29,240 bases of DNA, taken from positions 1 through 29,240 of the IMG/VR virus record IMGVR_UViG_3300037508_002095; one strand, written 5' to 3'. The notes beneath the pieces are model-generated. The model saw nothing but the letters and a program-made list of their open reading frames with translations. It searched no databases and was not told the DNA's origin. Source of the stretch: a virus. Numbering within the stretch: position 1 is the stretch's first letter; the number at the start of each line of letters is the position of its first letter. This document shows positions 1 to 29,240 of the stretch, one piece after another. A program made the translations under genes and the position numbers.

Positions 1-1
1 T

Positions 2-2134
2 GAGCGCCGCTCACGCGTGGATTGGCGGGTGTTGCCTAGGTCCGAGGACGATGTTGAAGCGGCTGACGTTAAAACGAAGCTTTTAAAGTACGTCTCAGAC
101 ATCAACCGGGTGAGCTTTTTGCGCTCAAGGGCATTTGCCGATGCGATTAAGGCCGGTGTGGGTTGGATGGACGATGGGGCACGTGATGACCCCACGCAAG
201 ATATTTTGTATTCGCGCTACGAAGACTGGCGCCATGTGCTTTGGGATGCTTCAAGTGATGAGCTTGATTTGTCAGACGCCAGGTATTTGTTTCGCTGGCG
301 CTGGGTGGATGAGGATGTCGCGCGCTTGATGTTCCCAGACCGAAGCGATGTGATTGCGCAAGCGATTGAAGAGGCTGCGCACTCAGATAGCGATGGCTGG
401 GAAGAAGAAAACTGGCAAAGCCAGCAGGATCCATCGCATGTGCGATCTGGAACGCTCTACGCTTTAGGGGTGGGGGAGTTAGCCGATGCCAAAAGACGGC
501 GCATAAAACTCATTGAAGCCCAGTACCGGGCGCCCGCCAAGGTCAAGGTGGTTGCCGAAGGCCCGTGGAAAGGTTCAATCCTTCACCCACGCGATACCGT
601 CCTACAACACACACTCGATCTGGCCAGCTGCCACATTATAGAACGCGTCATGATGCGCGTGCATCTGGCCGTTTTCACCCCATCAAAGCTCTTAGCCCAC
701 CAGGTAAGCCCTTATCGGCACAACCGCTTCACGTTAACGCCGATTTGGTGCTATCGCAAAAGCCGTGATCGTCTGCCCTATGGCGTTATTCGGCGTGTGC
801 GCGATGTGCAGCAAGACTTAAATAAGCGCGCTTCGAAGGCGCTCTTTATGCTTAACACCAACCAAGTCATTGCCGATGAGGGTGCAGTCGATGACTGGGA
901 TGTGATGCGCGATGAAGTGGATCGCCCCGACGGGGTGATCATTAAAAAGCCTGGCCGTGAGCTTGAAATCAGGCGCGATACCGAAGCTGCCAATGGGCAA
1001 ATCGAGATGATGCAGCTTGCGGCAACGTCGATTCAAAAATCGGCGGGTGTTGCCCAAGAGAATATGGGCAGGCAAACCAATGCCGTATCGGGTGAGGCCA
1101 TCAAAGCAAGGCAACTGCAGGGTAGTGTGGTGACCACTGAGCCCTTTGATAATTTGCGCTTAGCCACCCAAGTGCAAGGTGAAAAGCAGCTAAGCCTTAT
1201 TGAGCAGTGGTACACCGATGCCAAAGTCATACGCCTTACGGGTGCCAAAAACGCCATCGAATGGGTCAAGGTCAACACCCCTGAAGTGCAAGCCGATGGT
1301 TCGGTGCGCGTACTGAATGACATCACAGCCTCGATGGCTGATTTTGTGGTGAGTGAGCAAGACTACGCAGGCACGTTGCGTCAGGTGATGTTTGAAAACT
1401 TAAATCAGCTTGCCGCACGCTTTCCACCAGAGATTGGTCTACGGGTGATGACCATTGCCATGGACTTTTCTGATCTTCCCAATAAGGATGAGATCGCCAA
1501 TCAGTTTAGAAAGCTCACGGGCGAACGCGACCCAAGTAAGCCCCCGAGTGCTGAGGAAGAAGCACAAGCCCAAGCGCAGGCCATGCAACAAGCCCAGGCT
1601 CTCGAGTTACAGCGTCAGATGGCGCTTGCTGCACTTGATGAGCAACGCGCCAAGGTGCGTGAGACCAATGCCAAAGCGGCAAAGCTTGAAGCCGAAGTAG
1701 CAGCGATGGGGGCAACCCTGCAAGCACAAGGTCTCGATGCGCAGCAAGTAGCGATGCGCGAAGAGGCGCTCATGCAAGACATCGAAACCATAAAGGCAGA
1801 AGCTGCCACTGAGATTGATCGCGTATCAGAGGCATTACGTAAAGCGCAAATGGATCTTGCCAGTCGAACGCTACAGATTCGAGAAGATGCCAACACCAAA
1901 CTTGAAGTCGCGCGCATTGATGCAGATTCCAAGGAGCGTGTTGCGCAGATTCAAGCGGTATCAGACGAAAAGCTTGCCAAGCTTCAAGCGCAACTTGATG
2001 AGCTTTCTGAGCGGCTGAAAGAAGGTGAGGGCGGACACGGCGAGAAAGCGCAAGAAAAGCCCAAAGCGGAAAAGGCAAAGCCTAAGCCTAAGCCACAGCA
2101 AAAGACATCACCACAACAAAAGACATCATCATGA
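2..2134 (+). CDS. Portal protein, P22-type, 5' partial
   Basis: Portal ring subunit forming the DNA channel at the head vertex. The frame is open to the left edge and there is no start in view except a GTG at 17, so I treat the gene as cut by the window; residues before that GTG (RRSR) read smoothly into VDWRVLPR. The N-terminal part resembles P22-like portals: VLPRSEDD, then AD..LLKYV..INR, then the FADAIKAGVGW segment. From about residue 505 (counted from the GTG) to 690 the protein is a long Ala/Gln/Glu/Lys-rich predicted helix, and it ends in a Lys-Pro tail with a QQKTS repeat. The stop overlaps the holin start (ATGA), so translation is probably coupled. Terminase genes are expected upstream of the window. 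Family call is from sequence pattern only. Confidence 0.85.
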   Translation, partial: ERRSRVDWRVLPRSEDDVEAADVKTKLLKYVSDINRVSFLRSRAFADAIKAGVGWMDDGARDDPTQDILYSRYEDWRHVLWDASSDELDLSDARYLFRWRWVDEDVARLMFPDRSDVIAQAIEEAAHSDSDGWEEENWQSQQDPSHVRSGTLYALGVGELADAKRRRIKLIEAQYRAPAKVKVVAEGPWKGSILHPRDTVLQHTLDLASCHIIERVMMRVHLAVFTPSKLLAHQVSPYRHNRFTLTPIWCYRKSRDRLPYGVIRRVRDVQQDLNKRASKALFMLNTNQVIADEGAVDDWDVMRDEVDRPDGVIIKKPGRELEIRRDTEAANGQIEMMQLAATSIQKSAGVAQENMGRQTNAVSGEAIKARQLQGSVVTTEPFDNLRLATQVQGEKQLSLIEQWYTDAKVIRLTGAKNAIEWVKVNTPEVQADGSVRVLNDITASMADFVVSEQDYAGTLRQVMFENLNQLAARFPPEIGLRVMTIAMDFSDLPNKDEIANQFRKLTGERDPSKPPSAEEEAQAQAQAMQQAQALELQRQMALAALDEQRAKVRETNAKAAKLEAEVAAMGATLQAQGLDAQQVAMREEALMQDIETIKAEAATEIDRVSEALRKAQMDLASRTLQIREDANTKLEVARIDADSKERVAQIQAVSDEKLAKLQAQLDELSERLKEGEGGHGEKAQEKPKAEKAKPKPKPQQKTSPQQKTSS

Positions 2135-2355
2135 GCCAGCGATCTGAATTTACGGCCGAAGCGCTTCGTGCTGCACCGCCCGTAACCGTTGCCGGCGCCA
2201 CGATTGCAGGCGTGCCACTGAACGATCTGATTCTTTGGGCAACGCTTTTGTACCTGGTGCTTCAAATTGGTTTTTTGCTTTATCGCTGGTGGCAGATGCA
2301 CACGGCAAACCATAACGCTCGAGCATCTCAAGCCAATGGTGATGAACTGTTGTGA
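2131..2355 (+). CDS. Holin, single membrane segment
   Basis: A 74-residue protein with one clear hydrophobic stretch (about residues 33-51) followed by RWW and a polar tail. The pattern PPVTVAG...GVPLNDLILWATLLY is common in small phage holins that sit directly before an endolysin. Holins assemble in the inner membrane and time lysis. The start ATG overlaps the portal stop (ATGA), and the stop TGA overlaps the GTG start of the endolysin. With a SAR endolysin next door it may act as a pinholin, which would depolarise the membrane rather than pass the enzyme; that part is inference. Confidence 0.75.
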   Translation: MSQRSEFTAEALRAAPPVTVAGATIAGVPLNDLILWATLLYLVLQIGFLLYRWWQMHTANHNARASQANGDELL

Positions 2356-2852
2356 AGAACACCCGAGTGGCCGTTGCTGCGCTTAGTCTTTCTGCTGCAG
2401 GGCTTGTTTCAATCGCTTTACATGAAGGCTATAGCGATCAGGCTATTGTTCCTATGCCCGGTGATCGGCCAACGATAGGTTTTGGATCAACCACCAAGGC
2501 CGATGGGAGTGCAGTGCGTTTAGGTGATAGAACAACGCCATCCAAAGCCCTTGAGCGCGCATTAAGGGACATTGAACGCTTTGATACAGCGCTTAAAGCT
2601 TGCGTGCATGTACCGCTACATCAGCACGAATATGACGCCTATCTTGAGCATGCTTATAACGTGGGCGGCAAAGCCTTTTGCACCTCGACGATGGTTAAGC
2701 TTTTAAACGCATCAGACTATGAAAAGGCCTGTGCGCAATTTGAGCGCTGGACTTACTTTCAAGGTAAAGACTGTCGGCTTGCTGAAAACAAGTGCTCAGG
2801 GCTCGTTTTAAGACGCGCAAGGCAGCGAGCACGGTGTGAGGGGCAATTGTGA
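2352..2852 (+). CDS. SAR endolysin, GH24 lysozyme
   Basis: Peptidoglycan-degrading muramidase of the GH24 (T4/P1/P21 lysozyme) family, 166 residues. The N-terminus (about residues 5-23) is a weakly hydrophobic Ala/Ser/Leu helix without a cleavage site, typical of a signal-arrest-release domain, so export likely uses the Sec system with later release from the membrane. Catalytic Glu25 lies in HEGY just after this helix, followed by PGDRPTIGFGST (Asp38, Thr41), the variant found in many proteobacterial phage lysozymes. The later HEYDAYLEHAYNVG segment is also typical of the family. The start is GTG at 2352, overlapping the holin stop. Confidence 0.9.
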   Translation: MKNTRVAVAALSLSAAGLVSIALHEGYSDQAIVPMPGDRPTIGFGSTTKADGSAVRLGDRTTPSKALERALRDIERFDTALKACVHVPLHQHEYDAYLEHAYNVGGKAFCTSTMVKLLNASDYEKACAQFERWTYFQGKDCRLAENKCSGLVLRRARQRARCEGQL

Positions 2853-3070
2853 TGAATCAGCAGTCTCTGAAAAAAAGAAAGCCCAGCTGCGAGGCTGAGC
2901 TTAACCACCTTAACGATGGAGACCGTGAAATCAAAAGATCGCCTGATCTTCTGAGATTTCAAGGTAACACGGATGCGAACGCAGTACATCCACCGTCAAG
3001 TGAGATTTACACTTTGCAAGATTTGAGCGTCTCGCTTAACGCTCGTCATGCTGCCTTTTGCCGGTATTGA
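2852..3070 (+). CDS. Small hypothetical protein in lysis cassette
   Basis: A 72-residue basic/polar product with no recognised domain and no membrane segment. The ATG overlaps the endolysin stop by one base (TGATG), and the TGA ends one base before the ATG at 3072 that I prefer for Rz. That tight packing is the main argument that it is translated. Against it, the centre of the frame contains a 36-base inverted repeat (2926-2961), unusual in a coding region, and the composition is not strongly gene-like. It could be a spurious frame over a regulatory spacer. Confidence 0.4.
   Translation: MNQQSLKKRKPSCEAELNHLNDGDREIKRSPDLLRFQGNTDANAVHPPSSEIYTLQDLSVSLNARHAAFCRY
2926..2961. repeat. Two-part hairpin in lysis cassette
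   Basis: Outer arms TGAAATC (2926-2932) and GATTTCA (2955-2961) pair perfectly over 7 bp; inner arms AAGATC (2935-2940) and GATCTT (2945-2950) pair over 6 bp around the loop GCCT. There is no T-run after it, so it is not a standard terminator. It may slow ribosomes, stabilise the message or set endolysin/spanin ratios. Confidence 0.5.
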
Positions 3071-3071
3071 G

Positions 3072-3584
3072 ATGGGGCCACCCGCTGCTTTCCTTTTACT
3101 GCTTGCGGGCACGCTCATCAAAGTTGGGCTCGTTGTTGCCTTATCGCTAGGGCTACTTTTTGGCGCACAGCGCATTTACCAAGCCGGCTTTCAAGCGGCA
3201 GCAAAAGAAGCACAAGTACAGGAGCTTAAAGCTAAGGAGCAGGCTCGAGCCATGAGTGCAAAGCTCATGCAAGCACAAATAGATAAACACAAAAGGATCG
3301 ATCATGAAACCCAACGTGCCTTGGCACTTGCGCGTGAGCGCGCCGCTGCTTCTCGCGATGATCTTGAACGCCTGCGCAACAAGCTCTCGGCACTTAGCGA
3401 CACCGATGTGCGAGCCAATACCGCAGATGCCAATGCCGGCTGTGGTGATGTCCGAGGAGAGCGTGACCGCCTGGCAGCACTACTCGCAGAAGGCGCAAGC
3501 CTGGTTGCAGAGGGTCAGCAACGAGGTGATGAGTTGGCGGTGAGGTTGGAAGCTTTCAGCATTGCTGTCGATGGCAAGCCTTAG
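3072..3584 (+). CDS. Rz-like inner-membrane spanin
   Basis: Two-component spanin subunit: N-terminal membrane anchor (hydrophobic stretch AAFLLLLAG...VALSLGLLFG), then a long charged Ala/Lys/Glu/Arg helix predicted to form a periplasmic coiled coil. Spanins fuse inner and outer membranes in the last lysis step of Gram-negative hosts, so the gene argues for a Gram-negative host. The frame also has an ATG at 3048; I prefer 3072 because it follows the preceding stop by one base and places the membrane anchor at the N-terminus. Neither start has a good ribosome site. A complete Rz1 gene is nested inside in the +1 frame. Confidence 0.8.
   Translation: MGPPAAFLLLLAGTLIKVGLVVALSLGLLFGAQRIYQAGFQAAAKEAQVQELKAKEQARAMSAKLMQAQIDKHKRIDHETQRALALARERAAASRDDLERLRNKLSALSDTDVRANTADANAGCGDVRGERDRLAALLAEGASLVAEGQQRGDELAVRLEAFSIAVDGKP
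3304..3543 (+). CDS. Rz1-like outer-membrane lipoprotein, nested
   Basis: A 79-residue frame lying wholly inside Rz in the +1 frame. It has a signal peptide (basic KPNVPWHLR, hydrophobic APLLLAMI) ending in the lipobox LNAC, with lipidated Cys24 and Ala at +2, which predicts outer-membrane sorting. The mature part contains the Pro-rich stretch PIPQMPMPA typical of Rz1 proteins. The fully embedded arrangement matches lambda Rz/Rz1. Together with Rz it would span the periplasm. Confidence 0.8.
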   Translation: MKPNVPWHLRVSAPLLLAMILNACATSSRHLATPMCEPIPQMPMPAVVMSEESVTAWQHYSQKAQAWLQRVSNEVMSWR

Positions 3585-3685
3585 ATACCTATTGAGTAGA
3601 AGATTTGTCGCAATAGGAAATATGCCCGAAGCGCAGTTGTTGCTAGGCTTTAATCCCCACAGACTTCAAACGGGCGGCTTACAAC

Positions 3686-4081
3686 ATGGACTTGGCATCA
3701 GAAATTGCGCACCTTAAGCGCATTCATAAAGAACTTCTAGAGCTTCTCGATTTGCTCATTAGAAAGGAGGCATCGCTCTTTCGAGAAACTCGTCGATTAC
3801 AAACGATTACCAAAGAACTCCCCGTGCAACACGAAAAGCCTAATCCAGTGCGAGATGAAAGGGTCTGGGTTAGGGTAAGCGAAATCTGCCGCACACCTCG
3901 TAATCAAAACAGCATATTGCCCATATCCAGGTCGACATGGCTCAAAGGAGTAAATGACGGCAGGTTTCCGCCTCCCGCGAAGTTCGGGAGGTCTACGCTT
4001 TGGAAACTAAGCGAAATCCTCGCTATCGTGGAGGGCTCTGGAGCGCAGGCCACTCAAACTAAAACTAAACATAGAACGTAA
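3686..4081 (+). CDS. AlpA-like helix-turn-helix DNA-binding protein
   Basis: A 131-residue protein in two parts. Residues about 4-45 are a charged Leu-rich helix likely to dimerise. Residues about 68-115 read EICRTP...LPISRSTWLKGVNDGRFPPP..FGRSTLWKLSEI, the pattern of AlpA/excisionase-type winged helix proteins (first helix, S-R-S-T recognition segment, G-R-F-P wing, terminal W-K-L-S). Such proteins regulate phage or prophage genes, often excision. Finding one between the lysis cassette and the scaffold, not near an integrase, is odd. No strong ribosome site precedes the ATG. Confidence 0.65.
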   Translation: MDLASEIAHLKRIHKELLELLDLLIRKEASLFRETRRLQTITKELPVQHEKPNPVRDERVWVRVSEICRTPRNQNSILPISRSTWLKGVNDGRFPPPAKFGRSTLWKLSEILAIVEGSGAQATQTKTKHRT

Positions 4082-4108
4082 CAAATATCTGTATGAAGCC
4101 ATGTTTGA

Positions 4109-4120
4109 CCAAGCATGGCA
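4109..4120 (+). promoter_or_regulatory. CCAAGCATGGCA element, copy 1
   Basis: Exact 12-base element 37 bases before the preferred scaffold start at 4158. It is one of five identical copies, all on the plus strand (others at 7597, 12775, 22999 and 26976). Candidate phage-specific binding or promoter element; no function is shown directly. Confidence 0.45.
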
Positions 4121-4157
4121 CCTTGCTGGGTATGAATCAACCCCCGAGGATGCACGC

Positions 4158-5144
4158 ATGAGTACGCTCGATGAAGGCTTAATGGCAACGCTCACGCAAG
4201 AAGAGCGTGACGCGATGAACGGAGACGGCACGTCCACTGAGTCTGTGGACTCGAGCGATCGGCCCGTTGATGAGGCGAAAAGTGAAGAAGTCGTTAGGAC
4301 TGAGTCAGCATCAGAAGCAGACTCAGACGGAGCAAGTCCGGTCGATACAAATTCTGAGCAAGCCTCAGATACTGAGAAGCCAAGGGATGAAAGTTCGCAG
4401 GCAGAAGTTGCAGCGCCTGACACTGATCCATCGCAGCCACGCAGCCAACCCATACCGCGCTATGACTCAAAGCTTCCCGAAGATTTTGATGCTCAGGTCA
4501 AATCGCTTTCGGACAAAGAGGCAGAACTCAAGCGCCAGTTCAAAGCAGGTGAGCTTGAGTTTGATGACTTTGACGTTGCACGGGCAGCTCTACAAAGTGA
4601 GCGGGAGCTGCTAACCATTGCGCGGACTAAGGCTGAAATCAGCCAGGAGATGAATGCACAAACCGCTGAGCAACTCTGGACCCATGCCGTAAATCAATTT
4701 ATGGATTCAACCGCAAGACTTAGCGAAGCTGCAGGTGGCATTGACTATCGCAAAGACACTGAAAAGTGGAGCGATCTTGATGGCTTTGTGAGAAGTCTTG
4801 CAGCACGCAATGAATACGCTCATCAGAGCATGGATTGGTTTTTAGAAGAGGCGCATAAACGGGTCTTAGCGCTACACGGTATGTCAGCAGCAGCAAAGAC
4901 GTCAGATGCTGAAAGCTCGGCTGAGGCCAAACCAGTGATGAAGGCTATGGATCGCAAGCCCATCGATCGTAAGCCGCCCCTGGATATTGCGCCTAAAACC
5001 CTTGCTATGGTGCCAGGTGGTGAGGGGCCAGGTGATGTGGATGGCGAATTTGCGGACGTCTTGGCCTTAGAGGGTTTAGCTTATGAGCAAGCAATCGCTC
5101 GCATGAGCCCCACTGAGCGTGAGCGCTTTTTGCGTGCGGCATGA
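4158..5144 (+). CDS. Putative capsid scaffolding protein
   Basis: A 328-residue acidic protein. Residues about 1-115 are low complexity (Ser/Glu/Asp/Thr, likely disordered); then comes a Lys/Glu-rich helical part (LSDKEAELKRQFKAGELEFDDFD) and a region with many helices to the C-terminus. Composition and position between portal and major capsid match phage scaffolding proteins, which guide procapsid assembly inside the shell. The upstream ATG at 4101 has no ribosome site; ATG 4158 has GAGGA seven bases before it, so I chose it. No motif is decisive, hence moderate confidence. Confidence 0.55.
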   Translation: MSTLDEGLMATLTQEERDAMNGDGTSTESVDSSDRPVDEAKSEEVVRTESASEADSDGASPVDTNSEQASDTEKPRDESSQAEVAAPDTDPSQPRSQPIPRYDSKLPEDFDAQVKSLSDKEAELKRQFKAGELEFDDFDVARAALQSERELLTIARTKAEISQEMNAQTAEQLWTHAVNQFMDSTARLSEAAGGIDYRKDTEKWSDLDGFVRSLAARNEYAHQSMDWFLEEAHKRVLALHGMSAAAKTSDAESSAEAKPVMKAMDRKPIDRKPPLDIAPKTLAMVPGGEGPGDVDGEFADVLALEGLAYEQAIARMSPTERERFLRAA

Positions 5145-5334
5145 GCTAAGCGCTCATCAGCTTCAAAGTCTTTTGCTTGAATTGCGGGTTGGTGAATCGA
5201 TTCGTGTGGGCATAGCTGATGCGCCAATTGCAGTGAACACCTTGCTTAAGAAGATCGGTACCAAGGCACGACTTCAGATTCGGGCGCCAGGCGCCATTGC
5301 GATTCACAAGCACTCGGAGCCGCAAGCCATCTGA
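5134..5334 (+). CDS. Small hypothetical protein after scaffold
   Basis: A 66-residue basic protein (GTG start at 5134, overlapping the scaffold stop; an earlier GTG at 5119 would add five residues). It has an N-terminal helix (LSAHQLQSLLLELRVGESIRVG) and a beta-rich second half. It looks like a real gene in composition and is translationally linked to the scaffold, but I do not recognise the family. Confidence 0.45.
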   Translation: MRHELSAHQLQSLLLELRVGESIRVGIADAPIAVNTLLKKIGTKARLQIRAPGAIAIHKHSEPQAI

Positions 5335-5348
5335 AAAACGTGTCGCGC

Positions 5349-5354
5349 TATACT
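5349..5354 (+). promoter_or_regulatory. Candidate -10 box TATACT
   Basis: TATACT matches the sigma-70 -10 consensus at 5 of 6 bases. No good -35 is seen at 17 bp. The LexA-like box begins at its last base, which is the usual place for SOS repression. Confidence 0.4.
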
Positions 5355-5373
5355 ACTGGTTAAAAACACAGTT
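5354..5373 (+). promoter_or_regulatory. LexA (SOS) box-like operator
   Basis: The site reads TACTG, ten bases, then CAGTT, that is CTG-N10-CAG with flanking T/A and an A-rich centre. It matches the enterobacterial SOS consensus at about 14 of 20 positions, including both CTG/CAG arms and the ACAG half. It overlaps a TATACT -10 box and ends just before the ATG at 5374, so LexA binding would block transcription of that gene until DNA damage. Confidence 0.5.
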
Positions 5374-5676
5374 ATGCGCGCAAAAGTCATCCTTACCCAT
5401 CATCACGGCGTGAGCCTTCAAGGAAACCGAGCTCATCCGCTTGGAGAGCTCTCAGGTCAGCTGATTACTCACATGCTGACAAGCAAGCGTGGGATGTATA
5501 TGGTGGCAACGCTTCGAGACCCCAATGATCATGTTGGGCCTGCGCTTATCGAACTCTTTGATGTGCAGCTTTATCTCATCGGGCCTCAAAGCATGCAGTT
5601 GCGTGGTTTTGAGCGTCTTACGGTAGGCCATCAAGCGCAGTATGTGTTGCAGGGTTGGGTGGTGGTGATGATTTAA
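5374..5676 (+). CDS. Hypothetical protein behind an SOS-like box
   Basis: A 100-residue protein starting MRAKVILTHHHGVSLQ and ending in a hydrophobic beta-strand (YVLQGWVVVMI). The pattern of alternating hydrophobic residues suggests a small beta-rich fold; no membrane segment is evident and no family is recognised. There is no ribosome site before the ATG. With a start point about 7 bases after TATACT the leader would be only some 13 bases long. The adjoining LexA-like box predicts expression on DNA damage, as for prophage induction genes. Confidence 0.5.
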   Translation: MRAKVILTHHHGVSLQGNRAHPLGELSGQLITHMLTSKRGMYMVATLRDPNDHVGPALIELFDVQLYLIGPQSMQLRGFERLTVGHQAQYVLQGWVVVMI

Positions 5677-5940
5677 TGCACAGGCTTAGCCTACATAGTT
5701 GGCATCGCTTTTTATCGTCAACTAAAACAATTTGTCGCAAATGCGATGATTCATTGTCATGAACCGATGTAAGGAAACTCTAGAGATCAATTTGTCGCTG
5801 TGTATGACTTGATCACATACAAATAATCCTTGGACTTCCTGTGAAATACCTGCCAAGATACCCTTTCGCCATTCACGGCGACTTAAGCATTCTTGCTTTA
5901 GTTGCTGCCCAATTTATGGGCGCGGCGAATCGGAGCCAAA
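5677..5940. other. Non-coding spacer with TTTGTCGC repeats
   Basis: No convincing gene. It holds two copies of CAATTTGTCGC (5728-5738 and 5788-5798), exactly 60 bases apart. A related ATTTGTCGC lies at 3603-3611, also intergenic. They may be operator sites for a phage regulator such as the AlpA-like protein; this is inference from repetition and position. Confidence 0.4.
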
Positions 5941-6159
5941 ATGAGATCGCTTGGTTGGAGCCTCTGGGGCCTGACACTGCTACTCAGTGGCTATGCGCTG
6001 TGGATTGCAAAGCGCGAAATTCCCAAAGCAACTCGTGACAGTTGGTCACCGCAAGCGCTTGATGACTACACTCGCGAACTAAAGATCATTGGCGATGTCG
6101 GGCTCATCGTCTTTTTGCTTTGTATCTTTTGGCTATTTGTTTGGATGTTTGTTCTTTAA
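5941..6159 (+). CDS. Small two-helix membrane protein
   Basis: A 72-residue product with two strongly hydrophobic segments (about residues 4-20, LGWSLWGLTLLLSGYAL, and 50-71, VGLIVFLLCIFWLFVWMFVL) separated by a charged loop. ATG 5941 is preceded by GGAG five bases upstream, which decides it over the in-frame start at 5902. It could be an accessory holin, antiholin or superinfection-exclusion protein; it lies outside the lysis cassette, so I do not assign one. Confidence 0.5.
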   Translation: MRSLGWSLWGLTLLLSGYALWIAKREIPKATRDSWSPQALDDYTRELKIIGDVGLIVFLLCIFWLFVWMFVL

Positions 6160-6182
6160 TGTGTACCGGATATCCACAAGGC

Positions 6183-6383
6183 CTAAGTTTGTAGTAGCCG
6201 TTGCTTATATGCTTCCCGCAGTTTGCTGAGTTCTTTGGACGCTATGGCCTTGTTAGCCTTTGATCCTTCTTTCTTGGTTAACTCGCCCACAAGCGCTTTC
6301 ATGCGCGAACCCATAGCGCCGCGATCGGGATCGTCAGCCCCAGCGCGTAAGGCTACGATCAAAGCATCGGTGAAGTCATCCAT
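6183..6383 (-). CDS. Small hypothetical protein (reverse strand)
   Basis: A 66-residue, charge-rich, helix-forming protein (MDDFTDALIVALRAG...KALVGELTKKEGSKANKA). Balanced composition suggests it is translated. The opposite strand has no competing frame. No domain recognised. It runs against the virion genes and is part of the small-gene block between scaffold and capsid. Confidence 0.45.
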   Translation of the reverse strand: MDDFTDALIVALRAGADDPDRGAMGSRMKALVGELTKKEGSKANKAIASKELSKLREAYKQRLLQT

Positions 6384-6647
6384 GTAGAGGATAACGGTGC
6401 AAAAAGTCGGCGGACGTTAGCCACTTTTTGTTTAGCTTCTTTGTGGGTCCGCAGCGCACTTGCGTCTCGAGGTCCTGAGACGCCGCTTCAATATGTCAAG
6501 ACGCTACGGGTCTGCGTGTCTATTCACAAAGCCAATACCAACCATTTCAAATGATCATTGGATTTTATAGTCTAACGCCCATATTCTCTCTCCACAAAGG
6601 CACACAGACCTTTCCTCCTCTTCGAAACACACACGGACGTATCAACC
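6384..6647. other. Spacer with two inverted repeats
   Basis: First hairpin: CAAAAAGT (6400-6407) pairs with ACTTTTTG (6423-6430), with an inner GGC/GCC pair; its T-rich right arm could make it an intrinsic terminator on the plus strand and, by symmetry, on the minus strand. Second hairpin: GCGTCTC (6462-6468) pairs with GAGACGC (6477-6483) over 7 bp. A TATAGT -10-like box lies at about 6567 without a good -35. No gene seen. Confidence 0.45.
6400..6430 (+). terminator. Candidate intrinsic terminator
   Basis: Perfect 8-bp outer stem CAAAAAGT/ACTTTTTG with inner GGC/GCC pairing, five Ts in the right arm followed by GTTTAGC. Because the A-run and T-run are symmetrical it could stop transcription in both directions, insulating the reverse-strand gene at 6183-6383 from the plus-strand genes. 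Confidence 0.45.
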
Positions 6648-6893
6648 ATGGCAACCATACCGTTTCAACCCAGTGCACCGATCAACGTAGGTTCGACTCA
6701 CTTTGGACTAGAACGTATAACGCGCATCGGTCAATTTTTCGCCCATGTTTATGCCTCTATGCTCGCTGCTCAAGAGCGCGCGGCAATGGCAAGGCTTGCA
6801 CGCTATCAGGTCAGTGTTTATCGGGCGTTGCTGGAACGTGATCACAGGCTTGCGGAAGACTTTTACGCCGCCAAAGCACGATCAGAGGTCTAG
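6648..6893 (+). CDS. Small hypothetical protein
   Basis: An 81-residue protein, MATIPFQPSAPINVG followed by a long amphipathic helix (FGLERITRIGQFFAHVYASMLAAQERAAMARLARYQ). The helix is rich in Ala, Arg and aromatics. It lacks a recognised domain. The composition and fairly intact helical pattern suggest a real product, perhaps a small structural or DNA-associated phage protein. No clear ribosome site. Confidence 0.5.
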   Translation: MATIPFQPSAPINVGSTHFGLERITRIGQFFAHVYASMLAAQERAAMARLARYQVSVYRALLERDHRLAEDFYAAKARSEV

Positions 6894-6908
6894 GGATAGC
6901 GATAAAAC

Positions 6909-6984
6909 ACCACGCTCATTGAAGTCTGGCGTGGTATTAATCCCGAAGAAATGGGCGCAACCCCGTGAATGGTTTGCCCCCATT
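6909..6984. repeat. Two consecutive hairpins
   Basis: Hairpin one: ACCACGC (6909-6915) with GCGTGGT (6929-6935). Hairpin two: AATGGG and GCAA (6950-6960) with TTGC and CCCATT (6974-6984), ten pairs with one C-C mismatch. They fill the gap between the 81-residue gene and the small membrane gene at 7015, and may end the former transcript or fold in the leader of the latter. Confidence 0.4.
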
Positions 6985-7014
6985 TAACCATTACATTTTC
7001 AACTTGGAATCGCT

Positions 7015-7215
7015 ATGTCAATCATGGAGACCCTGTTGATTTGCTCGAGCGTCTTTGCGCTACTTGCGGTTACCTTTGGATCGATTGAGATGAAATCCTC
7101 AGATCCAATTGGCAAAGCGTTGAATCAACACCTTAAGCAGACACGTCGTTGGGGGCAATACGCCCTTTGCATATCTACCGGCGTTGTCTTTGCTTGGGCC
7201 GGTTTTCCTGCCTGA
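7015..7215 (+). CDS. Small membrane protein
   Basis: A 66-residue product with two hydrophobic segments, MSIMETLLICSSVFALLAVTFG and YALCISTGVVFAWAGF, joined by a basic loop (HLKQTRRWG). No family recognised. Resembles the 72-residue protein at 5941 in general design but not in sequence. In this block of cargo-like genes a role at the host membrane, such as exclusion of other phages, is possible but not shown. Confidence 0.45.
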   Translation: MSIMETLLICSSVFALLAVTFGSIEMKSSDPIGKALNQHLKQTRRWGQYALCISTGVVFAWAGFPA

Positions 7216-7264
7216 GACTAAAAAAACTTGCCTAACGACTTAAGGTTAGTTCAACGAGTAACAC

Positions 7265-7462
7265 CTATGATCGCTCTGCAGCGCGGGTCGGTTGTGTTGG
7301 CATGGCATGTGACGGGGGCAGTAAATCACTCGCATTAAGACGAGTTTCCAGCAATTGCTCGACCCGCTTTGCTAGCGCCTCTCTGTCGTGGTCATGTAGC
7401 TCGTGGCAACGGGATTCGCGTTCAGGGTGGCGAAAGGCGTGGAATAAATCCCGAATCTTCAT
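7265..7462 (-). CDS. Small hypothetical protein (reverse strand)
   Basis: A 65-residue His/Arg/Glu-rich protein (MKIRDLFHAFRHPERESRCHELHD...EALAKRVEQLLETRL). The overlapping plus-strand frame is rich in Ser, Trp, Cys and Arg, as antisense frames usually are, so the reverse strand is the better candidate. No domain recognised. Confidence 0.4.
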   Translation of the reverse strand: MKIRDLFHAFRHPERESRCHELHDHDREALAKRVEQLLETRLNASDLLPPSHAMPTQPTRAAERS

Positions 7463-7596
7463 AAGTTATCCGCAAGGTTTGAGAAGCGCTGCTTGAGCAT
7501 AAGTAACGACGGGCTCAACATTGAAGTTTCAAAGGGAAAAGTAAGGTCTTTTTCTCAAACAAAATCACTAGTACGCGTCACCAGTACAACCCCCCG

Positions 7597-7608
7597 CCAA
7601 GCATGGCA
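7597..7608 (+). promoter_or_regulatory. CCAAGCATGGCA element, copy 2
   Basis: Exact 12-base element about 82 bases before the major capsid start and 22 bases before the leader hairpin. The base before it is G, so GCCA and TGGC can form a small stem around AGCA. Same strand as the other four copies. Confidence 0.45.
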
Positions 7609-7630
7609 GGCTAGCTCCCATAGTAATTAG

Positions 7631-7657
7631 TTCACGAAGCGCACGTGCTCTCGTGAA
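7631..7657 (+). repeat. Hairpin in capsid mRNA leader
   Basis: TTCACGAAGC pairs with GCT-c-TCGTGAA: ten base pairs with one bulged C around a GCACGT loop. It ends 33 bases before the capsid ATG, upstream of the ribosome site. It has no T-run, so a stabilising 5' structure for an abundant mRNA is more likely than a terminator. Confidence 0.5.
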
Positions 7658-7690
7658 GCCTTAATGAGTCGCCTTACATGGGGAGTGAGC

Positions 7691-8809
7691 ATGGCGCGAA
7701 CGATCATTGGTGTGAATGACGCCAAAGCGATTAAGAAGTGGAGTGGGATGTTGGCCTACGACACCTCGCATAAAAGTTACTTTAACCAGCGCTTTATGGC
7801 GCGTGGCGCAGAAGCCGAGGTACCGATTCAAATCCTCACCGATCTTGAATCGGATGCGGGGGAGCAAATCAGCTATGACTTACTCGCTGAGCTCAAAATG
7901 GCACCGGTTGAAGGCGAAGACATTCTTGAGGGTAAAGAAGAAGGTCAAAAGTTCTATACCGATACGATTTACATCGATCAGGCACGGTGCGGTGTGAATA
8001 CCGGCGGGCGGATGACGCGAAAGCGAACGCTTCATGATCTTCGCGAGAAAGCCAAGCGGCAGCAATCAAGCTGGTGGGCGCGTTTGATGGATGAGTTGCT
8101 TTTCATCTATTTATCGGGTGCACGCGGTGTGAACCCTAATTTTCTCCTTCCACTTGGCTATGCGGGACGGGCCAATAACGGTCTTGTTTCACCCGATGCG
8201 CAGCATGCGCTTTACGGGGGTGATGCCACAAGCTTTGCCAATCTTGATGCTGCCGATACCTTTGATCTGCGCTTAATCGACCGAGCAAAGACCAAAGCAG
8301 ATAGCCAAGGCGGGGGCGCAACCAACATTCCAGTGTTACAGCCTTGCAAGATCGATGGGCATGAAACCTTTGTGTGTGTGATGCATACCTTTCAAGAAGA
8401 TGACCTAAGAGCCAATGTGCAAACCGGTCAGTGGCTCGATATTCAAAAGGCGGCCGCTGCTGCTGAGGGTAAAAATAATCCGCTCTTTAAGGGTTCGTTG
8501 GGTATGTATCGCGGTGTGATTTTGCATTCGCATCGCAACGTCATTCGCTTTGGTAATGCCGGTGCTGCAGGCAATGTTGAAGCGGCCCGAGCACTTTTTA
8601 TGGGTTCGCAGGCAGCCGTCGTTGCCTTTGGTTCGCCAGGCACCAACATGCGTTTTGATTGGCATGAGGAGACGCGTGATAACGGCGATAAGGTCGTGAT
8701 CACCACGAGCTCAATCTTTGGGATTAAGAAAGTCACCTTCACCCACGATGGCGTTGGGGCACAGGACTTTGGGCTTTTCTCACTCGACACTGCAGCGGCC
8801 AATCGATAA
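7691..8809 (+). CDS. Major capsid protein, N4-gp56 family
   Basis: Main shell protein, 372 residues. The sequence follows the N4-gp56 family pattern: early SGMLAYDTSHKSYFNQRFM, then D.AGEQISYDLL.ELK, the NTGGRMTRKRTLHDLREKAK segment with SWWARLMDELLF, and a C-terminal domain ending in strands. ATG 7691 has GGGAG five bases upstream; the frame-extending ATG at 7664 has no ribosome site. It is followed by a small structural gene, the usual order. High confidence in the family by pattern, without a search. Confidence 0.88.
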   Translation: MARTIIGVNDAKAIKKWSGMLAYDTSHKSYFNQRFMARGAEAEVPIQILTDLESDAGEQISYDLLAELKMAPVEGEDILEGKEEGQKFYTDTIYIDQARCGVNTGGRMTRKRTLHDLREKAKRQQSSWWARLMDELLFIYLSGARGVNPNFLLPLGYAGRANNGLVSPDAQHALYGGDATSFANLDAADTFDLRLIDRAKTKADSQGGGATNIPVLQPCKIDGHETFVCVMHTFQEDDLRANVQTGQWLDIQKAAAAAEGKNNPLFKGSLGMYRGVILHSHRNVIRFGNAGAAGNVEAARALFMGSQAAVVAFGSPGTNMRFDWHEETRDNGDKVVITTSSIFGIKKVTFTHDGVGAQDFGLFSLDTAAANR

Positions 8810-8848
8810 CAACTTTGATCGATCAATCGATTTAAAAGGATTTTGACG

Positions 8849-9295
8849 ATGAGCTTTCAACACACTAATGACTATTTGCTGGGCTATAAGCCCACGGTCT
8901 TTCCGGCCGGCGCCGAAGTGGTTTCTGTTCGCTATGCGATTGACCTCACCACAAGTGATCTTGATCTCAATGATGTGGGTGCTGTGGGCATACTGCCTGC
9001 AGGCTGCATTCCGGTTGGGTTAACGCTTGATGCTGATGATCTTGATGCGCACGCAACACCAACCCTTTTAACCACGGTTGGACTACTTAATCCCAGTCAA
9101 ACGGATATCCAGGTGAGCTTTGCAAGCGGTGTCACGCTTGGTCAGTCGTCTGCAGCCAAGGTTATTGAATCGGTAGCCATGATGAGACTTGCACCGTCTT
9201 CGTTTGATCGCATCTTGGGGCTTAAAGTCACAACGGCTGCAGCAACCAAGCAAGCGGGTCAAATCGGTATGACGCTTTTTTATAAAGCTGCGTAG
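8849..9295 (+). CDS. Putative head decoration or minor head protein
   Basis: A 148-residue beta-rich protein directly after the major capsid gene, starting MSFQHTNDYLLGYKPTVFPAG and ending in a hydrophobic strand (QIGMTLFYKAA). ATG 8849 has AAAAGGA eight bases before it, which decides it against the TTG at 8843. The position matches head decoration proteins of N4-gp56-type phages, but no motif proves it. Confidence 0.55.
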   Translation: MSFQHTNDYLLGYKPTVFPAGAEVVSVRYAIDLTTSDLDLNDVGAVGILPAGCIPVGLTLDADDLDAHATPTLLTTVGLLNPSQTDIQVSFASGVTLGQSSAAKVIESVAMMRLAPSSFDRILGLKVTTAAATKQAGQIGMTLFYKAA

Positions 9296-9335
9296 TGAGA
9301 AGACTGAAAGCGCAACGAGTCAAGGTAAACGCGCC

Positions 9336-9605
9336 ATGCGCTTAATGACAACGCTTGCTGCCCGTCGCGACGGTACGGTTTGCGTGCGCTCAAGTGCCGG
9401 TGAGGCGTTTATCTTTCAGGCGGACGCCCAAGGATCACTTGTGTGTGAGATTACCGATTCGCTCTTGATTCAAACGCTCTTACGAACGGGCAATTTTTGC
9501 GTGCTTGATGCAGGTGCAGAGCCTGAGCGCAAGGTACGGGTAAAACCCAGTAAAGCGCTGCAAGAAGTAGCTCTTGTGAGACCAAGCGATGGCGATTTGG
9601 TCTGA
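9336..9605 (+). CDS. Small structural-region hypothetical protein
   Basis: An 89-residue protein (MRLMTTLAARRDGTVCVRSSAGEAFIF...) with mostly beta-type alternation and a charged tail. AAGGT precedes the ATG by about ten bases. It overlaps the next gene by 17 bases. It is likely part of the head/tail-joining operon; family not recognised. Confidence 0.5.
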   Translation: MRLMTTLAARRDGTVCVRSSAGEAFIFQADAQGSLVCEITDSLLIQTLLRTGNFCVLDAGAEPERKVRVKPSKALQEVALVRPSDGDLV

Positions 9606-10203
9606 TTTTCACAGCGATGTGGCGCTTCACGTGCCAGCATGTCCCAACCCGCTGATTGATCAAGCGCTTTGCCGCTCGGCTGCTGAGTTTTTCAAGCGCA
9701 CCAAAGCATGGACTGCGTGGCTTGAACCCATCACGATGGCAGCAAGTCTTCAGTCCTATGAGCTTGAGCCACCTGAGGATACGGCAATCGTATCGATCCA
9801 AAAAGCAACGCTTAACGGTCATGCATTACCTGTTGCTGCCTTTCGCCTTTTAGGTAAAAACCCGCAAAGTCAAAGTTTGCGTGAGCGCGCGCTCATTAGC
9901 ACCGATCGCAGCACGGTGAGCGTGTTACAGGCCCAGGGTGCAAAGACAAAGCTTGAAATCCAAGCGGTGATCACGGTTTCCCAAGATGCACAGGGGCTAC
10001 CCGATCTTCATGCCAGCTTTTATCGCGAACCGATTGTGGCTGGAGCCTTACATCGCTTGTGGCGTGTGCCAGGTCCCTTCTTTAACCCACAAGCTGCCAA
10101 GGATGCACTTCAAGCTTTTGAGCAAGCGACGGTAGGCGAGCAAACCCAAAGCTTTCAAGGCGCGCCAGGCCAAATGCCGCGTGCGGCTGTTGGTTGGTGT
10201 TAG
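9589..10203 (+). CDS. Putative head-to-tail joining protein
   Basis: A 204-residue protein of the type found between capsid and adaptor genes in short-tailed phages. The N-terminal helical part (PLIDQALCRSAAEFFKRTKAW, LEPITMAA) resembles gp4-like adaptor folds in helix pattern, followed by a beta-rich segment and a C-terminal helix with F.NPQAAKDALQAFEQ. Assignment rests on position and general architecture. Confidence 0.45.
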   Translation: MAIWSDFHSDVALHVPACPNPLIDQALCRSAAEFFKRTKAWTAWLEPITMAASLQSYELEPPEDTAIVSIQKATLNGHALPVAAFRLLGKNPQSQSLRERALISTDRSTVSVLQAQGAKTKLEIQAVITVSQDAQGLPDLHASFYREPIVAGALHRLWRVPGPFFNPQAAKDALQAFEQATVGEQTQSFQGAPGQMPRAAVGWC

Positions 10204-10248
10204 TTCACTGACTAGAACACTACCAAGGACTCGCTTGAAGGAAACCTC

Positions 10249-10935
10249 ATGAGCATTGCAGCCCAAGCCTTAATCAGACGCGTGGTTGAAACGCTTCAAG
10301 ATACGACCTCCATCCGATGGCCTGTGGCAGAGCTCGTGCGCTATTTAAATGACGGTCAGCGCGAAATTATTGTGCACAGACCCGATGCGATGGTGACTAA
10401 TGCAAGTCTGACACTGTCTGCAGGTACCAAACAAAGCCTGCCAGCTAATGGTGCCAAGCTCATCGATGTGGTCCGAAATAGTGCAGGCACCAAGCGTGCC
10501 ATTCGCATGTGTGCACGAGAAATCCTCGATGCGCAATCACCCGGTTGGCACAATCTTTCAGGGGTGACTGAGATCGTGCACTTTATGTTTGATCCGCGCG
10601 ACCCCAAAGTGTTTTATGTCTATCCGCCTGCGCAAAGCGCTGGGGCATCGGTTGATTTAGTGTATTCAGCACTTCCCACCGATATTGCTGAGCCTGCAGC
10701 AGGAACTGATTATTCAGCAGTCTCAGGTGCCATCAGTGTTCCTGATATTTATAGCAACGCCTTGCAAGACTATGTGCTCTACAGAGCCTATACCAAAGAC
10801 AGTCAATACGCAGGCAACGAAGCCCGGGCGCAGGCACGCTATGCCGCTTTTGCTAATGCGCTTGGCATTGAAATTAAAGCCACGGTAGCGGTTGCCCCCC
10901 AATCGGTGGGTAATCCCAATCAGCAGGCTGCATAA
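10249..10935 (+). CDS. Phage adaptor protein, DUF6682-like
   Basis: A 228-residue protein: MSIAAQALIRRVVETLQDTT..RWPVAELVRYLNDGQREIIVHRPDA is the N-terminal pattern of the adaptor family that binds the underside of the portal. A middle beta-rich part with DPRDPKVFYVYPPAQ and a C-terminal helix pair (DYVLYRAYTKDSQYAGNEARAQARYAAF) also fit. AAGGAAA precedes the ATG. It joins the portal to the tail nozzle. Confidence 0.65.
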   Translation: MSIAAQALIRRVVETLQDTTSIRWPVAELVRYLNDGQREIIVHRPDAMVTNASLTLSAGTKQSLPANGAKLIDVVRNSAGTKRAIRMCAREILDAQSPGWHNLSGVTEIVHFMFDPRDPKVFYVYPPAQSAGASVDLVYSALPTDIAEPAAGTDYSAVSGAISVPDIYSNALQDYVLYRAYTKDSQYAGNEARAQARYAAFANALGIEIKATVAVAPQSVGNPNQQAA

Positions 10936-10992
10936 GCTGCCTAAGCTGCATACGCTTCGCAGATCCCAATATCTTTAGGCATTTGAACGCTG

Positions 10993-11331
10993 ATGGTTGA
11001 TCGCATCAAACTCGTTCAAGGCGATACAGGGCCTCAGATTCGGTGCAGCTTTACCGATGCCACAACGGCTGAGCCTATCGATCTCACAGGGGCGCAAGCC
11101 TTTATGCATGTGCGGCAAGTAGGCGACGAGGTGCTTGCCTTTTCATTGCCGCTTTATATCAACCCTGAGTCAGCACCGCTTGGGCAAGCCATTGCGATTT
11201 TCAGGCCAGGCGATTGGGATCGCGAAGCCGGTGAGTATGAGGCAGAGCTTGAAGTCGTGAATCCCTCAACGGGTTTTAGGCAAACGGTGTTTGAGTTGAT
11301 GCGCTTTAAGCTTCGAGAGGATTTGGGGTGA
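10993..11331 (+). CDS. BppU-N-like tail or baseplate protein
   Basis: A 112-residue beta-sandwich-type protein with the signature GDTGPQIRCSFTDA...PIDLTGAQAFMHVR near the start and a later GDWDREAGEYEAELEV segment. This matches the N-terminal domain of baseplate upper protein (BppU) and related phage proteins that connect fibres to the tail. The stop overlaps the GTG start of the next gene (GTGA), suggesting coupling. Confidence 0.6.
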   Translation: MVDRIKLVQGDTGPQIRCSFTDATTAEPIDLTGAQAFMHVRQVGDEVLAFSLPLYINPESAPLGQAIAIFRPGDWDREAGEYEAELEVVNPSTGFRQTVFELMRFKLREDLG

Positions 11332-12959
11332 AGCTTCTTGCAGCCTGGCAACGCTTAAAGGCTGCCTATGAAAGTGAGCAACTCGCGCTTGAGGTGCAGG
11401 TATCGCTACTTAAACTTACCCAAGAAGTGGGGCAGTTTGTGCTTGCGCTTTTTCGCGATGACAAAGCAAGCTTTCATGACGATCTAAAACGCGAGCTTCA
11501 AAAGCCTTCAGAGGATGAAGCCACAGTCATTGAGCACTATCTTTGGCAATTAGAGCGTTATGCCGATGATCAAGCGGCATTTGTCGATCAAACGATTCAA
11601 GCGCTTGGTAAGCAAAGTCATGAGGCGGTTTTCTTAGTTGATCAGCCCAACGTCACCGTTCAAAAGGTACTGAGTGAGCGGCCGATCGTTGCAAGTTGGG
11701 CCTATAGGCTTATCGCGAAGCCGCTTATTGAAGCGTGCCTGCTGCTTGATGAGAACGCAAAGCAAACAGGCAAAGATACAAAAGACATAGCTTCAGCGAT
11801 GGATAGGCTTAGCGACGACTTTCTCAAAGCCATCGTCGATGCAGTCTTCTTTGAAGCATCCACGCAATGGGCGTTGGTAAAACTCATTGCAGACCGCGCA
11901 ACCGTTACGGATGATGTGGACGGTGCAGCATCTGCAGAAGATGATCAAGAGATAGCGTTCCTAAAACAAGTACAGCACCGGTTGACGGTTGGCGATAGCC
12001 TGATTCGCTCGGTTGGCTTTACGCGCGATTTTAGTGATCAAGCTTTAATGCTTACCTCGATTCAAGTTGCGCTTGAACGTCTAACCAATGAACCATTCGA
12101 GATAAGGGATCAACAACTGAGCCTTGTTCTTAAGCCGATCAATGAATCGCTTCAGTGGCTCGATCAGCTGGTAAAGGCAACTCTGCACAAGGCTATGGAC
12201 GGCAGCACAGCCTTTGATCAAGTGGCTAAGGACTTTGCAAGGTCTGGCCTTGATGCGCTAAGCGTTGTTGAGTCGCAGGCATCACGCCATGCAAAGCCAT
12301 CGAGTGATGCCCTCGGGCTGAGTGATGCAGCACTTATAACGCCCGCAAAGAACACTAACGAGGCAGTAGCTTTTGTTGATGCGCTTATTCGTTCCATCGG
12401 CTTTATCCGTCTCTTTGACGATCGTGCCCAACTGCTTGAAGCCCTATCAAAAAGCGTAGCAAAGTTAAATGGTGATAGCGCTATCGCTTTGGATCGCATC
12501 CAGCGGCAAAGTGAAAAGACCTCGAGTGAGCAAGTACTCATGGCTGAAGCTTCTTGGCGGGATCTCATCCGTACAGCGCTTGAGTCCGCTTTGATATCAA
12601 GTGTAGCGGTTCGGTTTATAGAGCGCCGACTGACGCTTGACGCCTTTGGTGCAAGCGATGCGCTGATGCGCTTGTTCTCCCGCGTGCAAGGCGATCAGCT
12701 CTCCTTGACCGATCAAATGCAACGGGCACTTGGTACCGCACTTTCAGAGCGAAGCGGCGTTGTTGAGCAACTCGCCAAGCATGGCAATGTGTTGCTCAGG
12801 CACGGTACTTCCTTCTTGGATCGCGTGGAGCGATTTGCGGGTAAGCGGTTAAGCGATGTGGTCACTATGACAGATAGTGGCTATTGGGATCAACAAAGTT
12901 ATACCGCTGACCCCGCCTTTTTTGCAGCCGACTATGTAGGTAAGCGCCAATTCTTTTGA
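11328..12959 (+). CDS. Long repeat-containing structural protein
   Basis: A 543-residue mainly helical, charged protein (GTG start, GAGAGGAT before it). It has diverged internal repeats: DSLIRSVGFTRDFSDQALM (near nt 11990-12050) and DALIRSIGFIRLFDDRAQL (near nt 12375-12435), each followed by helices ending in Leu. The C-terminus ends with Tyr/Phe-rich strands (DSGYWDQQSY, FFAADYVG..QFF) similar to ends of other tail-appendage proteins. A stalk-like or trimeric fibre component is likely. The CCAAGCATGGCA 12-mer occurs inside it at 12775. Confidence 0.5.
   Translation: MKLLAAWQRLKAAYESEQLALEVQVSLLKLTQEVGQFVLALFRDDKASFHDDLKRELQKPSEDEATVIEHYLWQLERYADDQAAFVDQTIQALGKQSHEAVFLVDQPNVTVQKVLSERPIVASWAYRLIAKPLIEACLLLDENAKQTGKDTKDIASAMDRLSDDFLKAIVDAVFFEASTQWALVKLIADRATVTDDVDGAASAEDDQEIAFLKQVQHRLTVGDSLIRSVGFTRDFSDQALMLTSIQVALERLTNEPFEIRDQQLSLVLKPINESLQWLDQLVKATLHKAMDGSTAFDQVAKDFARSGLDALSVVESQASRHAKPSSDALGLSDAALITPAKNTNEAVAFVDALIRSIGFIRLFDDRAQLLEALSKSVAKLNGDSAIALDRIQRQSEKTSSEQVLMAEASWRDLIRTALESALISSVAVRFIERRLTLDAFGASDALMRLFSRVQGDQLSLTDQMQRALGTALSERSGVVEQLAKHGNVLLRHGTSFLDRVERFAGKRLSDVVTMTDSGYWDQQSYTADPAFFAADYVGKRQFF
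12775..12786 (+). promoter_or_regulatory. CCAAGCATGGCA element, copy 3 (inside gene)
   Basis: Exact 12-mer within the 3' part of the repeat-containing structural gene. It and copy 4 share 17 identical bases (12775-12791 and 22999-23015). If functional it could drive the fibre genes from 12988 on; it could equally be a coding coincidence. Confidence 0.3.
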
Positions 12960-12987
12960 TTCATCAGGGTGAGGGCAGGGCAAAGGG

Positions 12988-13446
12988 ATGATCAACGAAC
13001 GCTTAAAGCTTAAAGGCACTGTTAACTTGTGCGTGCGAGGCGCAGATGGTTTGGTTAAAGAAGACCGAACGATTGAAAATCTTGTAGTCAACGCGGGGCT
13101 TGCCTACATCATCTCGCGCATGGTGGGTACAGCAAAACCTGCCATAAGCCATATGGCACTGGGGGCGGGAACGACTGCAGCGGCTAGCGCCCAAACCGAT
13201 CTGATTGCCATGCTCGGTGCTCGTGAGGCACTGGATTCCACAACGATTACGGGCACCAATAATGAAAAGGTTGTGTATGTGGCAAGTTTTGAAGCGGGTG
13301 ATGCCACAGGCGCTGTGACTGAAGCGGGCTTATTTAACGCTGCAACCGGTGGCGATATGCTTTGCCGAACGGTGTTTGCCGTGGTGAATAAGGCAGCCGA
13401 TGACACCATGACGGTGACTTGGACCATCACGGTTAGTGCCGTTTGA
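12988..13446 (+). CDS. Tail-fibre-region structural protein
   Basis: A 152-residue beta-rich protein. Features shared with many phage fibre-base proteins are an early NLVVNAGLAYIISRM segment, ISHMALGAGTTAA, and a late EAGLFNAATGGDMLCRTVF..V.K...DTMTVTWTI sequence. CAAAGGG precedes the ATG. Probably the proximal fibre or adaptor to which the next two fibre proteins attach. Confidence 0.55.
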   Translation: MINERLKLKGTVNLCVRGADGLVKEDRTIENLVVNAGLAYIISRMVGTAKPAISHMALGAGTTAAASAQTDLIAMLGAREALDSTTITGTNNEKVVYVASFEAGDATGAVTEAGLFNAATGGDMLCRTVFAVVNKAADDTMTVTWTITVSAV

Positions 13447-13458
13447 TGGGCGCAGGCG

Positions 13459-13809
13459 ATGGCAAGCATTACGACACGCCAGGCTAAAGGGGCACCGCTT
13501 ACCAATGCAGAGCTTGATGCCAACTTTGTTGGACTGAATGGCGAGCTTGCTCAAAAGCTTATTGCCAGTGCAAACCTTGCCGATCTCACCCATCCAACAA
13601 GTGCTCGCAGCAATCTGGGCTTAAGTGCGGTTGAAAACAAATCAAGCGCTGCGATTCGAGCAGAACTCACATCAAGCAATATCACCCAAGCGCTTGGCTA
13701 CACACCCTATAGCGCTGCAAACCCGCAAGGCTTTGCTGATAGCGCAACCATTGCTTCCCTTCAAGCGCAGCTTGCTGAAACCCAGGCGCTTGCACTTGCT
13801 GGACTTTGA
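13459..13809 (+). CDS. Short tail-fibre protein
   Basis: A 116-residue protein with the tail-fibre pattern TRQAKGAPLTNAELDANFVGLNGELAQKL and a later NITQALGYTPYSAANPQGFA segment, known from fibre proteins of many phages. The end is a coiled-coil helix (ASLQAQLAETQALALAGL). Lies between two fibre genes with gaps under 13 bases. Confidence 0.6.
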   Translation: MASITTRQAKGAPLTNAELDANFVGLNGELAQKLIASANLADLTHPTSARSNLGLSAVENKSSAAIRAELTSSNITQALGYTPYSAANPQGFADSATIASLQAQLAETQALALAGL

Positions 13810-13817
13810 GGTGAGCC

Positions 13818-14243
13818 ATGCCCGTTGACTTTACAACCTATAGCAATACGCTTCAGGCGCGATTAAACGGCGTCTCGGGTGCAACTTCTGCTACCGAGCT
13901 CTTGCTGCTTGCCAAAGCTTCGGAGTCCTCTATTGGTAATGCCAATGTATCGGCCGTGAATGCGGCAGGGACTTCACAAGTTTCTTCCGTTAATGATGCC
14001 GGGACTGCAAAGGTTAATGCGGTCAATGCAGCGGGCATTAACCAGATTACGGCCGTCAACAGCGCAGGCGCGAATCAGATCACGGCGGTGAATAACGCAG
14101 GCGCTGCCTGGCTCAATGGTTCGCAGCCGATCCCGGCTGCCGTGGTTGCGCAGATTCGTGGCCCACAAGGTGCGCAAGGCGCACAAGGTCCGGTGGGCGC
14201 AACGTTTTCAGTCAGCGGCTCAACGCTCACGATCAACTGGTAG
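13818..14243 (+). CDS. Tail-fibre protein with 11-residue and collagen-like repeats
   Basis: A 141-residue product up to the TAG at 14241. After the N-terminal head (VDFTTYSNTLQARLNGVSGATSA) it has at least four consecutive 11-residue repeats of the type VN-x-AG-xxx-V/I-xx (about nt 13950-14105), expected to form a trimeric coiled coil, then a collagen-like GPQGAQGAQGPVG segment and a short strand ending TLTINW. GAGGTGAG precedes the ATG. The same frame stays open after the TAG for 157 further codons to 14714, so the protein may extend by read-through. Confidence 0.75.
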   Translation: MPVDFTTYSNTLQARLNGVSGATSATELLLLAKASESSIGNANVSAVNAAGTSQVSSVNDAGTAKVNAVNAAGINQITAVNSAGANQITAVNNAGAAWLNGSQPIPAAVVAQIRGPQGAQGAQGPVGATFSVSGSTLTINW

Positions 14244-14354
14244 ACGCGTACGCCCTCCCAGTCAATCAATCTGGCCAGTGTTACCTATGTTCTGGGCAAC
14301 GGATCTGCGTTTAACCGCTTAAATCGACCGGGTGGCACGAGGCTTTGGGAGCGG

Positions 14355-14714
14355 GTGTGGGTTTCATCGGGCTATAACCAGTATGTGAGTCAAGGCTACT
14401 GGTATGACCCGCCGGGTTACTACCAAACCCTCTATGGGCGCAAGACCGGGTGGTGGGATACGAGCGGTGGGGGTGAGGCTGTACAAGTCTGGGGTGTCGC
14501 TGAAATGTGGGGCATGCTTGAACCTTACTTCCAAGCGCCCTCACCGATGGGCTACCAGGGCTGGCTTCAAGTGACCGGTTTTTATGGCTACCCCAATCTG
14601 TGGCAGTGGTATAACGATAATGATTACACCGTTTATTACGATCCGGCACCCTATTGGGTAGAAACCGGCTACTACCGCTGGATCGATACCTCGTACTGGG
14701 CTTACTACTACTGA
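14355..14714 (+). CDS. Tyr/Trp-rich tail protein segment
   Basis: A 119-residue frame with 22 Tyr and 12 Trp (34 of 119; plus 2 Phe). It contains two YDP motifs in related contexts (YWYDPPGYY and VYYDPAPYW) and ends in YYY. It lies in the same frame as the fibre gene upstream, separated by one TAG and 37 sense codons. Its own GTG start at 14355 has a GGGAG only three bases before it. It is therefore either the C-terminal domain of a read-through fibre or a separate protein. I do not know a family for it. Two genes downstream lies a tryptophan halogenase, which makes it a candidate substrate. Confidence 0.6.
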   Translation: MWVSSGYNQYVSQGYWYDPPGYYQTLYGRKTGWWDTSGGGEAVQVWGVAEMWGMLEPYFQAPSPMGYQGWLQVTGFYGYPNLWQWYNDNDYTVYYDPAPYWVETGYYRWIDTSYWAYYY

Positions 14715-14809
14715 GGCATCAGGACTATTACAAAGTTTGACAATGCCGCAAACGCTAAGGCCAAGCGCTGTTAACCAACACCTGTAACCAACCTCTCTAA
14801 AGCGAAACC

Positions 14810-15232
14810 ATGACCGACGTTACACACGAAATAGCCCACGACAAAGCGCCCGATCCACCGATGATGATCGTACCGGCCAACCCTCGGGCCAATGTCTCGA
14901 TCCTGCGTGAGGGGCGGCATATTGCCGGGCCCACGCGTCCAGTGTTCTCCTTTGACTACGATGCGATGCAGTTTTCCATGAACGTACGCAGCTATGTGCA
15001 CGCAGGCGTGGAAGTCATCATGAATGAGGCACAAATCGCTGAGGTGCTTGATTTTTTGAATAACCTTGATGTAAGCGAAGCGCGCAGCCGACGCTATGCG
15101 CAAAGCCGACAGCTCATCGACTATCTGGCCAGTACCGACTGGTATGTGATCCGCGCCCTTGAGTGCGGCGTGCCGGTGCCCCAGGACGTGAGCGAGGCCC
15201 GTGCAAGGGCGCGTGAGGCGATCCAATGGTAA
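14810..15232 (+). CDS. Tail-fibre assembly-type protein
   Basis: A 140-residue protein in two parts. The N-terminal part is polar with a short beta-rich domain (ANVSILREGRHIAG, FSFDYDAMQFSMNVRSY). The C-terminal half carries the motif YLASTDWYVIRALECGVPVPQD followed by SEARARAREA, which is the tail of many small phage tail-fibre assembly/chaperone proteins. Its ATG lacks a good ribosome site. Its stop overlaps the halogenase start (ATGGTAA), so the two are coupled. It may deliver or hold the fibre for modification; that is inference. Confidence 0.55.
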   Translation: MTDVTHEIAHDKAPDPPMMIVPANPRANVSILREGRHIAGPTRPVFSFDYDAMQFSMNVRSYVHAGVEVIMNEAQIAEVLDFLNNLDVSEARSRRYAQSRQLIDYLASTDWYVIRALECGVPVPQDVSEARARAREAIQW

Positions 15233-16683
15233 GGCGCCATGTGCTCATTGCAGGCGGTGGTACGGCCGGTTGGTCGACTGCGGCGATCCTCTCAGCCAAC
15301 CCCGCACTGCATGTCACGGTGCTCGACCCAAGCACGATCCCGAGCATTGGCGTGGGTGAAAGTACGCTTCCCCACTTACACCTGGCCCATAAGGCGATGG
15401 CACTGCCAAGCCTGCAAACCGAGGCCTGGGCGCGCGCGGTCGATGCCACGGTGAAACTGGGGATTGCGTTTGAGGATTTCTATGAAAAGGGCGCACGCTG
15501 GTTACACCCCTTTTTAGATGCTGCCGATATCGATCGGATCCGATTGGGGGCGGCCCTTCGCGCAGGGGCGCTTGCGCAGGCGCCCGATCAGTGGGCCTTT
15601 GCTGCCGAGCACACCTGGGCAGGGGCCAAGCTTGAAGGGGGCTTTATCGAGCGAAGCACCTGGTTTGAGCGCTACCGGGTGGCTGCGCATGGCGGAGGCG
15701 GTGCCTTTCACATCGATGCCTTGAAGTACGCCGCGCTACTTAAACAAGAGGTGCTTGCGCGCGAGAACGTTCAGGTGCTTGATGCAACGATTGCTCAGGT
15801 GCACTGCGATGATCGTGGGGCGGTTTCAAGCATTCTTATCGATGCGGGTCATGCGCTTTGCGCTGATCTTTACATCGATTGCACAGGCTTTGCAGGCGTA
15901 CTGGCTCAAGCGGTGCAATCACCATGGGTCTCGGTGGCTGATCGCCTCCTTGTCGATCAGGCCTGGGTGGTGCAACTCCCCTTCGTGGACCCCGCCAGAC
16001 AGCGCATGAATCTGACCCACTGCCAGGGCTTGCCTGAGGGTTGGGTGTTTCATATTCCGCTTCAAAGCCGCATCGGCACGGGCTATATCCATGCAAGCCG
16101 CTATGTGGATACGGAGAAAGCGCAAGCCGATTTCATCTCGCACCTCACCCGACGCTGGGGCTATGCGCCCGAAGCGATCGAGCCGCGCCTTGTGCGCTTC
16201 AAGACGGGCTTTCGGCCCAAGCTGTGGCATCACAATGTGGTGGCCATCGGTTTGAGTGGCTTTTTTTGCGAGCCCATCGAAAGCACGGCCATAGCGTTGG
16301 GTCATTACGCTGCGATGCTTTTAGCGCAATACCTTCATGCAGCCCATGTGGCGCCCGATGCCTTGCGGGATCGCTATAACGCGGAGATGCGTGAGCAACA
16401 CGACGATGTGCTCGATTTTGTGCAAAGCCACTATCTATTAAGTGCTCGCACGGACAGTGCCTTTTGGCGTGACTATGGCCGCATGAGCAGGCCCGAAGCA
16501 CTTGAGCGCGTTATCAAAGCCTTTGAAGGTAACGATGAGGCGCTGATTGAGGATGCCGCCTTTCGTGACCTGATGCAGCGACGCTTTGGGATGTTCCATG
16601 GCTTCTCCTACGTCGCACTGCTGATGGGTCATGGGTTAAGACCAGGCTTGCCGTCTGCAGCCAAGCATCTTGCACTGGTATGA
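15226..16683 (+). CDS. Flavin-dependent tryptophan halogenase
   Basis: A 485-residue member of the PrnA/RebH-type family, which uses reduced FAD, oxygen and halide to halogenate tryptophan or related aromatic groups. Visible features are FAD-binding GGGTAGW (10-16), GVGESTLP (42-49), a Lys77 in DATVKLG that lines up with the catalytic Lys79 of PrnA, and FFCEPIES with Glu352 matching PrnA Glu346. The usual WxWxIP signature reads WVFHIP (273-278) and FxxPxxSxG reads with Ala at the end, so substrate or mechanism may differ. GAGG precedes the ATG. No flavin reductase is visible, so a host enzyme would supply FADH2. Codon/base use is GC-richer than the fibres (39 of 60 in 15241-15300, against 31 of 60 in 19141-19200). 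Viral halogenases are known from cyanophages. Confidence 0.9.
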   Translation: MVRRHVLIAGGGTAGWSTAAILSANPALHVTVLDPSTIPSIGVGESTLPHLHLAHKAMALPSLQTEAWARAVDATVKLGIAFEDFYEKGARWLHPFLDAADIDRIRLGAALRAGALAQAPDQWAFAAEHTWAGAKLEGGFIERSTWFERYRVAAHGGGGAFHIDALKYAALLKQEVLARENVQVLDATIAQVHCDDRGAVSSILIDAGHALCADLYIDCTGFAGVLAQAVQSPWVSVADRLLVDQAWVVQLPFVDPARQRMNLTHCQGLPEGWVFHIPLQSRIGTGYIHASRYVDTEKAQADFISHLTRRWGYAPEAIEPRLVRFKTGFRPKLWHHNVVAIGLSGFFCEPIESTAIALGHYAAMLLAQYLHAAHVAPDALRDRYNAEMREQHDDVLDFVQSHYLLSARTDSAFWRDYGRMSRPEALERVIKAFEGNDEALIEDAAFRDLMQRRFGMFHGFSYVALLMGHGLRPGLPSAAKHLALV

Positions 16684-16717
16684 ATTATCAAACCGTGCCT
16701 GGCTCAGCAGCCTAATC

Positions 16718-18412
16718 ATGGCCCTCATACGGATTGCAGGCTTTAGCGGTGAAGTGCAAGCCCTTCACCCAAGCTTACTTGCCGAGCATCAAGGCACGCT
16801 TAGTCGCAATCAACGTCCAGGCCGTGGTGATCTAAGAAGTTGGAACGCACCACAAACGGTAGCGAACGTTCCGATTGGACGCCAAAGCATGTATCGCATG
16901 GGACGCGATGTTGCATCAGACAGCACCTATTGGCTCTCTTGGGCGAGTGTTGTGCATGCCGTGCGAGGCTTTGATACAGGCGATACCACCGAGCGCACTT
17001 ACTATAGCGGTGATGGGGCACCGAAAGTGACCGATAACGTGATGGGCCTTGGTAGTGCACCTTCACCAACGTCAAACTATCCAATCGCATCAAGACCACT
17101 TGGACTACCGGCTCCCACTGCGGCCCTTAACGTTGCAACGCTAGCAGGTGGAACAGGGGAGCTTACTTCAAGCTATTACGTTTATACCTATGTGAACGAT
17201 TGGGGTTGGGAGAGTGCGCCAAGCCCCGTTAGTACGGAGAACAACCGACCTAGTGACGCCCACGCAACCCTTTCTGGCTTTGCACTACCGCCTGCAGGAA
17301 ACTACCAAATTAATCGCATGCGGATTTATCGCACAGCAACCGGATCAAGTGGTGCAACGGACTTTTTCTTTTTGCGTGAGATTGCAATCGGCACGCAAAG
17401 CACCACCGATGATTTGCGCGATCTTGGCGAAGTCTGCCCCACGGTTGCTTGGGCGATGCCGCCCGAGAACCTAACGCACTTAAGTGCACTCTGGAACGGC
17501 ATGCTTGCAGGGATATCGGGCAATCGCATTCGCTTTTGTGAACCCTATGTCGCTTATGCATGGCCAGAAAACTACGATGTGATTCCACCGGATTCAAAGC
17601 CCGTTGCACTGGGTGTTTTTGGTCAGCAACTCGTGGTGCTTACCAATGGCAGGCCCCTTGTGGTCTCTGGGTCAAGTCCTGATTCGCTTGATCAACAACT
17701 CATTGATCTGCCTCAAGCCTGTATTGCGCCACGCTCGGTCGTCAGTATGGGCTCAGGGGTTGCCTGGGCTTCAGACGATGGTCTATGTTGGCTTGGGAGC
17801 GGGGGTGCGAGGCTTTTAACAGCAGGCGTTTTAACGCGCGCTGATTGGCAGGCATTAAAGCCAGCAAGCATCATGGGTGCTTACTACGAGGGACTCTATC
17901 TGGGCAGCTTTGATGACGGCTCGGGTCGTCGAGGCTTTTTAATCGATCCAGCATCAAGTACGGGCGTGTACTTTTTTGATCTAGCTTTTAGCGCCCTTTA
18001 TGTCGATCCGATTCAAGATCAACTCTATGGGCTTTCAGGCGTCAATGTTCAACGCTTTGATGGCAGCCAAACGCCACTGACTTATCGCTTTCGCTCCAAA
18101 GTGTTTCGAGCGCCGCAGCCCATTAGCTTTTCATGCCTGGAAGTACAAGCCGATGCGTATCCGGTAACGATAAAGGTCGATGCGCTTGATCTGCCTTCAG
18201 CAACGATCCAACGTTTGACGCAAAGCCTTGGCAGCCGTGTTTCAGCACCTACCCCAACGTCGCTACGCTACACCGTCGCGGTACCTGGCCCAGAGGCACA
18301 ACGACTACCTGCAGGCTTTATGGCCCAGCATTGGCAAGTAGAACTTGAAGGGACAGCGCCCGTGCAGTCGATTGCACTTGCTTCAAGTGTGGAAGAGCTC
18401 GCTCAGGTCTAG
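16718..18412 (+). CDS. Tail nozzle / hub-like protein
   Basis: A 564-residue protein that begins MALIRIAGFSGEVQALHPSLLAE, the characteristic start of podovirus nozzle proteins, with a YYVYTYVNDWGWESAPSP motif around residues 152-170. The long middle has repeated beta-strand blades (Q..VVLTNGRPLVVSGSSP, GSGVAWASDDGLCWLG) suggestive of a beta-propeller, as in P22 gp10 or T7 gp12-type nozzles. I place the start at 16718 because the longer reading frame begins with TTG inside the halogenase end. It forms the distal tail tube. Confidence 0.6.
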   Translation: MALIRIAGFSGEVQALHPSLLAEHQGTLSRNQRPGRGDLRSWNAPQTVANVPIGRQSMYRMGRDVASDSTYWLSWASVVHAVRGFDTGDTTERTYYSGDGAPKVTDNVMGLGSAPSPTSNYPIASRPLGLPAPTAALNVATLAGGTGELTSSYYVYTYVNDWGWESAPSPVSTENNRPSDAHATLSGFALPPAGNYQINRMRIYRTATGSSGATDFFFLREIAIGTQSTTDDLRDLGEVCPTVAWAMPPENLTHLSALWNGMLAGISGNRIRFCEPYVAYAWPENYDVIPPDSKPVALGVFGQQLVVLTNGRPLVVSGSSPDSLDQQLIDLPQACIAPRSVVSMGSGVAWASDDGLCWLGSGGARLLTAGVLTRADWQALKPASIMGAYYEGLYLGSFDDGSGRRGFLIDPASSTGVYFFDLAFSALYVDPIQDQLYGLSGVNVQRFDGSQTPLTYRFRSKVFRAPQPISFSCLEVQADAYPVTIKVDALDLPSATIQRLTQSLGSRVSAPTPTSLRYTVAVPGPEAQRLPAGFMAQHWQVELEGTAPVQSIALASSVEELAQV

Positions 18413-18426
18413 CAAGGTACCGACCT

Positions 18427-20646
18427 ATGAATCAACGTACGGATTTGCCCGCAACCACAGCACCTAATTTTTCGCAGCGTGTGCGTGAGACGTTGATGAC
18501 TTATTTGGGAAGGCAAGGCGATCCGCTTGATCGGGGACTTACGATTCGTGATCTTGTTGATGCAGGGATTGTGACGCTTAAAAAAGGTTTTCAGTGGTCA
18601 GCCAAAGATAGTCCCCCCATTGAATTAAAACCCACCCAAGAACCCCTAGATCGCTCACCACCACCTATACCGACTGGCTTTAAGGTAAGTGCTGCCATAA
18701 GCCATGTGTTGGTTGAGCATCACCTTCCAACCTACACCCAAGGTCATGGGCATTTGCGCACCCATCTTTTTGGCATTGCCGTCCATGACAATGACCCTTT
18801 GCCGAGTTTTGCGCAAGCCAAAGAGCTTTCTCAATTTTCGGGTGCTGTCTTTGCACTTGCTTCGAACCCGGCAACGACCTGGCGGCTTTGGATCACATGG
18901 GAAAGTGTTGATGGGGTGCAGTCGCAACCAGCAGGGAGCACGAACGGGCTTCAAGCGCGCACGGGTGAAGATGTTCAAGCGTTACTTGAAGTGCTGCAAG
19001 GCTCGATTACAGAAACTGAGTTGTTTCAAAGTCTAGGCCAACGCATTGATTTGATTGATGATCCAACCTCAGGGCTTGTTACGCGTGTGAATGGGTTGCT
19101 TGCGACCTATGGCGATACCACCGCATCAGCCACCAACGCGGCGCTTGCAAGTGCCAGTGCTGCTGATGCCATTGCAGCAAAAACCGCTTCACTTTTAGCT
19201 GCAAGCGGTGCTCAAACGGCTAAAGACGCTGCTGAACTTGCCAACACAAACGCACAAAGTGCAGCAGGCAGTGCATCAACCTCAGCGACAGCCGCTTCTC
19301 AATCTGCAACAAGCGCTGAAGGCGCTGCCTCCCAAGCAGCAATAAGTGCAACGACTGCTTCCCAAGCGGCAAGTAATGCTGGGGGCTCAGCTAACGCGGC
19401 AGCAAGCGCAGCCTCGAATGCTTCAAGTTATGCCACGAGTGCCGAAGTGGCATCGACTGCTGCCAACGCTGCCAAGGTCGCGTCCCAATCAGCACGCGAT
19501 AACGCAGCGCTTTCTGCAAGCGCTGCAGCTACATCGGCAAGTAGTGCAAGCACCAAAGCGACAGAAGCTGGGCAATCGGCGATCAGTGCAAACAATGCAG
19601 CAACGCAAGCCTCAACGAGTGAAGCCAACGCATCTAGCTATAAAAATCAAGCATCGGTTTCTGCAACCCATGCTGCAAACGCGGCTGCTGCAGCAGCACA
19701 GGACTACAGCGCAGTCACGGCAAGGCTTAATACTGCAGGGGGCAGTGGCGTTACGGTTGAGCAATCGTTATCGGCTTCTGCCTCAAGCATCACAGGTCTT
19801 AAGGGTCAGTACACCGTTAAGATCGATGCCAATGGGTATGTGGCAGGCTTTGGGCTTGCATCAACGGAAGTGAATGGGGCAACGGTTTCAGACTTTATTG
19901 TTCGCGCCGATCGCTTCTCAATTGCCAATCCAGACGGACCAGCGCTTCCCCCCATCGTTCCTTTTAGCGTAACAACCAGCGCGCAGACCATTAATGGCGT
20001 TTCGGTTCCTGCTGGTGTTTATATCGAGAGTAGCTATATTAAGAACGGCACGATCACCAATGCAAAAATCGCTGATGCTGCCATTGATAATGCGAAGATC
20101 GCAAGCCTTAGTGCCGATAAGATCAATGCAGGCACCCTCAGTGCCGATCGGATCTCAGCGGGTTCGCTTGATGCCAAGATTGCAAACCTAAGTGCTGCGG
20201 TGATTGGCTCGGGAACACTTGATGCAGCAAGGATTGGTCAGGCGAGTATTACAACGGCCAAGATTGCCGATGCTGCCATTGATACGCTTCGCATCAAGGG
20301 TAATGCAGTCACGATTCCCGTGATGGCCTCTGGCACGCAGGTGGTCTTTACAAGCCTTGATATGAATTTACCGGTGTCATCCCCTGTGATGCTATGGATG
20401 GCCATGAAGTGGTCATCAGGTGTTATTGGTCCGTTGCCGTTAACAGACGCAGGGATTGGCTATTCGCTTAATGGCCAATTTACCTGGCTCTACCGGCTGG
20501 CAAGTTATAACCCCAATACTAGTCAGCAACTGGTGTGCGTGGCGCACTTCACGCCGCCCGCCAACACCCCGATTACCTTCGCAGGGGGTGCGGCCAACGG
20601 CGCATACTACGACATCATCTTGCTTGCCATAGGAGCGATGCGATGA
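18427..20646 (+). CDS. Long tail fibre with gpJ-type DUF1983 segment
   Basis: A 739-residue fibre. Order: an N-terminal domain with TFRVRET-like helix and beta-rich part (1-215); a very long Ala/Ser/Thr/Asn helical stretch (about 225-431) with few hydrophobics, typical of fibre shafts; a segment ITGLKGQYTVKIDANGYVAGFGL...SDFIVRADRFSI (447-503) that matches the DUF1983 region of lambda tip protein gpJ; repeats KIADAAID..KI and LSADKINAGTLSADRI (537-624); and a C-terminal beta domain (640-739), probably receptor-binding. AAGG precedes the ATG. The stop overlaps the chaperone start (ATGA). Confidence 0.75.
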   Translation: MNQRTDLPATTAPNFSQRVRETLMTYLGRQGDPLDRGLTIRDLVDAGIVTLKKGFQWSAKDSPPIELKPTQEPLDRSPPPIPTGFKVSAAISHVLVEHHLPTYTQGHGHLRTHLFGIAVHDNDPLPSFAQAKELSQFSGAVFALASNPATTWRLWITWESVDGVQSQPAGSTNGLQARTGEDVQALLEVLQGSITETELFQSLGQRIDLIDDPTSGLVTRVNGLLATYGDTTASATNAALASASAADAIAAKTASLLAASGAQTAKDAAELANTNAQSAAGSASTSATAASQSATSAEGAASQAAISATTASQAASNAGGSANAAASAASNASSYATSAEVASTAANAAKVASQSARDNAALSASAAATSASSASTKATEAGQSAISANNAATQASTSEANASSYKNQASVSATHAANAAAAAAQDYSAVTARLNTAGGSGVTVEQSLSASASSITGLKGQYTVKIDANGYVAGFGLASTEVNGATVSDFIVRADRFSIANPDGPALPPIVPFSVTTSAQTINGVSVPAGVYIESSYIKNGTITNAKIADAAIDNAKIASLSADKINAGTLSADRISAGSLDAKIANLSAAVIGSGTLDAARIGQASITTAKIADAAIDTLRIKGNAVTIPVMASGTQVVFTSLDMNLPVSSPVMLWMAMKWSSGVIGPLPLTDAGIGYSLNGQFTWLYRLASYNPNTSQQLVCVAHFTPPANTPITFAGGAANGAYYDIILLAIGAMR

Positions 20647-21137
20647 GCGATGCTATGAATGACGTAACGACCAAAGAAAGATCGCAGCAACCCCAAAGTG
20701 TTGTTTTTTATGATGATCAGGGATGTATTCGCTTTGCCTTTGTGGGCACAAGTGCGCAGTGTGAGGATCAACCAACGCCTGCGGGCCTTCTAAGACTTGA
20801 CTGCGATCGGCCCATCGTTGCCTTTTCGTCCTATGTGCAAGACGGTGAGGTGATCGATAAAGGCGATGCGCCAGGTCCCATGATGCGGTTTGATTATGGG
20901 CAAAAGGCTTGGGTGCAGGATGAAGCGCTTGCTTGGTGGATGGTGCGCCAGGTGCGCGATGAAAAGCTTAAAAGCTCAGACTGGACCGATACGATGTCTG
21001 CCATCGACCGATTAGGGGTTGAGCGATTCAACGCCTGGCAGCAATACAGGCAAGCACTTCGTGATGTACCGATGCAGGGTGATCCTTATGCGGTAGTTTG
21101 GCCAGTGCAACCAGGTGGCGAGGCGTTATCGACCTAG
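20643..21137 (+). CDS. Phage tail assembly chaperone
   Basis: A 164-residue protein. The C-terminal half reads LKSSDWTDTMSAIDRLGVERFNAWQQYRQALRDVP..GDPYAVVWPVQP, the pattern of the phage tail assembly chaperone family (PF16778 type). These proteins help fold or attach fibres. The start overlaps the fibre stop (ATGA) and has AGGAG before it. Its partner is the fibre just upstream. Confidence 0.75.
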   Translation: MSDAMNDVTTKERSQQPQSVVFYDDQGCIRFAFVGTSAQCEDQPTPAGLLRLDCDRPIVAFSSYVQDGEVIDKGDAPGPMMRFDYGQKAWVQDEALAWWMVRQVRDEKLKSSDWTDTMSAIDRLGVERFNAWQQYRQALRDVPMQGDPYAVVWPVQPGGEALST

Positions 21138-21290
21138 CGAGCGTGCGATGTCATCCCAAATCACGATGATAAGCACTACGAATTCGAATCCAAGATAGAT
21201 CAAAAAGTTGCGCCTGCGGCGTCTCTTTTTGGCTTCGCGAATGAGCTTGGCATCATTTGGCGTTTGGTTAGAAGGGTTGGAATCGTTCAA
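21126..21290 (-). CDS. Small basic single-pass membrane protein
   Basis: A 54-residue reading frame on the reverse strand with a TTG start. It has a polar N-terminus (LNDSNPSNQTPNDAK), a strongly basic stretch KKRRRRR, then a hydrophobic segment FLIYLGFEFVVLIIVIW and a short charged end. The positive-inside rule predicts the N-terminus in the cytoplasm. The TTG is 18 bases past the stop of the DUF1272 gene, suggesting one operon. It overlaps the end of the chaperone gene by 12 bases, tail to tail. No family recognised. No ATG/GTG start and no clear ribosome site lower confidence. Confidence 0.5.
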   Translation of the reverse strand: MNDSNPSNQTPNDAKLIREAKKRRRRRNFLIYLGFEFVVLIIVIWDDIARSLGR

Positions 21291-21308
21291 GAGTTAACCC
21301 ATTGAGGG

Positions 21309-21557
21309 CTAGGCAATTTTTTGGCAACCCTGCTGTTTAAGCTTCCTATCGATCGATGCGGGATATTTAGCAAGCTTATCTGCGGGTCTGCGAGGCCTCG
21401 CTACAAGTTCACCGCCACAATTAGGACAGCGGTGTTGCAACACCGCTTGAGCGCAATCAGCGCAAAATGTGCATTCAAAGGAACAGATCCGGGCATCGGT
21501 GGTTTCAGGTGGCAGATCTTTATCGCAACACTCACAATTGGGCCGAAGCTGGAGCAT
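21309..21557 (-). CDS. DUF1272 zinc-ribbon-type protein
   Basis: An 82-residue Cys-rich protein, MLQLRPNCECCDKDLPP, ICSFECTFCADCA and HRCPNCGGELV: nine Cys in paired C-x-C/CxxC patterns, as in the DUF1272 family, so it should bind zinc. Function of the family is unknown. AGGGGA precedes the ATG. It is widespread in proteobacterial chromosomes and unusual in phage virion operons, so it is likely cargo. Confidence 0.85.
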   Translation of the reverse strand: MLQLRPNCECCDKDLPPETTDARICSFECTFCADCAQAVLQHRCPNCGGELVARPRRPADKLAKYPASIDRKLKQQGCQKIA

Positions 21558-21976
21558 TCATTTATCCCCTGATAGTGGTAACGTTGCGGGAGCTTATCAC
21601 CGGCAGGCGGTTTGGCTTGATTCGAGTGATCGTCTGATTGCCCTTGGAGCGTTTGCTCATGAGGTAGGGCGCCGGTGTGAGACTAAGCCCGACGCTCACC
21701 CAGACTGATGGCATTCGATTAAACGTTATCGAGTCGATGACAAATCGCCGTAAGCATACTTGTACTGTGTGAAATGCCGGTGCGGATGTTGTAGACACCC
21801 CTCTCCATGTACTTGCCGGTTCACTAGCCTGGCAGATGTGAGCGTGCGCTGGTTTTGCAGGACCGAGTGGGGGCCTTGAAGCGTTCTGCATCTCCTGTAG
21901 GCCGTGACGGAAAGCACGGAATCTGCCTTACTTTCCAAGGCGCAGCGGGCGTAAGAGTGCTCGCTGCGCGCCCCTT
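21558..21976. other. Non-coding stretch with structured-RNA element copy A
   Basis: No convincing gene. It contains the first copy of the duplicated element (21901-21969), preceded by CTGGCAGATG (21829-21838), also present near the second copy. A 109-codon open frame on the reverse strand (21562-21891) crosses the region but its composition does not look like a protein. Confidence 0.5.
21901..21969 (+). ncRNA. Candidate pseudoknot-plus-hairpin RNA, copy A
   Basis: A 37-base block (21901-21937), identical to one at 22583-22619, can form stem CCGTG/CACGG with loop ACGGAAAG; the GGAAAG of that loop can pair with CTTTCC at 21931-21936, giving an H-type pseudoknot. Directly after it is a second hairpin, GCGCAGCG (21940-21947) with CGCTGCGC (21962-21969), loop 14 bases. 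A G-U pair at the base of the loop in both copies suggests the plus strand is the RNA. It starts 8 bases past the (reverse) stop of the following gene. Function unknown. Confidence 0.5.
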
Positions 21977-22279
21977 CTAGGTATTAAAGAATTGCCAGCC
22001 AAGTGCATTTACTGTTGCTTCGAGTGAATCAAGGACTACACGCTCTGCGGCATCACCGAATGCTAAATAAGGCCCAAGCTGATGATCGTATGGGGTAACT
22101 ATCAGGCAGCTTGCCTGGAAGCGAGCCGAGACTAAGGGTTTTGGAGGCGTTTCAAGGTTGATCTGAGTCAGCTTGATCTTGGATTTGAACTTGAAAAGCC
22201 GCCGTTGAACAATTCTTCGTAATTGTTGTCCATCAGCTTTCTCTGACAAATCGGTATTGAACTGAATGATGATTTGCAT
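21977..22279 (-). CDS. Hypothetical 100-residue protein, paralogue A
   Basis: A 100-residue protein (MQIIIQFNTDLSEKADGQQ...) with a basic helix (QLRRIVQRRLFKFKSK) and beta-type strands. It aligns along its length, at low identity, with the protein at 22662-22964: both begin MQI, have QLR..VQ..L..F and similar later strands, and both have exactly 100 codons. I chose the ATG at 22279 because it gives this matching start; an in-frame start at 22315 would add 12 residues. Pattern loosely recalls ribosome hibernation (HPF/RaiA) proteins, but that is not shown. Confidence 0.5.
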   Translation of the reverse strand: MQIIIQFNTDLSEKADGQQLRRIVQRRLFKFKSKIKLTQINLETPPKPLVSARFQASCLIVTPYDHQLGPYLAFGDAAERVVLDSLEATVNALGWQFFNT

Positions 22280-22582
22280 GAAAAGCGCTGTGCATTTGAC
22301 TTTGACATTGACCAACCGCGTTGGTCTTGATGTGTTTTAAGAGGAAGTTGCCAATTACCATCCCAGCAACTGTGCAGTGCTTGGGAGAAGCAAAAGCTTT
22401 TATCCCGATCGAGACGTCGCGCTGAGGAAAGACCGTATTTTTTGCATGGACAGTACCAAACCGAGCGTACCTGAGACACACTTCGAGGGCACCAAACGTA
22501 ACGAGTTGGCGGTACGCTGGCAGATGCTAATCCTGACCACTTCGTGCTTGCTGGTGCATCGTCTTAAGCAGGCACCTCCTTT
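22280..22582. other. Spacer between the two paralogous units
   Basis: I see no gene here. It contains CTGGCAGATG (22517-22526), shared with the other unit, and CACCTCCTT (on plus), which reads AAGGAGGTG on the reverse strand. A plus-strand frame of 70 codons (22377-22589) has no gene-like features. Confidence 0.4.
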
Positions 22583-22651
22583 GCCGTGACGGAAAGCACG
22601 GAATCTGCCTTACTTTCCACCGCACCGAGGGTCTTCGTAGTCTCTCGGTGC
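22583..22651 (+). ncRNA. Candidate pseudoknot-plus-hairpin RNA, copy B
   Basis: Second copy of the element. The first 37 bases (22583-22619) are identical to copy A. The second hairpin is GCACCGAG (22622-22629) with CTCGGTGC (22644-22651), loop 14 bases. Compared with copy A, stem positions 3, 5 and 7 differ and each is compensated in the partner strand (G-C to A-U, A-U to C-G, C-G to A-U). This is direct covariation support for a base-paired structure. Confidence 0.55.
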
Positions 22652-22661
22652 ACCCCACCAC

Positions 22662-22964
22662 CTAGGGCTCTTTGGGCTGGCGCTTAAGGCGCTCTATAAC
22701 ATCACGAAGCGCTTCTTCAAGCGCAAACACAGCACTTGCCCCTTTGCCATGAAAGGTTCCGGTTGCAAAGCCCGAACGTGTCCCGATGCGACAGGTGACC
22801 TCAAAGCTCGCATTGGATGTTGCCGAGGTCGACTTGAAAACAGACACAACAACAAACTGGACCTCGTCTTCAAAGGCGCGAAGTTTTTGTTGCACGACTG
22901 CACGCAGCTGTGAGCCACTTGTCGCACTTGTCAGCGTCGCGGATTGCTCAACAGTAATTTGCAT
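22662..22964 (-). CDS. Hypothetical 100-residue protein, paralogue B
   Basis: A 100-residue protein: MQITVEQSATLTSATSGSQ, QLRAVVQQKLRAFEDEVQF, strands VVVSVFKST and ASFEVTCRIG, then a helix SAVFALEEALRDVIERLKRQ. Distant resemblance in layout to ribosome hibernation factors (HPF/RaiA); no catalytic motif. Paralogue of 21977-22279, with starts 685 bases apart and the RNA-like elements 682 apart, so gene plus element was duplicated as a unit. Stop lies 11 bases from element copy B. Confidence 0.6.
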   Translation of the reverse strand: MQITVEQSATLTSATSGSQLRAVVQQKLRAFEDEVQFVVVSVFKSTSATSNASFEVTCRIGTRSGFATGTFHGKGASAVFALEEALRDVIERLKRQPKEP

Positions 22965-22998
22965 GGTCAGGCCTTAGGTTTAGCACTGCTACCTTACC

Positions 22999-23010
22999 CC
23001 AAGCATGGCA
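22999..23010 (+). promoter_or_regulatory. CCAAGCATGGCA element, copy 4
   Basis: Exact 12-mer ending ten bases before the GNAT start at 23021, the first plus-strand gene after the reverse-strand block. Also close to the reverse-strand gene at 22964, so it could serve either. Confidence 0.45.
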
Positions 23011-23020
23011 ATGTGAGCGA

Positions 23021-23458
23021 ATGACCCATGCTTTTGACTTTTCGCTCACGCGCGTTGCTGCCTTTATGCGTAGCTATCTGCCAGGCTTAAAGCTTGCTGA
23101 AGACATGATTGCCCTAGGCCTTACACGCGATGGCGAGCTCGTGGCAGGCGTGCTTTTTGAAGGCTATAACGGTAAGAACCTTTGGATGCATGTGGCTGCA
23201 AGACCTGGCAGGCGTTGGCTCCACCGAGATTACCTACTTGCTGTCTTTGCCTACGCCTTTTTGATCTGTGCCGTCGAACGGGTTTCTGGCTATGTGGATG
23301 CATCGAATCTCGAGGCACGACGCTTTAATGAACATTTAGGCTTTCGCGAAGAGGCAAGACTTCAAGGTGCTGCAGCCGATGGCGGTGATGTTGTGCTGTA
23401 TGTACTTTGGAAGCGTGACTGCCGATTTATTGGAAGCGAGGTGAGTGATGGGATCTAA
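23021..23458 (+). CDS. GNAT-family acetyltransferase-like protein
   Basis: A 145-residue protein with the GNAT fold pattern: strand ELVAGVLFEGYNGKNLWMHVAAR, a helical middle (WLHRDYLLAVFAYAFLICAVERVSGYVD), and the final motif ASNLEARRFNEHLGFREEARLQGAAADGGDVVLYVLWKRDC, which fits the C-terminal strand-helix of acetyltransferases. Phages of this group often carry such a gene in front of the ejection proteins. Whether it acetylates a substrate is unknown. Its end overlaps the next start. Confidence 0.7.
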   Translation: MTHAFDFSLTRVAAFMRSYLPGLKLAEDMIALGLTRDGELVAGVLFEGYNGKNLWMHVAARPGRRWLHRDYLLAVFAYAFLICAVERVSGYVDASNLEARRFNEHLGFREEARLQGAAADGGDVVLYVLWKRDCRFIGSEVSDGI

Positions 23459-24266
23459 GAGCTCATCGTCAGCACCACCGCCCGATCCACGCCTCATTGA
23501 TGCGCAATTGCGCTCCATGGGTGTCCAAGACGATGTGATTAAGCAAATCATGGCAAACGCCAATGAGATGCTACCGCTACAAAAAGAGCAAACCCAGTTT
23601 GCACTTGATACGGCAAGACAAGCGGTCACGGACTCGCAAGCTGATCGCAGCTGGATGCTCACAAGGCGCAATCTGTTATCGAACGCTCAGGATCAATTGG
23701 TGTCCGATGCAACAGGCTTTAATGCCAAGCAGCGCGCGGATCAATTTGCAGCTGAAGCAGGCGCCGATGCGCAGTCGGCGATTTCGCTTGCTCAAGATCA
23801 AACCGCGCGCATGCAGGCAAGGCGTGGCATATCGCCCTTTACCAACCAAGCCAATGATCCACGGGCAACGCTTGGTGCTGCTGCACTTTTAGCGGGTTCA
23901 AAGAACATGGCAAGACGAAGTGCCAGACAAGAAGGCTATGCATTAACCGATCGAGCAACCAATGCACTTGCGGGCTACCCCGCCATGGGGATGGCTGCAA
24001 CGGGGGCTGGGGCAGGCTTTGCAGCCAATGGGGTGAACATTGCCAATGCGGGTGCTTCAGGGATGAATGCAGGCTATGGCATGGCCTCGGATGTTGCTGG
24101 GCGCATGGGTGCGAATGCCACGGGGATGTTTAACGCTCAAGCGCAATTTAAAAGTGCTCAAGACCAAATCGCTGCATCGAGTAATCCATTAAATACGATC
24201 CTTGGCGCTGCAGCAGGCGTTGGAACGAGCTGGGCCTTGGGAAGCCTCATGCCGCCGAGACGATAG
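23448..24266 (+). CDS. Putative internal virion / ejection protein 1
   Basis: A 272-residue Ala/Gln/Asn-rich protein starting MGSKSSSSAPPPDPRLIDAQLRSMG, a start seen in internal virion proteins of podoviruses, with long helices (QADRSWMLTRRNLLSNAQDQL...) and a Gly/Ala/Met-rich, weakly hydrophobic central part (MGMAATGAGAGFAANG). ATG 23448 has GAGGTGA five bases upstream. Its order GNAT, ejection, ejection matches this phage group. Ejection proteins form the channel that carries DNA across the envelope. Confidence 0.55.
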   Translation: MGSKSSSSAPPPDPRLIDAQLRSMGVQDDVIKQIMANANEMLPLQKEQTQFALDTARQAVTDSQADRSWMLTRRNLLSNAQDQLVSDATGFNAKQRADQFAAEAGADAQSAISLAQDQTARMQARRGISPFTNQANDPRATLGAAALLAGSKNMARRSARQEGYALTDRATNALAGYPAMGMAATGAGAGFAANGVNIANAGASGMNAGYGMASDVAGRMGANATGMFNAQAQFKSAQDQIAASSNPLNTILGAAAGVGTSWALGSLMPPRR

Positions 24267-24283
24267 ATCATGGGTATAAGGTG

Positions 24284-25651
24284 ATGGCAGCGTTTCAATC
24301 AGGCTTTGCCTTTGGTCAGGGCGCCTATAACCAAGCACTTGCTCAAGCTGAGCGCGAAGCACAACGCAAGCGTGAGGATGAACGCTGGGCAATGCAGCGA
24401 GAAGGCTTGCAGCTTCAACTCGACCAGGCGCGAAGTGAAGCGAAGCGTCAAGGCGATCTCTCAACCGTCTTATCTGGCATTCGTGACTACACCCAAGGGA
24501 TTGATCGAGGAGCAACCAACGCTGCACTTGATGCTGACTTTGAAGCAGCAAATACCGCAGTGCTTAATGGTCAACCCCTACCACCTTCACTAGGTGGGTC
24601 GGCAGCCAGTAACGAAGCTGCGCTCACCGTAAGAAAAGCAGTCGATGCGGGCTCATCGGACTACAGGCTCGGGCTCAATCGTCGTTTGATTGATGCAGCG
24701 ATTCTTAACCGTGATGTCAATGCCCTGCGCACACTTGAAGGCGAAACACGAGGCATTAAGCAACAAAGCTATTTGGATGAGGCAGCGCGTTTACCTACCG
24801 ATCAAGTGATGGCACAAGCAGCGCTGCTGAACACCAACCAGAGTCAGATACCGTTACTTTTTACCGGAAAGACTACAAACGGCTTTCAGTTTCTAACAAC
24901 CGACCATCAAGGCAAGCCTGGCAAAGCCATTGAGCTTACCGAGTCCCAGGCAAGACAACTCGTCGCAGCAAAGCGCATGGCTGATGCTGGCCTTGGTGCG
25001 GAGTCGATGGCGCTTGTGAGTTCGGTGGATAAGGAGATCGCAGATCTCATAACTCGAAGCAACACGCAAACCGGGCGACTTGTGACCTCAGCCAATGATG
25101 CGCAAGCTAAAGAGCAAAACGCTGTGATCAACCGTAACGCCGATCAGCGAGCAGGCAAACGCCTGCGTTTTGAAGAAGAGGATCGGGCAGATGCCAAGCG
25201 CAAACAAGATGCCGCATCGCTTTACTATCTAGAAAAGAATCCGACCGCAACACCGGCTGAACTTGATGCGGTCAAACGCGGTGTGATTCCCGTAACGCCT
25301 GATGCAGGCAAGGATCAACCGGCCGAAGTACGCTTAGCTGCGGCCTATATTCGCGCGGGGCTTGCCAAAGATATGGCAGAAGGCTTGCGTATGGCGACAA
25401 CCCTTAAGACCGAGTCGCCTGAGCGCATTCGAGCCGATATTTTCGGTAAGGCACTTGCAGCCAACATGGGTAACGCGCAACGGGCGCAAGAGGCAACCGA
25501 TGCAGCCATGCGCTATCTCTTTCCCGATCAGGTGAAAAGCGGTGCATCACCCGGTGCTAAGTTGGATAACGTTACAGCAGAAGATATCGCTGCCACAGCT
25601 AAGAAATACGGAATTACCGAGGCTGAGGTGAAGAGAAGGCTGGGGTTGTAG
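24284..25651 (+). CDS. Putative internal virion / ejection protein 2
   Basis: A 455-residue, highly helical protein. MAAFQSGFAFGQGAYNQALAQAEREAQRKREDERW at the start is a common pattern for internal proteins of short-tailed phages, continuing as an extended coiled coil and an Ala/Asp/Glu/Arg-rich body. A C-terminal helix-turn-helix-like end reads ITEAEVKRRLGL. The frame starts GTG-ATG; AAGG precedes them closely. Role by context: DNA ejection channel or inner core. Confidence 0.55.
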   Translation: MAAFQSGFAFGQGAYNQALAQAEREAQRKREDERWAMQREGLQLQLDQARSEAKRQGDLSTVLSGIRDYTQGIDRGATNAALDADFEAANTAVLNGQPLPPSLGGSAASNEAALTVRKAVDAGSSDYRLGLNRRLIDAAILNRDVNALRTLEGETRGIKQQSYLDEAARLPTDQVMAQAALLNTNQSQIPLLFTGKTTNGFQFLTTDHQGKPGKAIELTESQARQLVAAKRMADAGLGAESMALVSSVDKEIADLITRSNTQTGRLVTSANDAQAKEQNAVINRNADQRAGKRLRFEEEDRADAKRKQDAASLYYLEKNPTATPAELDAVKRGVIPVTPDAGKDQPAEVRLAAAYIRAGLAKDMAEGLRMATTLKTESPERIRADIFGKALAANMGNAQRAQEATDAAMRYLFPDQVKSGASPGAKLDNVTAEDIAATAKKYGITEAEVKRRLGL

Positions 25652-25675
25652 TGCAGCGGGTTTAAACCGCTGCAC
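25651..25675. repeat. Hairpin between convergent genes
   Basis: GTGCAGCGG (25651-25659) pairs with CCGCTGCAC (25667-25675) over 9 bp around GTTTAAA. It sits between the stops of the plus-strand ejection gene and the reverse-strand MBL gene. No T-run on either side, so it is a possible weak bidirectional terminator. Confidence 0.5.
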
Positions 25676-25687
25676 AAACTCTAGCGC

Positions 25688-26842
25688 TTAAGCAGAAAAG
25701 ATGAAGCGAGTACCTGTTGAGGAACGGATCGCACGTGGCCCCAATGCGTTAGCTGCCATCGTGATAAACGTTTCACCGCTACAGTGCATCGGAATCAGAA
25801 AGTCGGCATTAAATTGCTGTAACTCTTCCAGCGTCTGCTTTTGGTACTCGGGTGTGTGCGGGGCTAAGTGAAAACCACCCATGATTGCGTGGATTTTATC
25901 GATCTTTGAGACCTTAATGGCTGTCTTTACAGAGTTGACAATCCCTCGATGTCCGCAAGAGGTCATGATCACTAGGCCTTTACCTTTAACGTGATAGACG
26001 GTGGCTTGCTCATGCTCAAAGTCATCGGGCACATTCATCGCTGTTCGCTTCTTCTCCGATAGCCCCTCTGGCATGCATCCCAGCGCGCCTTGCATACCCG
26101 CTGACATGCGCGTCGGAGAAAGCACACGCTCAAAGGAATCTGCAGCAATGAATCCTGTGGTAAATCCGTGATCAGCTAAAAGCGATGGGCGTTCAGCGAA
26201 CGTGACAACAAGTCCCGCTTGCTTGATAGCTTCACGGTCTAGGGCGCCAAAGCTACCCGGGTTACCTGGAACGTTTAATTCTCGAGAGCAAAAACACTCC
26301 TCACTACCCAGATAGAAGGGAAGATCCTTCTTGAGCTTTCCCTTATTTGCCTCTAAAAAGCCAACCATGCCACCGAAGTGATCGTAGTGGCCGTGGCTAA
26401 GCGCTATGGCATCGAGCTTTGAAGGATCAATGCCAAGAATCAGCATGTTATTGATCAGGGTTTCCGATGTCCATGCGAAATCAATGAGAACTTGTCGACT
26501 CTGACCGCCCGCGGTCGATTCCAAATGCAAGGCAAGGCCCCATTCATTTTGAAGGGCACGCTTCGGAGGCTCATTCGGCTTGACAGTAAAGCCAGCACGT
26601 TGGACTTCAAGGCTTCCAATCTTGAGAGGGCGCTCAAACGCATGGTGATATGAATCGGTTACGACACGAACCGCAAGTCGATCAACTTGGGGAATGGTGT
26701 TACCAAGCGGCTGCGCAGTGGCTACACGCGCACCGAGTAAACCGCCAGCCGCTGCCGCTGCTAACGAAGTTGGTCCAGCTTTAAGCAATTGACGACGACC
26801 ACGATTGGCCAAATAGCCGCCTTGTTCACTCACTCGATCCAC
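25688..26842 (-). CDS. Tat-exported metallo-beta-lactamase-fold hydrolase
   Basis: A 384-residue protein. The N-terminus has the twin-arginine motif GRRQLLKAG (Arg16, Arg17), a hydrophobic stretch, and an ATA cleavage site near residue 43, so it should go to the periplasm folded. The catalytic signature HGHYDH is at residues 150-155, followed by GG; later TSCGHRG, GGFHL and MHCSGE supply further metal ligands, in the style of the COG1237 (MptA-like) dihydropterin MBL group. Substrate unknown. GTG start with GGGAG six bases before it. It runs against the flanking virion genes and is chromosome-like cargo. Confidence 0.8.
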   Translation of the reverse strand: MDRVSEQGGYLANRGRRQLLKAGPTSLAAAAAGGLLGARVATAQPLGNTIPQVDRLAVRVVTDSYHHAFERPLKIGSLEVQRAGFTVKPNEPPKRALQNEWGLALHLESTAGGQSRQVLIDFAWTSETLINNMLILGIDPSKLDAIALSHGHYDHFGGMVGFLEANKGKLKKDLPFYLGSEECFCSRELNVPGNPGSFGALDREAIKQAGLVVTFAERPSLLADHGFTTGFIAADSFERVLSPTRMSAGMQGALGCMPEGLSEKKRTAMNVPDDFEHEQATVYHVKGKGLVIMTSCGHRGIVNSVKTAIKVSKIDKIHAIMGGFHLAPHTPEYQKQTLEELQQFNADFLIPMHCSGETFITMAANALGPRAIRSSTGTRFIFSA

Positions 26843-26922
26843 GCTGTTCTCCCATGAAGGTGTGATTCCTATATGCCGATGATCCTACGGTCGGTCTGAT
26901 CTGACAATCGTAACTTGGCATA

Positions 26923-26950
26923 AACATATGAATAATTAAGCAAGTTGCAA
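26923..26950 (-). promoter_or_regulatory. Candidate promoter for the MBL gene
   Basis: On the reverse strand TTGCAA and TATGTT lie 16 bases apart, each matching consensus at 4 of 6 positions, upstream of the MBL start at 26842. A dedicated promoter would allow expression in the lysogen. Confidence 0.3.
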
Positions 26951-26975
26951 ATCGAATGATCCTCGATCGGTAAGC

Positions 26976-26987
26976 CCAAGCATGGCA
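26976..26987 (+). promoter_or_regulatory. CCAAGCATGGCA element, copy 5
   Basis: Exact 12-mer 31 bases before the start at 27019. A small hairpin, AGACC (26994-26998) with GGTCT (27003-27007), follows. Same strand and similar placement as copies 1, 2 and 4: just ahead of a virion gene that restarts the plus-strand operon. Confidence 0.45.
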
Positions 26988-27018
26988 TACCTAAGACCTC
27001 TCGGTCTAGACCAACGCT

Positions 27019-29240
27019 ATGCCTCGCGATCTCTTTCAAGAAGCCGGAATCACACTTTCTCGCCGCGATGCGCAAGGGGGCCGGGATCTTTTCGCTGAAG
27101 CGGGCATTTCGATTGCGCCAAAGACGCGCAGCTTTACCGACGAAGTAAGCGATCTGGGGACTGCGGTTTGGCAAGGTGCTAAGAGCACGGGCCGAGCACT
27201 TTCAGCATCGCTTGATACCGCCTTAAATGATCGCGCCGCTGTTGAGCAAACGGCGGGCGTTGACCGAGCCGCCGTCACTGAGCAGCCTTCGGCACAGCGC
27301 GCTCTGATGGATGAGATTGCCAGACGCAAAGCACTTGATACGGAGCCAGGCGTGCTCTCAGCAATACGTAATGTGGGCGCTGCCATGCTGGATAACAAAT
27401 CTGGCAGTGCACAGTTTTTAGCAAGTCAGCTACCCAATACTGCCGTCTCGCTAGGTACTGGGATTGCAGGGGCTAAAGGCGGTGCGGCACTTGGCGCACT
27501 AACGGGCCCATTCGCACCCATTGCAGTCCCCGTACTTGGTACGGCTGGCTTTCTCGGTGGCATGTTTCTTGGCAATACAGCCCTTGAAACAGGCTCTAAA
27601 GCGATCGATAAAGCTGCTGATGGGTTCACAGAAAGTGAACGCTCTGACGCACTTCGAGAAGGTGCCATCAAAGGCGGTGTGATTACAGGTATCGATGCAG
27701 CCACACTCGGGCTTGGCGGCAAGCTCGCAAAAACCTTTAATCGAGCAAGCGCTGCTGCAGGTCGATCGGCGCCTGGGATTGGAATGCGTGCGGCTCAGCT
27801 TGGCACCGGTGTTGCGCTTGAAACCGTAGGCGAGGGCACGGGCGAGTACTTCGGTGAGCTTGCCGCAACCGGTAAGCCTGATATTTACGATGCCGTGCTT
27901 GAATCGGCTGCAGGCTTATCGCAAAGTGTGCCGCAAGCGCTGTGGTCGGTGAGGCAAGCTAATCAGAGGCCTCTAGACGCTGAACCAACTTATGCACCGG
28001 TCAATGCACCGCAACCGAGTGCCGAGCCGCAGAACCCTTCAATTAACGCAAGCCGACAAGATCCGATCAATCAGACGCCGCGTAACAATGATCAGAGCGT
28101 TCTACCAAGTCAGGTCATCGAAAGTGATGCCGTAGCTTTAAGCGCTGATCAAAGTGCAGCTAACCAACGTACAGCTGATCAACGTACAACGGATCAAAGC
28201 CAAGCTGATCAAATTTCGAGCGCCGATTCCAATCTACAAAATCGAGATCGATCGCGGCTTGCATCAGTGGCTCAAATGCAATCGATCGCAAGAGCACCCG
28301 ATTACCTGCGCTTAGGACCAAGCCGCACACCTGACTCTGGTGCACCGATGGTCTTTGCTCAAGGCGACGATCTAAGCGCGATTCCAGAGCACCACTTTGG
28401 TAAATCCGATATCGCAGTGATGGCTGATGGCCAAAGGGTACCTTTTCGGTATGCCGTCGTTTCAGCCGATGCCGTGCAAGCCTCACATAATCTTGATGGC
28501 TCGGTGAATGCGCGCATTTCGTCCGAGCAGCCAGGCACACTCAAAGCACTAAATAATGGTCGTGTTGCAGGCTTGCGTGGTGCCTATGAGCAAGGCAAAG
28601 CTGCGATCTATCAAGCAGAGCTTGTCTCCGATGCTGCCAATCACGGGATTGACCCCGCAGCGATTGCACTGACACCGAACCCCGTGCTTGTCCGTGTTTA
28701 TAGCGAGCAGAGCAATACCGCCAACATGGCACAAAAGAGTCAAGGCCAGGGCCTGGGGATGTCGCCTGTGGAACTTGCAAGGCAAGATGCTCAGTTGATG
28801 GACTCAAGCGTATTGTCTGCCTATCAAGAAGGTGATGTATCAAGTGCTGATAACCGAGACTTTGTGCGCGCCTTTGTGGGCAAACTTGCGGGCTCTGGTC
28901 AAGACATTGCAACCCTCATGACAGCGCAAGGCCACTTATCGCCTGCTGGCCGAACACGTATTCAGGCAGCACTTGCGCAAGCCGCCTTTGATGATAGTGA
29001 TTTGGTCGCTGAGCTTTTCGATTCGATGGATACCGATATCAAGGGGATTGGTGAGGCCTTAAAGCAAGTAGCAGGGCAGTGGGCCAATATGCGGGACTCA
29101 GCGCGCGTTGGTGTGATTGACCCCCAGCAAGATGTCACCAAGGATTTAATGGATGCGGTGGGACTGATTAAGCGTGCCAGGCAAGAGCGCCGATCGCTTT
29201 ATGAATTACTTCGCCAGCCTGATCTGCAAACCGGCCAGCC
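27019..29240 (+). CDS. DdrB/ParB-like internal virion protein, 3' partial
   Basis: The frame runs from ATG 27019 (in-frame TAG at 27007 before it) past the right edge: 740 codons are visible. The N-terminus holds a short repeat (RDLFQEAGI, then RDLFAEAGI). A Gly/Ala-rich hydrophobic stretch at about 146-195 (GLALGAL..PIAVPVLGTAGFLGGMFLG) could insert in membrane. A Gln/Asp/Thr linker (about 374-400) leads to RDRSRLASVAQMQSIARAPDYLRLGPSRTPDSGAP and a later NPVLVRVYSE...QGLGMSPVELARQDA, the pattern of the DdrB-like ParB domain found in phage polyvalent proteins (about 408-590). Likely an ejected internal protein that acts on DNA inside the host. Confidence 0.65.
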   Translation, partial: MPRDLFQEAGITLSRRDAQGGRDLFAEAGISIAPKTRSFTDEVSDLGTAVWQGAKSTGRALSASLDTALNDRAAVEQTAGVDRAAVTEQPSAQRALMDEIARRKALDTEPGVLSAIRNVGAAMLDNKSGSAQFLASQLPNTAVSLGTGIAGAKGGAALGALTGPFAPIAVPVLGTAGFLGGMFLGNTALETGSKAIDKAADGFTESERSDALREGAIKGGVITGIDAATLGLGGKLAKTFNRASAAAGRSAPGIGMRAAQLGTGVALETVGEGTGEYFGELAATGKPDIYDAVLESAAGLSQSVPQALWSVRQANQRPLDAEPTYAPVNAPQPSAEPQNPSINASRQDPINQTPRNNDQSVLPSQVIESDAVALSADQSAANQRTADQRTTDQSQADQISSADSNLQNRDRSRLASVAQMQSIARAPDYLRLGPSRTPDSGAPMVFAQGDDLSAIPEHHFGKSDIAVMADGQRVPFRYAVVSADAVQASHNLDGSVNARISSEQPGTLKALNNGRVAGLRGAYEQGKAAIYQAELVSDAANHGIDPAAIALTPNPVLVRVYSEQSNTANMAQKSQGQGLGMSPVELARQDAQLMDSSVLSAYQEGDVSSADNRDFVRAFVGKLAGSGQDIATLMTAQGHLSPAGRTRIQAALAQAAFDDSDLVAELFDSMDTDIKGIGEALKQVAGQWANMRDSARVGVIDPQQDVTKDLMDAVGLIKRARQERRSLYELLRQPDLQTGQ

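Follow-up and report, generated by a model that had tools for sequence, protein, structure and literature searches.

The closest described relatives of the locus considered here are found among the flavin-dependent halogenases (FDHs) of phages. VirX1 of cyanophage Syn10 (PDB 6qgm) shares its fold and catalytic residues with the FDH studied here (profile E=1e-83) and can iodinate a wide range of small molecules in vitro (PMC8407142). In Synechococcus phage syn9, two tail-fibre genes, both Gly-rich, and a small gene of phrog_1787 precede a pair of FDH genes, gp41–gp42, which gives the same order of fibre, small protein and FDH as in our locus. However, this system differs from it in its tandem FDHs, about 29% identical to ours, in its Gly-rich fibres, and in having neither a Tyr/Trp-rich tip nor a chaperone with the DWY motif. 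Phage halogenases have been interpreted as a protection against antibiotics (PMC2984593), as makers of a halogenated secondary metabolite (PMC7824862) or, more generally, as auxiliary metabolic genes (AMGs; PMC10452541). In the literature on phage halogenases that we covered, we found neither a proposal of fibre halogenation nor a phage example of it.

Halogenation of residues within peptides is known from the RiPP halogenases SrpI, MibH and ChlH, FDHs that act on Trp inside a peptide chain, as we propose for the viral enzyme. SrpI adds bromine to the Trp at the C-terminal end of its precursor peptide (PMC10858898), and the target of MibH is a Trp within a lantibiotic (PMC10858898, PMC12615548). 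In view of these activities, Trp in a peptide, including a C-terminal one, can be an FDH substrate. The RiPP substrates are precursors of natural products, whereas the substrate proposed here would be a virion protein. For the small gene, Mu Tfa and the gp24–gp25 pair of Pam3 offer a parallel: there too a small gene lies directly 3′ of the tip and combines variable N-terminal strands with conserved C-terminal helices, a general layout reported for Pam3 gp25 (PMC9608196). By contrast, a PDB search with the small protein of our locus gave no significant match in structure, and an FDH is coupled to the pair here.

The window, i.e. the whole stretch of DNA analysed, is an IMG/VR virus record of 29,240 bases that consists of a single metagenomic contig. 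Profile matches portray a podovirus-like phage: its portal is of the P22 type (PF16510, 1.2e-129) and its major capsid protein belongs to Phage_capsid_3, and it encodes tail proteins of the phrog_511 and phrog_31 types as well as a Phage_tail_APC chaperone. Four genes follow one another on the plus strand: a collagen-like fibre gene, a Tyr/Trp-rich tip gene, a chaperone-like gene and the FDH gene. The fibre gene (13818..14243, 141 aa) encodes VNxAG repeats followed by GPQG repeats, ends with GPVGATFSVSGSTLTINW (C-terminus ...TINW) and a TAG stop, and weakly matches the collagen-like minor tail family phrog_1806 (E=0.056). The original prediction had described a trimeric-fibre gene continued in frame by an aromatic segment. 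The fibre gene and the literal frame are as described, but the fusion is not, since the amber codon at 14241-14243 separates the two and the segment is a gene of its own in relatives.

Judged from the reading frames, the tip gene (14250..14714, plus strand, about 154 aa) thus stands apart from the fibre gene, with a start of its own near 14250, because it lies in another frame in the related contigs L002 and L011 and has its own start in most relatives. Its start is at a conserved position, where the window has ACG, L003 has GTG and L004 has ATG; in L002 and L011 it has an ATG in a different frame from the fibre, about 26 bases past the fibre stop in L011. The possibility that the tip is a C-terminus of the fibre made by read-through is rejected in view of this difference in frame, of the independent starts and of the failure to find a suppressor tRNA; no tRNA gene of any kind was found across the window. 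The ACG of the window may reflect use of an uncommon start codon, an error in the sequence or decay of the start. Initiation at the first canonical codon, GTG at 14355, would cost the tip a conserved N-terminus.

The aromatic richness of the tip is as originally reported. A recount gave 22 Tyr and 12 Trp in the 119 residues encoded at 14355-14714 (P about 3e-21, as compared with 3.6% Tyr plus Trp in the other genes of the window), and the highest Tyr plus Trp count per 80 residues among the 874 genes of the fetched viral loci belonged to this tip and its own relatives. The protein ends in the motif DTSYWAYYY (14685..14711, plus strand), which the window-like members, L011 and L196 share in the form [D/N]x[S/T]YWxY[F/Y]Y and which we regard as the presumptive site of recognition or modification. 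Between the window and L004, 33 of 36 Tyr and Trp residues of the tip are kept, versus 83 of 117 other residues (p=0.013), and the dN/dS of the tip is about 0.1 with saturated dS; in the tips of L006 and L012, conservation of Tyr and Trp is not significantly higher than that of other residues. Aromatic content is 24% in the window group and falls to 9-14% in L012, L187, L193 and L196, so that richness itself is not the conserved feature.

That the segment is a fibre tip, as had been predicted, finds support in the near-identical contigs L196-L199, where the motif, as DTSYWTYFY, closes a protein that carries, further upstream, a domain with matches to tail-fibre PHROGs (phrog_30742, E=1.6e-21); the tip is there the C-terminus of a tail-fibre-matching protein. 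By these comparisons the tip adjoins or belongs to a tail-fibre gene, as would be expected of a tail-fibre tip or receptor-binding protein. A PDB profile search with the tip yielded chance-level matches only, and a search of GenBank phages yielded none. Its AF2 model is of low confidence (pLDDT 62) and gave no match in fold searches, hence the surface exposure of the tip cannot be judged from it.

The next gene (14810..15232, plus strand, 140 aa) encodes a putative tail-fibre-assembly (Tfa)-like chaperone with the C-terminal signature TDWYVIRxxExGxPxPxDxxxARxxAR. It had been predicted to be a fibre-assembly-type protein, and what favours this is a weak but repeated match to phrog_4912, 'tail fiber assembly', over the C-terminal portion of that family (E=0.00095 for the window protein and down to 6.9e-6 in a homologue), together with an AF2 model (pLDDT 84) in which N-terminal strands precede C-terminal helices. 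A significant structural match, on the other hand, is missing: no solved Tfa was retrieved from the PDB at E<=0.001, nor was any found by sequence. This lowers the case for membership of the Tfa family but not the analogy with Tfa, and we regard the chaperone assignment, drawn from weak profile matches and a predicted architecture, as a weak one. The stop codon of the gene overlaps the start of the FDH gene by 7 nt, as first noted, and such an overlap is present in 9 of 10 distinct loci.

The FDH (15226..16683, plus strand, 485 aa) matches PF04820 (1.5e-97) over nearly its full length, residues 6-474 being aligned with positions 2-447 of 458, as well as phrog_2928 (5.5e-94). Thal, RebH, PrnA and VirX1 are among its PDB relatives, and it has in common with the first three the fold, the FAD motifs and the catalytic Lys and Glu. 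The prediction that these motifs are intact was borne out: the FAD-binding GGGTAG (residues 10-15; 15253..15270, plus strand), a second motif, GVGEST, Lys77 (15454..15456, plus strand), which corresponds to Lys79 of PrnA and RebH, and the catalytic glutamate region EPIE (Glu349-Glu352; 16270..16281, plus strand) are all present. The FDH signature WxWxIP takes the variant form WVFHIP (16042..16059, plus strand), with Phe for the second Trp. A dN/dS of 0.11-0.13 indicates purifying selection on the FDH. The enzyme looks intact by its FAD and catalytic motifs, and from these we infer halogenating activity. Free tryptophan may not be its substrate. The clamp that holds free Trp in Thal and RebH, which we take to be Tyr454, Tyr455, Glu461 and Phe465 in a numbering that fits Thal, is not conserved in the window FDH, which ends just past this region; the equivalent residues read D/A/M/M in a part of the alignment that is locally uncertain, and they are not conserved across the clade either. 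Loss of the clamp residues would fit a substrate other than free Trp.

The original prediction had named a lack of co-occurrence in related phages as evidence against it; instead, all 13 viral contigs with an FDH of this clade or a gene of the tip family carry tip, chaperone and FDH in the same order and on the same strand. The 13 represent eight FDH lineages, 36-99% identical either to the window or to one another, and come from many samples and from several unrelated freshwater and marine viruses of bacteria. They were reached from both ends of the locus. A search with the window FDH returned L002, L003 (99%) and L004 (79%), and a wider FDH profile added L011 (45%) and L012 (37%), each with tip and chaperone. 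A search with the tip led to the distant L006, in which chaperone and FDH (38%) come directly after it, and a wider tip profile led to L187, again with chaperone and then FDH downstream; L006 and L187 were thus reached through the tip and not through the FDH, yet an FDH is present in each. The final FDH profile added L193 (56% to L187) and L196-L199 (42% to L187), and in these, too, tip and chaperone are present throughout. Among the relatives found, no tip-family gene without an FDH was seen.

The tip-linked FDHs form one clade, placed beside other phage FDHs, with an SH-aLRT of 100 in two maximum-likelihood trees. In an automatic count, tip and chaperone together accompanied 8 of 10 FDHs of the clade as against none of 87 other phage FDHs (Fisher p=3e-10, a value that overstates independence because the clade shares ancestry); the two clade members missed had been missed by the gene caller, and direct reading showed the genes to be present. 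Neither tip nor chaperone occurred at any of the 87. This disposes of the broader expectation that Tyr/Trp-rich fibre ends would lie near phage halogenases in general. At 74 cellular FDH loci, tip and chaperone never occurred together, and a cellular origin of the tip was discarded in that no tip was found among the neighbours of cellular FDHs. The association of tip, chaperone and FDH is real, old and specific to one FDH clade. Its restriction to one clade means that it could descend from a single ancient linkage kept by block exchange.

Such exchange is apparent in two contigs. In L011, both flanks are 90-96% identical to the window at the nucleotide level, yet tip, chaperone and FDH are replaced by a set only 42, 40 and 45% identical in amino acids, respectively. 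Conversely, L003 shares the whole cassette, 13818..16643 on the plus strand, with the window at 96% nucleotide identity between unrelated flanks, no nucleotide similarity beyond the cassette being found within its 7.7 kb. From these two reciprocal mosaics we conclude that the three genes pass from one phage backbone to another as a single block, and this is stronger evidence than the p-value of the co-occurrence. L012, a large phage fragment, encodes a clamp loader, a DNA ligase, a thymidylate synthase and a dihydrofolate reductase of its own and gave no match to the P22 portal; the gene set therefore also crosses phage types. The portal families of T4 and T7 type gave no match in L012, L187, L193 and L196, in searches whose controls gave no signal either.

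Taken together, these observations are best read as indicating that the FDH probably halogenates its cognate fibre tip. The locus would be a swappable receptor-binding cassette made of a collagen-like stem, a Tyr/Trp-rich tip, a Tfa-type chaperone and a dedicated FDH. The chaperone would fold the tip and present it to the FDH, which, with O2, halide and FADH2 supplied by a host flavin reductase, would place chlorine or bromine on at least one Trp or Tyr side chain, after or during folding on the chaperone and perhaps within the C-terminal S-Y-W-x-Y-(F/Y)-Y motif. FDHs usually draw FADH2 from the host, and no flavin reductase was recognised among the scanned proteins of the window. Halogenation would precede the joining of the tip to the virion, and the likely benefit would be an altered contact with the receptor or a more stable tip; an effect on host defence may also be envisaged. 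The locus offers a concrete, co-inherited candidate substrate for a phage halogenase. If the proposal is right, viruses halogenate their own receptor-binding proteins, a virion modification of which we found no report, and such FDHs would be natural whole-protein halogenases of interest for protein chemistry.

The alternative with most to recommend it, albeit an unlikely one, is that the substrate of the FDH is some small molecule, be it free tryptophan, indole or a host metabolite, which it halogenates in an auxiliary metabolic or antibiotic-like role and neighbours the tip only through the collection of cargo and block exchange in fibre regions. The published interpretations of phage halogenases cited above all point this way, as does the iodination of small molecules by VirX1, and T4-like host-recognition regions do carry unrelated genes (PMC7029224). 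Mere hitch-hiking, however, leaves unexplained why tip, chaperone and FDH changed jointly between constant flanks in L011, and why the linkage holds in 13 of 13 contigs down to 36% identity and on different backbones; moreover, the free-Trp clamp is missing, and the window shows no genes of a pathway alongside the FDH. Distinctly less probable is that the protein keeps the FDH fold without being a halogenase, and that its flavin chemistry oxidises, hydroxylates or cross-links the aromatic tip, for example through dityrosine. The aromatic pairs of the tip would lend themselves to cross-linking, other phage FDHs commonly have 2OG oxygenases nearby, and the signature is altered to WVFHIP in the window, L002 and L004 and to WVFNIP in L011. 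The catalytic Lys and Glu and both FAD motifs are nevertheless intact, and WxWx[IV]P is kept, as WVWNIP or WVWNVP, in L006, L012, L187 and L196.

A role of the FDH directed at the host surface or at a competitor, such as receptor masking or superinfection exclusion, has a precedent in the tail regions of other phages, which carry enzymes proposed to alter host surfaces, e.g. glycosyltransferases (PMC7029224). Since it accounts neither for the co-exchange with tip and chaperone nor for the fact that the chaperone gene runs into that of the FDH, we hold it to be highly improbable. Lastly, given that the window comes from one metagenomic contig only and that its ACG start is odd, the co-location might have been a matter of chance in one phage or of assembly, but the arrangement recurs in 12 further divergent contigs from many samples, and these relatives contradict this explanation, which we give almost no weight.

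Halogenation of the tip by its own FDH would also bear on other phage halogenases. It is tempting to speculate, and we put the chances slightly above even, that a viral halogenase puts halogens on Trp or Tyr of the virus's own receptor-binding tip, enzyme and tip being inherited and exchanged as a matched pair, and that other fibre-adjacent phage halogenases, including the VirX1-type locus with its Gly-rich fibres, may modify fibres and not be metabolic cargo. Although they lack this tip, other phage FDHs often have fibre genes of another kind beside them: among 110 neighbours in 25 of their loci, 24 match phrog_863 and 23 Gly_rich_2 (fibre-type), and about 25 are 2OG-Fe(II) oxygenases. Within four genes of the FDH, a Gly-rich fibre or phrog_1787 gene was present in 25 of 66 loci outside the clade and a 2OG oxygenase in 36 of 66. 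One entry, MT835646 ('Bacteriophage sp.'), was set aside as bacterial-looking by its ORFs. The link between fibre and FDH is not universal, given that the FDH of HTVC008M sits between a dioxygenase and the terminase. In cultured Sf-FP1, as in syn9, the FDH comes after Gly-rich fibre genes and a small gene, which belongs to phrog_1787 in syn9.

At the position where the Tyr/Trp-rich fibre-tip gene of the window would begin, an ACG triplet, a putative start codon, stands in place of the ATG or GTG found in its relatives (14241-14252). The TAG of the preceding collagen-like fibre gene lies 6 bases 5′ of this ACG, and apart from that TAG the reading frame stays open across the junction.

A parallel layout was found in seven loci of cyanophage type (L016, L024, L050, L073, L083, L179 from Synechococcus phage syn9 and L181 from Sf-FP1), in which one or more Gly-rich tail-fibre genes are followed by a small phrog_1787 gene and then by one or two flavin-dependent halogenase (FDH) genes, with 2OG-Fe(II) oxygenases coming after the FDH gene or genes in several of them. 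This arrangement perhaps represents a second fibre-modifying module. The Gly-rich fibre gene of syn9, gp39 (L179:1594-2769), reads as a tandem duplication, with an apparent change of frame midway that leads to an odd, non-Gly-rich stretch and end.

In the cellular locus L101, the FDH gene is adjoined by genes whose products by eye resemble SapC and a cupin/JmjC-type protein (77-3306), and this neighbourhood may possibly reflect another protein-modifying association. The GenBank record MT835646.1 (L182), labelled 'Bacteriophage sp.', was matched as an FDH phage and was set aside, its ORFs looking like those of a bacterial contig.

Downstream of FDH, the viral contigs L003 and L006 carry what appears by eye to be a lysozyme-type lysis cassette; in the window, the tail protein gene phrog_511 directly follows FDH, and the lysozyme gene is located near the portal gene. 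At the contig end of the window, a minus-strand metallo-beta-lactamase-fold gene adjoins one that encodes a ddrB-like ParB domain (25688-26842 and 27019-29238).

Follow-up and report, generated by a model that had tools for sequence, protein, structure and literature searches.

A duplicated phage element of about 145 bases, of no known family, that may be a new structured RNA working with an RNA-binding protein

What is the nature of a repeated, apparently foldable sequence that stands at the ends of two paralogous reverse-strand genes in a virus? We asked this of positions 1-29,240 of the IMG/VR virus record IMGVR_UViG_3300037508_002095 (the window, meaning the whole stretch analysed). The 29,240-base window encodes a P22-like portal (Pfam), and the closest head proteins to its own are from Erwinia and Burkholderia phages (50% identity). 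A Polaromonas plasmid carries a gene 72% identical to the window's DUF1272 gene, a sequence similarity that is only a hint as to the host. A tryptophan-halogenase-like FAD gene lies in the phage late region (15226-16683, Pfam E 1.5e-97), and a metallo-beta-lactamase-fold gene (25688-26842, minus strand) shares about 52% identity with Caballeronia plasmid-borne sequences. The duplicated element belongs to no known RNA family; it may represent a novel phage RNA acting together with an RNA-binding protein. The features on which this reading is built are as follows.

21829-21974, plus strand: the full structured unit of element copy 1 (E1), from segmentation and a match to covariance model R1 (E 3e-33, E1 itself having gone into R1)
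22517-22656, plus strand: the full structured unit of element copy 2 (E2), from a match to R1 (E 6e-30, E2 likewise having gone into R1) and a minimum free energy (MFE) fold equal to the nested model
21829-21838, plus strand: 5' strand of helix A in CTGGCAGATG, E1, from a shuffle test and MFE folds of all three known copies
22517-22526, plus strand: 5' strand of helix A in CTGGCAGATG, E2, on the same two grounds
21856-21890, plus strand: hairpin H1 of E1, TGCAGGAC/GTTCTGCA, 8 bp, its offset from helix A equal to that in E2
22544-22575, plus strand: hairpin H1 of E2, GTGCTTGCT/AGCAGGCAC, 9 bp, from a shuffle test of a stem at that offset
21901-21937, plus strand: core of E1, comprising the stem CCGTG/CACGG, the 3' strand of helix A, ATCTGCC, and possibly a GGAAAG/CTTTCC pseudoknot; 37/37 identity with E2
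22583-22619, plus strand: core of E2; 37/37 identity with E1
21940-21969, plus strand: hairpin H2 of E1, 12 bp, four pairs being changed on both sides over three copies
22622-22651, plus strand: hairpin H2 of E2, 12 pair positions including one U-U mismatch, from comparison over three copies
21977-22279, minus strand: gene 1, encoding 100 aa from an ATG, with an HPF/RaiA fold as predicted by AF2 and Foldseek, paralogue of gene 2, tail-to-tail with E1
22662-22964, minus strand: gene 2, encoding 100 aa, with an HPF/RaiA fold as predicted by AF2 and VIA, tail-to-tail with E2

The two-copy repeat with 37 identical bases proposed by the sequence-only reading was borne out. Between 21901-21974 and 22583-22656 the copies are 77% identical overall, all differences falling after the first 37 nt, and an 18-nt core stem-loop of this kind is expected to occur by chance only 0.01 times in the window (at most 3 mismatches). 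However, that reading began each copy at the core, some 70 nt downstream of the true start at CTGGCAGATG (21829 and 22517). This sequence stands 72 nt (E1) and 66 nt (E2) before the core, and the GGCAGAT strand within it (21831-21837 and 22519-22525) is complementary to the ATCTGCC of the core. H1 starts seventeen bases after CTGGCAGATG in both copies, and its arms have almost no sequence in common between E1 and E2, with pairing and offset kept. The H1, joint and loop sequences of the two copies show near-random identity, unlike the 37/37 cores. Both copies finish in CCCC, 2-5 nt before the TAG of the minus-strand gene, a conserved junction that agrees with the earlier placement of each copy just past the stop of a reverse-strand paralogue (26% protein identity between genes 1 and 2, E 2e-10).

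Shuffling tests favoured the long-range helix A: none of 5000 shuffled upstream pairs shared a core-complementary 10-mer at a like position, and the same 7-mer complement arose in both copies in 8 of 5000. When copy 2 was shuffled 5000 times, 43 of the shuffles gave a stem of 8 bp or more at the H1 offset. Helix A and H2 occur in the MFE folds of E1, E2 and the third copy, found in a related viral contig (L004, below). For E2 the unbiased MFE fold adds to the nested model one extra pair in the B loop and two in the H2 loop (z -3.8, 0/200 shuffles). E1 by itself folded barely better than its shuffles (z -1.1), and stem B as drawn was absent from the MFE folds of E1 and L004. An H-type pseudoknot of CCGTG/CACGG (stem B) and GGAAAG/CTTTCC (helix C) can form in the arrangement suggested earlier. 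Two other pairings are possible in all three copies, one of the CACGG strand with an upstream CGTGC and one of the G-rich H1 loop with the CCCC tail, the latter too short to claim a second pseudoknot.

Covariation supports hairpins H1 and H2 and is neutral on helices A, B and C; these core helices are invariant in the three copies and therefore gain no support of this kind. In H2, four pairs carry double changes over the three copies. The 8-bp hairpin with three compensated pairs described from sequence corresponds to H2, and the three changes (A-U/G-C, C-G/A-U and A-U/C-G) held, but the stem extends to 10-12 bp with a fourth compensated pair further up, and what had been taken for 14-base loops is mostly stem, folding giving a loop of 6 nt. 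The argument that G-U pairing favours the plus strand also stood: over the three copies, H1 and H2 read on that strand contain 8 G-U and 0 A-C juxtapositions, the 8 not being independent events because E1 and L004 have H1 in common by descent. Fold z-scores for the three copies were -3.8, -1.1 and -3.8 on the plus strand versus -0.4, -1.0 and -0.7 on the minus strand, where folds were near shuffled values. The plus strand is thus favoured as the structured strand, and we are highly confident that the element is a real structured plus-strand element. A protein-coding core was considered and rejected: one frame stays open in each copy, yet E1 and L004 differ by single-base indels, one of them within the core, that break it. 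Promoter-like sites occurred at chance level.

Among 28 related viral contigs the element was found by R1 in only one, L004, as a single copy (14901-15045), bringing the known copies to three in two phages. The sequence-only reading would have fallen had no further homologue with covariation appeared; narrowly, this one did, with a further compensated change. The L004 copy is chimeric, its joint and H1 arms being identical to E1 and its H2 being E2-like (H2a 12/12). Since its left half follows E1 and its right half E2, recombination occurred inside the core; an L004-like arrangement would result from taking one unit out of the window, or a window-like one from inserting a unit into L004. In L004 the element lies between two plus-strand genes, its end about 22 nt short of the GNAT start; it stands directly before a plus-strand gene there only, both window copies preceding minus-strand genes. 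With gene 2 as query, no relative was found in L004 at E 1. The window's closest relative, L003, has the GNAT gene without the element, and a different minus-strand gene, MORN-like by eye, occupies the spot of the window's elements and genes (L003 14920-15492).

Further copies were found neither by exact patterns in IMG/VR and GTDB contigs nor by blastn in phages and plasmids, nor, besides L004, by R1 in the 28 related loci, 18 whole records and the pattern-hit loci; pattern matches other than L004 lacked the surrounding element. These negatives are to be read knowing that, beyond the fetched loci, the search used exact DNA patterns or blastn, which diverged homologues could escape, and that some of the collections may omit records close to the window. 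Two CGTTATCGA direct repeats, at 21124 and 21724 (span 21124-21732), flank the DUF1272 gene (21309-21557, minus strand). Given this gene between repeats and the one-unit difference between L004 and the window, the element region is a site of accessory-gene turnover. L004 is without the DUF1272 gene. Directly upstream of gene 1, a perfect inverted repeat, GACCAAC-CGC-GTTGGTC (22310-22326), is operator-like.

We then considered the proteins encoded beside the element. The AlphaFold model of gene 1 (pLDDT 85.4) had HPF/RaiA as its best Foldseek matches, and that of gene 2 (pLDDT 75.5) aligned with HPF by VIA (Z 12.6, rmsd 2.6, 98 aligned), each model coming from a 2-sequence alignment. Both share a beta-alpha-beta-beta-beta-alpha order, and solved HPF/RaiA/YfiA proteins top their matches. 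Against Pfam S30AE, gene 2 scored below the cut-off (15 bits vs 23.7; E 0.043) and gene 1 gave no match; homologues of gene 2 were found in none of the viral contigs, plasmids or phages searched. Genes 1 and 2 are accordingly described here as having a predicted HPF/RaiA fold, a common fold being no demonstration of ribosome binding. In known cases the HPF/RaiA fold binds rRNA.

Our preferred reading, to which we give a probability of roughly 40%, is that the element is a structured orphan RNA of the phage and makes up a module with the HPF-fold protein, a partnership that we infer. Late transcription of the plus strand, or a promoter that escaped notice, would yield this plus-strand RNA of about 140-146 nt. 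Helix A would enclose H1 and stem B, the B loop could pair with bases that follow helix A to give the putative pseudoknot, and H2 would come next. Element and abutting convergent HPF/RaiA-fold gene would constitute one module, in which the folded core most likely acts as a protein-binding site. The first candidate ligand would be the phage's own HPF-like protein, given that the fold binds rRNA in known cases, and binding might titrate that protein or control the convergent gene. This protein-partner mechanism, taken by itself, is tentative and somewhat doubtful. In favour of such a module, the cores have remained 37/37 identical beside near-random H1, joint and loop sequences, and this although the flanking proteins are only 26% identical; the retention of the element in L004, without a relative of gene 2, weighs against it.

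A more specific version is that the phage HPF-like protein binds a pseudoknotted orphan RNA, or that the RNA imitates rRNA for it, the pair tuning host ribosomes in infection, which we regard as improbable. The core (window 21906-21933) resembles 23S rRNA 2053-2079, around A2058 (GACGGAAAG ... CCTTTACT). For the L004 core, 0 of 36 E. coli genome chunks and 2 of 200 shuffles reached as good a score; for the window core, 5 of 36 chunks did. The comparison was post hoc, made after the likeness was spotted, and the sequence likeness is a weak hint on which nothing here is based.

Several readings could hold simultaneously, namely the module, a DNA-level recombination joint and a cis-acting leader. 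That the element is a joint at which moron cassettes enter and leave, in the manner of an integron attC site, is unlikely, but L004 does resemble a window that has lost one unit by a crossover within the core, and attC sites are known in phages (PMC9892861). As in attC sites and phage CALIN cassettes, a structured site follows each stop in a same-direction array and the folded strand is antisense to the gene. However, the elements have a conserved 37-nt core rather than short R boxes, the four attC R' cores (GTTRRRY) in 3.1 kb all fall outside 21829-21974 and 22517-22656, cassettes usually hold unrelated genes and not paralogues, and ordinary homologous recombination at 37-bp direct repeats accounts for the chimera. 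On unsystematic inspection, no integrase stood out in the window. An outside chance likewise attaches to a cis-acting role in the late plus-strand mRNA, as a leader or between genes, through a riboswitch, translational control or RNA processing; the element would first have served the GNAT-like gene, from which inserted morons would have parted it in the window. The L004 arrangement, with plus-strand genes on both sides and the GNAT start close by, fits this, as do the alternative CACGG/CGTGC pairings in all three copies; the minus-strand genes after both window copies, the GNAT gene without an element in L003 and the failure to match any known riboswitch argue against it.

Position directly after each stop codon would also suit a minus-strand terminator or stabiliser at the 3' end of these genes. 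We give this a poor chance: the site has no U-tract and no terminator call, G-U pairs and fold z favour the plus strand, and a terminator would not need the long-range helix A. It is very improbable that the element is a self-cleaving ribozyme, whether of a class not yet described or a degenerate form of pistol or of the HDV-like ones. In pistol, the P1 loop pairs with the P2-P3 junction and cleavage falls at a GU between opposite strands of P3 and P2 (PMC4604425), and the element likewise has a short stem whose loop can pair to a strand after a third-helix strand; yet its third helix closes upstream (21831-21837, 22519-22525), and pistol's closes downstream, a comparison made by Rfam model and strand order rather than nucleotide by nucleotide against conserved pistol positions. 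HDV-like and theta phage ribozymes, like the element, have a 7-bp helix that closes around a stem and is followed by a long hairpin. Their catalytic C stands at the first position of J4/2 (PMC10879173), but the first base after H2, the P4-like hairpin, is G in E1 and A in E2 and L004. The ribozyme or riboswitch identity floated by the sequence-only reading thus found no backing in strand order, in this base or in Rfam, and a plus-strand gene directly follows the element only in L004.

Returning to the module with the HPF-fold protein, we compared the element with known structured RNAs. Across 21137-23020, no Rfam family matched the elements at gathering threshold or at E 10, including pistol, HDV, twister, riboswitches and raiA-motif RNA; the sole match to E 10 was a chance-level SNORD30 outside the elements. 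ARAGORN called no tRNA or tmRNA in the window, a further difference from the theta ribozymes. GOLLD and ROOL are structured phage RNAs with pseudoknots and unknown function (PMC12286853), a description that the element shares, but they are several times longer and often near tRNAs. The raiA-motif RNA is structured and pseudoknotted and often lies near RaiA/HPF family genes (PMC11706538). Because that RNA has a similar neighbourhood in bacteria, the small phage RNA and its 100-aa protein would, if the module is real, offer a tractable test of whether such proteins bind neighbouring RNAs, and would add an unnamed structured phage RNA and a rare link to a ribosome-hibernation-type protein. In both systems a structured RNA with known or putative pseudoknots sits beside known or predicted RaiA/HPF-type genes; raiA-motif RNA/ModT (RF03072) is bacterial (Bacillota, Actinomycetota) and about 205 nt long, whereas the element is from phage, convergent with its gene and of other sequence. 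The raiA-motif RNA is the nearest published, thematic parallel to the element and no sequence relative of it.
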